Source: Blastocatellia bacterium (GTDB lineage Bacteria > Acidobacteriota > Blastocatellia > Chloracidobacteriales > JADJPF01). Taken from it: DNA of 64,000 nt. The position numbers and the translations under genes were made by a program. The stretch covers positions 62,001 to 126,000 of the forward strand of contig JANWYG010000022.1 in assembly GCA_025057015.1 (NCBI GenBank). The letters run 5' to 3'. The notes under the pieces were generated by a model. It saw nothing but the letters and a program-made list of their open reading frames with translations, was not told the DNA's origin and made no database searches. Numbering within the stretch: the stretch's first letter is position 1; each line of letters begins with the position of its first letter. Positions 1 to 64,000 of the stretch are shown piece after piece.

Positions 1-2
1 AC

Positions 3-3000
3 AAAAGATTGGACATTAGAAGGGCGGTACAGATTGCTACAGAAATCTGTGAAGGCATGCAAGCAGCCCACGACGTCGGAATAATACACCGGGACTTGAA
101 GCCAGAAAACATAATGATAGAGTCGCGTAAGAGCAACAGCTACATCAAAATAGTAGACTTTGGCGTTGCTGAGCTCTGCGAAAATGCCGTAAACGACGCT
201 CTGACTCGCTTGACGGAAGCGGGTATGATGGTAGGCACGCCCTACTATATCTCCCCTGAACAATGCAAAGGTGAAGAACTAGACCATCGGTCTGACATTT
301 ACTCGTTGGGAATAATGCTCTACGAGCTGCTTACAGGCGAAGTGCCGTTCAGGGGCAGGACCTTATCGGCAGTGATACTGCAACATGTCTCTGAGCCTGC
401 ACCCTCGATTCGACAGGTACGGCCCGAAGTGAGTAAGGCACTGGAATCAGTGGTGCTAAGCGCCCTGTCTAAGTCCAAGGAGGATAGGCCGGCCAGCATG
501 TTGGAGTTTGCACAGGAGCTGACCCGCGCAGTTGAGCAGACTGCTAGCCTAGGGAACACTATTGTTGGCTCGTCGCTATCTGTCTCAAATTTGCCCTCAG
601 CTACTAATACGGGAAGCATAAAACGTACTACTGGTCAGATTCGCAGAACCGGGATGCTCACTCATGATAGTCTGACCGGGCTACATTCTTATGTCTACTT
701 CTTAGGACAACTGGAAGAAGCCGTCGCCCGAGCACTGCAAACAGGTGAGTCGCTAGTAGTAGCTTTAATTGGGATAGACCGATTTAAGAAGTTCAATGAA
801 CATGGGTACTTAGTCGGTGATCAGGTACTGCGCGAGGTTGCTACGCTTGTTAACAAGCGAGTGCCAAGCGAAGCAAAACTGAGCAGGCTCGAAGGTGATA
901 ACTTTGTATTGATGCTGACCGGTCAGTATGCGAAAGAAGCCGACTTACTGCTTGAAAATATTGTTAGGACTGTGGAGGAGACCGAAATCCGCTTGCCAGT
1001 CTTGCCAGAAAGCTTTGCAAGAGTGAGTATTTCCGTCGGTACAGCCGTGCTGCGTGAACATGCCCAGACGGCTTCCGAGTTGATCGATTTCGCTAAACAG
1101 TCGCTCAGACAGGCAAAACAACGTAAATACGCTGAATTAGCTACTGACTCTACTCCGCAAATTAGCTTCGAGCACTTTGTCGGACGCAGAAAAGAGCTTG
1201 AAAAGCTCCAAAAAGAGCTCGAGCTTACCGTCTCTGGCAAAGGTAGAGTCTTGTTTATATCCGGTGATGCAGGCGTAGGAAAGTCCCGCCTAGTGGATGA
1301 GTTTCGGCGTAGATTAATAGGCAAGGATATCCTCTTCCTACAAGGGCGGTTTTACGAATCTGGGGGTACGGTGCCTTACAAGGTTTTCTACGATTCTTTG
1401 CGCAGCTCTATCCACTACTTGGCGGAAAATTCAGAAGAGCTAGAACTCATATTCGGTCCGCTTTCTGAGCGAGTAAGGCAAGACTTTGCTGACGACGACT
1501 CGATTTCTTCTCTGCTTGGCAGCGTAACGCTCAGCGGTAATGCGGAGCAGGAGAAGTATAAGCTCTTTGATTATTTGTCGAGGATATACTCCAGCCTTTC
1601 GCATGTAAGGCCAGTAGTGCTTTTCTTAGACGATCTACAATGGGCAGATGAGCTGGCGTTGGACTTTCTATCCTACCTTACTAGGGTCGTCCAACATAGC
1701 CGTGTCTTTGTCATAGCTACGATGCGGGAGTGGGAAGTCTCGTCCGAGCAGAGTCCCGTCCGTAGTTGGCTGCGGCAGATGGGTAGATACTGCTCCTATG
1801 AGCAGATCAAGCTTTCGCCGCTTACTGAATCTGAGGTACGTCAGATAATAGACCAAACTTTTGGGAAGATTCAGATCTCACCCGGAACACTATCACTTAT
1901 CTGCTCTGAGACTAAAGGCAACGCTTTCTACTTAATGGAAGTGATGAGGTTGCTCATTCAGGACGAGGTAATAAGGTGGGTCGACGGCAGGTGGCGCGTC
2001 GAGGACGTAAATGAGATCCGTCTGCCTACATCGGTTGTCGACCTTGTGGAAGCACATCTTGCAAAGCTGCCGGATAAGACCCTGGAGATATTCGTCACCG
2101 CTGCAGTGCTTGGAGATGGGTTCTCTTTCGATGTACTTGCATCGGTTACGGATATGGATGAAGACGATTTGTTGCCAATTATCGAGGAGGGACTAAAAAA
2201 GCGCATCATCAAAGAAGAGGTAAGCGGACGTGAAGAACGCTATGTATTCTATCAGAGTACCATGCGCAAGGTTCTCTATGAGCGTGTCAGCAGACGGCGT
2301 CGTAAAAAGCTGCACCAACAGATAGGGCACAAGCTGGAAGAGATGTATGGCTCTAAGGTGAATAAGATAGCTGCCGAACTCGCTTACCACTACTATCAGG
2401 CAGAAGATTATGGCCGTTCGCTCAAGTATTCGATAGAAGCCGGAAATCTGGCTTGGCGAGTACTAGCTGTCTCAGAAGCGCTCAAGTACTACGAGTGGAC
2501 AGAAAAGTCGATTCGCAATCTAATGGCGACTCTGCGTGAAGAAGGCGGCAAAGGATCTAACCAAGTTCTGCAACTTGCCGCTTGTGGCCTACACATAGAA
2601 GTGGATGCGTTGGCGTTGTACCACCTCAACTACGGTAGATTGTTGATGCAGATAGGCCATCATAGCAAAGCTGAGGCAGAGCTGCGTCAAACGCTCGAAC
2701 TTGCCAGACAGCTGAAATCGCTAAAGCTGATGGGACGTGCGTTTACAGCCCTAGGTGAGCTTTATAGGCAGTACGGACAGTTGACACGTGGCCTTGAGTA
2801 TGGAGAACAGGGACTTACTTTGCTCAGCTCTACTGAAGATACTGAATGGGAAGTTCAGGCGCTGTTAGTCGTAGGAGCTGCTCATGAGGGCCTAGGGGCA
2901 TTTTCTTCTGCACTAGAAACCTACAAAAGTGCTCTGGCATTAGCGCGTAAGCTCCGCGACCAAATTAACGAGGCTAACGCTCTCTGGGGTATAGGATTTA

Positions 3001-3779
3001 CTTATTACAGGTTTGGACAGTATGAACGAGCTAGAGCTTCGGCCCAACAAGGGCTAGATATAGCCACCAAAAGCAACGATAAGCTGGGACAACAACGGTG
3101 CCATAGCTTGCTTGGAAGCGTCTACCTGGGTATAGGACGATTTGAGGAAGGGCTGAAGCACTTTGAGTCTGCTCTTAGAATAGCGCGCGAGCTAGGGTAT
3201 AGACTTAGCGAATCAGTCATATTGAACAACATAGGCGAGTGTTTTAGGCTGCGTAAAATGTACAAGGATGCACGAGAGAACTATGAACAGGCGCTTCTGC
3301 TCGCCCAAGAGACGAACGATCGAGTAACTCAAGGCATCGTGAAACTCAGCCTTGGATTGGTAGAGCAGGACAAAGGAAACTACAATAAATCTCTGGAACT
3401 GTTGGAAGAAGCTCTGCGTCTTGCCTGTGAAACAGGAGCTACGCCCACACAACTAGAAATCTCCCTTGCTCGAGGGAAATCGCTGTTCGAGCTCGGCAAG
3501 ATTGAGGAGGCCTTGGAGCACTACCATCACGCGCTGGACCTGGCGCGACATTCCGGTAGCCCAGTTTTCGAATGGCAAGCGCTCTATGGTCTCGCAAAGT
3601 GTGAACGTCGTCTTGGAAATGCGGCCGAAGCACTGAAGCTAGTACAGCTCAGCTTGGAAATTGTCGAGCAAATGTCGTCTGATCTGAAAAGTTCCTCTGA
3701 TAGAGAGAATTTTCTCAGAGATAAACAGATGCTTTATCTCGATCTAGTGGAGCTTACTGAAGCTAAGAAGATAGTCTAG
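3..3779 (+). CDS. Multidomain Ser/Thr protein kinase - degenerate GGDEF - AAA ATPase - TPR signalling protein (5' truncated by window edge)
   Basis: The reading frame is open to the left edge, so the kinase N-lobe lies outside the window. Counting from the Leu codon at position 9, the kinase C-lobe shows HRDLKPEN (residues 27-34), DFG and a GTPYYISPEQ activation segment. A GGDEF-like domain follows (about 217-375), but its signature reads EGDNF (295-299) instead of GGDEF, so cyclase activity is doubtful. Next is an AAA/STAND-type ATPase with Walker A GDAGVGKS (419-426) and a Walker B ending in Asp541-Asp542. Tandem TPR repeats fill roughly residues 800-1230. Family knowledge: such proteins are cytoplasmic sensor kinases in which the ATPase/TPR part scaffolds signalling. 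The substrate is unknown. The next gene starts 21 bp downstream. Confidence 0.9.
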   Translation, partial: KRLDIRRAVQIATEICEGMQAAHDVGIIHRDLKPENIMIESRKSNSYIKIVDFGVAELCENAVNDALTRLTEAGMMVGTPYYISPEQCKGEELDHRSDIYSLGIMLYELLTGEVPFRGRTLSAVILQHVSEPAPSIRQVRPEVSKALESVVLSALSKSKEDRPASMLEFAQELTRAVEQTASLGNTIVGSSLSVSNLPSATNTGSIKRTTGQIRRTGMLTHDSLTGLHSYVYFLGQLEEAVARALQTGESLVVALIGIDRFKKFNEHGYLVGDQVLREVATLVNKRVPSEAKLSRLEGDNFVLMLTGQYAKEADLLLENIVRTVEETEIRLPVLPESFARVSISVGTAVLREHAQTASELIDFAKQSLRQAKQRKYAELATDSTPQISFEHFVGRRKELEKLQKELELTVSGKGRVLFISGDAGVGKSRLVDEFRRRLIGKDILFLQGRFYESGGTVPYKVFYDSLRSSIHYLAENSEELELIFGPLSERVRQDFADDDSISSLLGSVTLSGNAEQEKYKLFDYLSRIYSSLSHVRPVVLFLDDLQWADELALDFLSYLTRVVQHSRVFVIATMREWEVSSEQSPVRSWLRQMGRYCSYEQIKLSPLTESEVRQIIDQTFGKIQISPGTLSLICSETKGNAFYLMEVMRLLIQDEVIRWVDGRWRVEDVNEIRLPTSVVDLVEAHLAKLPDKTLEIFVTAAVLGDGFSFDVLASVTDMDEDDLLPIIEEGLKKRIIKEEVSGREERYVFYQSTMRKVLYERVSRRRRKKLHQQIGHKLEEMYGSKVNKIAAELAYHYYQAEDYGRSLKYSIEAGNLAWRVLAVSEALKYYEWTEKSIRNLMATLREEGGKGSNQVLQLAACGLHIEVDALALYHLNYGRLLMQIGHHSKAEAELRQTLELARQLKSLKLMGRAFTALGELYRQYGQLTRGLEYGEQGLTLLSSTEDTEWEVQALLVVGAAHEGLGAFSSALETYKSALALARKLRDQINEANALWGIGFTYYRFGQYERARASAQQGLDIATKSNDKLGQQRCHSLLGSVYLGIGRFEEGLKHFESALRIARELGYRLSESVILNNIGECFRLRKMYKDARENYEQALLLAQETNDRVTQGIVKLSLGLVEQDKGNYNKSLELLEEALRLACETGATPTQLEISLARGKSLFELGKIEEALEHYHHALDLARHSGSPVFEWQALYGLAKCERRLGNAAEALKLVQLSLEIVEQMSSDLKSSSDRENFLRDKQMLYLDLVELTEAKKIV

Positions 3780-3800
3780 CTTTCACTCTCTTGGAGAGTT

Positions 3801-4508
3801 ATGAAGCTGCTAAAAGTAACACTGATTTGCCTGCTGGTTTGCCTGTCTGCGTCTCCGACGCAGAAGAAACGTTCATCTCGACCTGGCAGAATGCAACAAG
3901 CAACGCAGCCTGTTAAGCCCCCGCCGCCTGTACCTCTGCCGCAGGAACCGGAAATCATCCGGCCGCCGGAGAAAAAGCTCTCCATAGAAGAAATTAGCAA
4001 TCTGCGCGCTGTGATGGAGACTTCCTTAGGTAACATAGTTCTGGATTTCTATCCTGAAGCTGCTCCAGAACACGTTCGACAGTTCGTCTGGCTTAGCCAA
4101 GTAGGTTACTTCGACGGCATGTCGTTCAGTAGGATACTGCCTAAGCTGCTTATCCAAAGCGGAAACTATGCCTCTTGGCAGGAAGATAATCCTAATCTGA
4201 AAAAGCGCTTCGACATACCGAAGCTCAAGGCAGAATATAGTCCCGCTGCCCGACATGACCGCGGAGCCTTGTCAATGGCCAGACCTAACGACGATCCAGA
4301 CGGCGGTACGTGTCACTTTTTCATCTGTGCTACGCGTATACCAGCTCTCGATGACAAATACACAGTCTTCGGATATGTTTCAGAAGGCATAGAAGTAGTA
4401 GAAAAGATAGCCGAGCAGCCTGTTGATGGTGATAAGCCCTTGAATAGGATAGAAATTAAGCGGGTTAGCATAGTGCAGAAGGCTTCCAATGATCCTAGTA
4501 ATAGATAA
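3801..4508 (+). CDS. Secreted cyclophilin-type peptidyl-prolyl cis-trans isomerase
   Basis: This 235-residue protein has an N-terminal hydrophobic signal segment (residues 1-20) and a Pro-rich linker, then a cyclophilin domain from about residue 70. It catalyses cis-trans isomerisation of X-Pro bonds, probably in the periplasm. The C-terminal half shows the cyclophilin core pattern (GTCHFFICATRIPALDDKYT, FGYV). ATG 3801 is preceded by GGAG at 3793-3796. The 3' end overlaps the start of pabA by 20 bp, so the two are probably translationally coupled, although their functions are unrelated. The signal segment ends in a Cys-containing stretch that is a poor lipobox match, so a soluble periplasmic protein is preferred over a lipoprotein. 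Confidence 0.85.
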   Translation: MKLLKVTLICLLVCLSASPTQKKRSSRPGRMQQATQPVKPPPPVPLPQEPEIIRPPEKKLSIEEISNLRAVMETSLGNIVLDFYPEAAPEHVRQFVWLSQVGYFDGMSFSRILPKLLIQSGNYASWQEDNPNLKKRFDIPKLKAEYSPAARHDRGALSMARPNDDPDGGTCHFFICATRIPALDDKYTVFGYVSEGIEVVEKIAEQPVDGDKPLNRIEIKRVSIVQKASNDPSNR

Positions 4509-5055
4509 TTATGACTCCTTCACCTATAACCTGGTGCAGTACATAGGAGAATTTGACCAGTCCGTCGCAGTCTATCGTAATGATCGGATCAGCATAGAAG
4601 AGATAAAGCGACTGTCGCCCAAGCGAATAGTAATCTCACCAGGCCCGGGACGTCCAGAGACTGCGGGAATTAGCCTAGAAGTAGTGCGTCAGCTGGGCAG
4701 CTATGTTCCCATACTAGGAGTATGTCTGGGTCATCAAGTAATAGCTGTCGCTTTTGGTGCTAAAGTAGTACACGCCCCTTACTTGATGCATGGTAAGACT
4801 AGCGAAATCTGTCATGACGGCCTTACTATATTCAAGGGGCTAGAGTATCGTTTTGCCGCAACGCGCTATCATTCGCTGATAGTTGACCGAGATAGCATAC
4901 CACCGGTGCTTGAGGTAAGTGCTACGACGCCTGACGGGCTGGTGATGGGCCTGCGCCATAGGGAGTATCCAATAGAGGGTGTGCAGTTTCATCCAGAGTC
5001 GATAATGACTACTTGTGGTAAGACGCTAATTAAAAACTTTCTGAGCTTGAGATAA
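4489..5055 (+). CDS. pabA: Glutamine amidotransferase component of aminodeoxychorismate/anthranilate synthase
   Basis: A class I glutamine amidotransferase of 188 residues, the usual length for PabA/TrpG. The N-terminus MILVIDNYDSFTYNLVQY is diagnostic. The oxyanion segment SPGPGRP, the nucleophile elbow GVCLGHQ and the terminal His-Glu in FHPES complete the triad. It hydrolyses glutamine and passes ammonia to the chorismate-using partner for folate or tryptophan synthesis. No pabB or trpE lies next to it, so the PabA/TrpG choice is open; a stand-alone copy may serve both. Start ATG 4489 lies inside the upstream cyclophilin gene. Confidence 0.88.
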   Translation: MILVIDNYDSFTYNLVQYIGEFDQSVAVYRNDRISIEEIKRLSPKRIVISPGPGRPETAGISLEVVRQLGSYVPILGVCLGHQVIAVAFGAKVVHAPYLMHGKTSEICHDGLTIFKGLEYRFAATRYHSLIVDRDSIPPVLEVSATTPDGLVMGLRHREYPIEGVQFHPESIMTTCGKTLIKNFLSLR

Positions 5056-5362
5056 AGACTAAGCTGCTCGAATCAAGCTGAGCTACTTGCTTTTCAGCCT
5101 TCAGGCATTGAGAAGACAGTTGCCCTGTGGCTGAGCAGACTTTTGACTCGAAGAGATGTCTCTTTATCAGCTCGACAGGCTCTAGTAAATCGTACTCAAG
5201 CCGATTAATGGCCTTGAAAGAGGACTTTTTCGTCCTCTCTAGGCACATTGGCCCGTCAGCATACTCTGAAATCCACGGCTCGGCCTTAAAGGTCCTGCTA
5301 GAGAAGAGGTGACCTGTCCTGGTGGATGCAGGACCTAGCCTAGGCGACAGGTATATCGTCAT
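5030..5362 (-). CDS. Hypothetical protein translationally coupled to purine nucleoside phosphorylase
   Basis: This 110-codon frame starts with an ATG that overlaps the stop of the upstream phosphorylase gene in an ATGA arrangement, a common sign of coupled translation. The product is hydrophilic, rich in Lys and Glu in its middle part, and shows no signal peptide, membrane segment or motif I recognise. Its 3' end overlaps the convergent pabA gene by 26 bp. No other gene candidate fills the roughly 300 bp between pabA and the phosphorylase. It could still be a chance frame, because the only support is the coupling geometry and coding-like codon use. Confidence 0.42.
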   Translation of the reverse strand: MTIYLSPRLGPASTRTGHLFSSRTFKAEPWISEYADGPMCLERTKKSSFKAINRLEYDLLEPVELIKRHLFESKVCSATGQLSSQCLKAEKQVAQLDSSSLVFISSSESF

Positions 5363-6171
5363 AGCTCAGGTATTATGGCGCTGAGTAGTTGTATAAACTT
5401 GTTACTTACGCTTTCGCCTACTTCGACTACATCCTGATGGTCCAACAGACCGCCGTTTATGCCGGCCGCCATGTTGGAGATGCACGATAGGCCTAGGACA
5501 CGTATGCCGCAGTGGCGTGCTGCTATTACCTCTGGGACTGTAGACATTCCGACAGCATCACCGAAATTGCTGAGAAAGCGTATTTCAGCAGGCGTCTCGT
5601 AACTGGGTCCTGGTATAGCTATATATATCCCTCTGCGCAATCTGATACCGAGTGCTTCAGCTTTACTCAGCGCTATGCTGCGCATTTGCTGATCGTAGGC
5701 TTCGGTCATGTCTGGAAAGCGTGGTCCGAAGCGCTTATCGTTCGGTCCACGCAAGGGATTAGCGCCTAGCAGGTTCACATGATCTTCTATCAACATTAGG
5801 TCGCCCGGCTCAAACTCTCTGTTGAGAGCTCCAGCGGCATTGGTGATTATCATCTTCTGGATGCCGGCTAAGAAGGCTATGCGTACTGGAAGGACTACTT
5901 CTTCGAGGCTATAGCCTTCGTAGTAGTGGAATCTGCCGGCCATTACTGCTACTGCCGCCGAGCCGCAGTGACCAACAACTAGTTTGCCAGCGTGCCCTTC
6001 TACTGTAGTCCTAGGAAGATGGGGTATCTCGGAATAGTTAATCGTGACCTTGTCGCTTAGCGTGTCTGCAAATTTGCCTAAGCCTGAGCCGAGTATTATC
6101 AACAGCTTGGGATGTATATCTAAACGAGACTTTATATACTTTGCAGCCGCTTCTGCTTTTTCATAACTCAT
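5359..6171 (-). CDS. punA: Purine nucleoside phosphorylase (inosine/guanosine type)
   Basis: It catalyses phosphorolysis of purine (deoxy)nucleosides to free base plus (deoxy)ribose 1-phosphate in purine salvage. The trimeric inosine-guanosine phosphorylase pattern is complete: ILGSGLG near the N-terminus, VMAGRFHYYEGYS, ITNAAGALN with the acidic GDLMLIEDHVN segment, GPSYETPAEIR, and the GLSCISNMAAG base-binding region. I chose ATG 6171 (270 aa) over the longer frame because AGGAG sits 7 nt upstream and the family starts here; the longer frame would overlap the upstream JAMM gene by 44 bp. The stop codon overlaps the next small frame (ATGA). Confidence 0.92.
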   Translation of the reverse strand: MSYEKAEAAAKYIKSRLDIHPKLLIILGSGLGKFADTLSDKVTINYSEIPHLPRTTVEGHAGKLVVGHCGSAAVAVMAGRFHYYEGYSLEEVVLPVRIAFLAGIQKMIITNAAGALNREFEPGDLMLIEDHVNLLGANPLRGPNDKRFGPRFPDMTEAYDQQMRSIALSKAEALGIRLRRGIYIAIPGPSYETPAEIRFLSNFGDAVGMSTVPEVIAARHCGIRVLGLSCISNMAAGINGGLLDHQDVVEVGESVSNKFIQLLSAIIPEL

Positions 6172-6181
6172 TCTGTTCTCC

Positions 6182-6577
6182 TTAATCCACCACGAAGTAA
6201 GAGACTGGAGTAATGTTGCCTTCAACTATATGGAAGGCTCGAAGTTCAAGCGTCTTTGCAGAGAAGATGAAGTAGATTAGTTGTGGATAGAAAGCCATCT
6301 TTACGTCAGTGGCCGATGGATAGGCTTCGGAATCTGGGTGTGAGTGGTAAATTCCTAAATGCTCTTGCTTACGCCTGCGCATTCTACGGATAGCCTCAAA
6401 AAGTTCTTCAGGCGCCGCAAAAAAACTCTTTGTGGGCGTGATGGCTCGATTCGTCAGAGGATAATAGTCCATCAACAGTCTATCTATGCCGCCTAATATG
6501 CCACAACATTCGCTTGGCAAGCAGTCTCTGGCATGCAAGCGCATTTTTTGCTCTGCTTCTTGCCGTAGTCTGTACAT
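6182..6577 (-). CDS. M67 family JAMM/MPN metallopeptidase
   Basis: A 131-residue stand-alone JAB1/MPN domain. The JAMM zinc signature is visible: a Glu in SECCGILGG near residue 23, and HSHPDSEAYPSATD supplying the two His and the Asp. Bacterial stand-alone JAMM proteins cleave C-terminal Gly-Gly peptide or isopeptide bonds, often on sulfur-carrier proteins such as CysO. No sulfur-carrier gene is adjacent, so the substrate cannot be inferred here. The gene is 10 bp upstream of the phosphorylase start and probably shares its transcript. It is divergent from the rRNA methyltransferase gene. Confidence 0.85.
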   Translation of the reverse strand: MYRLRQEAEQKMRLHARDCLPSECCGILGGIDRLLMDYYPLTNRAITPTKSFFAAPEELFEAIRRMRRRKQEHLGIYHSHPDSEAYPSATDVKMAFYPQLIYFIFSAKTLELRAFHIVEGNITPVSYFVVD

Positions 6578-6615
6578 AATAATTTCTGTTATCGAAGTAT
6601 AATTATATATTCGAG

Positions 6616-7794
6616 GTGATTTTTCAAGAGCATGACACTGTGGATCTAAAAGGCGCCTGCTTTAAGGTAACGGTAGAGAAGCTTGCTTATGGCGGTGACG
6701 GTATAGCGCGTCTAGGAAGCCAAGTAGTTTTTGTGCCAAGATCCGCCCCGAAGGATGTTTTGCTAGTTCGCATAAGCAGCGTAGAGAAGCATTACCTGCG
6801 AGCTGAGCCGGTGACCATAATTGAGCCTTCCCCTTGGAGGCGTGAACCTGCATGTCCCCGGTTCGGTATCTGTGGTGGTTGTCAGTTGCAACATCTGCGG
6901 TATGAGGCACAGCTTGCTGCAAAAGCTGAGTTTATTAAAGAGGCACTGCGTAGAATAGCACATATAGAAGTAAACGTGCCTATACTCTATTCTGAGGAAT
7001 TTGGCTACCGAAGTAGAGCTCAGTTCAAAATAGCTTACAATCCCTTGCGAGTGGGTTTTTATCAAAGCGGTACAAACGAAGTCTGTGACATAGACTACTG
7101 TTACGTGCTTGAACCTGTTTTGAACCAAACTCTTCAAGAGCTTAAGCAAAGTACCTTTCATTCAAATAGTACTAAGGTCGACGTAGCGTCCGGGCAGGAC
7201 GGTAAAGTAGTTGTAAAGGGAATGTCTTCCGAAGAAGACTATGTGCAAAGGTCCGTCTTAGGGATAACTTACCGATACTGTGCAGGAAGCTTCTTTCAAG
7301 TTAACAGCAAGCTTCTTGAAGCTTTGGTCGCTACTGCAGTCGCAGACTTTGGAGGAGATCTGGGAGTGGATCTCTACGCCGGTGTGGGTCTTTTTTCTCT
7401 ACAGCTTGCCCGTAGGTTTGGCAAGATCATCGCAGCAGAAGTAAACCCGCTAGCAGCGAAGTGGGCAGCTACGAATATTGCTTTGAATAAGCTGACGAAC
7501 GTAGATTATCGTCGGATGTCAGCAGAGAAGTGTCTTCAGATGCTCTGCAGAAATTGTGTACGGCCAGATCTACTGCTTCTAGACCCGCCAAGGGCAGGCG
7601 CTTCGCCCAAAGTCGTAAGCTCAATACTTGCTCTGAGACCTAAGCACGTAGTCTATGTCTCCTGCGAACCCACAACTTTGGCGCGCGACTTGAAAGTGTT
7701 ATTAGAAAAGGGATATAGCTTGGCCTCTATTACAGGCATAGACCTCTTTCCACAAAGCTATCACGTCGAGACTATAGCTACGCTGAGGGCATAA
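6616..7794 (+). CDS. rlmD: 23S rRNA (uracil-5-)-methyltransferase, RlmD/RumA type
   Basis: A SAM-dependent m5U methyltransferase acting on 23S rRNA. An N-terminal TRAM domain (about residues 8-60) precedes an iron-sulfur motif with Cys80, Cys86, Cys89 and Cys162; this spacing closely matches the E. coli enzyme. The SAM-binding part contains DLYAGVGLFSLQLA, the catalytic DPPRAG motif and the nucleophile Cys350 in YVSCEPTTLARDL. Length 392 aa is normal. The start is uncertain: GTG 6616 has GAGG almost touching it and a TATAAT box at 6598-6603, implying a very short leader; GTG 6640 is an alternative. It could act on a different uridine or on tRNA (TrmA-like). Confidence 0.9.
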   Translation: MIFQEHDTVDLKGACFKVTVEKLAYGGDGIARLGSQVVFVPRSAPKDVLLVRISSVEKHYLRAEPVTIIEPSPWRREPACPRFGICGGCQLQHLRYEAQLAAKAEFIKEALRRIAHIEVNVPILYSEEFGYRSRAQFKIAYNPLRVGFYQSGTNEVCDIDYCYVLEPVLNQTLQELKQSTFHSNSTKVDVASGQDGKVVVKGMSSEEDYVQRSVLGITYRYCAGSFFQVNSKLLEALVATAVADFGGDLGVDLYAGVGLFSLQLARRFGKIIAAEVNPLAAKWAATNIALNKLTNVDYRRMSAEKCLQMLCRNCVRPDLLLLDPPRAGASPKVVSSILALRPKHVVYVSCEPTTLARDLKVLLEKGYSLASITGIDLFPQSYHVETIATLRA

Positions 7795-7840
7795 GTCGCC
7801 TCTGCGTTTGTGCTTTGAAGAGATGACTCGCTCACACTAC

Positions 7841-8974
7841 TTACTTCAAGAGCTCGTCGACGGTCAGCTCTGGAGCAGCTTTGCCGTGCTCATAGACTAA
7901 TAGCCCTATGTCCTCGTAGTAAGGACGTATTCGCGAGCTTAATAAGCCGATGCGCTTTAGGTTGGGAATCACGCGCCGAAACATAGTCTGTCTAAAGAGA
8001 TTGAGCAACCGACTGTCAAGTATTAGCTTGTCCCAATCTGAGCGCTTCATTTTGTGGGAGTAATACTCATCATAGACTTCGTGCATGAGGAATCTGTTTC
8101 TGAGTAGCAGCGATAGCTCGAATGCCAGGTCTTCGCGGTCCCTGCGTTCAGTCTCAGGAAGCTGTTTGTAGAACACTTCCAGTGCTAGCACGCCGTAGTG
8201 TACATGTCGGGCTTCGTCTTTTATGACATACTTGAGAATTTCTTTGAGCAGCGGGTCTGAAGTAATTTGTCGAATGGTGCCAAAAGCTCCTAGGGCAAGC
8301 CCTTCGATCATGATCTGCATACCTAGAAACTTTATGTCCCACCGACTATCTGTCATCAATGTATCTATGACAACATACAGATTGTCATTTATTTCATAGA
8401 GTTTGTTAAGCTTTTCGGTCAAATATCTGTGAAAAGCTTCCACGTGACGGCCTTCATCTACGACTTGAGTACTTCCGTAGAGTTTTGCGTCAAGCCATGG
8501 AACAGCTTCTATTACCTGTGCTGAGGCATAGAGTGCGCCTTGTTCGCCGTGGAGGAACTGGCTGAGCAGCCAACTAAGGACGGCGTATCGTTGCTCTGCA
8601 CGTTCTTTATCGTTCATCTTTTCCCAAAGAGGTAGACTAGAGGAAGGGACAAATTCGTCTGGTAGCAGTGTCTCTTTTTGGGGATCTACATCCTGAGACC
8701 AGTCTATATCTTTGGAGACGTTCCACTGAGCTGTCTTAGCAGCCTCATAAAGACGAGTCATTTCGGGAAATTCGCGCCTGTAGTGCCAGTTGAAATTGGC
8801 ATTGTAGACCACCGCAAGTTCGGTCTGCTCGTGTTTTTTAGCACACTGCTTGATAAAACCTCTGAAAGCTGGCCCTAGGAGCGAGGCTAGGACACGTACG
8901 TTTTTGACCATAGTGGCTTCGCGTAGCAGCGGTCCACTCTGCATTAGGTTATTTACAGATCGACTTATGTCCAT
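7841..8974 (-). CDS. Ferritin-like diiron protein
   Basis: A 377-residue, mostly helical protein with the diiron signature of the ferritin/ribonucleotide-reductase-like superfamily. Two ExxH elements are visible, in VVDEGRHVEAF and in KDEARHVHYG, each preceded by a helix Glu (in LHGEQGALY and MIEGLALGAF). The members I can compare are oxygenases, oxidases or desaturase-like enzymes that activate O2 at the Fe2 site; the substrate cannot be read from the sequence. It lies 7 bp after a TetR-family regulator on the same strand, which probably controls the pair in response to a small hydrophobic ligand (inference). Confidence 0.75.
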   Translation of the reverse strand: MDISRSVNNLMQSGPLLREATMVKNVRVLASLLGPAFRGFIKQCAKKHEQTELAVVYNANFNWHYRREFPEMTRLYEAAKTAQWNVSKDIDWSQDVDPQKETLLPDEFVPSSSLPLWEKMNDKERAEQRYAVLSWLLSQFLHGEQGALYASAQVIEAVPWLDAKLYGSTQVVDEGRHVEAFHRYLTEKLNKLYEINDNLYVVIDTLMTDSRWDIKFLGMQIMIEGLALGAFGTIRQITSDPLLKEILKYVIKDEARHVHYGVLALEVFYKQLPETERRDREDLAFELSLLLRNRFLMHEVYDEYYSHKMKRSDWDKLILDSRLLNLFRQTMFRRVIPNLKRIGLLSSRIRPYYEDIGLLVYEHGKAAPELTVDELLK

Positions 8975-8981
8975 AACACTC

Positions 8982-9569
8982 TCAGCTTTGGGATTTTCTT
9001 ATCACCTCACCAGAAAGTAACATCCAGAAAGTCTCAGTAAGCTCATCAGGAGTTAAACCGCTTGAATGCTCGACTACCCAATTGAGAGCTCCCAAAACCA
9101 TTTGTTTAATCAGCTTTAGGTCTATATTCTTGCTCAAGCAGCCGGCTGAGACAGCTTCATAGAGTAGACTGTCCCAGAGAGCTTCGTAGCGAGTACGCAG
9201 CCTTTCTATTCTGCCACTAGCTGCTTCGCCTAACGATCGCCAGCCATAAAGCAGAATGTAAATAGAGTCGTCGCCTGATAGCAGGAGTTCTAAGTGTGCT
9301 TTGACCGCTAGCTTCAATCGCTCTGCCGGATCGTTAGCTTTACCGACTGCTTGCCGCAAAACGGAAGTGGCTCGCTCTAAAGCATCGTCCATCAGCTTGA
9401 CTAGAATTGCTTCCTTTGTTGGATATCTGTAATGCAGGCTGCCCGGCAAAATCTTCGCAGCAGCAGCTATTTCCCTCACCGTAGTCAGAGCAAAGCCTTT
9501 CTCGCGGAATAGCTTAGCTGCTGCCTTCAGCAGCCTTTCTGAGCGTTCCTTGGCAAGTTTCTTGGTCAT
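8982..9569 (-). CDS. TetR/AcrR family transcriptional regulator
   Basis: 195 residues. The N-terminal helix-turn-helix (about residues 8-55) fits the TetR pattern: AAAKLFREKGFALTTVREIA followed by AKILPGSLHYRYPTKEAIL. The C-terminal ligand and dimer domain is divergent, as usual. It is the first gene of a two-gene unit with the diiron protein, so autoregulation plus control of that enzyme is the simplest reading. The upstream 146 bp region (9570-9715) contains the 9-bp sequence AGGAGTCTT twice, near 9621 and 9656; whether either is an operator is unknown. Confidence 0.88.
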   Translation of the reverse strand: MTKKLAKERSERLLKAAAKLFREKGFALTTVREIAAAAKILPGSLHYRYPTKEAILVKLMDDALERATSVLRQAVGKANDPAERLKLAVKAHLELLLSGDDSIYILLYGWRSLGEAASGRIERLRTRYEALWDSLLYEAVSAGCLSKNIDLKLIKQMVLGALNWVVEHSSGLTPDELTETFWMLLSGEVIRKSQS

Positions 9570-9715
9570 ATGACCAAGATAGCAGATGCCGTCTAGACAT
9601 GCAAGTAGGTTTTGGGGATGTCAGGAGTCTTTGCTCTCGACTTGAGATTGGCTTTAGGAGTCTTAAGTGTAGCCAAGAGATTTTGCGGAGGAGACTCTCG
9701 ACAAGGGGCTTAGTG

Positions 9716-10264
9716 TTATAGTTCTCCTCTCAGTCTTTTGGCGCTTTTCTGGATGCGGAATAGTATGGAGCGTAGCTGGTCTACGCTGTCTTTAAGCTCG
9801 TTTAAGAAGACTAGATCCGGAGGCTGCCCACTGGCCAACTCGGAGATGACTATTTGTAACAACATAGAGGTGTCTGAAGATATTTTAAGAAGGGTTTCGT
9901 AATAGTCGTCGGGGCGGCTATGCCTACCGAGGAGAGGGTCGGTATATTCTTCTGTAGTCTCTGCTTGTTCTTCGGAATATAGCCATTTCTGCTGCCAGCC
10001 ACTGCCTAGGAATTCGAGGATCAAGCGAGGAATTCGATCATTACCTATGAGAGTATCTTTGACAATAGCAGGCGAGCTGAAGCTACCATCAGGCAGCTTC
10101 AGCTCAAGCAGCTCTCCGACGGCCACTTCGTGATTAAGAAACACTCGTGCACCGTTACTTGTAACAAAGTCAGTGACGGTATGTTCGGTGCGATAAGTGT
10201 TTCCTTCTTGGTCTATGAACTCTAATACGACGTCTACCATCATAGGAATCTTGTCTTTCGGCAT
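9716..10264 (-). CDS. PilZ-like domain protein
   Basis: 182 residues. The first half (about 8-95) reads as a PilZ-type beta barrel: a strand pair, then VTDFVTSNGARVFLNHEV, a VGELLELKLPDG turn and a closing LILEFL. The RxxxR arginines that bind cyclic di-GMP in classical PilZ domains are not evident, so ligand binding is uncertain. The C-terminal half is helical and charged, with no motif recognised. Nearby genes give no functional clue. The alternative is an unrelated beta-barrel domain. Confidence 0.55.
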   Translation of the reverse strand: MPKDKIPMMVDVVLEFIDQEGNTYRTEHTVTDFVTSNGARVFLNHEVAVGELLELKLPDGSFSSPAIVKDTLIGNDRIPRLILEFLGSGWQQKWLYSEEQAETTEEYTDPLLGRHSRPDDYYETLLKISSDTSMLLQIVISELASGQPPDLVFLNELKDSVDQLRSILFRIQKSAKRLRGEL

Positions 10265-10319
10265 AGCTTCCCTTTCCGGCTGGGTTATACCAAGATTTTA
10301 CTTGGAAGGGACAGTGTAG

Positions 10320-10919
10320 TCAAAAAGCAGGTTTTCCCCACTTGCCGGTATATACGAAGCTAGATATCTCTTTACGGGTACGGGCAGTAAGCTCGCGTTG
10401 ACGCAAGTGTTCGGGCAGTCCCTCTACAGAACCGAGATAGCCGATAGCTATAGCAGCTACTGGCTCGTGGGTATCTGGTATCTCGAACATCGTTCGAGCT
10501 TTATCGATGTAAAAGCCTCCCATTTGATGGACGCAAAGGCCTAAGCTTGTAGCTTGTACTAGCATACATCCTACGGCAAGGCCTACGTCGTGGAAAGCAT
10601 GTCGGTTTATGGCACCGTTACTTCTGTGCAGCTTTGCTACAGATAACATCAGCACAGGTGCACGAGACGCCCATTCGACGTTGGCTGGCACTAGGCACTC
10701 TAGCATTCGAGCGTAACTTTCGGCATCATCCTTAGTTGCTATGAGAAAATACCAGGGTTGCTCATTAGCGCTGGAGGGTGCCCAGCGCGCAGCTTCAAAC
10801 AGGCTCAGCAATTTCTCCTTTTCTACTGGCCTGTCAGAGTATGCCACCGTGCTCCAACGCCGTCTGAGAACATCTTCTATAGGGTACTTGTTGTTGGCTA
10901 GCTTTACCGTGTTTTCCAT
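10320..10919 (-). CDS. Nitroreductase family flavoprotein
   Basis: A 199-residue FMN-dependent NAD(P)H oxidoreductase of the nitroreductase superfamily. The FMN-phosphate region RRRWSTVAYSDRPV, the AARWAPSSANEQPWYFLIA segment and the C-terminal AIAIGYLG are characteristic. The physiological substrate is not predictable. ATG 10919 was chosen over the longer frame (start 11009) because GGAG lies a few bases upstream and the family begins with the RRS-like segment soon after the start; the longer form would almost abut the divergent metallopeptidase gene. The region between the two divergent genes must hold both promoters. Confidence 0.87.
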   Translation of the reverse strand: MENTVKLANNKYPIEDVLRRRWSTVAYSDRPVEKEKLLSLFEAARWAPSSANEQPWYFLIATKDDAESYARMLECLVPANVEWASRAPVLMLSVAKLHRSNGAINRHAFHDVGLAVGCMLVQATSLGLCVHQMGGFYIDKARTMFEIPDTHEPVAAIAIGYLGSVEGLPEHLRQRELTARTRKEISSFVYTGKWGKPAF

Positions 10920-11014
10920 AATAGCTCCATAAAGAGTTCTAGAATAAAATAGAATCTCACGTCCGGTAAGCATGCTCAACTTTATCGAGCTGAGAACTAC
11001 CAGGGGCAACTGTT

Positions 11015-13618
11015 ATGAAGCTTTGGAAGATGCTCATACTGTTACTAGCATTGCCGGGAGGACTTATGGCTGAGGAGTGGTTTGTTGCAGCAAGTAGCAA
11101 GTTAGAGAGCTTGCTAGTAGAGAAATATGGCGAAGCTGAGCGTGCCCGCATAAAGCGTGGCCTTGCGCAAGTGTCTGCCTATTGGAGACCAGAAGATGGT
11201 GACCGGGCAGAGTTTGAGCGGTTTGTTATGGCGAATTTTTTTCCTAAAGGGCAGAAATTGGACGCGGCTTTCGAGCGTTTCCAACGTAATATGGAGATGC
11301 TCGACGGTCACATGCAGGAGATAAGGCGCGAGTTGCGCTCGCAAGCCGACCTTGACTTGGGTGAGATGCTGCCGTTTGATGAAATCTTCGCAGCTTATGA
11401 ACCGGCGGCTTACGTGCAGGAAGATTTCTTCAAGAACAAGCTGGCGTTTATCGTGTTGCTTAACTTTCCGCTAGCCGAGCTAGAGGAAAAAAACAAAGCA
11501 GCCGGCAAATGGACAAGGAGAGAATGGGCGGAAGTGAGGCTTGCAGAGCGTTTTTCTAGGCGGGTACCTGCTGAGGTATTGCAGGCCATAGCTAATGCCA
11601 GGTCTGCTGCTGAGCGCTACATAGCTGGCTATAACATCTGGGCGCATCATCTGGTAGATGAGGATGGCGATCGGCCTTTCCCACCAGGTTTGAGACTACT
11701 TTCACACTGGAATCTGAGAGATCAGATAAAAGCTGACTACAGCAACAGTAGCGGCCTTAAAAGGCAACGAATGATACAGAAGGTGATGCAGAGAATAGTC
11801 ACGCAGACCATCCCGCAGGTAGTAATAGACAACCCACAGGTAGATTGGAACCCATATACTAATGAGGTATGGCTGTCGAAAGTAAAGGACTACGAGGTAG
11901 CCCTAGGCCAGCTTGGTAAGGTAGAGGCTACTCCTGAGCCGGACACTCGGTATCAGATGTGGCTCGGTAACTTCAAGGCTGAACGTCAATTAGACAAGTA
12001 CTCTCCTAATGCTCCTACCTTGATAATTCGTCGCTTTGACGTAGAAAGGGAAATGAGCGAAGAGCGCGTAAAGGCGATGCTCGAACAGATAGTATCTTCC
12101 AAGCTTGTTCCGAAAGTAGCAGCGTTGATACAGAAACGGCTTGGTAGACCTCTTGAACCGTTCGATATTTGGTACAGCGGTTTTTTGCCGCGCAGCCGAT
12201 ACTCAGAAGAACAGCTCGATGCGATCTGCCAGAAGCGTTATCCTAACGCAGAGGCCTATGCTCAGGACATGCCTAGGTTGCTACAGTTGCTTGGCTTTGA
12301 AGCGGATAAAGCAGCTTACTTAGCTAGCAAGATAGTCGTAGAGCCGGCCAGAGGCTCAGGGCACGCGCAGGGTGCAGCTATGCGTCAAGGTAAGGCTCAT
12401 CTGCGCACTCGGATAGAAAAAAGTGGTATGAACTATAAAGGCTACAATATAGCTGTACATGAAATGGGGCATAACGTAGAGCAAGTCTTCTCTGTGAGTG
12501 ACATTGACTACACGTTGCTGCAAGGCGTGCCTAACACTGCTTTTACCGAAGCCTTAGCGTTTGTCTTTCAGAACAGAGATTTAGAGCTGCTTGGCCTGGA
12601 GACCATACGGGACCAAGAGACGGAGGCGCTCAAAATACTCAACGACTTTTGGGCTACTTACGAGATAGCCGGTGTAGCTTTAGTAGATATGGTAGCGTGG
12701 CACTGGCTCTATAAAAATCCAAATGCCACAGCTACTGAGTTCAAAAATGCCGTCGTTGCCATCGCTCAGGATATCTGGAACAAGTATTATGCTCCGGTGC
12801 TTGGTGGCAGAGACGAGGTGCTACTTGCCATATATTCGCATATGATCAACGAAACTCTTTACTTACCAGACTATCCCATAGGTCATCTGATAGCTTTTCA
12901 GATAGAAGAGCATATGCGGCGTGCTGGCAAAGTGGGCAAAGAGTTTGAAAGGATAGTGCTTTTCGGTAGAGTCACTCCGGACTATTGGATGCAGAATGCT
13001 ACTGGTGCTCCGGTGAGTGTCGAGCCACTGCTGAAAGCTACCGAACAGTCGCTAGAATATTTTGCTAGGGAGAAAACTATGCAGGAAGTAGCAACGCTTG
13101 GTGGTGGATGCTTTTGGTGCTTGGAAGCTGTGTTTGATCAGCTTAAAGGAGTGTTTAGCGTGGAATCTGGTTACTGCGGTGGCAGTGTCAAGAATCCGAC
13201 TTATGAGCAAGTTTGTAGCGGTACTACTGGTCATGCTGAGGTGGTGCAAATAAAATTCGATCCGCAAGAAATATCCTTTCACCAAATACTACAGGTTTTC
13301 TTTAGCATACACGATCCAACCCAGCTTAATCGGCAGGGTGCAGACATAGGTACACAGTACCGGTCTGTGATCTTTTATCATAGTGAACAGCAGAGGCAAA
13401 CTGCCAAGCAGGTTATGGAAGAGCTGTCTGCTGCAGGAACGTGGGGCGGGAAAATAGTTACACAACTGGTTCCTGCAGATACCTTTTATAAGGCTGAGGA
13501 ATATCATCAGAAATACTTTTCCAGAAACCCTAACCAGGGCTATTGTATGTTTGTCATTTCTCCCAAGATAAAGAAGTTTAAACAAGAGTTTAGAAACTTG
13601 TTGAAACTGACAGACTAA
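11015..13618 (+). CDS. Secreted zinc metallopeptidase fused in frame to peptide methionine sulfoxide reductase A
   Basis: 867 residues. Residues 1-19 are a signal peptide ending in LMAEE. The large first part carries a gluzincin site: HEMGH at 482-486 and a downstream Glu512 in FTEALAF, resembling M3-like peptidases. From Met689 to the end is a full MsrA domain with the catalytic motif GGGCFWCLEA (Cys699) and the downstream GTQYRSVIFY and EYHQKYF segments, which reduces methionine-S-sulfoxide. No stop codon separates the two parts. AGGGAG lies 8 nt before the ATG at 13079, so a separate MsrA polypeptide could also be made from an internal start. The fused form would be exported, giving a periplasmic protease/repair enzyme (inference). 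Confidence 0.85.
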   Translation: MKLWKMLILLLALPGGLMAEEWFVAASSKLESLLVEKYGEAERARIKRGLAQVSAYWRPEDGDRAEFERFVMANFFPKGQKLDAAFERFQRNMEMLDGHMQEIRRELRSQADLDLGEMLPFDEIFAAYEPAAYVQEDFFKNKLAFIVLLNFPLAELEEKNKAAGKWTRREWAEVRLAERFSRRVPAEVLQAIANARSAAERYIAGYNIWAHHLVDEDGDRPFPPGLRLLSHWNLRDQIKADYSNSSGLKRQRMIQKVMQRIVTQTIPQVVIDNPQVDWNPYTNEVWLSKVKDYEVALGQLGKVEATPEPDTRYQMWLGNFKAERQLDKYSPNAPTLIIRRFDVEREMSEERVKAMLEQIVSSKLVPKVAALIQKRLGRPLEPFDIWYSGFLPRSRYSEEQLDAICQKRYPNAEAYAQDMPRLLQLLGFEADKAAYLASKIVVEPARGSGHAQGAAMRQGKAHLRTRIEKSGMNYKGYNIAVHEMGHNVEQVFSVSDIDYTLLQGVPNTAFTEALAFVFQNRDLELLGLETIRDQETEALKILNDFWATYEIAGVALVDMVAWHWLYKNPNATATEFKNAVVAIAQDIWNKYYAPVLGGRDEVLLAIYSHMINETLYLPDYPIGHLIAFQIEEHMRRAGKVGKEFERIVLFGRVTPDYWMQNATGAPVSVEPLLKATEQSLEYFAREKTMQEVATLGGGCFWCLEAVFDQLKGVFSVESGYCGGSVKNPTYEQVCSGTTGHAEVVQIKFDPQEISFHQILQVFFSIHDPTQLNRQGADIGTQYRSVIFYHSEQQRQTAKQVMEELSAAGTWGGKIVTQLVPADTFYKAEEYHQKYFSRNPNQGYCMFVISPKIKKFKQEFRNLLKLTD

Positions 13619-13751
13619 TGTTGCCAATATTCCTATTCGGAACATGTCCTCATCTTGAAGCGCCTGCAGGATAGGGCAGTTGCGGCGAAACAGCGCGTTA
13701 GACTTGCTGCTGTGATTGGGGCTTGGGATAGCCAGAGGGTTTGGGCAAGTG

Positions 13752-15302
13752 ATGACACAAAAAGTTTTAGAATGGTTTGCTACTACTGGGCAGTTAGGCT
13801 TGGTAGGTTTGGACCTTTGGCAAGAAGGCCCGAGCAGGTTTTTGCAGTTTTGGGAACCTTGGGCCGCTCTGTCTACGCTGGCCTTAGCTTTTTTAGCCTA
13901 TCGATGGCGTATGCAGATGATGGCTGTAAAGCAGCAATCCAGTTTGCAGCAACTGCAGCGACTGCACGATCAGCGTATAGAGAATCTCAAGTCCCTACTT
14001 GAAAGTGTTAGGATAATTAACTCACGTTTGAGCTTTGACGATCTTCTGCTCAAGATAGCTGCTGAAGGTGCGCGCCTTGTAGAGGCAGAGCCTGGCAGTA
14101 TAGGCATAGTTGAGGGTGAATACCTTGTGTTTAAGGCGCTTTGGTACAGAGGGATGCTGCAAGAAAAGAGCTTAGTCTTTCCTCTCGGTAAGGGTATAGC
14201 AGGTAAGGTTGCCCAAACTGGTAAGCCTTATATAGTTAATAATCCTGATGACGAACCTAGTTTACTTTTCCCAGAAGATGTGAAGTTATATGCGCCCCAT
14301 GGGTTCATGGATATACCTATAGTAGATCGAAATGGGAAAGTAGTAGGCGTACTAGATGTGCGCAGACCGGGCGGTAGGCTTCCTTTCGATGAGACTGATG
14401 TTCAGATACTTGAGCTTTTCGCTCACCAAGCTGCCGTAGCTATAGAGAACGGCTTGCTTTATAGCAAGCTAGAGCAGAGCAAGCGGGAGCTTGAAGAAAA
14501 GAATAAGCTAGTAGAGAAATCGCTGCGCGAGATAGAGTCGCTTTATAAGAACGAGCAGAAAGTTAACCGTATGCTGCAAGAGCTTAATCAGATGAAGACG
14601 AACTTTATGATAGTTACCTCGCATGAGCTGCGCACGCCGTTGAGTGTGCTAAAGAGCCATCTGGAGTTTCTTTCAGAGGGTTTGACGTTGTTCGCAGAAT
14701 CGCAAAGAGAGGCCATAGAAGGTTGTATAAGCGCAGTAGAACGGCTTGTGGAGAATGTTGAAAATATACAAACAATGTTAGAAATAAGTGGAGGTAAAAT
14801 CGAACTAGATAAATCAACTATAGATCTTTGTCAAATGATAAGAGATATAGTGATTGAAGTAGAGCCGTTTGCAAAGCAGAGAAAGCAAAAGCTAGTTGTA
14901 GATGTTCCGGGTAAGCTTGTCGTGAATGTGGATTCAACTAAGCTGCATAGTGCGCTAGTTAATATCTTACAGAATGCTATAAAGTTCTCTTATGATAAAG
15001 GTTCTATTTACATCTCTCTTACTGTCAAAGATGCTGAAGCGATAGTAGCTGTTAGGGACGAGGGAATAGGCATAGAGAACGGAGAGCTGGAGAAAATTTT
15101 CGAGAAATTCTACACCTGCCGCGATCCATCGAAGCATACTTCCGGTAAGTTTAAGTTTTCTGCCCGCGGATCTGGCTTAGGTCTAAGCATCGCTCGCAGC
15201 TATGTGGAAGCACACCAAGGAAAGGTGTATGCGGTATCTGAAGGCATGGGACGAGGAAGTACTTTCTACATCCATCTACCGCTGGGTAGTATGGACAATT
15301 GA
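13752..15302 (+). CDS. Membrane-anchored GAF-domain sensor histidine kinase
   Basis: About 516 residues from ATG 13752. There is one transmembrane segment near residues 32-50, a GAF domain (about 75-235), a coiled-coil linker rich in Glu/Lys, a HisKA domain with the phospho-acceptor His291 in VTSHELRTPLSV, and a HATPase domain (N box LVNILQNAIKFS, G1 VRDEGIGI, G2 GSGLGLSIA). It should autophosphorylate and pass phosphate to a response regulator, but none is adjacent. The start is uncertain: an in-frame TTG at 13716 is possible and no strong ribosome site distinguishes them. A short hairpin with a T run follows the stop. Confidence 0.88.
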   Translation: MTQKVLEWFATTGQLGLVGLDLWQEGPSRFLQFWEPWAALSTLALAFLAYRWRMQMMAVKQQSSLQQLQRLHDQRIENLKSLLESVRIINSRLSFDDLLLKIAAEGARLVEAEPGSIGIVEGEYLVFKALWYRGMLQEKSLVFPLGKGIAGKVAQTGKPYIVNNPDDEPSLLFPEDVKLYAPHGFMDIPIVDRNGKVVGVLDVRRPGGRLPFDETDVQILELFAHQAAVAIENGLLYSKLEQSKRELEEKNKLVEKSLREIESLYKNEQKVNRMLQELNQMKTNFMIVTSHELRTPLSVLKSHLEFLSEGLTLFAESQREAIEGCISAVERLVENVENIQTMLEISGGKIELDKSTIDLCQMIRDIVIEVEPFAKQRKQKLVVDVPGKLVVNVDSTKLHSALVNILQNAIKFSYDKGSIYISLTVKDAEAIVAVRDEGIGIENGELEKIFEKFYTCRDPSKHTSGKFKFSARGSGLGLSIARSYVEAHQGKVYAVSEGMGRGSTFYIHLPLGSMDN

Positions 15303-15306
15303 CTGG

Positions 15307-15326
15307 CCTTCTGAGAAGGGTTTTTT
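15307..15326 (+). terminator. Intrinsic terminator after the histidine kinase gene
   Basis: CCTTC and GAAGG form a 5-bp stem around TGA, followed by one G and six T. It starts 5 bp after the kinase stop codon. The stem is short, but the position and T run fit a Rho-independent terminator. Confidence 0.6.
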
Positions 15327-15343
15327 CTGGTTTGTCTTCAATC

Positions 15344-15349
15344 TATACT
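15344..15349 (+). promoter_or_regulatory. -10-like TATACT close to a start codon (possible leaderless mRNA)
   Basis: TATACT ends only 7 bases before the ATG at 15357 and no ribosome binding site is present, which suggests transcription begins at or just before the start codon. No good -35 match sits 17 bases upstream, only a T run. Confidence 0.35.
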
Positions 15350-15356
15350 AACCAAT

Positions 15357-16700
15357 ATGTACAGCGAGCAGTTCGAGACGATATATCCCATAGCCAGCCT
15401 TAAACGCAGTAAGCCTGGTGTCGAGATTACAGCTGTTGACACTGGCGGGCTCGGCGAGGATTTGGGGTTAGAAGTAGGTGACCGAATTCTCAGAATCAAC
15501 GGGCGTAAGCTGCGCGATTATCTTGACTTCCAATTCTATGCTGGTTCAGAGGAGAGACTGACCCTCGAGGTGGCGAAAAGAAATGGTGAGCTCTGGCAGT
15601 TGGAGGTAGAAGTAGGAGAGGCAGAGATCTGGGGACTGGATTTCGAGACTTTTACGCCGCGCCAATGCGTCAACAAGTGCATCTTCTGCTTCTGTGAGCA
15701 AAATCCACCTGATGCACGGCCGTCTCTGTTTTTCAAGGATGAAGATATAAGGCTGTCTTTTTTGCATGGTAACTATACAACTCTGACCAGCATAAGCCGC
15801 GAGGAGCTCAATCGCATAATAGAGCAGCGGCTCTCGCCGCAGTATGTCTCCGTGCATGCTACCGACCTTGAGATGCGTAAGTTCTTGCTAGGCCGTGACC
15901 GCATAGATGATGTGCTGGATAAGATGCGCTTTTTAATAGATCATGGCATAGAACTGCACGCTCAAGTGGTGCTTTGCCCCAAGATAAATGATGGGGTGCA
16001 TCTGGAAAAGACCGTACATGACTTGGCAAAGCTCTATCCTGGAGTCAAGTCTACCGCGATAGTCCCGCTGGGAATAACCAAGTTTCATCGCAATCGACAT
16101 ATACTTACTGCACCAACAGATGAATGGTGCGCTGAGGTTATTGATCAAGTGACGCCTTGGCAGCGCAGGTTTCGTCGTGAGTTAGGGACTAGGTTTGCTT
16201 ATCTTGGAGATGAGTTTTATCTAAGGGCAGGCAGGCCTATACCGGGCAAGGCACATTACGAGCAGTCTCCGCAGATAGAAGATGGTGTAGGGATGGTTCG
16301 CAGATTCTTGTTGGACTTCGAGAGAATGAAAAAGAGCCGCAAGCTGAGGCCAGTAACGCGGAGATTGCACGGTACAGTAGCAACAGGCACTCTCTTCTAT
16401 CCTATACTCAAACCGTTGATAGAAGAGTTCAATGCTCGGTATGGTACACAGCTTAAACTGATCAGGGTTGTGAACCGCTATTTTGGTGAAGAGATTTCCG
16501 TAGCAGGGTTGCTTTCAGGGCGCGACTTCATACAGGCAAGAGCTGACATAGAAGGCGATTTCCTGATAGTACCGCCCGAGACGGTAACCAGTGAAAAGGA
16601 GTGGTTTTTGGACAGCATGACTCTCGAGCAGCTGCGTGTGGAGCTACGTCGCCCGGTCTATAAAGAAGGTTGGAAGTCTATTATATCGCTTATGCAATGA
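15357..16700 (+). CDS. DUF512 family PDZ/radical-SAM iron-sulfur protein
   Basis: 447 residues. An N-terminal PDZ-like domain (about 10-85, with AVDTGGLGEDLGLEVGDRIL) is followed by a radical-SAM type cysteine motif at Cys104, Cys108 and Cys111 (CVNKCIFCFCEQNP) and the conserved IRLSFLHGNYTTLT stretch. The C-terminal part is the DUF512 region (VVNRYFGEEISVAGLLSGRD). This family is widespread, its reaction is not established, and its members are annotated as putative FeS oxidoreductases. The gene stands alone between two hairpin/promoter-like regions and lacks a clear ribosome binding site. Confidence 0.88.
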   Translation: MYSEQFETIYPIASLKRSKPGVEITAVDTGGLGEDLGLEVGDRILRINGRKLRDYLDFQFYAGSEERLTLEVAKRNGELWQLEVEVGEAEIWGLDFETFTPRQCVNKCIFCFCEQNPPDARPSLFFKDEDIRLSFLHGNYTTLTSISREELNRIIEQRLSPQYVSVHATDLEMRKFLLGRDRIDDVLDKMRFLIDHGIELHAQVVLCPKINDGVHLEKTVHDLAKLYPGVKSTAIVPLGITKFHRNRHILTAPTDEWCAEVIDQVTPWQRRFRRELGTRFAYLGDEFYLRAGRPIPGKAHYEQSPQIEDGVGMVRRFLLDFERMKKSRKLRPVTRRLHGTVATGTLFYPILKPLIEEFNARYGTQLKLIRVVNRYFGEEISVAGLLSGRDFIQARADIEGDFLIVPPETVTSEKEWFLDSMTLEQLRVELRRPVYKEGWKSIISLMQ

Positions 16701-16759
16701 TGATCGCTCTACGCCTTATTTAGGAACAGGATTCAAGATCGAAACTCGGCTCACATACG

Positions 16760-18898
16760 ATGACGATCACTTTGTCTACGCCAGTCGAAGAGCTACACCG
16801 TGAACTGCCGCGCGTAGGGGTTAAAACGGCAAAAGTACTGGCAAATGCCGTGGCTAGCTACTGCGGTGTATATGAAGGTTCACCTAAAGTGGAGGACCTC
16901 CTGAGCTATTTGCCTATCAGATATGAGGATAGATCAAACTTAGCTCGGGTTAGAGACCTCGGAAATGGCATGGAAGCTAGCGTGGTGTTGGAGGTACGTG
17001 TTGTCGGAAGTTACAAAGTAGGTCGCAATGGAAAGCATAAGATATTCGAGCTTTTGGGTGTAGACGCTACAGGTCATGTGCGGGCTTACTGGTGGAATCA
17101 AGAGTTCCTTGAACGGGTATTAAAGCGTGGCCAGCGAGTCATACTCTATGGTCGATGGAAATATGACTATTACAGAAAAAGTCTGGCAGTTGAAAATCCC
17201 GAATACGAACTAGTTGAAGACGACTTTGAAGCTGGCGAGATACACACTGGCAGGCGGGTACCTATATATCGTAAGCTCGGTGAGATACGTACTAAGCAGA
17301 TGCGTTCTTTGATGCACCGGCTGCTGCAACAGCTTGACCTGTCAGATATGCAAGAGCTTCTGCCGCCAGAGCTATGCGAACGCTACGGCTTACCTGCTAA
17401 GTCTCAGGCCATAAGGTATGTACATTTCCCACAGGATGACGTGCCGATAGAGTTGTATAATGCTTTCAAATCTCCGGCGCATAAGAGGCTTGTCTTTGAA
17501 GAATTCTTTTTACTGCTTCTTGCTTTGGCGCTGAGGCGCGCTGACCGTAAACGTAACCCGAAGAGTGCAGTCATAAAAGTAGACGATCGCATACGCGACA
17601 TTATCCGTTTAATCCTCCCGTTCAGGCTTACTGAAGCACAAAAACGCGTGGTTGAAGAAATAGTGGCTGACATGTCTTCACCGTATCCGATGAATCGATT
17701 ATTACAGGGGGACGTAGGATCTGGAAAGACTATAGTAGCAGCGCAGGCTATAGCTGTTGCTGTAGAGAACGGCTACCAGGCAGCGCTTATGGTTCCTACG
17801 GAAATATTGGCCGAGCAGCATGCGCATAACCTGAGTCGGCTTTATGAGAAAGTCGGTTACAGGGTAGGACTGCTTACTGGAAGTCTTAAGTCTCGTGAAA
17901 AGAGGCTGCTACAGCAAGCAATACGCAACGGCGAGGTTAGTCTCACCATTGGTACACATGCCTTGATACAAGAGGGTGTTGAGTTTAAAAACCTAGCTCT
18001 TGTCGTCATAGATGAGCAGCATCGTTTTGGTGTCTTGCAGCGAGCAGAGTTGATTAAGCGGGGATATAATCCCGATGTTTTAGTGATGACGGCAACTCCG
18101 ATACCTCGCAGTCTAGCGATGACTGTTTATGGAGATCTGGACTTATCCGTTATAGATCAACTGCCGCCGGGGCGAACGCCTGTATACACATGCGTCAGAA
18201 CTGAAGCTGCTCGCGACCGGATCTACAGCTTTATTCTCTCTGAACTTCGTCAGGGTCGGCAGTGCTATATAGTTTACCCGCTAGTCGAAGAGTCTGAGAA
18301 GGTCGACTTGTTAGCTGCTACTCGTATGGCCGAGCAACTGCAGAAAGGTGTGTTTAGAGAGTTTGTCGTAGGCCTGCTGCACGGGAAGATGAAGCAGAGC
18401 GAAAAAGAAGAAGTGATGCAGCGTTTTGTGGCAAATCAGATAAACGTGCTAGTCTCGACTACAGTGATAGAAGTGGGTATAGATGTGCCAAACGCATCGG
18501 TCATGCTGATAGAGCACGCCGAACGTTTCGGTTTGTCGCAGCTGCACCAGCTGCGGGGACGTGTAGGTCGAGGCGCGGCCAAATCTTACTGCATCTTGAT
18601 GGCTTCTGAACCCAAGTCAGAGGAAGCAACGGAACGCCTTGCGATTATGGAGAAAACGACCGATGGGTTTGAAATAGCAGAAAAGGATCTGGAGCTGCGA
18701 GGACCTGGCGAGCTAATGGGTACTCGCCAGTCTGGCGAGCAACTATTTCGTGTAGCTAATCCTATACGTGATCGTGAGCTGCTAGACTTAGCGCGTAAGG
18801 AGGTAGATCTTTTGCTCAAGATAAAAGGGGCTAGCCTGTTTTCACTGTCTAAATATTTGCAGACCCAGCCTCGGTATAGACTTTCACAAGTAGGCTGA
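16760..18898 (+). CDS. recG: ATP-dependent DNA helicase RecG
   Basis: 712 residues, a normal RecG length. An N-terminal wedge/OB domain (about 60-170) is followed by superfamily 2 helicase motifs: Walker A GDVGSGKT (317-324), DEQH box (418-421), motif III TATPIPRSLA, and motifs V-VI with QLRGRVGRG. The C-terminal TRG region (DLELRGPGELMGTRQSG) is present. RecG reverses stalled replication forks and branch-migrates Holliday junctions. No clear ribosome binding site precedes ATG 16760. The gene precedes the glycolytic run by 84 bp, with an inverted repeat in between. Confidence 0.95.
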   Translation: MTITLSTPVEELHRELPRVGVKTAKVLANAVASYCGVYEGSPKVEDLLSYLPIRYEDRSNLARVRDLGNGMEASVVLEVRVVGSYKVGRNGKHKIFELLGVDATGHVRAYWWNQEFLERVLKRGQRVILYGRWKYDYYRKSLAVENPEYELVEDDFEAGEIHTGRRVPIYRKLGEIRTKQMRSLMHRLLQQLDLSDMQELLPPELCERYGLPAKSQAIRYVHFPQDDVPIELYNAFKSPAHKRLVFEEFFLLLLALALRRADRKRNPKSAVIKVDDRIRDIIRLILPFRLTEAQKRVVEEIVADMSSPYPMNRLLQGDVGSGKTIVAAQAIAVAVENGYQAALMVPTEILAEQHAHNLSRLYEKVGYRVGLLTGSLKSREKRLLQQAIRNGEVSLTIGTHALIQEGVEFKNLALVVIDEQHRFGVLQRAELIKRGYNPDVLVMTATPIPRSLAMTVYGDLDLSVIDQLPPGRTPVYTCVRTEAARDRIYSFILSELRQGRQCYIVYPLVEESEKVDLLAATRMAEQLQKGVFREFVVGLLHGKMKQSEKEEVMQRFVANQINVLVSTTVIEVGIDVPNASVMLIEHAERFGLSQLHQLRGRVGRGAAKSYCILMASEPKSEEATERLAIMEKTTDGFEIAEKDLELRGPGELMGTRQSGEQLFRVANPIRDRELLDLARKEVDLLLKIKGASLFSLSKYLQTQPRYRLSQVG

Positions 18899-18930
18899 AC
18901 TTCCTTGCCTGGTGCAACAAGATGTGATAC

Positions 18931-19990
<1,060 letters not shown>

Positions 19991-20018
19991 TAACCTTAAC
20001 GAGGCAGGATAACTGATT

Positions 20019-21203
20019 ATGAACAAACTGAGCATAAGCGATCTAGATCTTAAGAGCAAGCGGGTTTTTATCCGTGTGGATTTCAACGTACCGCTAGAAG
20101 GTGGTGCTGTGTCGGATGACACTCGCGTCAAGGCGTCGTTACCGACGATCAGGTATGCAGTAGAACAGGGTGCGCGAGTCATCTTAGCTTCGCATCTCGG
20201 TAGACCGAAAGGCGCTGTAAATCCTAAGTACTCGCTTCGTCCTGTGGCGGCGTGTCTCTCTGGACTGATGGACAAGCCGGTAGCTTTTGCTGAGGATTGC
20301 ATAGGGGAGCAGGCTGAGGCTGCTGTAGCTGCCCTTTCCGATGGTGATGTGCTACTACTTGAAAATTTGCGCTTTCATGCCGAGGAAGAGAAGAACGGAG
20401 AAAATTTCTCCCGTGCTTTGGCGAAGCTGTGCGACGTCTACGTCAATGATGCTTTCGGCACAGCTCATCGCGCGCACGCTTCCACGGTCGGGATAACTAG
20501 GTTCGTCGAAAAAGCTGCTGCAGGCTTTCTTATGCAAAAGGAGCTTGAGTATCTAGGTAGAGCTCTTTACAACCCTGACCATCCATTTGTGGTTATCCTT
20601 GGCGGGGCCAAGGTCTCGGATAAGATAGGCGTTATAGAAAACCTGCTCAAGAGTGCAGATGTACTGCTGATAGGTGGTGCTATGGCCTATACTTTCCTCA
20701 AAGCCCAAGGAGTCACTGTAGGAGCGTCGCTTGTAGAGGATGATAAGCTCGAGTTGGCAAGGCAGCTGATGGAGAAGGCTAAGGCGCGTAAAGTGACTCT
20801 AGAGTTGCCATCGGACCATGTAGTTGCTACCGATATGCAGTCTGGTTTGGGTAAGCGCATAGTGCCTGTAGCTGAAACCTTACCCCAAGAAGCTGGTTTT
20901 GACATAGGCCCGCAAACCATCGAGCGCTATAGAGCGCATATAGCTGAGGCGAAGACTATAGTATGGAACGGACCTATGGGTATGTTTGAGAACGAACATT
21001 ATGCTGAAGGTACGCGCAGAATAGCCGAAGCTGTAGCTACATCCAGCGCAGTTTCCATCATAGGTGGAGGAGATTCTGTAGCAGCTATCAATCAAGCTGG
21101 GTTGGCAGACAAAGTTTCCCATGTCTCGACTGGTGGCGGCGCTAGTCTGGAGTTTCTGTCTGGTATAGAACTTCCTGGCGTTAAGGCTTTGACCGATAAA
21201 TAA
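20019..21203 (+). CDS. pgk: Phosphoglycerate kinase
   Basis: 394 residues, a normal bacterial length. Substrate-binding [17 protein letters not shown] and [13 protein letters not shown] segments and the nucleotide-binding NGPMGMFE and GGGDSVAA segments are all present. It transfers phosphate from 1,3-bisphosphoglycerate to ADP. It begins 28 bp after gap, with AGGCAGGA upstream of ATG 20019, and ends 2 bp before tpiA, so the three genes are likely one transcript. Confidence 0.97.
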
Positions 21204-21205
21204 CT

Positions 21206-21973
21206 ATGCGGCGACCTGTAGTAGCTGGTAATTGGAAAATGCACAAGCTGTTGGCCGAGGCCGTTCGGCTGGTTTTGGATCTGAAGCCTCGTGTCGTTAA
21301 CTCTCATCATTGTGAGATAGTTGTGGCTCCTCCTTTTACAGCGCTCAAGACGATCTGCGACCGGCTCAATGGTTCAAACATCAAGGTTGCGGCTCAAGAC
21401 TGCTCTGACCAACCTGGCGAAGGAGCTTTTACAGGTGAAGTCTCAGCCGAAATGCTCAAAGATATAGGCTGTAGCTATGTGATCGTGGCACACTCGGAAC
21501 GAAGGCAGTTCTACGGAGAGACAAACGCTTCTGCGAACAAGAAGCTGCGTGCCGCGCTTGGTGCGAGCTTGATACCTATCTATTGTGTCGGTGAAGATCT
21601 TGCTCAACGTGATGCTGGGCTTGTAGAGCAGATCGTAGAGCAGCAGGTCCTTGAAGGACTGTCTGGCTTGACATCTGAGCAAGTTTCACATATCGTAATA
21701 GCTTACGAACCTGTCTGGGCTATAGGTACAGGTCGTACTGCTACACCGGAAATAGCCTCGAGCGTGCATGGGCTTATCCGTAGTAGGCTAGCAAAATGCT
21801 GGGGCAGGGAAGTAGCTGAGCAAGTTCGAGTACTTTATGGTGGTAGCGTCAAGCCTGAGAATATCCAAGCATTAATGGCAGCTCGTGATATAGACGGAGC
21901 GCTCGTAGGAGGAGCTAGCTTGGAAGCTGAGAGCTTTGCTCGGATAGTAAATTACATAGGGTATGATAGATAA
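21206..21973 (+). CDS. tpiA: Triosephosphate isomerase
   Basis: 255 residues. The catalytic signature is complete: GNWKMHK near the N-terminus (Lys), VAHSERR (His), [11 protein letters not shown] (Glu and loop 6) and the phosphate-binding YGGSVKP and [10 protein letters not shown]. It interconverts dihydroxyacetone phosphate and glyceraldehyde 3-phosphate. The start lies 2 bp after pgk and its stop abuts secG, which supports translational coupling through the run. Confidence 0.97.
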
Positions 21974-22453
21974 ATGAGCTGGTACATCTACCCACTCTTT
22001 GGGATATATTTGATAACTTGTCTAGTGCTGATAGTAGTAGTACTTCTGCAACCTGGCAAAGGGGATGCTGCTTCAGCGCTCGGAGGAGGTATAGGTAGTG
22101 CAGCTTTCGGACCGCGGGGAGCTGCTACGACCCTTGCAAAAGTTACCATGGGTGCTGCGGCGACCTTCATGTTACTAGCGTTCGTCTTCTCCATACCAGG
22201 CGTACTTAAGAGTGGGTCGGTAGCATATGAGATTGCCGATGAGAAGAAGGAAGAGAAGAAAGCCGAAGAGCAGCAGCCTCCAGCAGACACAAACGCTGGC
22301 TCAGAGTTGAAACAACAGGAGGCAAAGCAAGAAGCTGGTCAGCAGCAACAGCAATCCGGCGAGCAGAAGGAGACTCAGAAGACAGAGCAAACTCAGCAGA
22401 AAGCTGATGAAGCTCAGCAACAAAAAGATCTACAAAAGCCTGAAACGAAATAA
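21974..22453 (+). CDS. secG: Preprotein translocase subunit SecG
   Basis: 159 residues. Two transmembrane segments (about 5-25 and 52-72) flank the conserved loop [12 protein letters not shown] with AAFGPRG, the SecG hallmark. SecG is the small accessory subunit of the SecYEG channel. The C-terminal half is a long Gln/Glu/Lys-rich tail, well beyond the 70-110 residues usual for the core protein; such tails vary and are probably disordered in the cytoplasm. secG after tpiA is a very common bacterial gene order. A leucine tRNA begins immediately after the stop codon. Confidence 0.93.
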
Positions 22454-23080
<627 letters not shown>

Positions 23081-25075
23081 TTATTTTGAAGCAGTTTGTT
23101 CAGGGCCAAATATCTTGTCGAGGGTCTCTTTATATACGACCAACTTGCCGCTTTCCTTGAGTTTCTTCTTTATGCCGTCGATGTAAGCGTTGAAGGTCAT
23201 TTCGCGTCGATCGAAAGCAAGTCTCTCTTCAATTGACCTCGACTGTTCGTTGAATTTGGTCATATCGGGTTCGGTGCGCTTGACTGCAGCTATGGCAATG
23301 TATCTATCACTTACTACGACAGGTTTATCGGTTGCAGTACCTTCCTTCAGCTGCATTATAGCGGCCTCTAATTGTGTTCCGGAACCTGCGGAGTCAAGAT
23401 AAGAGCCAACCTTGTAGTCATCTTTGGTGTAGGTCTTGAGTCCTTCTTTTTCTGCGCTGGCTTTGAGTGCGTCAGCTTTACCTGCAGCAGCAGCAATTGC
23501 TGCTTGCACCTTTTGTTTGCAAATTTCTCTGGCTTTCTCTTGTTTGTACTTCTGCTCTACTTTGGTCTTAGCTTCATCGAAACTCGGAATAAGGCCAGGT
23601 TCACGGGTGTCTGCTAGCATAGGTATAGCAAAGCCGCCGCGTATACCTACTTTCTCACCAACGTCGCCGGGCTTGAGTTTAGCGGTAGCTTCCTCGAACG
23701 AAGGATTGCTGCCTATATCTGGCACGTCATCGCCTTCTGCAAAGAAGGGAGTTTGTTTATATGTCTCTTCAGGTTTGCTGCCTATCTTTTCGGCTATGAT
23801 TGCTGCTACTGCTTTTATATCTTTCTTTTCTCGCAGTAGTTTTGCAGCTTCATCAGCTATCTCTGAAGCACGTTTGTATGAAAGTCGGTTGCGTGCCGAA
23901 GCAAGTAGTGCTTCTTTTGCCTCTTCGAAGGTCTTAGTCCGGCGTTCGACAAGTTTGAGTATGTAGTATGCCTTGCCTTCGTGGATAGGATCGCTTATCT
24001 CGCCTTCTTTTAGGTTGAGAGCATTCATCAAGTAACTGCCGGGTTTGATGTCTTCTCTCTTGATGAAACCAAGGTCACCTCCCTTGTCTTTTGTAGTGGT
24101 GTCTTGGGAGTAACCGCGTGCAAGTGCGGCAAAATCTTCTGGCTTGCCTGTGAGAGTGCCACGTGCGCGAGATACGAGTTCGTTTGCTTTCTCGCGTGCC
24201 GTAGGTTCGTCTTTATCTACAAGATACTTGATCACTATCTGACTTACTCGGATGCCAGCTATGTGCTTTTCAGGATCGAAGTCCTTTCTGAGTTCTTCGT
24301 CAGATATGGTCATTGTTTTTGAGACTTGTTCTTGACTGACGTAGACATAGTCTATCTTGCGTTGTTTTTTATCTGATTTGAAGTCTTCCTTTCTTTGCTC
24401 GAAGAAGGCTCTTAGCTCCTCTTCTGTGGGTTTTATCTTATCTAGGAACTCTGCCGGCTCGGCCACAGTATAGACGAGGTTAAAGGAGGTATTCTCGCGA
24501 TTAAACTGTTCTTGTATTTCTTTCTTCGAGATGGAGACGCTTCCGGTGACAAAACTGCGTAGCTTTTCCTCAGCAAGGCTTTCTCTCAGAGATTGCTCGT
24601 ACTCTTCTAGAGACTGGCCAGAACGTTCTACGAACTTTTTATACTTGTCAAATCCTACCCATTTTCCGTCGACAGTGAATTGTTCACGGATATGGTTTTG
24701 CAGTTCTCTATCGGTGGTTTCTAGGCCTAGGCGTTCGACCTCCATAGCTATGATTTTCCTCTTTATCAGGTTGTTTAACGCCGTTTTGTCAAGCCCCATA
24801 GTCTTGAGCGAGGCATAAGTCATGCCTGAATCGTCCTTTGACAGAAACCCCTGATATGCTCTCATCAGCAGGTCCAGACTTTTGGTATATTCCAACGCTG
24901 TGATTTCTTTGTCTCCTACCTTAGCTATAAGTTCGTCTTCGCTGACGTTGCTAGAAGTTCCTGGAATACCCCTAGTGGGCGCGTAAAACATTACCATACC
25001 GAATACTACTATGACTGAGATAAAAACCCAGATGAGTTTCTGAGAGCGTTTCCTCTCGTTGAGAAACCTGAGCAT
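23081..25075 (-). CDS. SurA/PpiD-like periplasmic peptidyl-prolyl isomerase, membrane-anchored
   Basis: 664 residues with PpiD architecture: a short cytoplasmic N-terminus, one transmembrane anchor (about 13-32), a SurA-N-like chaperone region (about 45-200), then a parvulin (PPIC) domain (about 265-375) with RVSQIVIKYL and the DTTTKDKGGDLGFIKREDI core, and a long C-terminal region with a possible second degenerate parvulin segment. It should help outer-membrane and periplasmic proteins fold. A TetR-family gene lies 82 bp upstream on the same strand. The region between starts with a weak ribosome site, so the exact start is reasonably but not fully certain. Confidence 0.9.
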   Translation of the reverse strand: MLRFLNERKRSQKLIWVFISVIVVFGMVMFYAPTRGIPGTSSNVSEDELIAKVGDKEITALEYTKSLDLLMRAYQGFLSKDDSGMTYASLKTMGLDKTALNNLIKRKIIAMEVERLGLETTDRELQNHIREQFTVDGKWVGFDKYKKFVERSGQSLEEYEQSLRESLAEEKLRSFVTGSVSISKKEIQEQFNRENTSFNLVYTVAEPAEFLDKIKPTEEELRAFFEQRKEDFKSDKKQRKIDYVYVSQEQVSKTMTISDEELRKDFDPEKHIAGIRVSQIVIKYLVDKDEPTAREKANELVSRARGTLTGKPEDFAALARGYSQDTTTKDKGGDLGFIKREDIKPGSYLMNALNLKEGEISDPIHEGKAYYILKLVERRTKTFEEAKEALLASARNRLSYKRASEIADEAAKLLREKKDIKAVAAIIAEKIGSKPEETYKQTPFFAEGDDVPDIGSNPSFEEATAKLKPGDVGEKVGIRGGFAIPMLADTREPGLIPSFDEAKTKVEQKYKQEKAREICKQKVQAAIAAAAGKADALKASAEKEGLKTYTKDDYKVGSYLDSAGSGTQLEAAIMQLKEGTATDKPVVVSDRYIAIAAVKRTEPDMTKFNEQSRSIEERLAFDRREMTFNAYIDGIKKKLKESGKLVVYKETLDKIFGPEQTASK

Positions 25076-25157
25076 TACGAAACCTCCTAACTATAAGCCG
25101 GTGGCTAGGTAAGTAAGCGAAAATAAGAATTGTAGTTAATACTTTTGATATACGCAA

Positions 25158-25787
25158 TCAGTCGAAGCGTTCAGGTTCGGCTTCCAGGCCTCTGAGCATG
25201 GTATCGACGACGTGGTCAATTAAGTCGTTACGATCTACCCAAGGATAGTCTCTGTGTACAATCAGCAGTGAAGTAATTCCGTGAATTCCTGCCCACAGTC
25301 CCTGACTAACCATTTTAGCATCTAGTTTAAGGAAGCGTCCTTGTTGTATGCACTCAACTACTTTAGACATCAGTTCCTCGAATGCTTGTCTACCTTTGGA
25401 GGACTCACGCGTGTAGTGGTCTAGATCTTCTAGGTAACCGGGGTGTACTATAAACGCTACTTTGTAGTGATTTGGATGGCTTAACCCAAATTCTATGTAG
25501 GCTCGTAGAGCCTTTCTGAGGCAGACGACCGGATCATCACAGCTGTTTTTGAGCGAACGCATAATTTCGAGCAGATTTTCAAAAGTCTCGTCGCATATGC
25601 AGCGCAACAGCTCAGCTTTATCTTTAAAGTGCAGGTATATCGTCGTTGGTGAGTAGTCTATTTTTTCAGCTATTTTGCGCATAGAGACATTATCGTAGCC
25701 TTCTTTCGCAAATAGCTCTCTAGCTGCATTTAGTATCTCTTGCCGAAGCATTCTGCGTTGACGCTCACGGCGCTCTTTTGTGCCCAT
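25158..25787 (-). CDS. TetR/AcrR family transcriptional regulator
   Basis: 209 residues. The N-terminal DNA-binding domain has AARELFAKEGYDNVSMRKIA and KIDYSPTTIYLHFKDKAELL, a textbook TetR helix-turn-helix. The C-terminal region resembles the TetR_C_33/WHG type (GLSHPNHYKVAFI, GIHGITSLLI). Ligand unknown. It is followed 82 bp later by the periplasmic foldase gene, but regulation of that gene is not implied by anything seen. A purine-rich stretch precedes the ATG. Confidence 0.88.
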   Translation of the reverse strand: MGTKERRERQRRMLRQEILNAARELFAKEGYDNVSMRKIAEKIDYSPTTIYLHFKDKAELLRCICDETFENLLEIMRSLKNSCDDPVVCLRKALRAYIEFGLSHPNHYKVAFIVHPGYLEDLDHYTRESSKGRQAFEELMSKVVECIQQGRFLKLDAKMVSQGLWAGIHGITSLLIVHRDYPWVDRNDLIDHVVDTMLRGLEAEPERFD

Positions 25788-25887
25788 AGAGATGAATTTC
25801 CTGAGAATTTTAGGGCAGCAGAGCCTATTTCTGCTGCAAAACGGAATGGTAAAAAATAGTCGGCAGTTTATCTGGCTGTCAAGCGCG

Positions 25888-26433
25888 TCAAGAGGCAGCT
25901 ACACCTGCATCTTCTAGGAAGAGATATTTACGCCATTCGGGTCGGCTTTCAGCTGCATGTGCGAGGATCGCTCGATCAAGCCCATAGTAGAAGGCGCTGG
26001 GATTGGATAAAAGCGGCATCCTAGCTTCCTCTGGTGTGCGGTCACCTTTGCGCTGGTTACACTCAAAGCATGCTGCGCAGAGATTTTCTGGTACAGTCTG
26101 TCCTCCGCGAGAGCGCGGCAGGATGTGATCTATGGTTAGCTCGAAGGCCGTGCCTTTGCGGCCGCAGTACTGGCAGCGGTAGCGATCTCGCATCAAGATG
26201 CTCAATCGTTTGCTTGCTGAGCGGCGACGGCGTGAGTGGATGTCTACGTAGTTTTTTAGCCTTATTACAGACGGCATGCTGAAGGTGTATCTAGGTGAGC
26301 GAAGTACCATTCCATCGACGTACTCCAGTACTTCGACAGCACCCTTCCACATAAGCCGCACCGCACGCGGTGCAGAGATCATACCGAGTGCTTCGTAAGA
26401 TGCGTTGAGCAGCAGTACCTTCTTAGAAAACAT
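25888..26433 (-). CDS. HNH endonuclease family protein
   Basis: 181 residues. The N-terminal VLLLNASYEALGMISAPRAV segment and the C-terminal HNH fold are typical of a very widespread bacterial family. The HNH core shows a Cys pair CQYCGRKG, the metal-binding DHILPRSRGG, the Asn in PENLCAACFECNQRKGD and a second Cys pair. Members are presumed DNases of unknown role; they are usually chromosomal and not tied to restriction systems. Stand-alone gene, with about 100 bp on each side. Confidence 0.87.
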   Translation of the reverse strand: MFSKKVLLLNASYEALGMISAPRAVRLMWKGAVEVLEYVDGMVLRSPRYTFSMPSVIRLKNYVDIHSRRRRSASKRLSILMRDRYRCQYCGRKGTAFELTIDHILPRSRGGQTVPENLCAACFECNQRKGDRTPEEARMPLLSNPSAFYYGLDRAILAHAAESRPEWRKYLFLEDAGVAAS

Positions 26434-26560
26434 GCTTTTTGGCCTCGCCGATCCTCCTGTCTATATAAATTATCAGCTATGTAGCCTTGCACAATAACAA
26501 AAATCTCAAGTTAACCGGGATTTTACCCCTAAATCCTGCGGTATCTTGTTCTGCATGTAT

Positions 26561-27892
26561 TCACTCAATTCTGACCGAATCTACTATGTCTGCAAATAGA
26601 CGATCATAGCGGGGCTGCTCTTCCGTAGGTACGACGGTAATGATATAGAACAAGCTGCCTTCGGGTAGCAGTGTAGTGTATAGGGTCACGGACTCATCTT
26701 TAGCAGTAATTTCAGATCGGTTTGAGAGTTGGAGCATAAGTGCTTCTCGACGGTCTATAGCTGTATAACTTGCTCTTCCTTGTCGACGTAGTTTTGGATT
26801 ACCTTCAGTCAGTTGGTCGAGGAAGCGCTCGGTAGCCTTTTCAAGATCCCTGCTTTGCGTCCTTACAGTACCGGCTATAACGCAGTGGCTAAAGGCAGTC
26901 TGCTGACCTACACGGGCATATCCGCCTTCGGGAGCAAACGTGACCGAGTTTTCGTCCTCTAGTTCTCTCCAATTCTGAGGGACAGAAATGCGAAACAGGC
27001 TAGCTCGATACGTTCGCATCCTAGAAGACGGTGAGTCAACTCTGCTACCTAGACGGGATGTTGAGCTTCTCATAAGATGACGTACTAGTTCCTGTATGCG
27101 GGCAAATTCTTTGTTGTTTCGAGGCGAATTTGCTATCCGTAAGCTTTGGGCCTCTTTGTTTATTGCACTGTAACGATTTCCGGGGTTGGGATGACTGCTT
27201 AACCATTCCGGACCGCCGCGACCACCAGATGCTCTTTCTATCGTCTGAAACATGTTTGCTAGGTCGCGAGGATCGTATCCTGCTGCTGCCATGATCTGTG
27301 CTCCAAGCAAATCGGCTTGCCGCTCGTGTTCACGGCTGAACTTAAGTAGATACGCCCCAAAACCTATCTGGCTACCTTGTGCTATCGCAGTACCTGTGTT
27401 ACCGCCGACTATAGACCCTAAGATAGTGCCTACTACTGCTCCTATCTGGTACTTTCTGCCCTGTGCAAGCTGCGCCGTACCATGTCTAAGTGCTACGTGC
27501 GCTATCTCATGAGCCATTACACCTGCGAGTTCTCCTTCATTTCTGGCTACGTCTATCAACCCAGTATTGACGTAAGTGTACCCTCCGGGCAAGGCAAAGG
27601 CGTTTATGTCGGCTGACTCTACTACTTTGAAGGAATACTCAAATTCAGGATATTGAAACTGCGACGGAATACTGTTTACTAGGTGGCGGCCTAAACGCAT
27701 GATATATCTTTCGACTTCGGGATCATCGAGTATCTTGAGTTGCTCAGTCACCTCAGCGTTTGCCTGTCGACCTAGCTTTACGTCATCCGAGGGCCGGTAT
27801 GGATTTTTGGGTGGTGTGATGCGCGTTTGTGCATTGAAGGAAATCTCCAAGATAATAAATGCCAACAAAATAGATGTTAGTCGTTTTGTCAT
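26561..27892 (-). CDS. Secreted M48 family zinc metalloprotease
   Basis: 443 residues. A signal peptide (1-21) is followed by the M48 peptidase domain with the zinc motif HEIAHVALRHG and the third-ligand Glu in a HERQADLLGA segment (SREHERQADLLGAQIM). The DPRDLANMF and LSSHPNPGNR pieces are typical of BepA/YggG/LoiP-like periplasmic proteases. The C-terminal 130 residues form a separate domain containing a SVTFAPEGGY stretch, seen in related proteins from this kind of bacteria. Likely role is periplasmic quality control. The coaBC gene is 21 bp upstream on the same strand. Confidence 0.9.
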   Translation of the reverse strand: MTKRLTSILLAFIILEISFNAQTRITPPKNPYRPSDDVKLGRQANAEVTEQLKILDDPEVERYIMRLGRHLVNSIPSQFQYPEFEYSFKVVESADINAFALPGGYTYVNTGLIDVARNEGELAGVMAHEIAHVALRHGTAQLAQGRKYQIGAVVGTILGSIVGGNTGTAIAQGSQIGFGAYLLKFSREHERQADLLGAQIMAAAGYDPRDLANMFQTIERASGGRGGPEWLSSHPNPGNRYSAINKEAQSLRIANSPRNNKEFARIQELVRHLMRSSTSRLGSRVDSPSSRMRTYRASLFRISVPQNWRELEDENSVTFAPEGGYARVGQQTAFSHCVIAGTVRTQSRDLEKATERFLDQLTEGNPKLRRQGRASYTAIDRREALMLQLSNRSEITAKDESVTLYTTLLPEGSLFYIITVVPTEEQPRYDRLFADIVDSVRIE

Positions 27893-27913
27893 ACTGGCCT
27901 CGCTGTAATTAAA

Positions 27914-29128
27914 CTACACCGACTTTGATGTCTGTTGCTTTGTGAAGCGTTGTCGCTTCTCTGCTACCAGATCGAGTATTCTCTGCGCCAATTCTCGCTT
28001 GGTCATTAGTGGTAGCTCCAGTATACCGTCTTCGGAAATGATGCTGACACGGTTTGTATCTACATCAAAGCCGGCATCTGTAGCCGATACGTCATTTGCT
28101 ATTATCAAGTCTAACTGTTTCTTCTTAAATTTAGTCAAAGCGTTTTCCAACAAATTTTCCGTCTCTGCGGCAAACCCTACTATGACTTGGCCAGGTTTTT
28201 TAACTTTGCTAACTGCAGCGAGTATGTCAGGCGTAGCTTCCAGTTCTAAGCTGAGTACCTTATCCTTTTTGATCTTTTGGCCTGCGATGACTTTAGGGCG
28301 GTAGTCGCAAACAGCGGCGGTTTTGATCAAGATGCTTGTGTTGTCTAAGCGTGAGAGGACAGCTTCATACATTTCCGAGGCAGAGGTGACAGCGACGACT
28401 TCTACGCCCTGTGGCCGAGGCAATGCAGTAGGTCCGGTTATTAGTATAACTTTTGCACCTCTTTTGTGTGCAGCTTCTGCCAAAGCATAGCCCATCTTTC
28501 CAGAAGAGCGGTTAGTGATGAACCTGATCGGGTCAAGATACTCACGAGTAGGACCTGCGGTAACTAACACGCTTTCTCCTACGAAATCCTGTTTCTGGTA
28601 CTGACCTAGTATTTCGGCGGCACGTCTGGCTATCACTTCGGGTTCAGCTAGTCTTCCCTGCCCTTGCATTCCGCAAGCAAGGTAGCCTTCTGCCGGTTCT
28701 ACAAACTCTACGCCGCGGCGCTTGAGCAGTTCGATGTTGGCCTGCGTAGCGGGATGCTGCCACATATGGACATTCATTGCTGGCGCAAGCATCACTGGAG
28801 CTGGCGTAGAGATATAGAGTGTAGAGAGAAGATCATCAGCGATGCCATGAGCAAACTTTGCCATCATGTTTGCCGTACACGGAGCTACGAGCAGCAAGTT
28901 TATTCGTTGTGCTAGGGCTATGTGTAATATCTCAGTCGTTTCGGCTTCGTTCTCGTCGGTCAATACACGGTTACCCGAAAGTGCTTGAAACGTAAGAGGC
29001 TGAACGAACTGTCTCGCATGACGCGTCATGACGACTTCCACTTCTATGGAGAGATCTTGCAATCTGCGCAGTACTTCTGCTGCTTTGTAAGCTCCTATGC
29101 AACCGGTTACTCCTAGTGCTACTCGCAT
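27914..29128 (-). CDS. coaBC: Bifunctional phosphopantothenoylcysteine decarboxylase/phosphopantothenate-cysteine ligase
   Basis: 404 residues. The N-terminal flavoprotein CoaC half has GVTGCIGAYKA, the APAMNVHMW motif and the active-site Cys region LACGMQGQGRLAE. The CoaB half begins near residue 188 (VLVTAGPTREYLDPIRFITN) and includes SSGKMGYALAEAA and the AVCDYRP and IVGFAAETEN segments. Together they convert 4'-phosphopantothenate to 4'-phosphopantetheine in coenzyme A synthesis. It overlaps the end of gmk by 10 bp, as part of a yicC-gmk-coaBC unit. Confidence 0.96.
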   Translation of the reverse strand: MRVALGVTGCIGAYKAAEVLRRLQDLSIEVEVVMTRHARQFVQPLTFQALSGNRVLTDENEAETTEILHIALAQRINLLLVAPCTANMMAKFAHGIADDLLSTLYISTPAPVMLAPAMNVHMWQHPATQANIELLKRRGVEFVEPAEGYLACGMQGQGRLAEPEVIARRAAEILGQYQKQDFVGESVLVTAGPTREYLDPIRFITNRSSGKMGYALAEAAHKRGAKVILITGPTALPRPQGVEVVAVTSASEMYEAVLSRLDNTSILIKTAAVCDYRPKVIAGQKIKKDKVLSLELEATPDILAAVSKVKKPGQVIVGFAAETENLLENALTKFKKKQLDLIIANDVSATDAGFDVDTNRVSIISEDGILELPLMTKRELAQRILDLVAEKRQRFTKQQTSKSV

Positions 29129-29745
29129 GATCGAAATCCGGACAGTATGGCATCTACAGTATTGCGGAGTCTTCGCGGACGGATACGCTCGGCCATCGTC
29201 ACGCTGACAAGCTCTTGTACGGCGCGTTCTAAGTCGTCGTTAATTATGCAATAGTCAAACTCGGCGTAGGCCTTAACCTCTTCGCTGGCAGCCTTTAGGC
29301 GTTGGCGTATGGTTTCTTCGGCGTCTAGAGCTCTTTGCCTTAGTCGACTGGCAAGAATGTCAAACGATGGTGGAAGGATAAATACTAACACTGCGTCAGG
29401 CATAAGGCGACGTACTTGCCTGGCTCCTTGTACATCAATGTCAAGCAGTACATCTTCCCCTCTGGCAAGTATAGTTTCGACTGTGTTGCGGTGCGTGGCA
29501 TAGTAGTTCCCATAAACTTGCGCCCATTCGAGAAACTCTTCTCGTTTACGCATCAAGTGAAAGTCTTCCTCAGAGATGAAAAAGTATTCCCTGCCGTGCA
29601 TCTCGCCTGGACGGGGCTTTCTGGTAGTATAGGATATCGAGAAGCTTATTCCGTCAATCTGCTTGAGGAGTCGGGCTATGAGCGTCGACTTCCCTCCACC
29701 GGAGGGCGCAGAAACTACAAGTAGTAGACCTCTTCTATTCGACAT
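29119..29745 (-). CDS. gmk: Guanylate kinase
   Basis: 208 residues. P-loop SAPSGGGKSTL near the N-terminus, then the GMP-binding SYTTRKPRPGEMHGREYFFI and EFLEWAQVYGNYYAT segments. It phosphorylates GMP to GDP. It overlaps yicC by 11 bp upstream and coaBC downstream. In many bacteria rpoZ lies between gmk and coaBC; it is absent here, and no small omega-like frame is seen in the overlap. Confidence 0.96.
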   Translation of the reverse strand: MSNRRGLLLVVSAPSGGGKSTLIARLLKQIDGISFSISYTTRKPRPGEMHGREYFFISEEDFHLMRKREEFLEWAQVYGNYYATHRNTVETILARGEDVLLDIDVQGARQVRRLMPDAVLVFILPPSFDILASRLRQRALDAEETIRQRLKAASEEVKAYAEFDYCIINDDLERAVQELVSVTMAERIRPRRLRNTVDAILSGFRSCE

Positions 29746-30601
29746 TCTGCACCTGCTCTTTCATTTTCTCTATAATCACCTTAAGCTCTATGCCTTTGCG
29801 TGATATATCTATGCTGCTTGTCTTCGACAAGATAGTATTTACCTCGCGGTGCATCTCTTGCAACAGGAAGTCTAGCCTTTTGCCAGCCTCCGCTGTTGAA
29901 TCCAGAGTTTCTCTGAATTGTGCTATGTGGCTGCGCAGCCGTGCTGTTTCTTCCGTTATGTCGGAGCGTTCTGCAAGATAGGCTACTTCTTGTGCGAATC
30001 GCCATTCATCGGCAACGTTACCGCTGGGTAACAAATCCTGAATTCGCTTCTGCAAGCGAGCTCTATAAAATTCTGTCGTTTTGCTGGCAAGTCTTTCTAC
30101 TGCAGTTAATGCATTTTCCAGCTCAGATAGAAGCTGGACTAGCTCTTCTACAAGTGCAGCACCTTCTGAAGAACGCATCTGAAGTACATTCTCTAGGGCT
30201 TGATCGAGCGCTTCGTTTACTGCCGCCTCGGCATCTTCCAGGGTGTGCTTGACCGTTATGCCACCGGCTAGCTTGATTAGCGTGCCCAGCTCGATTTCCG
30301 AGCTGAGCCCTAGGTCTTGCTTTATAGCCTGTAATGCCTTGAAGTAGCCCCTTATGACAGGTAGATCAAGCTCATAGTCAACCTCTTGAAGTTTCGTTAA
30401 AGCGATGCTGACTTCGACTCGTCCGCGCGTGATTTTGTCCTGCAGTCGTTTTCTTACAGGCTGGTCAAACTTCGAAAGTTCTGTCGGTAGCTTGAGCATA
30501 ATATCTAGAAATCTAGAGTTAACGGTTTTGATATCGACTACGGCTCGGTATCGATCATTTTCTGCCTCACCCCTTCCGTACCCTGTCATGCTCTTTAGCA
30601 T
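29735..30601 (-). CDS. yicC: YicC family endoribonuclease-like protein
   Basis: 288 residues from ATG 30601. The N-terminus MLKSMTGYGRGEAENDRY and the C-terminal DUF1732 part (GKRLDFLLQEMHREVNTILSK) define the family. E. coli YicC acts as an endoribonuclease in stress RNA turnover; that role is extrapolated. The longer frame (start 30667) was rejected because it runs far into msbA and the family starts at MLKSMTGYG. The start sits directly after the msbA stop. yicC-gmk adjacency is very common. Confidence 0.93.
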   Translation of the reverse strand: MLKSMTGYGRGEAENDRYRAVVDIKTVNSRFLDIMLKLPTELSKFDQPVRKRLQDKITRGRVEVSIALTKLQEVDYELDLPVIRGYFKALQAIKQDLGLSSEIELGTLIKLAGGITVKHTLEDAEAAVNEALDQALENVLQMRSSEGAALVEELVQLLSELENALTAVERLASKTTEFYRARLQKRIQDLLPSGNVADEWRFAQEVAYLAERSDITEETARLRSHIAQFRETLDSTAEAGKRLDFLLQEMHREVNTILSKTSSIDISRKGIELKVIIEKMKEQVQNVE

Positions 30602-30602
30602 A

Positions 30603-32378
30603 CTATTTTCCGACCGGTTCCGTTTCTTGTGCAAATTGTAGCTCGTATAGTCTTCTATATAGTCCATCTGCTGCTATCAATTCTTCGTGTGAGCCGACTT
30701 CGATTATACGGCCGCGATCCATTACTACGATCCTCGTTGCGTTGCGTATAGTGGAAAGTCGATGAGCGATAACCAGAGTCGTCTTATCTTTCATCAGATT
30801 GGATAACGCTCTCTGTAAGTGCAATTCTGACTCGGTATCTAGAGCACTTGTAGCTTCATCCAAGACCAGTATAGGAGCGTTTTTGAGAATCGCTCTTGCT
30901 ACTGCTATACGTTGACGCTGACCACCGGAAAAACAGGCTCCATCTTCGCCTACTATCTGGTCATAGCCGCCGCGCTCGATTATGAAATCATGTGCGTATG
31001 CAGCGCGGGCTGCATCTTCTATCTGCTCTTGTGAGACATCTGTTCTGCCATAAGCGATATTGTTGCGGACGGTGTCGTTAAACAGAACAACTTCTTGACT
31101 GACTACGGCTATCTGTGCCCTGAGACTTGAAAGGCTTATGTCGCGTATGTCGCAGCCGTCTATAAGTATTTGGCCTGAGTCTGGTTCATAAAAACGCAGC
31201 AATAGGTTCGTAAGTGTAGTTTTTCCCGAACCGGAAAGTCCTACGAGTGCTACAACCTCACCTTTTTTGATTTCGAGGTTGAGGTCTTCAACTGCAGGGC
31301 GTTCGGCGCCGGGATAGGTAAACGTTACCGACTGCAGTTTTATATCTTTTTCAAATCCCTTCAGTTCTTTTGCTCCTGGGCGGTCTTTTATTTCGGTGTG
31401 CTCGTCAAGCAACGCAAATACCCGCGAGGATGCCGCAAAGATTTGCTGATAATTGTTATGTGTTTGACTGAGTTTTCGCATTGGGTCATAGAGCTTAAAC
31501 AAGGCGGCAAGCAGTGCTGTAAAACTGCCTACGGAAAGCGAGCCAATAGATATCAAGTTTTGCGCGTAGAGTATCAGCGCAGCAAGCAGTATGAATCCTA
31601 CTAAGTCTAGTATAGGTGAAGAAAGATAGAGTGCCACAGCGGTTCGCATGTTACTGCGGCGCAGCTTTTGTAGGGCGAGGTTAAATCGTCTAGCCTCGAA
31701 CTGCTCCATGCAAAAAGCTTGCACGATACGGCTACCAGATATGGCCTCATGCGCCGTACTGAGCACTTCTTGTATGCCTTCCTGAGTACGATGGCTAGTA
31801 CGTCGCAGCCGCTTACCGAACTTTACAGTCAGCGCGTAGATCGGCGGAGCTACGAAGAGCGAGAAGGCTGACAGCTTCCAGTTGAGCGAGAAGGCATATG
31901 TAAGCAATGCAAGTAAAGTGAATCCTTCGCGCAACAGGTCAGCTATGAGCACCGTCACGGCATGCTGCATACGTTCTACATCGCTTATGATGTGGGCTGT
32001 AAGTTCAGTAGACCGATGCTTGGAAAAGAAAGGTGCTGACTGACGGAGGATATGCTCGTAGAGCTGTTGCCTAAGGGCTACTATTACGCGCTGACCTACA
32101 TCGGTAAGCAGGTAGCCTGAAAAGAAGAACGCCATCCCTCGCAGCAGAGTCAGCAGCACGAGCATAATGGCGATAGTTGACCATAAGCTTTCTTGTGGCA
32201 GAGGAAGTAGCTCGCGCAGTAGTGAAGGGCGATTGCCAGCTAGTCCATCAAAGATCGGTTCAACGAGAGCTATTCGTCCTGCTTCGAAAACTCCTACCAG
32301 CGATGTGAGCAAAATGCCGAGAGCGAGTTTGGCTGCATGTGGTCTAGCATAGCTCAGTAATCTTTTAAGATCACGCAT
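30603..32378 (-). CDS. msbA: MsbA-type lipid A/lipid exporter ABC transporter (fused permease-ATPase)
   Basis: 591 residues, the size of an MsbA half-transporter. Six transmembrane helices occupy about 15-305. The nucleotide-binding domain has Walker A GLSGSGKTT, Q-loop region, signature FSGGQRQRIAVARA, Walker B ILVLDEATSALD and the switch His in VIAHRLSTI. It should flip lipid A-core or another hydrophobic substrate across the inner membrane as a homodimer; related multidrug exporters cannot be excluded. It leads the yicC-gmk-coaBC run. Confidence 0.9.
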   Translation of the reverse strand: MRDLKRLLSYARPHAAKLALGILLTSLVGVFEAGRIALVEPIFDGLAGNRPSLLRELLPLPQESLWSTIAIMLVLLTLLRGMAFFFSGYLLTDVGQRVIVALRQQLYEHILRQSAPFFSKHRSTELTAHIISDVERMQHAVTVLIADLLREGFTLLALLTYAFSLNWKLSAFSLFVAPPIYALTVKFGKRLRRTSHRTQEGIQEVLSTAHEAISGSRIVQAFCMEQFEARRFNLALQKLRRSNMRTAVALYLSSPILDLVGFILLAALILYAQNLISIGSLSVGSFTALLAALFKLYDPMRKLSQTHNNYQQIFAASSRVFALLDEHTEIKDRPGAKELKGFEKDIKLQSVTFTYPGAERPAVEDLNLEIKKGEVVALVGLSGSGKTTLTNLLLRFYEPDSGQILIDGCDIRDISLSSLRAQIAVVSQEVVLFNDTVRNNIAYGRTDVSQEQIEDAARAAYAHDFIIERGGYDQIVGEDGACFSGGQRQRIAVARAILKNAPILVLDEATSALDTESELHLQRALSNLMKDKTTLVIAHRLSTIRNATRIVVMDRGRIIEVGSHEELIAADGLYRRLYELQFAQETEPVGK

Positions 32379-32433
32379 TTCGCTCTTCCTGCCACCTAGG
32401 TTATGGTAGAGCCAAGTGTAGCGTCAATCGTAC

Positions 32434-32462
32434 TTGACACTCAACGGTAAATTCCTTGATTA
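32434..32462 (+). promoter_or_regulatory. Candidate sigma-70 promoter for the DUF4912-GH57 unit
   Basis: A perfect -35 TTGACA (32434-32439) is followed after 17 bp by TGATTA, a mediocre -10. It lies about 64 bp upstream of the DUF4912 start in the divergent gap after msbA. Confidence 0.4.
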
Positions 32463-32525
32463 TGAACCATTCGAGAAGAACTTTTCTGCTTATGATTGAG
32501 CAGATGAAAGTGAGTATGAGTAATT

Positions 32526-33434
32526 ATGATGTCATCTAGATTGAGAGGCCTAGATATAGAGCAGATCATAGAAGAAACTCCGGTGGCCGAGCTGATAGAC
32601 GAATTAATAGTAAGACCCTCTGAAGAGCAGGGGGTATTTATAGATCAAGGGCTGCCGATACCAGAGTCTTATGACGTCGATACTATACAAGCTTTGGTGC
32701 AAGATCCATTCCATATTTGGGTATATTGGGAAGTGCGCGATGTTACTGCTGAAAAAGTAAACACCATTTTCCCTGTTCAAATAGCACAAACTTTCAAGCC
32801 AGTTCTCAAAGTCACTGAACTTACGCTAGGACACACGGCTATGATAGACATAGCTTGGCGGGGTAACTATTGGCTGAGCGTGTTTCCTGACAGGCGTTAT
32901 CGCATTGAAGTGGGACTTTATTCGCCAGAGCGGGGTTACATAAGATTGCTTGAGGCTGATGAAATAAGAACGCCTCGAGGAACAATCTCTTACAACATAG
33001 CAGAAGATGAGTATAAAGTTTCTGGTGATGAGTTCACACAGGTTCTCCAAGCTTCGGGTTTTGCTTCGTTTACTGAGATAATAGGTCCTGAGCGCGTGCT
33101 GGCAAAGCTACCCGAAGAGGTTGCTGAAGTGGTCTCTACGGCTGCTTCCGGAATGGAGCTTTCGGACGAGCAGTTTGCCAATTTGCCTCCGCGCATACGC
33201 CAGCTAATGCTCGAGCTGCGCAACCGAGGTGAAGGAGGTCTTGCGTCACTGGCACTGCTACATCTTTTGCCAGAGTACTTGCGTGAGACGGTAGAGGAAG
33301 ATTTCTCAGTAGAGGACACGCTACATCCAGTACATTTGTCACCTAGATTTATAGTCGGTGCTTCTGAACAAATGCAGATACCTCGCAGGTGGGCACCACC
33401 GAAGAAGCTACGACCGACTAGTCCCACTAAGTAG
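32526..33434 (+). CDS. DUF4912 domain protein
   Basis: 302 residues. The DUF4912 domain (about 50-165) is recognised from YDVDTIQALVQDP with HIWVYWEV and the strand pattern ending in YRIEVGLYS. The C-terminal third is less conserved and has a PPRIRQLMLELRN segment. Family function is unknown; by fold and context it is thought to bind carbohydrate. The gene is followed after 9 bp by a GH57 branching enzyme, a pairing I associate with DUF4912 elsewhere, which suggests a part in glycogen metabolism (inference). ATG 32526 and the adjacent second ATG are both possible starts. Confidence 0.82.
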   Translation: MMSSRLRGLDIEQIIEETPVAELIDELIVRPSEEQGVFIDQGLPIPESYDVDTIQALVQDPFHIWVYWEVRDVTAEKVNTIFPVQIAQTFKPVLKVTELTLGHTAMIDIAWRGNYWLSVFPDRRYRIEVGLYSPERGYIRLLEADEIRTPRGTISYNIAEDEYKVSGDEFTQVLQASGFASFTEIIGPERVLAKLPEEVAEVVSTAASGMELSDEQFANLPPRIRQLMLELRNRGEGGLASLALLHLLPEYLRETVEEDFSVEDTLHPVHLSPRFIVGASEQMQIPRRWAPPKKLRPTSPTK

Positions 33435-33443
33435 GTTAGTTTT

Positions 33444-35021
33444 ATGGAGCAAGGTTATCTATCAATCATATTGCATGCACACCTACCGTTTGTTAGACAT
33501 CCTGAGTACCCGGAGTTTCTGGAAGAAGATTGGCTTTATGAAGCCATAAGCGAGACCTACGTGCCGCTATTGTTCGTCTTTGAGAGTCTTCTAAATGACG
33601 GTGTGAGATACAGGCTGGCGATGACCATCACGCCTACTCTATCGGAAATGCTTGCCGATGATTTGTTGCAGCAGCGTTATTCTCAGCGACTAGCCCGACT
33701 TGTGGAGTTATGCGAGAAAGAACTCGATCGGACATTAGACACTCCATTTCATTTGGCTGCCCAGATGCACTACGAGCATTTCAAGATAGTACAACAGCTC
33801 TACGAGGGAAAGTACAAGCGCCAGATACTCAAGGGATTCAGGGCACTTCAGGATGCAGGCGTGCTTGAAATTATTACTTGCGCGGCTACACACGGCTTCT
33901 TGCCGCTTATGTCCAATCAAAAAGTGCGTAAGGCTCAGATAGAGATTGGAGTAAGAAACTACGCAAAGCATTTTGGGCAGTGGCCGAAAGGCATTTGGCT
34001 GCCAGAATGCGCCTACCAGCCAGGCATAGACGAGATCCTAGCTGAGCTAGGTATAGAGTACTTTATACTTGATTCGCATGGAATAATGTTTGGCGATCCA
34101 AGACCCAGGCGCGGTATCTATGCTCCAGTCATAACGCCGGCAGGAGTAGCTGCTTTTGCACGTGACGTAGAGACGAGCGAGCAAGTCTGGAGCGCTGATT
34201 ATGGCTATCCGGGCCATCCTAACTACCGAGAGTTCTACCGTGATGTCGGCTATGACGCTGAATACAATTATATCAAACCGTATCTGCACGGCGACGGAGT
34301 CCGTAGAAACGTAGGACTGAAATACCATCGCGTGACAGGCAAGGTAGAGCTACACGAGAAGATGCCCTACGTGCCTCAGTGGGCAAGCCAGACTGCTAAG
34401 GAGCATGCAGCGCACTTTCTGGGATCTCGGCAGCGCCAAGCAGCACATCTACTAAACACCATAGGGCGTAAGCCTATAGTCGTCTCACCTTACGATGCCG
34501 AGTTGTTTGGCCATTGGTGGTTTGAAGGCCCGCAGTTTCTCAATAACCTAATCAGGATGATGCACTTTCAGGATGAGGTGCAGCTGATAACTCCTTCGGA
34601 CTATCTGAGAATATATGAAGACAATCAACGACAGACCCCTTCGGCATCTACCTGGGGAGCTGAAGGCTACAACAGGGTCTGGATAAATGGTAGCACCGAT
34701 TGGATGTATCCTCATCAGCATATGGCTGAACGACGAATGATAGAGCTTGCGCGTAGTTTCCCTGCCGCTGAAGGATTGCTGCGGCGAGCGCTCAATCAGG
34801 CTGCTAGAGAGCTTCTGCTTGCTCAAGCGAGCGACTGGGCGTTTATCATTACTACCGGAACTATGGTGCCTTATGCCATCAAACGCTTCAAAGACCACGT
34901 ACATCGTTTTCACAGACTTTATAGCGATATTCGCTCTGGAAAGATAGACGAGACATGGCTTGCAGATGTAGAAAGTAAAGACAACATCTTCCCAGAAATC
35001 GACTATCGTACCTATGCATAG
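33444..35021 (+). CDS. GH57 family 1,4-alpha-glucan branching enzyme
   Basis: 525 residues, the length of TK1436-type GH57 branching enzymes. The opening HAHLPFVRHPE, the catalytic nucleophile Glu188 in WLPECAYQPG, and the acid/base Asp419 in NGSTDWMYPHQ are present, along with the C-terminal DUF1957 helical domain (GLLRRALNQAARELLLAQASDW). It forms alpha-1,6 branches in glycogen-like glucans. AGG-rich sequence and the close preceding DUF4912 gene indicate one transcript. GH57 branching enzymes are frequent in thermophiles but not confined to them. Confidence 0.92.
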   Translation: MEQGYLSIILHAHLPFVRHPEYPEFLEEDWLYEAISETYVPLLFVFESLLNDGVRYRLAMTITPTLSEMLADDLLQQRYSQRLARLVELCEKELDRTLDTPFHLAAQMHYEHFKIVQQLYEGKYKRQILKGFRALQDAGVLEIITCAATHGFLPLMSNQKVRKAQIEIGVRNYAKHFGQWPKGIWLPECAYQPGIDEILAELGIEYFILDSHGIMFGDPRPRRGIYAPVITPAGVAAFARDVETSEQVWSADYGYPGHPNYREFYRDVGYDAEYNYIKPYLHGDGVRRNVGLKYHRVTGKVELHEKMPYVPQWASQTAKEHAAHFLGSRQRQAAHLLNTIGRKPIVVSPYDAELFGHWWFEGPQFLNNLIRMMHFQDEVQLITPSDYLRIYEDNQRQTPSASTWGAEGYNRVWINGSTDWMYPHQHMAERRMIELARSFPAAEGLLRRALNQAARELLLAQASDWAFIITTGTMVPYAIKRFKDHVHRFHRLYSDIRSGKIDETWLADVESKDNIFPEIDYRTYA

Positions 35022-35049
35022 CAAGACTAATTCAGCACCGAGAAACAAT

Positions 35050-35098
35050 TCTTTGTGTCTCTGTGGTTAGAAGAAAATTAACCACAAAGACACAGAGA
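35050..35098. repeat. 20-bp inverted repeat downstream of the GH57 gene
   Basis: Arms at 35050-35069 and 35079-35098 (right arm TAACCACAAAGACACAGAGA) match in 18 of 20 positions around a 9-nt A-rich loop. It could be a transcription terminator, but no T run follows. The arm sequence resembles an ACCACAAAGACAC-type motif I recall from intergenic repeats in other genomes. Confidence 0.6.
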
Positions 35099-35120
35099 GG
35101 GAGAGATTTTCTAGGTAGCT

Positions 35121-35315
35121 ATGTTGATCAGGTTAGGAAAGAGGGTAATAAATATCTCGTTAGTGACTGAAGTGATATTTCGTGACGATGGAGACGTGAT
35201 AGTTTTCTTCGCTGCGCCTGATAGTGAGGGTCAGTCGAGGTCTATATTTAGAGGCGAAGAAGCGGTGGCACTTCGTCGATGGCTTGAGAATAATTCCGTT
35301 ACAATTCACTCGTGA
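35121..35315 (+). CDS. Small conserved hypothetical protein (64 aa)
   Basis: A compact beta-rich protein beginning [18 protein letters not shown] and ending in a helix [14 protein letters not shown] recall similarly patterned small proteins (RVIN, LVTEV, then FRGEEA-ALW) from cyanobacteria and other phyla, with no known function. No signal peptide or membrane segment. A purine-rich GAGAGGGAGAGA stretch lies about 15-30 bp upstream of the ATG. The last 10 bp overlap the convergent ubiX gene. Confidence 0.6.
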
Positions 35316-35923
35316 CAGCGACCTTGCCAAACTGTGGCTTGCGAATGGGATATGCCTAAGTGATCTAGGATGCGATAGACAAAATGGTCGACAAGGTCTA
35401 TTATCGTCTTTGGTCGGTGGTAAAAGGCTGGCATGGCGGGCATTATTGTAGCACCTGCTTGTTGCAGTCTGAGTAGGTTTTCCAAGTGAATCTTATTCAG
35501 CGGAGTTTCGCGCACTACCAGGATCAACTTACGACCTTCTTTGAGGGTGACGTCGGCGGCACGGTGCACGAGATCTCTTACTATACCTGTGGCTATCATG
35601 CCGACGGTGTTGACACTGCACGGGACTATGCACATAGCGTCGACAGGATAGGAGCCGCTTGCTATCGACGCGCCTATATCTTTTGCGGGCAGGAGCTTGA
35701 CTTTATCGCTTGTTCGGCCTAGTAGCTCGGTTACGTCGGCCTGTTTAGTACCAGAGATTTTTATTCCTAGTTCTTCTCTTACTACTGTCACGCCCGAAGC
35801 TGTAATTATGAGATTGATCTGCTCGACTTCAGGGCTAGCGTCTAGGTAATGCAGTAGCCTCTGAGCGTAGATAGATCCGCTTGCTCCGGTGATGCCTATG
35901 TTTAGAATCTTGTTGCGAGCCAT
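35306..35923 (-). CDS. ubiX: UbiX family flavin prenyltransferase
   Basis: 205 residues. The N-terminal [18 protein letters not shown]-binding loop, the [20 protein letters not shown] segment and the C-terminal [20 protein letters not shown] and [10 protein letters not shown] are characteristic. UbiX prenylates FMN to make prenylated FMN, the cofactor of UbiD-type decarboxylases in quinone synthesis. No ubiD lies next to it in this window. Confidence 0.94.
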
Positions 35924-36043
35924 CTTTCAAATTCCAACTTGTCGGCGTGTGAATAGCTGGATTGCAAATGAGAATATTCTATACTATTCGGCGCAGGCTA
36001 GCTTTACTTATTTGAACAGCATTTTTGTTATTATGGGCGAGCG

Positions 36044-36769
36044 ATGAGTGGTGAAAGCGAGGACAAGCTGAATTATTACAATTACTTCACTGAGATAGAA
36101 GAAGCTTTTGTCCGCAGGCGTGGAGCTCCTATGTTGATATCTCCTCTTGACTGGGCGCTTATAGAGCAGTGGAAGCAGATGGGTATACCGCTTCATATAG
36201 TGCTACGTAGCATAGACAAGTGCTTTGACAGCTATGACGAGCGGTTACGGCACGGACGTAAGATAAACACGCTGCTTTACTGCCAGCAGGAGGTATTGGC
36301 AAGCTATCGTGAGTATTTAGAGTCGCAGGTAGGAGCTGCTGTTAATGGTGTTTCTGCTGGCGACGGTGCTCTTTTTACCAAACAGAGACTTATGGAATAT
36401 CTAACTTCTTGTAGAGAAGGACTTAGTGCGGCTTTGCTAGGAGCTAATGATAGCCTAAAGGAGGCTCTCGAGCGGGCGCTAGGCCGTCTGGGGGAAGTAA
36501 TTTCTGTTCTAGATAAAGCTCCAGCTATTGATGCTGAACGTCTAGAGCACGAGCTTACTGCTATCGAAGAGGACTTGTATGAGCAGATGAAGTGCGCTGT
36601 AGGTGCTGAGCAGATAGAGATCCTGCGCAAGGAAGCCGAGAGGAAGATGCGGTCTCATAAGAAGAGGATGGAGAAGGAAGTATATGAGCAGACGGTAGAT
36701 AAGTATGTAATCAACCGGTTGCGAGAGCTTTATCGGGTACCGCGTCTTAGTCTTTTTTATATGAGCTAG
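36044..36769 (+). CDS. Conserved hypothetical protein of the YFTEIEE...RRRG type
   Basis: 241 residues, soluble, highly helical and charged. The N-terminal 75 residues carry a strongly patterned stretch (YFTEIEEAFVRRRGAPMLIS, LDWALIEQWKQMGIPLHIV) that I associate with a conserved uncharacterised family in Acidobacteria and relatives. The C-terminal half is a long amphipathic helix region that may form a coiled coil, ending in a basic segment. No catalytic motif is visible. It is preceded by a presumed promoter in the ubiX divergent gap and overlaps the convergent Skp-like gene by 23 bp. Confidence 0.7.
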   Translation: MSGESEDKLNYYNYFTEIEEAFVRRRGAPMLISPLDWALIEQWKQMGIPLHIVLRSIDKCFDSYDERLRHGRKINTLLYCQQEVLASYREYLESQVGAAVNGVSAGDGALFTKQRLMEYLTSCREGLSAALLGANDSLKEALERALGRLGEVISVLDKAPAIDAERLEHELTAIEEDLYEQMKCAVGAEQIEILRKEAERKMRSHKKRMEKEVYEQTVDKYVINRLRELYRVPRLSLFYMS

Positions 36770-37286
36770 CAGAGGAGGGATATTTTGAGTTGTAGTGTTT
36801 TATAAAATCTTCTGTGACATCTATTTGTGGCAAGAGCTGCACAAGTCCCATGCGTTCCGCTGCTACGGAAGAGTCTATTAGCCAGTCGATGCCATTCGCT
36901 TTAGCGAATTCGCTAAGTTCCTGTATTATTTTATCTTTAAGTGGATCGATGTCTTTCCTGGTCCGTTTTTGTATAGCTTCTTCTAGGTCTTCTGATAAGC
37001 GTTTATAGCGCTTTCGCAGTTCGTCTAACCGCTCGGCTTTTTGACGGCGTACTGACTCAGTGTAGTTCAATCGGTTAGTTTCTAGATCGAGTTCTGCATC
37101 TCTTACGTCTGCTGCAAGGCGTTGTACGGTAGTTACTTGCTGTTCGAAATCCTTGTTGATTTCCTCTATTTTCTGTTTATATTCAATTATTTCTGTGGCG
37201 AATTTGCTTGTGTTTACGGAGGCATATTTTTGCTGTGCTAGGGTGACTACTGCGGGGAAAATTATAGCTAGCGTAAGGCTTCTCAT
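36747..37286 (-). CDS. Skp/OmpH family periplasmic chaperone
   Basis: 179 residues. A signal peptide ends near AQQKYASV; the typical Skp start KYASVNTSKF is followed by long coiled-coil helices (about 30-115) and a C-terminal beta part with IDWLIDSS. Skp holds unfolded outer-membrane proteins in the periplasm and hands them to BamA. The ATG overlaps the bamA stop codon by one base (TGATG), the expected bamA-skp coupling. Confidence 0.88.
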   Translation of the reverse strand: MRSLTLAIIFPAVVTLAQQKYASVNTSKFATEIIEYKQKIEEINKDFEQQVTTVQRLAADVRDAELDLETNRLNYTESVRRQKAERLDELRKRYKRLSEDLEEAIQKRTRKDIDPLKDKIIQELSEFAKANGIDWLIDSSVAAERMGLVQLLPQIDVTEDFIKHYNSKYPSSASSYKKD

Positions 37287-40183
37287 CAGAAAGTACGTCC
37301 TACGGTTAAGCGAATAGTACGCTTTTGCTCTAGGAATATCTGTGTTGGGTCATCTAGGTTTGTTTTTGCGTTCGGGTTATAGGCGAAGATCAGGCGGAAA
37401 GGGACGCCGACAACTGGCATCAGCAGCCTTAGTTCTAGGCCTACTGAGGTTCGGAAGTTGCGGGCAATGCCACCGAGGTCATCGGACAATCTGACTAAGG
37501 TCGAGCGAGTGACTTTGCCAGCTATAGTAGCATAGCGGAAACCTTTTGGCAGTGCACCTGGCGGCGTTTCTGGTGTACGTGCTTTGTCGATTTCTTTCTG
37601 TTTGGCTATGTATCCTCTAGGATTAAGGACTATCTGTGGATTGATTATTTCGTCGAGGGTAGGAGAAAGAAGGATCTCGTCTTTCATAGAGGCAAGGTTG
37701 AATGCTGTACCGGCATCAGCGAAGGCGGCTATCGAAAACGGACCTGCGAGGGGTATGCGGTATTCTATGTTATAGAGCAGTTGGGTATCTGCTCCTATGG
37801 GGGTATATATTGGCCTACCGGAAGTATTGGTGATCTTGTCGGTATAGGTAAACTGGTCTAGTACTGATTGGCGCACTCCCCTGAATCTTTGTTTACCTCT
37901 GATTACGGGGAGCTTTCTACCGGTCAGGAAATCTTGAGCGCGCACCTCGCGGGTGGTTATGCGGGGGATGAGCTCTGCTATGGGCGAGATGGAGCGTATG
38001 TTATACCCTCGTAATGTGTCTTCGCCGCCTAGGAAGAAACGGTTGAAGATAGGAATTCCTCCGACGAAGGCGAGTGAGTCTGAGGACGGCGACCTGCCGA
38101 AAGAGTTGAGGTATTCGAACAAGAGGCGCATGCCGAGCACGTGAGGCTTTTCGCGCTCGCGGCTGAACACAGGACGGAAGTGTTTAAACTCGAAGCTGGG
38201 ATATATAAGTTTGACATCTCCACCTAGGCCGCTGAAGTTCATCGAGAATGCTAGGCTTGTTCCGTTGGTGGGATCTAGAGGGCTATTGATGGTGTTATAG
38301 ACTATAGAGCCTATTATGGTGCTGGTGGTGATATCTGGCTGGTTAAAAGTTACGGGGATGTCGTTGTCTGGATTAGAGTCGCGGTTGACTGGTGGATCAG
38401 TCACGCTTGAGGAGCTGAAAGAATATCCTAGCGACACGCGTGTAAATCGGGTGTACTTGAGATACTTTTTAGTGAACAGCGTAAGAGGTGCAGCTGCAGA
38501 GATGCTGAAACCGGTCGAATCGCGGGTAAACAGGGAGTCGCTATCAAACGCACCACCGAAGAACCCTGTGCCAAAGCCACCACCTGGCACGAAGCCTAAA
38601 GCATTGAGTCCTCCGCCAAAGAATAGGAACTTGCTGGAAAAGAAGGAAACACCTAAGCTGATAGGGCGGCCTTTCAGATAAGGCTCAGTGAAACTCAGCG
38701 AGATGTTGCGTTGCCGATTGCCTGCGGCAATGTCTACGCCTACAGATTCGCCGTAACCGAATAGGTTGTTGGTTGAGTAACTGATGCCTATGAAACTACC
38801 TCCTATGCCTGAGACGCCGCCAGTGAATGAGATCTGTTGTCTTCCCTTCTCTTTAACGTTTATGTCTATGTCCACGTAGCCGTTGCGTTCGTCGGTACGA
38901 AACTGAACATCTTCTTCTTTAATTTCTTCGAAGTAGCCTAGTTGGTTGAGGCGTAGGCGGCTCAGATCGAACAATTCTTGATTGTATATCTCGCCTTCAT
39001 TGACAAGTATTTCACGTCGGAGAACGTGATCTCTGGTGATGGAATTTCCTTTAAACTCTATACGTCGGACGGTAAAGGGCTTACCTTCTTCTATGATGAT
39101 CGTAAAGTCAACGGTGTTATCGGCTTCGTTAAACGACTGGCTTAGGTCGGTAGTAGCTTGGATGTAGCCTGACCGACCGTAAAGCTTTCGTAGTCTCTCG
39201 AAGACTCCTTCGCGAATAACTTTCGACGAAGCGATGTCGCCTGTACGCATGCCTGTTACGGCTAAAATCTGCTCTTCTGTAAAGAGCGTGTTACCTTCTG
39301 TCGTTATCTTGCCAAACCTATACTGCTTGCCTTCCTTTATCGGAATCTTAATCTTTATTCCCTCACCTCTACGTCCGAAGATAGGTATAGGCAGGCCTAC
39401 TTCGCCTATTTCTTCTACTTGAGGCTCGCCTATTTGAGGGCGAATATATCCTTTTTCGCCCATGTAAATGCGGACGCGTTGCAGATCTTCGTCGAGTTTA
39501 CGTTTGTCATAAATGTCCTTCGAGGTGAAGATTGTAAGAAAGCTTGATTGTTTGACGAGCTTCATAGCCCGTCGCAACTGTCTATCTGAGAAGACTTCAT
39601 TACCTTCAAACTCTATCTTACTTACTCGCACGCGGCGGCCTTCGTTTACGACGAAGTTAATAGCTACGGTAGTAGCTGATATATCTTCTACCTGCGGGTC
39701 AATCTGTGCGTGCGGTTTACCTCTTTCGGCGAGCATCTCTGCGAGGATGCGCCGAGCTTGTTCTACAGCGACGGGATCATAGCGCGATTCTTTAGTCACC
39801 TGCACACGTCGCTCTCGGAAGCGCTGAATTATGTCTGATTCTTGAATTGATTTGAGTCCTTCATAGGTAATATCTCGTATAATAGGACGTTCTTTAACAT
39901 AGAAGATTACTATGACTCCACCGCGAGGCCCTTCTTCGATATAGACTCGACTCTCGAACTCATCGAAATAGCCTTGAGCTAGTATTGCTTGATAATCGCG
40001 TTGTACTTGTTGTTCGCTGTAGATGTCGTCTTTTTTGGTTTGGATGTAGAGTTTGATAGTATCTGTGGGAACAGAGCGATTGCCACGAATATCTACATTT
40101 TCTACTATGCGGACGTCTTGTGCGCTTATTTCTAGCGGCACAAGCAAGAATAAAACTAGGAATAACCGAGCCAACAATTTCAT
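37286..40183 (-). CDS. bamA: Outer membrane protein assembly factor BamA
   Basis: 965 residues from ATG 40183. A signal peptide (1-22, ending EISAQ) precedes five POTRA domains (about 25-430) and an Omp85 barrel. The VRRIEFKGN-like POTRA turns, the LRGYNIRSISP lid-lock-like motif and the aromatic C-terminus (LTVGRTF) mark the family. It is longer than E. coli BamA (about 810), mostly from insertions in the barrel, including a Gly/Phe-rich loop near GGGLNALGFVPGGGFGTGFF. A longer frame to 40264 lacks a signal peptide at its start and was rejected. The skp-like gene follows, coupled. Confidence 0.95.
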   Translation of the reverse strand: MKLLARLFLVLFLLVPLEISAQDVRIVENVDIRGNRSVPTDTIKLYIQTKKDDIYSEQQVQRDYQAILAQGYFDEFESRVYIEEGPRGGVIVIFYVKERPIIRDITYEGLKSIQESDIIQRFRERRVQVTKESRYDPVAVEQARRILAEMLAERGKPHAQIDPQVEDISATTVAINFVVNEGRRVRVSKIEFEGNEVFSDRQLRRAMKLVKQSSFLTIFTSKDIYDKRKLDEDLQRVRIYMGEKGYIRPQIGEPQVEEIGEVGLPIPIFGRRGEGIKIKIPIKEGKQYRFGKITTEGNTLFTEEQILAVTGMRTGDIASSKVIREGVFERLRKLYGRSGYIQATTDLSQSFNEADNTVDFTIIIEEGKPFTVRRIEFKGNSITRDHVLRREILVNEGEIYNQELFDLSRLRLNQLGYFEEIKEEDVQFRTDERNGYVDIDINVKEKGRQQISFTGGVSGIGGSFIGISYSTNNLFGYGESVGVDIAAGNRQRNISLSFTEPYLKGRPISLGVSFFSSKFLFFGGGLNALGFVPGGGFGTGFFGGAFDSDSLFTRDSTGFSISAAAPLTLFTKKYLKYTRFTRVSLGYSFSSSSVTDPPVNRDSNPDNDIPVTFNQPDITTSTIIGSIVYNTINSPLDPTNGTSLAFSMNFSGLGGDVKLIYPSFEFKHFRPVFSREREKPHVLGMRLLFEYLNSFGRSPSSDSLAFVGGIPIFNRFFLGGEDTLRGYNIRSISPIAELIPRITTREVRAQDFLTGRKLPVIRGKQRFRGVRQSVLDQFTYTDKITNTSGRPIYTPIGADTQLLYNIEYRIPLAGPFSIAAFADAGTAFNLASMKDEILLSPTLDEIINPQIVLNPRGYIAKQKEIDKARTPETPPGALPKGFRYATIAGKVTRSTLVRLSDDLGGIARNFRTSVGLELRLLMPVVGVPFRLIFAYNPNAKTNLDDPTQIFLEQKRTIRLTVGRTF

Positions 40184-40275
40184 GATATACGAATTATTGC
40201 TTGTATTTTGCTTACAGCTTAAACCGAGAAATTGAATTCTAGTTAGTAGATGAGTCAAAAGCAAGTTTTGGAGGC

Positions 40276-41274
40276 CTACTTAGCCATGTAGTCAGTGACC
40301 TTTATCTCGCCGCTTACTATCTTTTGCTTAGCTTGTTCTAGCTCAGCGAGTAGCTCGTCTGAGATAAGGTGTTTGTTATATTGGTCTAGTGCGAAGCCGA
40401 CGCCGTCGTTTTCTAGACCATAGAGGTGAACACCTCCTTTGAAACGTCCTTGTACAACTTCTTTAACAGTGTTATATACGGCAACGTCGACGCGTTTTAT
40501 CATGCTGGTAAGGATGAAGCCAGGCTTAATCCAGTTTTGGTTCGAATCGACACCTATGGCGAGCTTACCGCTTTCTTCTGCTGCATCGAAGACACCCAAG
40601 CCTGAGTTACCTGCAGCCTGAAAGATCACATCGCATCCTTTATCTATTTGGCTTTTTGCAAGCTCCTTGCCTTTCGAGGGGTTGTTCCAGGCGGCGTCGG
40701 TAATGCCTACGAAGTTAGGAATAACCTGTATATCTGGGCGGACGAAGCGAGCACCTTCTTCATAGCCTACGAGAAACTTATGTATGAGCGGAATGTCCAT
40801 ACCGCCGACAAATCCTATTTTTCCAGTCTTTGAGGTGCGAGCTGCGATCATTCCCACCAGGAAAGAACCTTCATGTTCTTTGAAGACGAGAGAGGCTACG
40901 TTTGGTAGCGGAATATGCGAGTCTATTATAGCGAAGCGCAGATCTGGATAATCACGGGCTACGCTTTCGACGAGCGGTGATTGAGCAAATCCGACACCGA
41001 TGATAAGGTCGTAATTGCGTTCAGCAAAAGCTCGCAGGCAAGGTTCTATGGAGGTAGGATCACCAGGTTCTACATCTCTGAGGAGTATACCTAGTTCTTT
41101 TTTTGCACGCTCTACGCCTTGCCAAGCTGCTGTATTAAAGGATTTATCGTCTTTACCGCCTATATCATAGACTATTCCTACTCGGACTCGACCTTGAGCT
41201 GCTTGCTCGACATCAAGTTTGCAGCAGATGGCTAAAAGCGTCAGCATGCAGAGTAACAGCAGCCAGCATCTCAT
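40276..41274 (-). CDS. BMP family ABC transporter substrate-binding lipoprotein
   Basis: 332 residues. The N-terminal hydrophobic segment ends in LAICC, compatible with a lipobox. The mature part is a periplasmic binding fold of the basic membrane protein (PnrA/Med) family: GIVYDIGGKDDKSFNTAAWQG, GVGFAQSPLV, GFVGGMDIPLIHKF and FQAAGNSGLGVF. Members bind purine nucleosides or similar ligands for ABC import. No permease or ATPase gene adjoins it, so partners lie elsewhere. ATG overlaps the pilT stop by one base. A purine nucleoside role would fit the phosphorylase near the window start, but this is only suggestive. Confidence 0.9.
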   Translation of the reverse strand: MRCWLLLLCMLTLLAICCKLDVEQAAQGRVRVGIVYDIGGKDDKSFNTAAWQGVERAKKELGILLRDVEPGDPTSIEPCLRAFAERNYDLIIGVGFAQSPLVESVARDYPDLRFAIIDSHIPLPNVASLVFKEHEGSFLVGMIAARTSKTGKIGFVGGMDIPLIHKFLVGYEEGARFVRPDIQVIPNFVGITDAAWNNPSKGKELAKSQIDKGCDVIFQAAGNSGLGVFDAAEESGKLAIGVDSNQNWIKPGFILTSMIKRVDVAVYNTVKEVVQGRFKGGVHLYGLENDGVGFALDQYNKHLISDELLAELEQAKQKIVSGEIKVTDYMAK

Positions 41275-42356
41275 TAGCGTCTACCTTCGATGGTTAGCAG
41301 TCGTTCAAATTCAGCGATACTTGAAGCAGCGGCTCTGGCCACCTGCTGCGAGATCTTGCCTTCTTTGTAAAGTTGTAGCAGGTGTTGGTCAAAAGTCTGC
41401 ATACCGTATTGTTCGCGACCGCGTTCCATATGGGCTAACATTTCGCCGGTCTTTTCTGGATTCTTAATACACTCTTGGAGTGTCGTAGTGGTGCGCATTA
41501 TTTCGACTGCCGGAATGCGCCCGTTGCCGCTTTTGTGAGGCAGCAGTCTTAGAGAGATTATAGCTCCTAGGTTTTCTGCTAATCGATATCGTACTGAAAG
41601 ATGTTCTTCGGCGGGATAGAAGCTGAGCAGACGGCCTATGGTCTTGGGAACGTCCGTAGTATGTATAGCACTTATTACGAGGTGACCTGTTTCGGCTGCC
41701 CTAAGCGCTGTGTCGAACGTCTCTGCGTCACGTATTTCGCCTACCATGATTACATCTGGGTCTTGGCGTAACGCTGTACGAAGCGAGTCTTTAAAGGATC
41801 TTGTATCTTGACCGATCTCACGCTGGGTGATGACTGCCTTTTGGTTCTTGTAGAGAAACTCTATCGGATCTTCTATCGTGATGATATGAACCTTACGGCT
41901 GCGGTTTATGTGCTCTATCATAGCAGAGATCGTAGTTGACTTGCCGTTACCGGTAGCTCCGGTAATCAGTACTAAGCCACGTGTGAGGTCAGCTATATCG
42001 GCGAGTACTGGGGGAAGGTTGAGACTTTCGAAGGTGCGTGCTTCTATGGGTATCGCTCTTAGTACTATAGCGAAGGTCCCGCGTTGCTTGAATATATTTG
42101 CTCGGAACCTGCCTGCACCTTCGATGCTGTAGGATACGTCGCGTTCTACAAATTCGTCATATTCTTGCAGTCTTTCTGTTCTGAGGATGATGCGGGCTAT
42201 GTCTAGGGTGTCTGCTGAGGTGAGCACTTCATATTTTACGTCCATAAGAGCACCATTATAGCGAAAGAGAGGAACACTGCCTGCCTGGAAGTGGATGTCA
42301 GATACACCGCTCTTTACGGCCATGGTCAAGATTCGATCCAGGACCTTTTTTTCCAT
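41274..42356 (-). CDS. pilT: PilT family type IV pilus retraction ATPase
   Basis: 360 residues. N-terminal PAS-like domain, then Walker A GATGNGKSTT, the Asp box TIEDPIEF, Walker B DVIMVGEIRDAETF and the His box HLVISAIHTTD. It should hydrolyse ATP to depolymerise type IV pili. The C-terminal AIRAE motif of PilT proper is not obvious (here PAVEIMRTTTT), so it may be a PilT paralogue (PilU-like). It lies downstream of the atp genes and is coupled to the BMP lipoprotein gene. Confidence 0.9.
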   Translation of the reverse strand: MEKKVLDRILTMAVKSGVSDIHFQAGSVPLFRYNGALMDVKYEVLTSADTLDIARIILRTERLQEYDEFVERDVSYSIEGAGRFRANIFKQRGTFAIVLRAIPIEARTFESLNLPPVLADIADLTRGLVLITGATGNGKSTTISAMIEHINRSRKVHIITIEDPIEFLYKNQKAVITQREIGQDTRSFKDSLRTALRQDPDVIMVGEIRDAETFDTALRAAETGHLVISAIHTTDVPKTIGRLLSFYPAEEHLSVRYRLAENLGAIISLRLLPHKSGNGRIPAVEIMRTTTTLQECIKNPEKTGEMLAHMERGREQYGMQTFDQHLLQLYKEGKISQQVARAAASSIAEFERLLTIEGRR

Positions 42357-42431
42357 CTTGTCTACCTTTCGGAAGGGATCTTCTTTGTGTCAAAGAAAAT
42401 AATTTCTCACAAGCGAGTGTTTGCGATCAAG

Positions 42432-42467
42432 AGAAAAGCCGGCTTGCTTGAAACCGCAATACCGGCC
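42432..42467 (-). terminator. Probable terminator of the atpI-atpB-atpE unit
   Basis: Read on the minus strand, GCCGG and CCGGC arms enclose a loop of about 19 nt and are followed by TTTT. It lies about 27 bp after the atpE stop and before pilT. The loop is long, so strength is uncertain. Confidence 0.4.
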
Positions 42468-42493
42468 ATCTAATGACAAACTTTGCGGAGAGA

Positions 42494-42790
42494 TTAAAGT
42501 CCTAGATATGCTGCTAAGAAGGTAAAAAGTACGAGGGTTTCTATCAGGGCTAGACCTAGGATCATGAGCACTTGTATGCGCCCGCCAGCTCCTGGGTTAC
42601 GTGCGGTACTTTCGCAGGCTGCTGCTATGGCGCGGCCGTCTCCTAAGGCTGCGAAGGCTGCAGCTATGGCGACGGCTAAGGCTCCGATTCCTTTGAGAGC
42701 TATATCGCGCTTTTCAGTGCCTTGAGCGGCAGCCGTGCTTACGAATGTAAGCAGCGTAAACAGAGTGGATAAGAGTTTGAGTTTGTTCAT
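42494..42790 (-). CDS. atpE: ATP synthase F0 subunit c
   Basis: 98 residues. A cleavable-looking signal sequence (1-22, ending STAAAQG) precedes the two-helix hairpin. Helix 1 carries LGDGRAIAAACESTARNP (loop with Arg-Asn-Pro, as in subunit c), and helix 2 the ion-binding Glu in LALIETLVLF. The Asp in LGDG and lack of a Gln in helix 1 argue for protons rather than sodium. Length exceeds the usual 75-85 because of the N-terminal extension. The rest of the synthase genes (atpF, H, A, G, D, C) are absent downstream, so the operon is split. Confidence 0.93.
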   Translation of the reverse strand: MNKLKLLSTLFTLLTFVSTAAAQGTEKRDIALKGIGALAVAIAAAFAALGDGRAIAAACESTARNPGAGGRIQVLMILGLALIETLVLFTFLAAYLGL

Positions 42791-42925
42791 TTGACCTCCT
42801 TAAAGTATTGTTGGAGGTAGGCATCGAGCGTCTTATAATTCCTAACACCCGGTATACGCTTGTATCCTCTTACTACAAGGCTCCAGACGGTGTTTGTAAA
42901 GAGATGAAAGTCGCATTTGCCTACC

Positions 42926-43744
42926 TTAGTGAGCATGTTCGTGGCCTTCGTGATCGTCGTGTGGGACAGTTTCACTTAGGTACACGAGAGATAACATAAC
43001 GAAGATGAAAGTTTGTACAAACGCTACGAATACGGCCAAGATAAGTAAGATACTTGGAACGACATATGGCATCAGCGATCCAAAGGCTTCGGCTATCTGC
43101 TCATCAGCAAATATGTTTATGAAAAGACGAACGCTTAGAGTAACTGGTCGGACAAAGTTGCTTACTACTTCTACTATAAAGATCACCGGACCGAGCAGGT
43201 AAAGTAGCGTTCCAGTAAGTCCTCCGGTGAAGTGCTTGAGGTAGTGAAGTCCCTGCTGTTTGAAACCCATGCTGATGTAGTAGATAAAGGAAGTAATACC
43301 GAGGGCTAGTGTAACGTTGATACTTACTGTAGGGGCAAGTAGTCCGGGTACTAGTCCCATGAGGTTTGATATGAGAATAAAGAAGGCGAAACTACCTATG
43401 ACAGGTAAGTGTCTACGGCCGAAGGCTTGACCTACTACTTGGTCTACCATGTCGCGCAGTTGCTGTACGAAGCCTTCTAAGATTTGTTGTCTATTTGAAG
43501 GATTTTCCACAGAGAGCTGCCCGCGAAACAGGTAGGCTCCTACTGTGCATATAAGGAAGGCTATGGATGCCATCACGACGTGTGTTGGGATGGGCATATG
43601 TGGATCGCCATGCCAATTAGGGTCTATCGAGGTCATCACGGCCTTTTGTAGTGAGTAAACTGCCGGGCCTAGTAAGTGATTTACTTGCTCTACTATCCAT
43701 GGAACGTGGTGCTCACCACCGGTTGTCGACTTGGAGAAAAACAT
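42926..43744 (-). CDS. atpB: ATP synthase F0 subunit a
   Basis: 272 residues. About five to six hydrophobic segments; the essential Arg is in TLSVRLFINIFADEQIAE and the downstream helix is FVQTFIFVMLSLVYLSE. It forms the proton half-channels against the c ring. The C-terminus is His-rich (DDHEGHEHAH). The 135 bp between it and atpE carries no supported gene. ATG 43744 starts 1 bp after the atpI stop. Confidence 0.93.
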   Translation of the reverse strand: MFFSKSTTGGEHHVPWIVEQVNHLLGPAVYSLQKAVMTSIDPNWHGDPHMPIPTHVVMASIAFLICTVGAYLFRGQLSVENPSNRQQILEGFVQQLRDMVDQVVGQAFGRRHLPVIGSFAFFILISNLMGLVPGLLAPTVSINVTLALGITSFIYYISMGFKQQGLHYLKHFTGGLTGTLLYLLGPVIFIVEVVSNFVRPVTLSVRLFINIFADEQIAEAFGSLMPYVVPSILLILAVFVAFVQTFIFVMLSLVYLSETVPHDDHEGHEHAH

Positions 43745-43745
43745 A

Positions 43746-44153
43746 TCATCGTTCCTTTTGCAGTAAATAGATCTGTTGTATGCCTTCTATAACTACCGAT
43801 GGCATCAGTGTAAGCAGTCCTATTATGATTCCTATAGCGGAGAGTTGGCCGAACAGCTTTCCAACCGAGAAGATGGTTAAGAAGATCAATAACCAACGCA
43901 GCAGGAACTTTGCAGCTATGGTGTATGATCTAGGGAGCGGTCCGGTATTAGCTGCAAGTTGCAAAATAGTTTCTAATCCGTTGTGCATCCATCTATAGTT
44001 TATGCAGGCAAGCAGGCCGCCGAGTGTTGCGCCTAAAGTCATCTGCCAATCCGCTAAGCAAGCGGTAACGAGCACGAGCAGTATGGAGCTAACGGTTATG
44101 TTTCGCAGTACCCTACGGCCTACTGCCTGTGGTGTTATCGGATAATCGGCCAT
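43746..44153 (-). CDS. atpI: ATP synthase subunit I-like membrane protein
   Basis: 135 residues with four hydrophobic segments (about 20-36, 37-52, 82-100 and 103-122), the layout of the AtpI/Atp1 assembly factors. The GGLLACINYRWM segment at the second helix is typical. Position directly before atpB supports the call, since sequence conservation in this family is low. AtpI is thought to help assemble the c ring or supply Mg2+. Confidence 0.75.
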   Translation of the reverse strand: MADYPITPQAVGRRVLRNITVSSILLVLVTACLADWQMTLGATLGGLLACINYRWMHNGLETILQLAANTGPLPRSYTIAAKFLLRWLLIFLTIFSVGKLFGQLSAIGIIIGLLTLMPSVVIEGIQQIYLLQKER

Positions 44154-44217
44154 AGAAGCGTTACATCATATCCCATGTAATCGTCTTTGTCTACAGGGTG
44201 GCATCTGTTTATAGCGC

Positions 44218-44247
44218 TTGACAAGATCAGCTAAAATCAAATATTCT
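44218..44247 (+). promoter_or_regulatory. Candidate sigma-70 promoter for the rplM-rpsI unit
   Basis: TTGACA at 44218-44223 is followed after 18 bp by TATTCT, a fair -10. It lies about 100 bp upstream of rplM in the gap that also serves the divergent atpI gene. The resulting leader could hold regulation by L13, but no structure was recognised. Confidence 0.45.
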
Positions 44248-44343
44248 TTCGGTTCGCCTTTTTTGCAGGGTCAGGGTAAAGAGTCCTAACTTGCCAAGTA
44301 GCTGGGACAATGCTTGGATTTTTAGGTTGTTTGGAGATTTTCT

Positions 44344-44781
44344 ATGTCAACTACTTTTCCTAGCGGGAAGAATCTGGAGTCGCTGAGAAGGTGGTATGTC
44401 GTCGATGCTACGGGTATGACTGTTGGTCGGCTGGCCTCGCAGGTAGCTAGAATACTGATAGGTAAAAACAAGCCGATATACACGCCGTTTTTGGATATAG
44501 GCGACCATGTGATAGTGGTAAATGCTGAGAAAGTGGTGTTTACTGGCAAAAAGTGGCAGGACAAGGTCTATCGCCATCATACAGGTTGGCCGGGCGGACT
44601 AAAAGAGATTCGCGCCTGTGATATGCTCAAACGGCATCCGGAGAGGATAGTTGAGTATGCCATCAAGGGAATGCTGCCAAAGACACGCCTTGGGCGTGCT
44701 ATGGCAGGCAAGCTGAAGGTGTACGTAGGTCCGGATCATCCGCATCAGGCTCAGCGGCCTCAGAAACTTGAACTGAGATAG
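44344..44781 (+). CDS. rplM: Large ribosomal subunit protein uL13
   Basis: 145 residues. [18 protein letters not shown] opens the domain; [11 protein letters not shown], the [12 protein letters not shown] region and [13 protein letters not shown] are all characteristic. L13 binds 23S rRNA early in 50S assembly. Ribosome site GGAG lies upstream of ATG 44344. rpsI follows after 20 bp, the universal L13-S9 pair. Six of its eight Ile codons are ATA. Confidence 0.97.
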
Positions 44782-44801
44782 CCGAATAACTGGAGGAGAA
44801 A

Positions 44802-45197
44802 GTGTATTCGCAGCTTCAATACTACGGCACTGGTAGACGAAAAACGGCAGTGGCACGCGTTTTTCTGCGTCAAGGGAATGGGTCGATTGTAGTAAACAAG
44901 AGGCCTTTTGAGGATTACTTTTACAACGAGACCCACAGAATGATCATCCGTCAGCCGTTGCAGTTGACCGATACAACCGGCAAGTTCGATATCTATGTTA
45001 ATGTAAAAGGTGGTGGGATATCGGGTCAAGCAGGGGCAGTACGGCATGGTATTACTAGAGCACTTATAGAGGCGAATCCAGAGTTGCGCCGCAAGTTGAA
45101 GAAGGCTGGGTTTGTTACCAGAGATCCACGGGTTAAAGAACGCAAGAAGTACGGTCAGAAGGGTGCTAGGAAACGCTTTCAGTTCTCTAAGAGGTAA
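44802..45197 (+). CDS. rpsI: Small ribosomal subunit protein uS9
   Basis: 131 residues. [17 protein letters not shown] and the C-terminal [20 protein letters not shown] tail, which reaches into the decoding site, are diagnostic. The start is GTG at 44802, supported by GGAGGA a few bases upstream and by alignment with the family N-terminus; no ATG is suitable. It forms a unit with rplM. Confidence 0.97.
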
Positions 45198-45283
45198 AAA
45201 CTCAGGCTGCGGAAGCGAGTTGGCGGCGGTCGCTGCTTGGATCCGCAGCTTAGGTCTAAACTCGCACACGACGGGAGGTTACT

Positions 45284-46069
45284 TTGTCTGTAACGGTTAG
45301 CATGAAAGAGCTGCTTGAGGCCGGAGTACACTTTGGCCATCAGGTCAGACATTGGAATCCGAAGATGAAGGACTATATCTTCGGTGAGAGAAACGGAATA
45401 TACATCATAGATCTTCAAAAGACACAGAAGCAGTTCAAGGAAGCAGTCAAGTTCGTCACCCAAGCGGCAGCCGAAGGGAAGACGTTTCTGTTCGTCGGTA
45501 CGAAGCGACAGGCTCAAGAAGCAATAGCGGAAGAAGCGACTCGCTGTAATCAGTTTTATGTCAATCAACGCTGGTTAGGGGGATTGCTTACTAATTTCCA
45601 GACCATACAGCGTTCTATCCGTAGGCTAAAAGAGCTTGAGGCGATGAAGGCTGAAGAGCGTTATGATGGTCTGACAAAGAAGGAGATAATCAAACTCGAA
45701 CGCGAACGAGAGAGCCTGCAGAAGACGCTAGCCGGGATAAAAAACATGACAAAGCTGCCCGATGTCGTCTTCATTATCGATTCCAAGAAGGAAGAAATAG
45801 CTGTAAAGGAAGCGCGTAGATTGGGTATACCGATAGTTGCCATAGTGGATACTAACTGTGATCCGGAAGGAATAGACTATGTTATTCCAGGTAATGATGA
45901 TGCGCTTCGTGCCGTGAGGTTGTTTTCCTCTAAAATCGCCGACGCCATCATTGAGGGTCAGCAGATGGGGATTGGCAAGGAGATCAAGGAAGAAGAGACG
46001 ACAGAGGAGACAAGTAGTTCTTCTTCTGCAGAGGAAAGTGAGCAGATAGAGGAAGAACTTCTCGAGTAA
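45284..46069 (+). CDS. rpsB: Small ribosomal subunit protein uS2
   Basis: 261 residues. [22 protein letters not shown] and the [14 protein letters not shown] and [20 protein letters not shown] segments are typical. The C-terminal tail is acidic and Ser/Glu-rich. TTG at 45284 is favoured as the start because GGGAGG sits about 5 bases upstream; ATG 45302 would give a slightly shorter N-terminus. It heads the rpsB-tsf-pyrH-frr cluster, found in this order in many bacteria. Confidence 0.95.
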
Positions 46070-46121
46070 GATCTTGCCCGTTGCGGATGGCACGGGCGAT
46101 TTTTCGATTGGAGGTTTTGTG

Positions 46122-46787
46122 ATGGCTGAAATAAGTGCCAGTGCCGTGAAATCACTACGCGAGAAAACCGGCGCCGGAATGGTCGAGTGTAAGAATGCTC
46201 TTATAGAAGCAAACGGGAATGAAGAAGTTGCTATAGAGATACTGAGGAAACGTGGGTTAGCTAGCGTAAAGAAGAAAGAAGGAAGAATAGCTGCTGAGGG
46301 CATAGTCGGTTCTTACATTCATATGGGTGGAAAAGTAGGCGTACTGGTTGAGGTTAACTGTGAGACTGACTTTGTAGCTCGTAGTGAGGATTTCCAGAAT
46401 TTCGTTAAAGACATAGCTATGCATATCTGTGCTGCAGAACCTAGGTTCGTTTCTAAAGACGAGGTGCCTCAAGACTTGCTCGATAAGGAGCGCGAAATTG
46501 CTCGCGAACAGGCCTTGAGCGATGAAAAGAATAAAAACAAACCGGCTCAGGTGATAGATAAAATAGTAGAAGGGCGCTTAAGTAAGTTCTACTCGGAAGT
46601 TTGCTTGCTTGAACAACCCTTTATCAAAGATCAGTCTTTGACCGTACGTGACCTGCTTAACTCTATGATTGCCAAGATGGGTGAAAACATCAAGATTAGG
46701 CGTTTTGTCAGGTTTAAAATGGGCGAAGGGTTGGACAAGAAGAAGGAGGATTTTGCGAGCGAAGTAGCAGCAGCGCTCAAGCAGTAG
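46122..46787 (+). CDS. tsf: Translation elongation factor Ts
   Basis: 221 residues from ATG 46122, which has GGAGG upstream; the longer TTG frame from 46074 was rejected. The N-terminal domain contains [19 protein letters not shown], and the core has [12 protein letters not shown]. It exchanges GDP for GTP on EF-Tu. Shorter than E. coli Ts (283), as in many other bacteria that lack parts of the second core subdomain. pyrH follows 2 bp after its stop. Confidence 0.96.
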
Positions 46788-46789
46788 AT

Positions 46790-47509
46790 ATGCCAGCATT
46801 TAAACGTATTCTGCTTAAGCTAAGCGGTGAAGCCTTGATGGGTGAAAAGGGCTACGGAATAGATCCACAAGTAGCCTTTTCCATAGCTAGGGAGATAAAA
46901 GAGGTGCACGAGCTAGGGGTGGAAGTCGCTCTTGTGGTGGGTGGTGGGAATATTTTTCGTGGTGTTGCAGCATCAGCCGCAGGTATGGATAGAACGTCGG
47001 CAGACCATATGGGAATGCTAGCTACAGTGATCAACGCTCTGGCTCTTCAGGACGCTTTAGAGAAGCAAAATGTGCCAACTAGAGTGCTTTCAGCAATAGA
47101 AATGCGTGAGGTAGCCGAACTATTTATTCGCCGCCGAGCTCTAAGGCATCTCGAAAAGGGTCGTATCCTTATCTTTGCTGCTGGCACAGGCAATCCGTAC
47201 TTTACTACTGATAGTGCTGCAGCTCTACGCGCGTTGGAAATTAAGGCTGATATAATACTCAAAGCTACTAAGGTGGACGGTATCTACTCTGTAGATCCTA
47301 TGCTTGAACCAGGAGCTGTTTTCCTGCCAAAAATTACTTTCCAGCAAGTTTTAGAAAGAAACCTCAAAGTGATGGACGCTTCAGCTATAGCTCTCTGTAG
47401 AGATAATAATATGCCTATATTGGTATTCAATCTCCTGAAGCCAGGAAATATAGTCCGCGCCGTAAAAGGAGAGCCTGTAGGAACTCAGGTGACTTCGACG
47501 CTAGATTAG
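46790..47509 (+). CDS. pyrH: UMP kinase
   Basis: 239 residues. The amino-acid-kinase fold motifs [24 protein letters not shown], the [17 protein letters not shown] segment and [13 protein letters not shown] are complete. It makes UDP from UMP as a hexamer, often regulated by GTP and UTP. It sits between tsf and frr with spacings of 2 and 21 bp. Confidence 0.96.
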
Positions 47510-47530
47510 CACTCCAGGAAGGTAAAAGTC

Positions 47531-48085
47531 ATGAATCCCGTAGCTAAAGAAACCAAACCACGAATGGAAGCTACTATAGAAGATTTCAAAAGAAAACTTG
47601 CCTCAATCCGTACCGGGCGAGCTTCGGTAAGCCTTCTGGATAATATAGTAGTCGATTACTATAATACCCCTACTCCTTTAAACCAGCTGGCAACTATCGG
47701 AGCGCCAGAAGCTCAGCTGCTAACCGTACAGCCTTGGGATCCGTCTATTCTTGGTGCTATAGAAAAGGCCATACTTGCCTCAGATCTGGGCATCACTCCC
47801 TCTAATGACGGTAGGATAATACGCATACCGATCCCGCCACTTAATCAAGAACGCAGAAAGCAACTGGCTAAGGTTGTACGCGATATAGCGGAAGAACACC
47901 GTACTGCTATACGTAACCTTCGCAGAGACGCAAATGATAAGATTAAAAAGCAACTAAAGGAAAAACAAATAACCGAGGATGATGAGAAAAGAGCTCTAGA
48001 TGAAATCCAAAAACTTACCGATCAGTATATCGAAAAAATAAACGATCTTGCAAAAGCAAAAGAAAATGAGATTATGACAGTCTAG
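47531..48085 (+). CDS. frr: Ribosome recycling factor
   Basis: 184 residues, the family length. [14 protein letters not shown] at the N-terminus and the C-terminal helix bundle with [21 protein letters not shown] identify it. With EF-G it splits post-termination ribosomes. GGAAGG lies upstream of ATG 47531. Last gene of the translation cluster; about 240 bp of non-coding sequence follow. Confidence 0.96.
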
Positions 48086-48327
48086 AGTTTCAAGGCTGTT
48101 TAGACCAAGCTTACTTAACTTACACCTTATCGGCTGACAAGTCTGACAAGAGGCCGAAGTCTTCTTAGAGAGTTTTTGTTGACGTAGCAAGGGTAACTAC
48201 TTCTACTCCCTCGAAGCAGTTCACCTCTTCTTTTGTATTTCTTCTTCCGGAAAAAGAGTCAACGAGGGCACCTTTTTCGCGTTTCTTTAGTGTAGAGCTC
48301 TAAAAAGAAGAGGAGGATTCGGATAAG

Positions 48328-48516
48328 ATGAGAAAAAAGGAAGTATTTGTTGGACATAAGTACAAAGCAAAAGTCAGTGGCAAAGCTACGACGGTGTTAA
48401 TCACTGCTGAATCGCGGCTGGGAGGATGGAATGCTATAAATCTTGCTACCGGGAGAAATATAAGAATCAAGTCGGCAGCAAGGCTAACCCCTTGCGAAGA
48501 GAGCGCAAATGCTTAG
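48328..48516 (+). CDS. Small conserved hypothetical protein (62 aa)
   Basis: A short basic protein. The pattern [37 protein letters not shown] looks like a single small beta-barrel domain that I recall from Planctomycetes and phage-related proteins, with no assigned function. GAGGAGG lies about 12 bp before the ATG. It is the last coding feature before the degenerate repeat array, but nothing links it to that array except position. Confidence 0.6.
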
Positions 48517-49093
48517 CGTAAGATTAACGGGCTAGTCGATTTCTCGGGAAGTCCTTGTGGGCAGTGTCCTCACAGAAAAACCTTAGTCGAGCTGTAAGTC
48601 GATAGGCTGGAAATTGACCGATGGTGTGGCAAAAATCTCAAGCTCTTTGGCAAGTGAAGGGCTGTTGTTTCTTTACACGTGAGGTAAGCTTTTTGTCGGC
48701 GGTTGCGTCGTTTTAATATGGCTGTTTCTCTTCACAAGTGAGGAATAAGCATGTGAGACTGCTTGTGTCGCCGATGTCGAGGAGCTGTTTCTTCGAACGT
48801 GGGTAAGCTCTCGTTGCACCAGCACTGGTAATCAGTGAGCTGTTGTTTCTTCATACCTGAGGAATAGGCCACTGAATACTCCTCAAATGCAACACAAATC
48901 CGTGTTTCTTCACACGTGAGGAATAGGCAGCTTTGCTCATATACTCTTGCACTGATAGTTGTTTCTCCCAAAGATGAGAGAATGAGCGCAAGTGTTTGTT
49001 TAGCTGTCGTATTTCCTCACGGGTGGGGATGGTGCAACACGCGCGGATCTTCGATGAGCAATGGCGGCCGTATTTCCTCACGGGTGGAATGGT

Positions 49094-49143
49094 GCCTCAC
49101 CTTCTAGGTGAGGCCTGGATTGAAAATTGAAACTGGATTGAAA
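49094..49143. repeat. Hairpin element with GGATTGAAAC tail, copy 1
   Basis: GCCTCACCT and AGGTGAGGC (49094-49102, 49106-49114) form a perfect 9-bp hairpin around TCT. It is followed by CTGGATTGAAAATTGAAAC and then a second GGATTGAAAC. An ATTGAAAC end is typical of many Cas6-processed CRISPR repeats. It interrupts the degenerate array and recurs at 52367. Confidence 0.65.
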
Positions 49144-49215
49144 CAAGGTTGGGCCGCACAGGTACATCAAACTACCACCTGTACAGATTACTGTCTGCCT
49201 GCACGCAGGTAGAGT

Positions 49216-49304
49216 GACGTGGCTGCGCGCGGATGGTCCGCGGGTATAGCAATTCGTTGTGGTGTGACGCTGAAACGACGTGGCTGCGCGCGGATGGTCC
49301 GCGG
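49216..49304. repeat. 28-bp exact direct repeat inside the array
   Basis: The same 28 bases, beginning GACGTGGCTGCGCGCGGATG, occur at 49216-49243 and 49277-49304, 61 bp apart. They occupy two consecutive spacer-like positions, so this looks like a duplicated unit whose flanking repeats have since diverged or been rearranged. Confidence 0.8.
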
Positions 49305-49846
49305 CCGCGCTCCTTACTGCTCGCACAGGGGTAGAGTGACGGAGATATCCAGTGCTCGGCTCCTTCAGCAAACCTTACCGTCCGCACGCAGATAGAGTGA
49401 CGATTTTCGGCGGTCGAAGGAATCACAGAAGAGTCTGTCCCTGCTAGGAGGATAGGGTGACGCAGTAGAGACTAGCCGGCCAATGAAAGTAGTTATTCTC
49501 GCTGTCTGTGTGCAGGTGAGTGATGACATGCTCGTCACGGCACTTTTGTAGGCAGTCCTGGTCAGTTGTCCGCAGGTTGGGTAAACAACAGGCTTGCTAG
49601 AAGTCTCAAAAGTTAGTTCCTACGCAGGTAAAGGTGGTAAAACGGGTGAAGTGTTTCCGGTATCTAGACGATCACTCTTTGCAAACGGATAGGAAGACAT
49701 CGATATACTAGTGATATGCAGTCAGTCCTTGCTCAGCAGGGGGGAATGACTTTTCGTGACGGCGATTGGCAAATAAGGAGAGTCGCTCCTTGCTCAGGAG
49801 AAATAACTGCTTGGCCGACTAGTTTTGGATTTATCAAATACCCAAG

Positions 49847-51934
49847 TCAGTCTTTGCTCAACTGGGGCAACTGTTGATTTTCTGTGCTGCCAACTAATCT
49901 CGGCCTAGGCGATTGCAAGTATATGCCACCTGAGAACGAACCTAAAATTAGACGTCCGTTTTTAGACAAAATAGTCGTGATCCTATCGGAAGGAAGATCC
50001 TTGTCTATGCGGCTAAAAGACTCCCCTTTGTTATCCGAAACATATACTCCACCGCTGCGAAAATCGCCTACCGCTATCTTGGCGGGATCGCTGTCAAAAT
50101 AAACGGCAATAGGTTCACCGTAGGGGATACCTTTGCCGCGTCGTTGCCAGCTTTGCCCGCCGTCTCTAGAAAGATAACAGCCTTTTTGTGTGCCCACTAT
50201 CACGAGCTGTGGATCGTGAGGGCTTACTGCAACTAATTGCACCACAGGTAGACCTTCTTCTATGCCGTCGAGCCGTTGCCAGCTTTTACCATCGTCATCT
50301 GTACGATATAACCCCTCAGCAGTGCCAGCATAGATCTGCATCGGACGGCCGGAGGCTACCGACAACACTTTACCGTCGTAGTTTGCTATTTTCATACGTA
50401 CAGGTTTTCCTGAGGAACTGCTCTGCGAGAGCTTAAACAGTCCTGACCAACTCGCGATCAAGAGAGCAGGCATCTTGGTCTCAGCCGATTCACGATAGTA
50501 GCTAAGCCCGGTTACTCGGTCGCTAATGTGACCACTGGTAGGAGGTACACTAGTTTTGAGCGCTACCTTTTTAGCCGTCAGTTTAGGCACAAGATTTGCC
50601 CCTAGCTTGCTCCAACTATGGCCAGCGTCGGTAGATCTGAAAAGACCTGTGTTCGTGCCGGCATATATTACTTTTCCATCAGGCGATTGAATCAGAGAGT
50701 AAATGTCTTGTGCTTCTAGCCCTCGACCGATCCTTTGCCAAGTGTGTCCTCCATCGTCGCTGCAGTATAGTCCGCTGTCAAAACCGTTAAACAGTGTCGC
50801 AGCATAGATTCTGTCTGGATGTAGCTTGTCTTCCATGACTACTGACACGTACCTGTTGACGAACCCGCTGTTGGATGGCTTGAAGGTGTTACCTTCATCT
50901 GTGCTGAGCATTACACCACCATATTTTGTCCCTATAACGATGCGTGTAGGCATTTTCGAGTGGATGGCAATAGCATTAACTACTGTGCGTAGAGAAGTTA
51001 CGAGCCGCCACGTGCTTCCTCGGTTAGTGCTCTTCCACAACCCTTCTGTAGTGCCGGAATAGATAACCTCTTTCTTTACAGGGTCTGGATAAATCACGTG
51101 TGTTCTGCGGCTGGTAAAAGGTATACCCTGGAACTTGGTCCAAGTAGACGCTCCGTCGGTACTGCGATAGATGCCGCTACAAGCGCTCAGTAGCAATGAG
51201 TTTCTATCTTCAGAGTCTATGACAATGCTGAATATATCCGAGTCATCTATTAGTTGTAGCCGTTTGTCGCTTGGGTGCCCCTTGACTAGGAACCAACTGT
51301 TGCCACCATCGGTCGTCTTCCACGGCAAGTGCTCTGTTCCTATGTATATCACTTTGGGATCTACAGGGTCGATCGCTACGGAATGTAACCTCACTAAGTC
51401 AGGATGGCCTTCGGGAGTGATTCTGCGCCAAGTCTCACCGGCGTCGTCACTTTGGTAAGCTCCGTCTATTGCTACGGCTACGAGAATACGGCTGTCGCTT
51501 GGAGCTATTGCTACTGAGCGTAGCGAGTGTCCAGAAATTCCGGTTAACTCCCTCCAAGTAATCCCCCGATCTGTACTCTTATACATAGTGCCCTGATGAT
51601 CATCGGCTATATACCAGAGAGGCACATAGATAGTGTTCGGATCAGTTGCGTCTATGACTATCTTGTCTACGCTGTAGCCAGGCCGACTAAACGAGCGTAG
51701 TCGTTGCCAACTGACCGCACCGTCGGTGGAGAGGTAGATCTGCCCGTCATTCGTGCCTAGATAATACCTATCTGGGTCCATAGGGTCGACTGCGAGAGAG
51801 CGCACATCCCCGCCATAAGGGCCTACTGTAATGAAACTGAAGTCGCCAGCTAACACACTGCAGCAAAACGTCACTATCAGAATCACCAACCGAAACATAG
51901 CTTTCCTCCTTGCCCTCATGAGAAGAGTATACAA
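49847..51934 (-). CDS. Secreted BNR/Asp-box (sortilin/VPS10-like) beta-propeller protein
   Basis: 695 residues. A signal peptide near the N-terminus ends at SVLAGDFSF. About a dozen Asp-box motifs (S-D-G-x-x-W type, such as STDGAVSW, SDDAGETW, TTDGGNSW, SDDGGHTW, SRDGGQSW) repeat every 40-60 residues, predicting one or two multi-bladed propellers of the kind called VPS10/sortilin-like or photosystem-assembly-like. They act as binding or glycosidase scaffolds; no catalytic residues can be assigned. The last codons overlap a repeat unit of the degenerate array. It is divergent from the small gene at 51988. Confidence 0.85.
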   Translation of the reverse strand: MYTLLMRARRKAMFRLVILIVTFCCSVLAGDFSFITVGPYGGDVRSLAVDPMDPDRYYLGTNDGQIYLSTDGAVSWQRLRSFSRPGYSVDKIVIDATDPNTIYVPLWYIADDHQGTMYKSTDRGITWRELTGISGHSLRSVAIAPSDSRILVAVAIDGAYQSDDAGETWRRITPEGHPDLVRLHSVAIDPVDPKVIYIGTEHLPWKTTDGGNSWFLVKGHPSDKRLQLIDDSDIFSIVIDSEDRNSLLLSACSGIYRSTDGASTWTKFQGIPFTSRRTHVIYPDPVKKEVIYSGTTEGLWKSTNRGSTWRLVTSLRTVVNAIAIHSKMPTRIVIGTKYGGVMLSTDEGNTFKPSNSGFVNRYVSVVMEDKLHPDRIYAATLFNGFDSGLYCSDDGGHTWQRIGRGLEAQDIYSLIQSPDGKVIYAGTNTGLFRSTDAGHSWSKLGANLVPKLTAKKVALKTSVPPTSGHISDRVTGLSYYRESAETKMPALLIASWSGLFKLSQSSSSGKPVRMKIANYDGKVLSVASGRPMQIYAGTAEGLYRTDDDGKSWQRLDGIEEGLPVVQLVAVSPHDPQLVIVGTQKGCYLSRDGGQSWQRRGKGIPYGEPIAVYFDSDPAKIAVGDFRSGGVYVSDNKGESFSRIDKDLPSDRITTILSKNGRLILGSFSGGIYLQSPRPRLVGSTENQQLPQLSKD

Positions 51935-51987
51935 ACCTTGTCCAGAGTTGTATGCTAAGAGGTGACTTCAGAGTAAAGGAGAGCCAC

Positions 51988-52248
51988 ATGGACGAATCCC
52001 TAGAAAAGGCTTTCAAAGAATTGTTACAGAAGAAGCTGAAAGGGATGCTCACTCCTGAAGAAGAGCTGATACTTAACGACCTAGCGGTACGCCGTCAAAG
52101 AAGCTCTAGACTTGCTAATCTTCCTGTTAGTAACAGCCGATTTGACGAGATGGTACGTAGCATGGAATCGCTTAGTAGCGACTTCGATGAGATGGCGGAA
52201 AAGATAAGGCGGCGTAGTAGTATAGCAGAAAGTAAGAAGGACCTCTAA
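51988..52248 (+). CDS. Small hypothetical protein (86 aa)
   Basis: A soluble, charged, helical protein with no motif recognised; the LTPEEELILNDLAVRRQRS segment looks like a helical hairpin. ATG 51988 is preferred over the longer TTG frame at 51952 because GGAGAG lies just upstream. It is divergent from the BNR protein gene and convergent with the amidohydrolase-like gene. Function unknown. Confidence 0.5.
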   Translation: MDESLEKAFKELLQKKLKGMLTPEEELILNDLAVRRQRSSRLANLPVSNSRFDEMVRSMESLSSDFDEMAEKIRRRSSIAESKKDL

Positions 52249-52255
52249 CCTGCAG

Positions 52256-52359
52256 TATTCGCCGTGGGAAGAAGTAGTCTCCGCAAATCACTTGCCGGTG
52301 TCTATAACTTCGACGTCCTGCACACTGCATCTGCTTACAGGTAGTCTTCAGGGCGAATA
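52256..52359. repeat. Long-range inverted repeat closing a 104-bp segment
   Basis: TATTCGCC (52256-52263) and GGCGAATA (52352-52359) are exact complements. The enclosed segment is non-coding and contains a TCTGCTTACAGGTAG stretch resembling a unit of the degenerate array at 49193. A structured RNA or an eroded array fragment are both possible. Confidence 0.35.
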
Positions 52360-52366
52360 GGTTGTT

Positions 52367-52421
52367 GGCCTCACCTCCTAGGTGAAGCCTGGATTAGAAG
52401 AGGACTAATTTGAAAATTGAA
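52367..52421. repeat. Hairpin element, copy 2
   Basis: GGCCTCACCT-CCT-AGGTGAAGCC forms a hairpin with one mismatch, followed by CTGGATT and, after about 20 extra bases, GAAAATTGAA. It is the diverged twin of the element at 49094, in the same orientation. It lies just beyond the 3' end of the amidohydrolase-like gene, so it may also act as its terminator. Confidence 0.6.
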
Positions 52422-52425
52422 TAAG

Positions 52426-53691
52426 CTACCGCTTGCGAAACTGCTCGTAAAAGCGAGTATGTCTGTTTTCTAGGCTAACCGGCTTGCCATCGATGAAGAC
52501 GTATTTTACCTGGGAGCGTATTTCAAGAGGATCGCCTTCGACTACTATCAGATTAGCCACTTTGCCTTTTTCTATAGTTCCTAGCTTGTCGCTGAGACCG
52601 AAGATTTCTGCTGGATTTATAGTTATCGCCTTTATTGCTTCCTCACGTGGCAATCCAAAAGGTACCGCTTGGCCTGCCTCTTGCGGCAAGCGGCGGACGA
52701 TCCAAGAGCCAAACGTAGAGAAGGCTATCTTCACACCGGCTGCGTAAAGTTCGCCCGGAGTGGTGTAACTTCGGTCATATGGTTCATCTTCATGGCTAGG
52801 TAAGCTTTGCGTAGGACGCAGCACTACAGGAACTTGTTTGTCCCTCAGTAAGTCTTTTACCTTCCAGGCCTGTTCTCCTCCGCCTATTATAAGCTTCAGT
52901 CGATGCTTTTCGCAGAACTCTACTGCATCTCTAATTGCTCGGCTGCTGTTTGCCATCACAAACAGTGGCTGCTTTCCTCTGACTACGGGAAGCAAGGCTT
53001 CTAGCTTGAGATCGCGAAGAGGCTGAGTGCCTTTCTCTATGGCTTGTTGATAGTGCCGCGCAGCCTCTATCAGCTCGGCTATTTGCTCAATTTTCTTTTC
53101 GTACTCTTGTTTAGCCTCGGCGAAAGGTCGATTTCCCACATCTAGTCCCGGCCAGTTGAGTACCATAGCCGCAGACCTGTCTATTAAAGCTTCGTCTATG
53201 GTTCTACCTGCGAGGTGGATAACTGCTGCTTGCCCTCCTATCGTAGCTCCTCCCCCTATAGAAGGCCCTGAGAGGGCATGTGTGATGCCGTTTGCCCTTG
53301 CTACAGGTATATGTTCACTCTGGGGATTTATAGCCGACGCCGCTTGTAGCTGAGGATTAAATGGTAGAATCTCATTTGTGTCTACCGTCGCAGCTATCGA
53401 CTCTATCTCTATTAGGCCAAGCTGTGTAGCTGCGTCAAAAAAGCCTGGATAAACATCAAGCCCTGCAGCCTCTACTACAGTGGCGTCTTCAGGAATAGCC
53501 AAGTCTGCTCCTACAGCCTCTATCTTCCCTGCACGTATTAACACGACGGCCTTTTCCAAAGGAGGGCCAACGAGTGTGTACACTCGCGCGGCACGTATGG
53601 CGTATGTGTCATTCATATTAGCAGCCAGTTTCTTAGCAGGCTGAGTAGACAGTTGTAGAGCTAGAATCAATGCAGGAACGAAATATTTCAT
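52426..53691 (-). CDS. Secreted amidohydrolase-like protein lacking the HxH metal motif
   Basis: 421 residues. A signal peptide (1-16) precedes an amidohydrolase fold: the flanking beta domain (AIRAARVYTLVGPPLEKAVVLI), a central barrel with RANGITHALSGPSIGG, and the C-terminal KAITINPAEIFGLSDKLGTIEKGKVANLIVVEGDPLE segment found in imidazolonepropionase-like enzymes. Where most members have GFIDAHTHL, this one reads GFFDAATQLGL, so the metal-binding His pair is missing. It may be non-catalytic or use another mechanism. It lies 164 bp after csm5 on the same strand, perhaps only by chance. Confidence 0.85.
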   Translation of the reverse strand: MKYFVPALILALQLSTQPAKKLAANMNDTYAIRAARVYTLVGPPLEKAVVLIRAGKIEAVGADLAIPEDATVVEAAGLDVYPGFFDAATQLGLIEIESIAATVDTNEILPFNPQLQAASAINPQSEHIPVARANGITHALSGPSIGGGATIGGQAAVIHLAGRTIDEALIDRSAAMVLNWPGLDVGNRPFAEAKQEYEKKIEQIAELIEAARHYQQAIEKGTQPLRDLKLEALLPVVRGKQPLFVMANSSRAIRDAVEFCEKHRLKLIIGGGEQAWKVKDLLRDKQVPVVLRPTQSLPSHEDEPYDRSYTTPGELYAAGVKIAFSTFGSWIVRRLPQEAGQAVPFGLPREEAIKAITINPAEIFGLSDKLGTIEKGKVANLIVVEGDPLEIRSQVKYVFIDGKPVSLENRHTRFYEQFRKR

Positions 53692-53855
53692 AAGAACTCA
53701 CTTTGCAAAGTGCTTGACTTCAGCTTGAAAAAAAGCGCGTTTATCGAAGGCAATTGCTGCTATACCACAAAAGCCCAGTGTAACTTTGTCGGCCGTGTTC
53801 ATTTACTAGCAGGTAACCTTTGCATGTCATCCTTGCGTTTCTACGCACTTCTTTT

Positions 53856-55094
53856 CTATTTAAGCTGGTTGAACTGTAATTTGATCCAGCCGAGAGGATA
53901 CGCTTTAGTGTCACTTATCATTATTAGCTTACGTGACTTAGGATACTCAAAGTCAAGGTATCTATCTGCTAGTTTAAGAGCACGGCGTGTTTCTGCAAAC
54001 CGCTTGCTTTTCTCTTCTAAAAGCATACCAACAGTCATCTTGTGCCAGCCAGAGCCATAGCCTATAGAGAGGAAGCAAGTATTTTTATCGGCTTTCTGAA
54101 TGTCTTTCTTTAGTTCTTCATAGAACTTTAGGATACTTTTCAGTTCTACATTATCTGGATTATCTGGCTTATTCTGGATCCTACTAAAATAGCGTGATTC
54201 CCATTCGCATACTTTTTGAGAAAAATCATTTACGGCTTTGCAGAGAGCCTCAAGAGTAAATTTCTTCTGAGACTCTTTCCATCCGAGAGCTTTAGAAGCA
54301 ATATCATTTTTCAGCAGTTCGTCTTGAAAGAAGAGCGTTCCTTCATACTTTCTTTTAATTGCTATGGCTTCGCAAAATATCCAATAGTTTTTCCATTTAG
54401 CTCCCGCCATTTGGTCAGAGCTTTTGACGCCTGCACTCAAGACACGTATAGCTACGACGTAAAGTACTTCCTGGGCTAACTTTGCCTCTGTATCGCTTAG
54501 TTGCAGTACGCGAAAAAGATCATAGTTTGCTTGCCGTTCTTTTCCTTGAAAGATGTCTTGTATATATCTGCTAGCTTCTTCAGGATTTCTTGAGGCTGAT
54601 TCTTCTATTTTCCTAAGCAAGCTCTCATCGACATTAGCATATGCCCAGGCTGTCCTAAGTGCACCTTTGATAGATGTTGCAGGGATGTAGACTTTGTAGT
54701 CCGGCGTTTTAGTTGCGAGACGTACTTCTATAGCTCTATTTGAATTTGACTGATGACTAAGCTGGTATTTCAGCTTATCTAGGCCAAACTTACCGTAGTT
54801 GTTTTCTTTCTCTGGTCGGTAGGTTTTGTATTTTAAAACTTCGTCATCTTTGTCTATCTCGATTTTTAACAACTCATCTAAGGTGGTAGTTGATATTTTA
54901 TTTGGTTGCAAGTTCTTCAACTGTCTGCTGAAATGATCTACTTCTCGGGGATACTTCGAGAACACCCGATCGAGTTCCGGAACAAACATCTGCCTAGCAT
55001 CTTTTGAGATTTGAAATTCGATCGGTAGCATGGTTTCGCCTGTGCCTATGTGGATCGGTGAAAGCGTCTCTACGATATACTGATACCGCGGCAT
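53856..55094 (-). CDS. csm5: Type III-A CRISPR RAMP protein Csm5
   Basis: 412 residues. RAMP fold: the N-terminal TLSPIHIGTGE strand-loop and the Gly-rich YIPATSIKGALRTAWAY segment are typical of Csm5. It caps the crRNA 3' end of the Csm complex and helps recruit maturation nucleases. It overlaps csm4 by one base (TAATG). Last gene of the operon. The C-terminal part (about 250-400) is helical and charged, and more variable, as in the family. Confidence 0.9.
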   Translation of the reverse strand: MPRYQYIVETLSPIHIGTGETMLPIEFQISKDARQMFVPELDRVFSKYPREVDHFSRQLKNLQPNKISTTTLDELLKIEIDKDDEVLKYKTYRPEKENNYGKFGLDKLKYQLSHQSNSNRAIEVRLATKTPDYKVYIPATSIKGALRTAWAYANVDESLLRKIEESASRNPEEASRYIQDIFQGKERQANYDLFRVLQLSDTEAKLAQEVLYVVAIRVLSAGVKSSDQMAGAKWKNYWIFCEAIAIKRKYEGTLFFQDELLKNDIASKALGWKESQKKFTLEALCKAVNDFSQKVCEWESRYFSRIQNKPDNPDNVELKSILKFYEELKKDIQKADKNTCFLSIGYGSGWHKMTVGMLLEEKSKRFAETRRALKLADRYLDFEYPKSRKLIMISDTKAYPLGWIKLQFNQLK

Positions 55095-56167
55095 TACAGA
55101 GCCTCCCTCATAGCTACGGTGTATGCTAGCCCGTAGATTCTAACCTTATAGTCTAGGCTAGGCCTTTGTTTGCTCTCCTTGTATAGTGCCCCGTAGACTT
55201 TCCTACCGTAATCGGGAAAAGAGCTACCTTCTTTGAAAGAGAGCAGCGTAGGCTTCCATACTTGAGCAACTTCTGATAAGTAGGAAGTTTCCAGAAATCC
55301 TTTCCGTCTTTCTAGCTGTCCGTAAACCTCGCTGAGGCGACTTTTCAGTTCGCGTCTGTCAACTTCGTTAGGATGAAACAGCGAGAGAGCTACTCGCCGA
55401 GAACCATTTTGTGGCAAGCTGAGCGAGTTCTTTTCAAATGACACTTCGCAGTGCCCACGTCCTATCGTAGTGTCCCCTCCGATGCCTTTTTGACAGATGT
55501 AGAAGAGGGCGGATTTCAACATCTGGTCATATTTTTCTGTTGCGTCAATTAGTAAAAACAATCCCGTGCGGATGTTTAGCTTGGGTATGCAGGTCGTGGA
55601 AACCACCTTTTGATAGAACAATTGGCCGTGTTCGCTAGGTGCTGTGGAAAAGCTGAGTCGGTTGAGGGTATTGCGGGCAATCTCGCCGTTGTACAACAGA
55701 GACTTTATAGTCCTAACTTGCTCGTACTCTTCTTTGCTTAAAAGGGCACCTGCATGATCGAAGTAGTCCTTGCCTAATTTGTCGATTATCTGCTGCTCGG
55801 TTAGCTCACCGGCTAGCAGCTTCTCGAATAGTACTCTGGAAAGTAGGCTCGTCTTTTTGAACTTTTTGACTTTGGCGTACTTTTGTTCGTCATCTATGTT
55901 TAGCTTTGGAGGAGGCAACATAGGTCGAGGAAAGAACAGTACTCTACAGTTTTTGTCCTCGAAGAAGACGTTGAGTGAGCTGATAAGGAAAGGCGGCGTA
56001 GTGTCTTTTTCTATCGAGTGGTCGAACTCTTCTAGTAAGGATTCTAGTTCTTTCCTGCCATAGAGCAAACGTATTGTCCAAGCCAAAGCTCCGAAAAGTG
56101 TATCGGAGCGAGGGATATTGTTTGAAAACGGCGCTTGTGGATAAAGATAGGCTATTATCCTTAGCAT
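55094..56167 (-). CDS. csm4: Type III-A CRISPR RAMP protein Csm4
   Basis: 357 residues. The Csm4 start LYPQAPFSNNIPRSDTLFGAL and the Gly-rich GIGGDTTIGRGHCE loop are present. Csm4 binds the crRNA 5' tag and contacts Cas10. It overlaps csm3 by 7 bp. Length is a little above the 290-310 residues common for Csm4, with the extra sequence mainly at the C-terminus. Confidence 0.9.
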   Translation of the reverse strand: MLRIIAYLYPQAPFSNNIPRSDTLFGALAWTIRLLYGRKELESLLEEFDHSIEKDTTPPFLISSLNVFFEDKNCRVLFFPRPMLPPPKLNIDDEQKYAKVKKFKKTSLLSRVLFEKLLAGELTEQQIIDKLGKDYFDHAGALLSKEEYEQVRTIKSLLYNGEIARNTLNRLSFSTAPSEHGQLFYQKVVSTTCIPKLNIRTGLFLLIDATEKYDQMLKSALFYICQKGIGGDTTIGRGHCEVSFEKNSLSLPQNGSRRVALSLFHPNEVDRRELKSRLSEVYGQLERRKGFLETSYLSEVAQVWKPTLLSFKEGSSFPDYGRKVYGALYKESKQRPSLDYKVRIYGLAYTVAMREAL

Positions 56168-56973
56168 TTCGACTTGTCCTTATATACCTCTTCCTGCTTT
56201 AGAAAAAGCTCCTTTATGCCTTCTATCTTTTCTGTGTTGAACTTGGAGAGCGGATGTAGTTCGTCGGGCTTCTTTTTTTCCTTGGTTATTCCCTTTCGGT
56301 AATCGTTTAGCGTGTACACTATGGGCTCACCTAGATGGAAAGCTATTTGCCCGTAGCCTCTAGAGCCACTCCCTCCGAGCGCCGAATGTTCAAGGAGCCG
56401 CATAGCCATAAAGACTTCTGGAATCAGGTCTATATCTTTCTTAGAAATACTTTCTACTTCGTAGAGATTGAACAGTATTTCGAAGTCAAATTTGGAGCCT
56501 GCGGGCACCCTTTCCATATGACGTGGGCCTGAAGGAGGCTTAGAAGTAAGTCGGTTAATGCTTACTTCTGTCTTTATCTCGACTCGCGGAAGGCCTTGTT
56601 CAGCTTCGAGCTTTTCCAGCTTTTCACGAGTAGATTTATCTGCTTTTGCGTCTCTTACTATAAGTCTAGTAGGGCCGGCCTTGCGATCTTTTTCGGCTGG
56701 AGCACCGAAAAGTCGTGAGATGACGTCATTTACATCTCCTGATGAATACACCTGTCCGTCAGATGTGACTTTTCCTTCGGCCCACTCCATCAACGATCGC
56801 ATCTTGCCTTTGAGAGAAGAGCCAGGAATGTACGGAAAGCCATCTATAGGATCGCGAATTACAGGATTGTCTATACCCCCTATTTCATAGCCGCCTTCTG
56901 TACCTCCGATGTGTAGCCCCGTAATACACTCGATCTTGCCGTATATAATCAAAGTTCCTATTGTTTGATTCAT
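56161..56973 (-). CDS. csm3: Type III-A CRISPR RAMP protein Csm3 (target RNA endonuclease)
   Basis: 270 residues. The GGTEGGYEIGGIDNPVIRDP region contains the conserved catalytic Asp (Asp35), and PYIPGSSLKGKMRSLMEWA is the Csm3 signature. A Gly-rich HSALGGSGSRGYGQI loop closes the fold. Csm3 forms the backbone that cuts target RNA every 6 nt. The Asp is intact, so slicing is expected. ATG overlaps the csm2 stop by 4 bp (ATGA). Confidence 0.93.
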   Translation of the reverse strand: MNQTIGTLIIYGKIECITGLHIGGTEGGYEIGGIDNPVIRDPIDGFPYIPGSSLKGKMRSLMEWAEGKVTSDGQVYSSGDVNDVISRLFGAPAEKDRKAGPTRLIVRDAKADKSTREKLEKLEAEQGLPRVEIKTEVSINRLTSKPPSGPRHMERVPAGSKFDFEILFNLYEVESISKKDIDLIPEVFMAMRLLEHSALGGSGSRGYGQIAFHLGEPIVYTLNDYRKGITKEKKKPDELHPLSKFNTEKIEGIKELFLKQEEVYKDKSKC

Positions 56974-57449
56974 CGTGAAGGCTCCCTGTCTTTTTTAGAG
57001 TAATAGTAGAAGTAGGCGTACAGTGCCTCGAAAAAGGTGGCAAACTCAGTTAGAAGCTTCTTGACGTCATTGTTTAGGATTAGGTCGATTGAATGATCGA
57101 ACAAATCTTTGAAGTCTTTGTTTATAGTTTCGCGCCCCACAGCATAGGTTACCTGTGCCTGAAGTATCCTCAGTTTGACCTTGAGCTGTTGTTCTACACT
57201 AGGCTCTGATGAGCTGGCTCTCACTTGGGCAACTTTGATGAGATTATAGAATTTTCTGACTTGGGTACGGGTAGTTTCTACTCCGCCTTTAGTGGAACCG
57301 GATTGGCTCAGACTTTTGCCTAAATCTTCGGCTATTCTTAGCACTTCGTCGTGCACAAAGCTCTTTTGGTTGGATGAGGACTTTTTGAAACTGTTGATTG
57401 TATCTGTTGACCCTTTATCGCCGCCTGAGCGGGGTGGATTATTTGGCAT
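56970..57449 (-). CDS. csm2: Type III-A CRISPR small subunit Csm2
   Basis: 159 residues. A Ser/Lys-rich N-terminus (about 1-55) is followed by the helical Csm2 core with TTRTQVRKFYNLI and the QLKVKLRILQAQVTYAVGR segment. Csm2 lines the target groove of the complex. It is somewhat longer than the usual 120-150 residues because of the N-terminal extension. It starts 1 bp after the cas10 stop, with AAGGAG upstream. Confidence 0.9.
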   Translation of the reverse strand: MPNNPPRSGGDKGSTDTINSFKKSSSNQKSFVHDEVLRIAEDLGKSLSQSGSTKGGVETTRTQVRKFYNLIKVAQVRASSSEPSVEQQLKVKLRILQAQVTYAVGRETINKDFKDLFDHSIDLILNNDVKKLLTEFATFFEALYAYFYYYSKKDREPSR

Positions 57450-57450
57450 C

Positions 57451-59919
57451 TTAGTTCTCCTTTCCTCTAGTCTTTAGAGCTACATAACCGACTAGTACGG
57501 GGATATACTTTCTATGGTTATAAATTTCTTGCTGCAAAGTTGCTCTAAGATTTGTATCTTCTACGTTTCTCGTTAAGCTGTACAGAAACCTAGGTATCCA
57601 AATTAAATCTTCCCTGTCCTTTTTTGAAAGATCCCTTTTAGGATCGATATGGTTGCGGTATAGAGAAAGCACGTGGTACAAGAACTTGCGCGAGAGATCG
57701 CCGCTTTCTATGGCTTTTATCATTTCGTCTCCGAGCGAGAGTATCTCTTCTAAGCGCTTCCAATTTACTTTCTGCTCTAGAAAAGCAAGTGAATTCTTAT
57801 CCATGTCTGTATCATCTATCCTGCTACGCTTAGCGATTTCGTCCAGTGCTTGGCCTGCGTCTTCGGCTGAACGAGCTACGGGATACTTGCCTTTACATAG
57901 AGCTATGCCGCCGCTAATGTGTAGATCTGGATTATATGCGCAGAATTTGCCAAAGTTCTTGTTTATATCGCACGCAAGCTGTAATACTTCGTTCCACGCA
58001 CCCAAGACAAACAGGTCATCGCCTCCGGCATAGGTAGTGTATAGATTTTTGCCTGCTATAAGCGTATTGAGATGGCCACTAAAGAACCAATCGAACATTC
58101 TAGAGACGTTAGCAACTTTAGAGAGCGAACTTTCTTGCTGACTGAGGCCTTTTGCAAAGATTAGGCCGAGATTATCTACGTCCATTCTTAGTACACCGAG
58201 AAAATTTGCTCCTTCGGACTTTTTGGCTAGTTCATCGAATTCTGCTATATGTCCTTTTTCTGTCTTTACTTCACCGGCGAACAGATCGAAACCGTAGGCT
58301 ACATCTGGCTCGATGTGCTGAGGAAGAAAGTCTATGTACGTATTGCGGGCATTGGCAAAAGTGAGGCAAAGTTCGGCTCCTTGGAAGGCTTGTTTATTTT
58401 TGGAAAGCAGCCAGCAACGGTTAAAATCCGGGAACTCTATCAGCGCGTGTTCTGTGATGCTTTTGTAGTGGTGAGCTTCTTGTTCGTTGCGAGGAATGCG
58501 GGCTACGTCTTTACTTAGTTTGTTCCAATCGGGGCTGCGTCGCAGTTGAATCGTTTTTGCTTCAACTAAAACTCTACCTATGCGGTCGAAGTGTAAGCTT
58601 TGTAGGCTGCGAATCCGTTCATCGTCGTTATATTCTTGAGATAGGCTTCTTTCCTGTTCGTCGATATCTCTGCCTGTATCACAGCAGATATCGACTCCCA
58701 TTTTGAGCACTAAGCGGTTTTCCCAGGCGCTGTCTAAGGGTTCATCGGATTCAAATAGAGTATCGAACTGTTGCAATTTGAGCGTGGCGACCTTACGACT
58801 TAGCTCTTCTTTGACGCTGGAGAAATTTTTGAGTTGGTCTTTTGTGACTTCAAGATCGGCTATGATAACTCCTAACGCACCGCGCCATTCTTTCCAAATC
58901 CAACTTTTGACGCGACGGCGCAACTGGTCGAGCTTGGTTTTAACTTTGTTAGTGTTTGGAGCAATCACTAGGAAGTGGCCACCTGTGGCCCAGAGCGTGT
59001 TGACGGACTCGAGTTCAAGCTCTGACACGGTGTAATCGGCTAGAGTTTTCAGCAGGAGGTTTAGGTAAAACGATCTCCCGCGTAGCCTACGCGCTGCTCC
59101 AGCGTATACTTCTTGGCCGTTAAACGCAGGATTATAGATGAAGTTTTGTATACCTGACAGATCACTTTCAATCAGAAGGAAGCCACCGTTTTCATCCTTT
59201 TCTTGGTGTAACTCGTATAAACATACGGCTAGTGCTGCTGTGACGCGGCTGTGATCGTAGAGCGAGATGCTCGGATAGTCTACGTATGTAGCGCTTGGAA
59301 CAGACCAAGTATATTTGTGTAGGAGATGGACTAGTGAGTCAAAGTAGGAGCGGAAAGATGCAGCTGGCAGCAGGTCATGTTCTTTTATGAACTTATCCCA
59401 GAGCTTTTTGTAGTCTTCTACTAGCGAGATATTTTTGTTTTCTATCTTGCTTGGAAAGATTTCTTCTGTAATAGACAGAGGGCGAAGAAGGTAGAAATAT
59501 TCTGAAGGTTTGCGCTGGGCGCGGGGTTTTAGACAGATGCGTTCGCCGATAGCTTCGAGTCTATCGAAGGTGGGTTGGCCTTTGGGATCGTCTGGTGGGC
59601 GTTTTTCTCTGTCAAACAAGGCTGCGAGGTGATCAGCCGTTTGGACTATTCTTGCGAAAGTTTCTTTTCTTGGATCATCTTTTAGGTATTCTGGGTTGTG
59701 GTGAAACTTTGCATAAAGGCCTGCTTCGGCAAATTCGGCATTTTTCTTTTTGACATGTTTAGTGAAGAACTCCCCGCTCCAGACGGCGTGTAGGCCATGC
59801 TTACCTACTTCGCCTTTCTCGAATTCGCTGTAGAGATGTTTATTTTCACCTGTACGCTGCCAGAACTTACCTATGTCGTGTAGCAATGCTCCGAGTGCTA
59901 CTAAGTCACGCTCCTTCAT
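57451..59919 (-). CDS. cas10: Type III-A CRISPR large subunit Cas10/Csm1 with intact HD and GGDD
   Basis: 822 residues. The N-terminal HD domain shows LLHDIGKFWQR (His14-Asp15), the site for ssDNA cleavage. Two Palm domains follow; the second has YAGGDDLFVLG with GGDD at 632-635, the site that makes cyclic oligoadenylate from ATP on target RNA binding. The SDLSGIQNFIY segment is typical of Csm1. Both active sites look intact. The ATG follows the cas6 stop directly. With GGDD intact, a cOA-activated effector is expected somewhere in the genome; no recognised csm6 or csx1 is in the window. Confidence 0.94.
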   Translation of the reverse strand: MKERDLVALGALLHDIGKFWQRTGENKHLYSEFEKGEVGKHGLHAVWSGEFFTKHVKKKNAEFAEAGLYAKFHHNPEYLKDDPRKETFARIVQTADHLAALFDREKRPPDDPKGQPTFDRLEAIGERICLKPRAQRKPSEYFYLLRPLSITEEIFPSKIENKNISLVEDYKKLWDKFIKEHDLLPAASFRSYFDSLVHLLHKYTWSVPSATYVDYPSISLYDHSRVTAALAVCLYELHQEKDENGGFLLIESDLSGIQNFIYNPAFNGQEVYAGAARRLRGRSFYLNLLLKTLADYTVSELELESVNTLWATGGHFLVIAPNTNKVKTKLDQLRRRVKSWIWKEWRGALGVIIADLEVTKDQLKNFSSVKEELSRKVATLKLQQFDTLFESDEPLDSAWENRLVLKMGVDICCDTGRDIDEQERSLSQEYNDDERIRSLQSLHFDRIGRVLVEAKTIQLRRSPDWNKLSKDVARIPRNEQEAHHYKSITEHALIEFPDFNRCWLLSKNKQAFQGAELCLTFANARNTYIDFLPQHIEPDVAYGFDLFAGEVKTEKGHIAEFDELAKKSEGANFLGVLRMDVDNLGLIFAKGLSQQESSLSKVANVSRMFDWFFSGHLNTLIAGKNLYTTYAGGDDLFVLGAWNEVLQLACDINKNFGKFCAYNPDLHISGGIALCKGKYPVARSAEDAGQALDEIAKRSRIDDTDMDKNSLAFLEQKVNWKRLEEILSLGDEMIKAIESGDLSRKFLYHVLSLYRNHIDPKRDLSKKDREDLIWIPRFLYSLTRNVEDTNLRATLQQEIYNHRKYIPVLVGYVALKTRGKEN

Positions 59920-60891
59920 CTATACCTCGATTCTGAATTCTCCCAGTCCGAAGCTTGTGCTTGCTCCGATGTTGAGAATTTCGCCTGCAGCAAGTAGCGG
60001 TAAGAACTTTGCTAGGTTGCCTCTGTATCTCACGGTACCTACGAGGCCACCTATTTTAAGCTTCGTCTTTTGCCGCGAGGAATATCTTTCTAAGTCTATC
60101 CAGCGTAGAGAAGAGCTTAAGGTTGCTACTTTCGAAGCCTGTTCGAGTAGATCCTTGAAGTCCAGTTCTAGTGCTTCTTGGCCATGTAGTATCATAAGCT
60201 GCGATAGCCGCCGCAAGATGTTACGCATCAGTAGTTGAAAGTCTATATGGGTTTGTAAGTCGCCGTTTGAGCGAATGCGTACCGGAGAGATGAATCTGAC
60301 TTTGAGGCTATCTTCGGCGAGATGTAAGTTTTCTAGGCGTTTCTCGACCAATTCTGACAGAGGAACAGGCTTGAGGTTGCTCGAAAGAGTTCCTGTTTCG
60401 GCTGAAAATATCTCCCTACCTTCTCTGTCCACTACATGAGCCAGCTCGAACTTTCCTCGATGAACGCCTAATCCCTGCCTTGCCATCTTTTGGATGGTGT
60501 AGATGACAAATGGTAAAGAATATACGGCTTTGCCCATCAGGAGTAGTCGGAAATAAAGTACATCTCCTTGATGGTAGATCTGCCTTTTGCTGTTCCAATT
60601 GTAGTCGGGCTCTATGGGTAGGCTAAGTACGAAGGGATGCGGAGCGCGTGCTTGCCCCTGGAGCTGAATTATGTTTTCTGGGACGGGAGTCTCAAAGATA
60701 TACGGATAGATGCATCGAGTTTTAACTATGCATCTCTGGCATTCTCCGTGATTTACTATACAAACTACGCTTTTAAGAGCTCGGCCAAAAGCTCCTCTTA
60801 AAGTAGAGCCTAGGAAAGCAGGTAGCTCTGCTCTTTCGCAGGATCTGATTTTTATCTGGCTCTGTAGAAGCGGTAAAGATAGTCGTTGCAT
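59920..60891 (-). CDS. cas6: Cas6 family CRISPR RNA endoribonuclease with N-terminal Cys cluster
   Basis: 323 residues. RAMP-like ferredoxin folds with a C-terminal Gly-rich GASTSFGLGEFRIEV, the Cas6 signature. Between the strands is a four-cysteine cluster (Cys44, Cys51, Cys54, Cys60), a zinc-finger-like insertion seen in a subset of Cas6 proteins. Cas6 cuts precursor crRNA within repeats to leave an 8-nt tag, often ATTGAAAC. The catalytic His cannot be assigned with confidence. First gene of the cas6-cas10-csm2-3-4-5 operon, and it is preceded by a promoter with an inverted repeat. Confidence 0.88.
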   Translation of the reverse strand: MQRLSLPLLQSQIKIRSCERAELPAFLGSTLRGAFGRALKSVVCIVNHGECQRCIVKTRCIYPYIFETPVPENIIQLQGQARAPHPFVLSLPIEPDYNWNSKRQIYHQGDVLYFRLLLMGKAVYSLPFVIYTIQKMARQGLGVHRGKFELAHVVDREGREIFSAETGTLSSNLKPVPLSELVEKRLENLHLAEDSLKVRFISPVRIRSNGDLQTHIDFQLLMRNILRRLSQLMILHGQEALELDFKDLLEQASKVATLSSSLRWIDLERYSSRQKTKLKIGGLVGTVRYRGNLAKFLPLLAAGEILNIGASTSFGLGEFRIEV

Positions 60892-60966
60892 CTTTTTAAG
60901 TTTTGTCTAAATAAAGTAGCCTTTGATTGCGAAAGCTCTGATAGGTATTCTGCTTAGCAAAGAGCT

Positions 60967-60996
60967 ACTCTAGCATAGAACTACTGCTAGAGTCAA
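60967..60996 (-). promoter_or_regulatory. Promoter of the cas6-csm operon overlapped by a perfect inverted repeat
   Basis: On the minus strand, TTGACT (60991-60996) and TAGAGT (60967-60972) form a -35/-10 pair with an 18-bp spacer. Arms ACTCTAGCA (60967-60975) and TGCTAGAGT (60985-60993) are exact complements separated by 9 bp and span the spacer and parts of both boxes. This is the geometry of an operator that would block polymerase. Confidence 0.6.
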
Positions 60997-61032
60997 ACTT
61001 GTCTTAAGTCTTAGGTGAGCATTTTTGAAAAG

Positions 61033-61061
61033 TTGACATTCTAGTGCTAGGTGAATAATAT
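61033..61061 (+). promoter_or_regulatory. Strong sigma-70 promoter of the cold-shock gene
   Basis: TTGACA (61033-61038), a 17-bp spacer and TAATAT (61056-61061) are near consensus. Transcription from here leaves a 5' UTR of about 120 nt before the GTG start at 61188, similar to the long thermosensitive leaders of cspA mRNAs. Confidence 0.75.
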
Positions 61062-61187
61062 TCGGCAACGGCGCGAAGCTGTTTGTTTGTGTGGCTCGTT
61101 ACTGCAGAGGGCATTTTATGTCTTGAGCTATAGCTGCATCGAGCTTACTAGCAGTTCATTGTGCTATAAAACTTTTGGGAGGAAGAG

Positions 61188-61394
61188 GTGTCTAGAACGC
61201 AGGGAAAGGTTAAGTGGTTCAACAATGCCAAGGGCTATGGTTTTATCGAGCGGCCAGGCGGAAGAGATGTGTTCGTTCATTATTCTGCTATCAAGAAGGA
61301 AGGGTACAAGTCGCTCACTCAGGGCGAAGTTGTCGAGTTCGACATTACAGACGGTCCGAAAGGACCGCAAGCTGAGAACGTGACTAAAGTCTGA
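61188..61394 (+). CDS. csp: Cold-shock domain protein (CspA family)
   Basis: 68 residues. [20 protein letters not shown] contains RNP1, and [12 protein letters not shown]2, of the cold-shock domain; it binds single-stranded RNA and DNA and acts as an RNA chaperone. GTG 61188 has GGGAGGAAGAG upstream and matches the family N-terminus. Long leader and strong promoter suggest cold or growth control. It is divergent from the cas operon with about 300 bp between them. A functional link to CRISPR is not implied. Confidence 0.95.
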
Positions 61395-61403
61395 TTTTTT
61401 CAG

Positions 61404-61431
61404 CCTTTCCCAAACGGCTGTTTGGGAAAGG
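61404..61431. terminator. Strong hairpin between convergent csp and the nuclease-like gene
   Basis: CCTTTCCCAAAC and GTTTGGGAAAGG form a perfect 12-bp stem with a GGCT loop. It sits 9 bp after the csp stop and just before the stop of the opposing gene. No downstream T run on either strand, so the stop may be structural rather than a classic intrinsic terminator. Confidence 0.55.
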
Positions 61432-62349
61432 TTAAACTTGTTCATCTTCAGCGTTTGGGTAAAGCATTTTCTTTGGAGCAGGTAGTGCTGCTTCCAATCT
61501 CTTTGCGAAGTTATCTATCCTTACCACGGTCATAGAAAAGATGCTGCCTAGTTCTTCTGCTAAGTTGTCATTAATGTTTGGGTCGGTGAGGATTAGAAAG
61601 GTGTGAGCTTTGTCTAACTTAAGCAGTTTTGAGACTCTGTTGTACTTGTCTATGTGTCTGCGGTAGTCTCCAGTCTTAGATTCCAGCCAGAAAACCTCGT
61701 CCTCGGCTTCGAAAAGCATGTCTAGCTCGAAGTCTTCTCCGCTGGGGAGCATGATCTGGGGGTTGCAAAGGTAGGAGACGTTGAGATCCCTAGCTTGAGA
61801 CAGAGAAAGTACTACGGTTTTTATATATCTTTCTAGCCATTTTCCAGCAAAGAAATTGAGAGCTTTAGGAGATGTACTTGGCACTGCATAGAGGGTAAAC
61901 AAAGGTGAGTTTTTATAGTTATATTCCGTCAAAAAAGCTATATTATATAGTGTAACGCAGAGATTAGTTACGTCGGATATTGCCTGAGGTTTATAGTTTT
62001 TTAGATTTAACGTAAAGCTGCTACCTTGATTCATGCAAGACTTTATGTTGTCTAGGAGTTCAGCTATAGAGCCAAACCTTTCTCCCATAAAAGTTGCAAT
62101 GCGGTCAAGTGTCGAGTCTCCTTCTTGTTCGGGCGGGATAGTTTTGATCTGAAATCCTCGAGCTTCGAGAAATCGAACTATTTTGCAAGTATCATTGTTA
62201 GCGGGCTGGGGCAAGTCATGCTCTATTTTCTTTTTTGTTTGCACAGCCAACTTCGGTTGAGGTGGTCTTCCGCCTAGAGCTTCCGCTATGCTTTCCAAGG
62301 CGATTGCTATACGTTCTAATAGGGTCACTATGTCAGGTCTATTCATCAT
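61432..62349 (-). CDS. Uncharacterised PD-(D/E)XK nuclease-like protein
   Basis: 305 residues. The C-terminal half fits a PD-(D/E)XK nuclease: Glu173 in GKWLERYIKTVV, then Asp210 in GEDFELDMLF, then Glu223 and Lys225 in FWLESKTGDY, followed by a helix and FLILTD. The N-terminal half (about 50-165) is a separate domain with LDRIATFMGERFGSIAELLDN, SFTLNLKN and CVTLYNIAFLTEYNY; I recall this pattern from cyanobacterial hypothetical proteins, with no known function. No CARF motif was seen. It overlaps the upstream secreted-protein gene by 11 bp and faces csp, 540 bp from cas6. A role as a CRISPR-linked effector is only speculative. Confidence 0.65.
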   Translation of the reverse strand: MMNRPDIVTLLERIAIALESIAEALGGRPPQPKLAVQTKKKIEHDLPQPANNDTCKIVRFLEARGFQIKTIPPEQEGDSTLDRIATFMGERFGSIAELLDNIKSCMNQGSSFTLNLKNYKPQAISDVTNLCVTLYNIAFLTEYNYKNSPLFTLYAVPSTSPKALNFFAGKWLERYIKTVVLSLSQARDLNVSYLCNPQIMLPSGEDFELDMLFEAEDEVFWLESKTGDYRRHIDKYNRVSKLLKLDKAHTFLILTDPNINDNLAEELGSIFSMTVVRIDNFAKRLEAALPAPKKMLYPNAEDEQV

Positions 62350-63097
62350 TTATTGCCAGATTTTTATCGATAGTTAAAGAAAGTTTACCGTGGAGTTTCA
62401 GCTTTCCTTGTTCTGCGGTATAGGTTATGTTCTCTATCGAAATTTTCTCGAATTTTATGTTTGACGGCATGGAAACGGGTTTAAGTAGAGAGGCCGCATT
62501 AAGCTGAAGTTCTCTTGCGGTGTCTAGATTAGTTCCTAGAACTGATATAGGCAGCGAGAAGTCAACTTTTGCCGTTAATGTCTTCGCTGTAGGTCGTAGC
62601 TGAGAGTTTTTGCCAGCAGTTTCTAAACAGAGCGGCAGATGCTCTTGCATAACTACTCTTATATCTGGTTCAGCTGTATAGCCGAACCCAAAATATTTGC
62701 CTTGAACGGTAGATCTGAGCTTGCCTGACAAGCTCAAGTACGTATTTATTCTACCATTAGAGATGGAAATAATGCGAGCTTCTTTTATGTTGAGTGAGCC
62801 GCTACCGCTGGTTATGTCGAGGTAGTTTTGAGTCGTAGTTATTCCCAGGTCAGATGTGAAAGAAAATAGCCTACTTGGAAATATCTTGACTGTTAGGTCT
62901 TCTTGCGACGAATGGGCAAACTTCGAGGCTAGCTCGTCTATGAAGCGCCGATCAAGGGATATAACGAAATCGCTGTCAGCTTTTTCTATACTCAAGTCTT
63001 TACTTAACGAGGCTATTTCAGCATCAAGGTTTGTGCTAGCAGAAGGAGCGAGTAGGCAAAGAAGCGATATGGGAATCAAACTGCGTTGAAACAGCAT
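62339..63097 (-). CDS. Hypothetical secreted beta-rich protein
   Basis: 252 residues from ATG 63097, which has GGAG 9 bases upstream; the longer frame from 63127 is less likely. A signal peptide ends near ASTNLDA. The mature protein shows alternating beta strands, a SGSGSLNIKEARI turn and repeated short amphipathic strands, without Cys-pair or catalytic motif. No family was identified; distant lipid-binding domains such as DUF2993 were considered but not supported. It overlaps the following nuclease-like gene, suggesting one transcript, although one product is exported and the other appears cytoplasmic. Confidence 0.55.
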   Translation of the reverse strand: MLFQRSLIPISLLCLLAPSASTNLDAEIASLSKDLSIEKADSDFVISLDRRFIDELASKFAHSSQEDLTVKIFPSRLFSFTSDLGITTTQNYLDITSGSGSLNIKEARIISISNGRINTYLSLSGKLRSTVQGKYFGFGYTAEPDIRVVMQEHLPLCLETAGKNSQLRPTAKTLTAKVDFSLPISVLGTNLDTARELQLNAASLLKPVSMPSNIKFEKISIENITYTAEQGKLKLHGKLSLTIDKNLAINDE

Positions 63098-63267
63098 AAT
63101 TTTGAACTCCGGCTGAAGAATAGACATATTGTCAGCAGTATTAACTAGTTTCTACGGTTACTATTATAACTTTCGAGGGCACGGATCGAGCTATGATGCT
63201 CTTGGACGGCTGAGGCTTTTCTGTTAGACTTGCGTGAGAAGGTTATCAAAACGTCTTAGGACGAAGC

Positions 63268-64000
63268 TTGAACCTACCTAACTCGCTGACTATTTTGAGG
63301 ATATTTCTAGTTCCGCTGCTGGTGGTAGTTTTGCTGACCAGGCTTTCAGAGGACTGGTTTGGGATCTCACAGCAGACTCTAGGGGTAGCGCTTTTCCTGC
63401 TCGCTGCTTTGACTGATCTGCTAGATGGTTGGTTAGCACGCCGGCGCGGGCAGATAACGACGCTAGGTACTTTGCTCGATCCCATAGCTGACAAGCTGTT
63501 GATTTCTGCCGCCTTTATCTCTCTGGTGGAAAATCGGCTAGCACCTGCTTGGGCGGTAGTGATAGTCATTGCGCGCGAGTTTGCTGTTTCAGGTCTACGT
63601 TCGATAGCTGCTGCAGAAGGTTTTACTATAGCGGCGTCTAAGATGGGTAAGCTGAAGATGGTAGCTCAGGTGCTAGCGATAACTCTGCTAATAGTAGGTA
63701 GTGACAATGGAGCTCCACCAGTGAATGGGAGTTCCTACTTTGCCGCAAGAGCCGCTTTTGAAGCTGTTTTGGCTGGAGAAGGTTCACTGCGTGACCTACA
63801 AGTTTTATGCTATGGTCTCGGTCGCGCTATGCTTTGGATAGTGGTCTTCTCAGCGCTCTATTCGATGTACGGCTATTTTAGAAAATTCTATGGTAAGGTA
63901 CGCGATCGTATCCAAGTACGCGAGCGGCGTAGGCTACGCGAGTTGATACGCAGGCGTAGGCGTATACCTTACGGCGAAAGTTTTGGTCATCAGACTCCTG
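63268..64000 (+). CDS. pgsA: CDP-diacylglycerol-glycerol-3-phosphate 3-phosphatidyltransferase (3' truncated by window edge)
   Basis: The frame opens at TTG 63268, with AGGA about 6 bases upstream and NLPNSLTILRI as a normal PgsA start, and runs off the window end after 244 codons. The CDP-alcohol transferase motif (D-x2-DG-x2-AR-x8-G-x3-D-x3-D) is complete: DLLDGWLARRRGQ followed by GTLLDPIADK. It makes phosphatidylglycerol phosphate in the inner membrane. The visible C-terminus is unusually long, with an insertion near SDNGAPPVNGSS and an Arg-rich tail after the last helix. Confidence 0.88.
   Translation, partial: MNLPNSLTILRIFLVPLLVVVLLTRLSEDWFGISQQTLGVALFLLAALTDLLDGWLARRRGQITTLGTLLDPIADKLLISAAFISLVENRLAPAWAVVIVIAREFAVSGLRSIAAAEGFTIAASKMGKLKMVAQVLAITLLIVGSDNGAPPVNGSSYFAARAAFEAVLAGEGSLRDLQVLCYGLGRAMLWIVVFSALYSMYGYFRKFYGKVRDRIQVRERRRLRELIRRRRRIPYGESFGHQTP

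Follow-up and report, generated by a model that had tools for sequence, protein, structure and literature searches.

A strongly diverged CRISPR-like array in a Blastocatellia bacterium, most likely a fossil of the genome's type I-E system

We analyzed a 64,000-nucleotide stretch (the window) of a Blastocatellia bacterium whose genome comprises 3.33 Mb in 23 contigs. Within it, the intergenic stretch 48612–49875 is flanked by frr (ending at 48085, + strand), which we take to encode ribosome recycling factor, and by a BNR/sortilin-like propeller gene (49847–51934, − strand), whose 3′ end is overlapped by the last unit of a drifted repeat array. A small ORF of 62 aa without a Pfam match (48328–48516) lies immediately 5′ of the array. 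No cas genes adjoin the array, and the csm genes of a type III-A operon lie 4 kb away. A search of the window for cas1 found none, this operon lacking both cas1 and cas2. Next to the operon, 61432–62349 encodes a protein with a PADLOC CARF–PDDEXK match, which is probably a cyclic-oligoadenylate-activated nuclease. The features of the locus are as follows.

48589–48611, + strand: putative type I-E leader-end remnant, GAGCTGTAAGTC plus about 11–12 nt, recognized by a motif match to the start of the genome's own I-E array
48612–48640, + strand: putative unit 0 (ATTGACC...), heavily decayed and leader-proximal, placed by its position and by its first 7 nt against the own I-E array start
48662–48986, + strand: subfamily A, six units (48662, 48721, 48782, 48840, 48899, 48956), pairwise identity 61–86%
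49006–49095, + strand: subfamily A′, GTATTTCCTCACGGGTGGGGATGGTGC plus a second unit without part of the 3′ arm, 90% mutual identity
49090–49131, + strand: type I-C repeat relic in the long interval, GCCTCACCTTCTAGGTGAGGCCTGGATTGAAAATTGAA, of which 49094–49125 is identical to the clean I-C repeat at 31/32 positions
49143–49171, + strand: possible unit within the 95-nt interval, placed by spacing only
49191–49528, + strand: subfamily B, units at 49191, 49252 (very diverged), 49313, 49374, 49434 and 49501, form CTGTCTGCCTGCACGCAGGTAGAGTGACG, 58–79% identity excluding 49252
49216–49304, + strand: exact 28-nt duplication (49216–49243 equals 49277–49304), from a repeat search
49560–49700, + strand: the three most decayed units (49560, 49615, 49672), 55–68% identical to their nearest 5′-side neighbours
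49721–49875, + strand: subfamily C, units at 49721, 49782 and 49846, form CAGTCCTTGCTCAGCAGGGG-GAATGAC, 70–73% mutual identity
52366–52424, + strand: second solitary, degenerate I-C relic, GTTGGCCTCACCTCCTAGGTGAAGCCTGGATT followed by TTTGAAAATTGAAT, found as a BLAST match of the 49096 interval and read directly
53856–60891, − strand: type III-A operon cas6-csm1(cas10)-csm2-csm3-csm4-csm5, from PADLOC matches

A sequence-only reading of the window had proposed some 20 strongly diverged CRISPR-like repeats starting at 48667, and our statistics confirm them. The array consists of ~20 units, probably 22, of 28–31 nt, running from ~48612 to 49875; it thus probably begins one unit earlier than proposed, at 48612, and a weak unit is possible near 49143. 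We used a dynamic programme free to pick any chain of 26-nt windows spaced 44–72 nt apart. The best chain contained 22 units and scored 56, compared with a mean of 7.2 and a maximum of 13 in 60 first-order Markov resamplings, and the array region was the top-scoring tile of the window. A scan for further diverged arrays covered 0.93 of the 3.33 Mb of the genome, where higher scores occurred only at clean CRISPR arrays, low-complexity or tandem repeats and masked N; no second copy of the drifted array was found in these 0.93 Mb. Because loci of high G+C raise the chain score, we set aside a null built on other genomes. Other repeats were noticed in this genome: dispersed low-complexity arrays of CACAGAGGACACAAAG-like units and their reverse complements occupy several intergenic regions (L168 60–420 and 5460–8160, L199 6550–6980, L162 11460–11800), and a 60-bp near-perfect tandem repeat stands at two contig ends, C18 and C23 (L171 1–280, L189 1–280), probably as one coding repeat that broke the assembly.

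The commonest start-to-start spacing is 57–61 nt, with a mode of 61 and many units shortened by indels; between hand-registered units the spacings are 59, 61, 58, 59, 57, 50, 61, 124, 61, 61, 61, 60, 67, 59, 55, 57, 49, 61 and 64. Intervals measure 19–38 nt, plus one of 95. Among hand-registered units, neighbours are 69% identical, distant pairs about 57–58% and shuffled units 52%. Identity between intervals is at the shuffled level (52% vs 51%), which upholds the claim of unique intervals except that two adjacent ones share the exact 28-nt stretch. This duplication comprises a repeat end, GACG, and 24 nt of interval, and either it arose long after the array, as its appearance suggests, or the assembly produced it artificially. 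The unit between its two copies, 49252, is the most diverged of subfamily B. Regular spacing and this one internal duplication are what ordinary, diverged tandem duplication of a 60-bp unit would produce, an origin we regard as very improbable because the repeats are alike while the intervals are no more so than shuffled sequence; like repeats and unlike intervals at regular spacing are the architecture of a CRISPR, not of tandem duplication. A functional array has near-identical repeats and a constant spacer length. Here, repeats differ by 30–40% and spacers range over 19–38 nt, which marks the array as a relic.

Similarity is greatest between neighbours and declines with distance between units, as had been proposed (Mantel r 0.42, p 0.0002, hand-registered units). 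Because hand-set boundaries might favour neighbours, we retested this gradient with automatically chained units, applying the identical selection to resampled sequence. At lag 1, identity was 0.650 vs 0.576 ± 0.010 for the null; at lags 2–4, it was 0.590 vs 0.540 ± 0.012 (null maximum 0.562); and at lags 8–12, it had fallen to the null (0.538 vs 0.535). A Mantel test of the automatic units restricted to lag ≥2 was not significant (p 0.12). The gradient is real and survives unsupervised choice of units. Distant units do lie near noise, as they would under chance or low-complexity similarity, but with lag-1 and lag 2–4 identities above every null and a chain score of 56 against a resampled maximum of 13, that explanation is scarcely credible. 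Identical repeats that decayed independently would leave no gradient. Propagation of mutations to later repeats during duplication is a described trait of CRISPR growth (PMC4869251) and would yield one; local duplication or conversion would do so too. Our literature search for repeat divergence or compensation along CRISPR arrays found no papers on the subject.

The sequence-only reading had described a dyad and end sequences kept throughout. About half to two thirds of the units show a clear dyad, which is broken in the others; subfamily A is best preserved as GTGTTTCTTCACACGTGAGGAATAGGC, its best units carrying the stem TTCTTCA/TGAGGAA. End sequences are kept within subfamilies (GGC/AGC; GGTGC; GTGACG; ATGAC) and not across the array; in subfamily B, which has a period of 61, the 3′ end GTGACG is common to four units. 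Units fold better than shuffles (combined z −3.2, compared with −0.8 for intervals). In hand-read stems, 105 of 133 stem cells pair, compared with 79 after the 3′ arms had been dealt out at random to the units (0/5000 deals reach the observed value). The hand-chosen register favours pairing in this overall figure but bears less on the between-versus-within contrast for subfamilies. Within subfamilies, the pairing excess was not significant (A plus A′, p 0.44; B, 0.21; C with the decayed units, 0.09). Aligning the units with MAFFT revealed no structure, and the covariance model derived from that alignment was weak. Covariation between but not within subfamilies suggests an old constraint followed by decay: we offer the reading that the hairpin was maintained during subfamily divergence and that the constraint had gone by the time of the later changes. 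The same pattern would arise from two different source arrays.

The sequence-only reading had left a choice between a long-decaying array and a structured repeat under different selection. Under the latter, the hairpins would still be transcribed and used, either as crRNAs in trans via Cas6e or the III-A Cas6 or in another RNA role. The folding of the units, the cross-subfamily pairing and the retention of ~1.2 kb of intergenic DNA speak for such selection; against it stand changes within subfamilies that ignore pairing, several broken stems, the variation in spacer length, the lack of any match above cut-offs in an Rfam search of the array, and the absence of an array downstream of the BNR orthologue in two related genomes (G002 and G003). 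We consider continuing selection improbable. More improbable still is the specific version in which the array is transcribed and Cas6e or the III-A Cas6 acts in trans to process its sequence-drifted but shape-conserved hairpins, making it a working array in which repeat structure replaces repeat identity. Of the two options, long decay is the one supported: it fits the CRISPR architecture, the indels in repeats and spacers, the broken stems, the decayed first repeat and the failure of the searches to find a second copy (in 0.93 Mb) or relatives. The variable spacer lengths, along with the stems and the first unit just mentioned, argue for a dead array.

The searches yielded no evidence of present function, whether among phage, plasmid and viral matches, in Rfam or in the two BNR neighbourhoods. 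The search of the array intervals against phages and plasmids by BLAST that the sequence-only reading had proposed gave no match, and spacers matching mobile DNA, as a I-E array would be expected to hold, were not found; three intervals compared with viral contigs by exact words likewise had no match. Against 0.93 Mb of the own genome, the intervals matched through the I-C relic interval only, plus 14–16-nt chance matches. When array DNA was compared with 58 relatives, only the own-genome I-C repeats matched. Scanned with the BNR protein, the genome collection yielded no relative above ~57% identity, and frr orthologues were located in 16 genomes; in a third genome (G001), the contig ends too soon for the BNR neighbourhood to be compared.

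The genome encodes a type I-E operon on contig C23, not adjacent to the drifted array, in which Cas3, Cse1, Cas6e and Cas1e were recognized by model match and the remaining genes lie in order. Its short array (C23:96.8–97.0 kb; repeat ATTGTCCCCACGCGCGTGGGGGTGAACCG, period 61) stands beside cas2e and consists of two intact repeats followed by a degenerate one, whereas the drifted array has no adjoining cas gene. The two share a 61-nt period, a 29-nt repeat, a hairpin and a 7-nt 3′ tail, together with modest same-strand similarity and a putative leader-end motif. The modal unit spacing of 61 is that of I-E geometry (28–29-nt repeat and 32–33-nt spacer, period ~61). Summed over all units on the same strand, the I-E repeat of G003, a same-family genome (ATTGTCCCCACACACGTGGGGGTGAACCG), scored z 8.0 and the own I-E repeat z 6.9, the best of sixteen queries. 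The remaining queries fell between z −1.1 and 6.4, with the E. coli I-E repeat at the top; non-I-E repeats reached 5.8, and the reverse complements of the own and G003 I-E repeats 4.4 and 3.5.

Taken group by group, I-E similarity falls to z 0.9–3.3, which some control repeats equal even when reversed. Individual units share 38–69% with the own I-E repeat, and the highest local match sits mid-array, at 49006, rather than at either end. Unit 0 scores z 1.9 to the own I-E repeat and 0.6 to that of G003, and the possible unit at 49143 is at noise level. A fall of I-E similarity along the array was not significant (Spearman p 0.2–0.3). In the own I-E array, the leader end GAGCCGTAAGTC is followed by 14 nt and the repeat start ATTGTCC; the counterpart at 48589 reads GAGCTGTAAGTC, about 11–12 nt, ATTGACC. 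The motif GAGCYGTAAGTC-N(9–17)-ATTGNCC has two sites in 0.93 Mb searched on both strands, 48589 and the own I-E array start, although it was defined post hoc, after the match had been seen, and unrestricted local alignment reaches only about the 4% level. The 61-nt period, the same-strand ranking over all units and the leader motif together make I-E the best assignment. With moderate confidence, and from sequence comparison, we regard the drifted array as a degenerate type I-E array, its subtype not being proven.

The array had also been read as lying beside a type III-A operon. That operon is present, but the units are unlike its array, and their geometry and similarity point to I-E. A type III-A array, with a 36–37-nt repeat ending in a GAAAC-like sequence, a period of ~70 and a place beside csm, was rejected on these features. 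TIGR (Tas-associated) guide arrays, which combine short paired guides, box C/D-like repeats and tas genes, presumably differ from the drifted array in geometry. The genome has three cas1 loci, with best models I-C, I-E and I-D. One is an orphan (C3:91.9–92.9 kb; L056 11910–12903) split into two open frames of 62 and 293 aa. It comes closest to the type I-D/I-C Cas1 models, and neither another cas gene nor an array was seen around it.

The genome further carries a type I-C operon, whose repeat, GTTGGCCTCACCCTCTAGGTGAGGCCTGGATTGAAAC, forms clean arrays. These arrays share with the drifted array a dyad with CCTCAC/GTGAGG and the relic copy inside it; they differ in their 37-nt repeat, ~72-nt period and ATTGAAAC end, none of which the units show. 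The flank of the relic at 49094 is similar to the distal end of the I-C array on C23, and the TTTGAAAATTGAAT flank of the second relic also occurs after the relic at 49118 and at that same distal end. A third solitary I-C copy (C23:181840; L011 5838–5874) lies beside a protein-kinase-like gene without a surrounding array. The I-C relics have diverged far less than the units around them, and the 97%-identical one inside the array gives the impression of being much younger than its neighbours; the low divergence indicates that the stretch kept receiving or rearranging CRISPR sequence.

The 95-nt interval also bears on a fossil array of other or mixed origin, in which A/A′ and B/C arrays were joined near 49096–49190, or in which the subtype is not I-E. 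The abrupt change of subfamily near this interval, which holds the I-C relic as well, favours a join, and subfamily B scores z 2.0–2.3 against I-F repeats compared with 2.4 against I-E. However, the 61-nt period is identical on either side of the join, the family's I-E repeats rank first over all units, and none of the three cas1 loci is I-F. Such an origin is less likely, though it is the most serious competitor.

We favour, with a probability of about 0.72, the view that these units are a fossil CRISPR array. It would most likely have been a second array serving the genome's type I-E system, and its leader would lie at the low-coordinate end. During its active life, the first repeat would have been copied to add new units at the leader, and the repeat sequence would have changed slowly, so that neighbouring units share changes, as the gradient suggests. 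The hairpin may have been kept by paired changes, consistent with the covariation between subfamilies in hand-chosen stems. Once acquisition stopped, substitutions and indels would have accumulated in repeats and spacers regardless of pairing, the pattern seen within subfamilies. Repeats too different to recombine would have let many units escape deletion. The I-C relics in and beside the array suggest that this stretch near the III-A operon may be a site of repeated CRISPR gain and loss. Standing against the fossil I-E reading are the near-noise distant units, the weak per-group scores, the mid-array position of the unit with the best local I-E match and the lack of a significant fall in similarity along the array, the post hoc leader motif, the seemingly far younger 28-nt duplication and 97%-identical I-C relic, and the survival of ~20 units, unexpected because Escherichia/Salmonella relics are reduced to few copies.

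In a survey of Escherichia and Salmonella, CRISPRs were reported to be down to few copies where the cas system had left only relics (PMC2886076). Shared with those arrays are decayed old-end repeats and persistence beyond their system; the present array differs in its ~20 units and its deeper divergence, which includes the leader-proximal unit. CRISPR-like loci without a functional system in Helicobacter pylori include one inside the VlpC protein gene (PMC6330956), whereas the drifted array is intergenic and a complete I-E operon exists elsewhere in its genome. The array is unusual mainly for the number of its surviving units and its visible repeat drift. Standard CRISPR finders trim away repeats whose identity to the representative one falls under roughly two thirds, the default cut-off of CRISPRDetect (PMC4869251), and fossils of such depth are therefore likely missed; the lifetime of arrays may be far greater than one would judge from catalogues. 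If the fossil reading is true, the array would be a stepwise record of repeat change with the hairpin kept, otherwise seen mainly across species, and it would open to testing the idea that arrays endure when their repeats have diverged too far for recombination.

What the first reader, a model, noticed from the sequence alone, without database searches (positions are those of the whole stretch)
60967..60996. Perfect 9-bp operator-like palindrome across the cas promoter
ACTCTAGCA-N9-TGCTAGAGT overlays the spacer and edges of the predicted -35/-10 of the cas6-csm operon. Type III operons are seldom known to carry such an operator, so it suggests a dedicated repressor.
Basis: partly seen in the sequence, partly recalled or inferred. 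Interest (0 to 1): 0.55.

Follow-up and report, generated by a model that had tools for sequence, protein, structure and literature searches.

The report
Possible repressor site at cas6 promoter
A perfect 9-letter inverted repeat sits exactly on the best-looking promoter of a type III-A CRISPR operon and could be a landing site for a repressor, but it is a single copy in a single genome, no relative examined shares it, and chance is not excluded.

Summary
In detail: ACTCTAGCA-N9-TGCTAGAGT, perfect, at 60967-60993; the stated end, 60996, is the edge of the -35 box. It lies on the best sigma70-like promoter on the minus strand before cas6 (TTGACT-18-TAGAGT, extended TG, about 69-nt leader), divergent from a cold-shock gene with its own promoter. 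Alone the palindrome is unremarkable: 8 perfect repeats of this class in the window, 4.3 +/- 2.1 in shuffles. Coincidence with so good a promoter is rarer: 1 of 300 shuffled windows, or 20 of 300 at a looser cut-off. It is unique in the genome; 20 of 20 near-matches are centred in ORFs. It is absent upstream of 19 of 19 cas6 loci examined in relatives, but the nearest full-length Cas6 is 51% identical, so conservation cannot be fairly tested. No obvious DNA-binding regulator was seen by eye nearby. Best reading, at about even odds: an operator for one repressor, with the arm and spacer lengths of CIRCE but another sequence. A palindromic repressor site in a type III-A locus is already in print (CasR at csm6, M. 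tuberculosis, PMC9953421), so the kind is not new.

The parts
60967..60975 (.). left arm of the dyad, ACTCTAGCA
60985..60993 (.). right arm of the dyad, TGCTAGAGT
60991..60996 (-). -35-like box TTGACT of the cas6 promoter; its last three bases are in the right arm
60967..60972 (-). -10-like box TAGAGT with extended TG (60975-60974), wholly inside the left arm; predicted start about 60960, leader about 69 nt
60950..60990 (+). imperfect 16-bp tandem repeat (2.4 copies, consensus CTGCTAGCAAAGAACTA) overlapping the dyad; adds a third half-site-like TGCTTAGCA at 60951-60959
   Evidence: the only tandem array at score 50 in the window; 8 of 40 shuffled windows have one
59920..60891 (-). cas6
   Evidence: PF10040, 65.1 bits; PADLOC Cas6
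57451..59919 (-). cas10/csm1
   Evidence: TIGR02578, 586.7 bits
56970..57449 (-). csm2
56161..56973 (-). csm3
   Evidence: TIGR02582
55094..56167 (-). csm4
   Evidence: TIGR01903
53856..55094 (-). csm5
   Evidence: TIGR01899 (102.7 bits, cut-off 38.3)
61033..61061 (+). promoter-like TTGACA-17-TAATAT for the divergent cold-shock gene
   Evidence: score 12.52
61188..61394 (+). cold-shock protein gene, GTG start, divergent from cas6
   Evidence: PF00313, 103.3 bits; start and stop read

Best explanation
The dyad is an operator for a homodimeric repressor, identity unknown, that binds across the -35 to -10 region of the cas6-cas10-csm2-csm5 promoter and blocks RNA polymerase, so that the type III-A operon is held low until the repressor is released. 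Shown: the perfect dyad, its position on the best-scoring predicted promoter, its uniqueness. Inferred: that the promoter is used, that a protein binds, and that binding represses.
For: The dyad covers the best minus-strand promoter before cas6, a coincidence met in 1 of 300 shuffled windows at that promoter score (20 of 300 at a looser one). The 9-N9-9 layout is that of CIRCE (PMC7464140, passages), and this genome carries one canonical CIRCE copy in front of ORFs that read as groES and groEL, so a single-copy operator of this geometry has a likely precedent in the same cell. The 299-bp intergenic stretch holds 4 copies of TGCTAG/CTAGCA, reached in 12 of 3000 shuffles, and is the densest such place in the window (looked for after seeing the site); a third half-site-like TGCTTAGCA sits one repeat unit away. 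Repression of a type III-A cas gene through a palindrome is documented elsewhere (PMC9953421).
Against: Perfect repeats of this class are common in the window and mostly lie in coding sequence. The dyad is not found upstream of 19 of 19 relatives' cas6 loci. No relative has a match with fewer than 3 mismatches, and forward matches (25) are fewer than control matches (68) over the 57 relatives (summed by hand). No obvious neighbouring DNA-binding regulator was seen by eye and no second site exists. The arms' centres are 18 bp apart, not a whole number of helical turns. No transcription start is mapped. In the nearest published case the cas6 promoter was the negative control.
Confidence: 0.48

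Rival explanations
1. Chance. The promoter is real, but the dyad is an accidental inverted repeat with no binding protein.
For: 8 such repeats in the window against 4.3 +/- 2.1 expected, 5 of 8 in ORFs; 76 of 3000 shuffles of this intergenic stretch contain one; at a looser promoter cut-off 20 of 300 shuffled windows show the same coincidence; no conservation seen; 3 of 19 relatives' cas6 upstream stretches carry a perfect repeat of at least 9 bp of their own, each different. The site was picked from a 64-kb window.
Against: Exact centring on the best promoter of the operon is rare at that promoter's score (1 of 300).
Confidence: 0.36
2. Promoter symmetry. The two arms are mirror-image extended -10 elements (TGCTAGAGT on each strand) of a divergent or bidirectional promoter pair, so the dyad reflects polymerase contacts and not a repressor.
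For: TGCTAGAGT reads as TGn-TAnnnT in both directions. Bidirectional bacterial promoters made of pseudo-symmetrical sequence are known (PMC12825309 and PMC10268837, abstract starts only). In the five g14 genomes the inverted repeat before cas6 reads as two back-to-back -35 boxes.
Against: A rightward promoter using the right arm scores only 3.6, while the cold-shock gene has its own promoter at 12.5; symmetry over 9 bp is more than two -10 boxes need.
Confidence: 0.1
3. An RNA hairpin: the dyad works as a stem-loop in a transcript crossing it, as attenuator or terminator.
For: It folds as RNA at -14.1 kcal/mol on the minus strand and -11.6 on the plus strand, z -2.3 and -2.2.
Against: It would lie upstream of the predicted cas6 start. 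By eye no run of 5 T in 8 follows on either strand (at most 4 of 8, minus strand). The terminator scan allows loops of 3-8 only and so could not have listed it.
Confidence: 0.05
4. A known global operator such as CIRCE (HrcA) or a MerR-type site.
For: Same arm and spacer lengths as CIRCE; a MerR-type dyad also begins in the -35 box (recalled).
Against: Position by position only 1 of 9 arm letters equals CIRCE, and the genome's one CIRCE copy is canonical. The spacer is 18 bp, not the 19-20 bp of MerR-type promoters (recalled), and the dyad runs through the -10.
Confidence: 0.01

Closest known systems
CasR (Rv1776c) operator upstream of csm6 in the type III-A locus of Mycobacterium tuberculosis (PMC9953421; passages seen)
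   Same: Palindromic site acting negatively on a type III-A cas gene.
   Different: There a 20-bp motif of two partly matched inverted repeats 4 bp apart; on csm6 it lies at -331 to -306 while the transcription start is given as -132, so upstream of the -35 and not over the core promoter; the protein is a known TetR type with a second, stronger site at casR itself; [quoted passage not shown]
CIRCE, operator of HrcA (consensus TTAGCACTC-N9-GAGTGCTAA, PMC7464140; passages seen)
   Same: 9-bp arms, 9-bp spacer, repressor site in a core promoter, one copy in this genome.
   Different: 1 of 9 arm positions identical; controls heat-shock genes; the genome has a separate canonical copy.
MerR-family operators in the -35/-10 spacer (recalled)
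   Same: Dyad begins in the last three bases of a TTGACT -35 box and is centred near the spacer centre.
   Different: Spacer 18 bp and not 19-20; dyad includes the whole -10.

Membership tests
Operator of a cas-operon repressor | dyad overlaps the promoter | tested here: met
   predicted promoter only
Operator of a cas-operon repressor | conserved upstream of orthologous cas6 genes | tested here: inconclusive
   absent in 19 of 19 loci from 18 relatives, but the closest full-length Cas6 match is 51% identical and no same-genus genome appears among the relatives
Operator of a cas-operon repressor | bound by a repressor in vivo or in vitro | not testable with these tools
   none
CIRCE (HrcA) | 9-bp arms with 9-bp spacer | tested here: met
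   layout
CIRCE (HrcA) | arm sequence TTAGCACTC / GAGTGCTAA | tested here: not met
   1 of 9 positions by direct comparison; a CIRCE search with 3 mismatches finds only C18:35549
MerR-type operator | promoter spacer of 19-20 bp with the dyad inside it (recalled) | tested here: not met
   spacer 18 bp, dyad covers the -10
CasR operator | 20-bp motif, inverted repeats 4 bp apart | tested here: not met
   9-bp spacer here; motif
CasR operator | cognate TetR-type CasR in the genome | not tested
   no search for CasR was run
CRISPR repeat or mini-array | resemblance to a CRISPR repeat of the genome | tested here: inconclusive
   the clear array found (L075 10844 onward) has a different repeat, compared by eye; arrays were looked for only in the window and L075-L079, and the repeat served by this type III-A system is not known
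Intrinsic terminator | stem followed by a T-run | tested here: not met
   read by eye (at most 4 T in the next 8 bases); the scan excludes loops over 8

The most novel reading that the evidence does not exclude
The dyad is the site of an unrecognised regulator that ties a type III-A operon to the divergent cold-shock gene and to the CARF/PD-(D/E)XK-like nuclease gene beyond it, so that one switch in the shared control region sets CRISPR effector and ancillary nuclease levels.
Probability: 0.06. Interest if true: 0.5.

Novelty: new member of a known kind. Interest (0 to 1): 0.22.

Why it matters
If real, it would add a bacterial example of direct transcriptional control at the core promoter of a type III-A effector operon, and give a 27-bp bait for finding the regulator; in the rows listed by my literature searches the closest case is CasR, which acts at csm6. 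I made no search of the literature on this lineage. If not real, it is a good example of how readily a perfect dyad falls on a promoter by chance.

Tried and rejected
Genome-wide regulon: a 3-mismatch search of the own genome gives one other place, equal to the control count. A trimmed pattern with 2 mismatches gives 20 other places; I examined all 20 (5 loci, 14, and L002), and the centre of each lies in an ORF of at least 90 aa in a mechanical ORF list (in L093 the site runs past the ORF's end). The forward excess over the reversed control there (21 against 8) I attribute to base composition: TGCTAG is common in the window (51 copies); this was not tested further.

Relatives: pattern search of 58 genomes: no match on a contig that bears a Cas6 hit; 25 forward against 68 control matches outside the own genome, all forward ones with 3 mismatches. 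Within the three same-family genomes the forward count is higher than the control (6 against 1), but none of these is near cas6 and I did not follow them. Of 24 relatives with a Cas6 hit I looked upstream in 18 (19 loci); G016, G021, G025, G032, G040 and G044 were left out, their hits being split or partial. Start codons were picked by a rule and may be off. Searches for closer Cas6 proteins (phylum sample of 396 at E 1e-60, class 162 at E 1e-70, plasmids, genome contigs) gave nothing above 51% over the length of the protein; partial hits reach 53-58% over 40-90 residues. Viral contigs: no exact match. Plasmid DNA similarity: none.

Cold-shock side: 9 of the 19 relatives' cold-shock loci held were read; none has the dyad or TGCTAG upstream, and DNA similarity begins no earlier than about 15 bp before the start codon. 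Cas6 and cold-shock hits are not neighbours in any of the 24 other genomes with Cas6, by the places listed (G022 has no cold-shock hit; most are drafts; in G021 both are on one contig, about 131 kb apart).

A conserved inverted repeat upstream of cas6 in five g14 genomes looked like a positive control, but reads as two back-to-back -35 boxes of divergent promoters.

The tandem-repeat hit on the site suggested iterons; one hit per window at that score is met in 8 of 40 shuffles, so I give it little weight.

Full report
What is there. The window holds a type III-A operon on the minus strand, cas6-cas10-csm2-csm3-csm4-csm5 (60891 down to 53856). Upstream of cas6 and pointing the other way is a cold-shock protein gene (GTG 61188 to stop 61394). 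Between them lie about 300 bp. At 60967-60993 is the perfect dyad ACTCTAGCA-N9-TGCTAGAGT. The finding's end, 60996, is the outer edge of the minus-strand -35 box.

Promoter. The scan reports TTGACT-18-TAGAGT with an upstream TG on the minus strand. A rough sigma70 matrix, with frequencies recalled and not fitted to this organism, ranks it first among minus-strand candidates at 11.74, against 9.08 for the next, and 6 of 386 equal tiles of the window contain anything as good. The -10 lies wholly in the left arm and the last three bases of the -35 in the right arm. The cold-shock gene has a separate promoter, TTGACA-17-TAATAT at 61033-61061, score 12.52.

Chance. Eight perfect inverted repeats with arms of 9 or more and loops of 3-20 occur in the window. 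Sixty dinucleotide shuffles give a mean of 4.3, sd 2.1, maximum 9. Five of the eight lie inside ORFs, one in a stretch of decayed repeats, one behind the cold-shock gene. The dyad alone is therefore unremarkable; in this one intergenic stretch it would arise in 76 of 3000 shuffles. What is less usual is its coincidence with a strong promoter: at a score of 11.7 or more, 1 of 300 shuffled windows has such a pair, and at 9.0 or more 20 of 300. The first threshold was set by the site itself, so a fair figure probably lies between. The stretch also holds 4 copies of TGCTAG/CTAGCA (12 of 3000 shuffles), two of them in the arms themselves.

Genome. The full dyad occurs once in 3.33 Mb; with 3 mismatches one more place appears, equal to the control count. 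A trimmed pattern with 2 mismatches gives 20 further places and all 20 are centred in ORFs. I thus see no regulon and no sister site at a regulator gene. This does not rule out an operator: the canonical CIRCE element also occurs once, at C18:35549, upstream of ORFs that read as groES and groEL (named from their sequences, not by a family search). ORFs of window 40000-64000 and of the next 16 kb were read by eye; none looked like a DNA-binding regulator. The nearest signalling gene I noticed is a hybrid sensor kinase at L079 3489-7853. The first 40 kb of the window were listed without translations and L078 was not read for genes.

Relatives. No other genome of the genus appears among the relatives; three genomes share the family. 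The nearest full-length Cas6 is 51% identical (G001), then 48% (G018). In 19 upstream stretches from 18 of 24 relatives with Cas6, neither the dyad nor a single TGCTAG occurs. Three of these 19 carry a perfect repeat of 9 bp or more of their own, each different, which shows how common such repeats are before cas6. At this divergence loss of an operator is expected, so the test is inconclusive and not negative. Forward matches with 3 mismatches are fewer than control matches over the 57 relatives, 25 against 68 (summed by hand).

A lesson from relatives. In the five genomes of one other genus (g14), a CGTCAA/TTGACG inverted repeat lies upstream of cas6 in 5 of 5. It reads as two back-to-back -35 boxes, with a -10-like box by eye at a fitting distance on each side, serving cas6 and a divergent ORF. 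This is an ordinary cause of inverted repeats before cas6. The same reading fits the window dyad poorly, because a rightward promoter from the right arm scores only 3.6.

Known kinds. HrcA's CIRCE shares the 9-N9-9 layout (PMC7464140, passages), but only 1 of 9 arm letters. MerR-type sites (recalled) need a 19-20-bp spacer. CasR of M. tuberculosis shows that a palindromic repressor site in a type III-A locus is known (PMC9953421, passages), though its site lies well upstream of the csm6 core promoter and the cas6 promoter was the negative control. A review of cas regulation (PMC10013973, 12 of 16 passages shown), a haloarchaeal cas repressor paper (PMC11434293, abstract and outline; type I-B) and the rows listed showed no closer case; one search lists a post-transcriptional (Rsm) control of several CRISPR-Cas systems, type III included (PMC8450108, listing only).

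Verdict. A real, well-placed dyad, with about even odds of being an operator and about one in three of being chance. The regulator is unknown. Interest is modest, since it rests on one site in one genome and the kind is already known.

Noticed in passing
window 61432-62349 (-): Gene just beyond the cold-shock gene matches PADLOC CARF4/CARF_PDDEXK (E 1.7e-9, residues 46-246 on profile positions 128-312 of 364), with no Pfam match; PDB chain 8z4i, a CARF dual-activated nuclease, only at E 0.47. It looks like a type III ancillary nuclease with a short or diverged sensor part.
   Followed up: partly
window 48600-49860: Blocks of diverged repeats spaced about 60 nt look like decayed CRISPR arrays; one unit (49093-49145) nearly equals, by eye, the repeat of the array at the end of contig C16.
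   Followed up: partly
L075 2731-11186: Type I-C-like operon (genes named from their translations; only cas1 was searched for) followed by an array with 71-73-nt period cut off by the contig end.
   Followed up: no
L076 9917-10902 and L077 9675-10292: Further Cas1-like hits on contigs C3 and C23, each in two pieces, with no tandem array found by TRF in these 20-kb stretches; L077 has 61-nt-spaced repeats at 8871 and 8915.
   Followed up: no
L006, L007, L008, L009, L011 upstream of cas6: Besides the divergent -35 pair, a second inverted repeat (about GTCAyTTCrC...GGTGAgrTGrC, by eye) follows the -10 in these five, with some mirrored changes; it may be a leader hairpin or an operator.
   Followed up: partly
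L005 upstream of cas6 (G018): A long inverted repeat with arms of about 24 bp and a nested smaller one lies before cas6; the long one was seen by eye, nature unknown.
   Followed up: no
window 61007-61018 and 61043-61054: Short direct repeat AGTCTTAGGTGA / AGTGCTAGGTGA on either side of the -35 box of the cold-shock promoter; may be chance.
   Followed up: no
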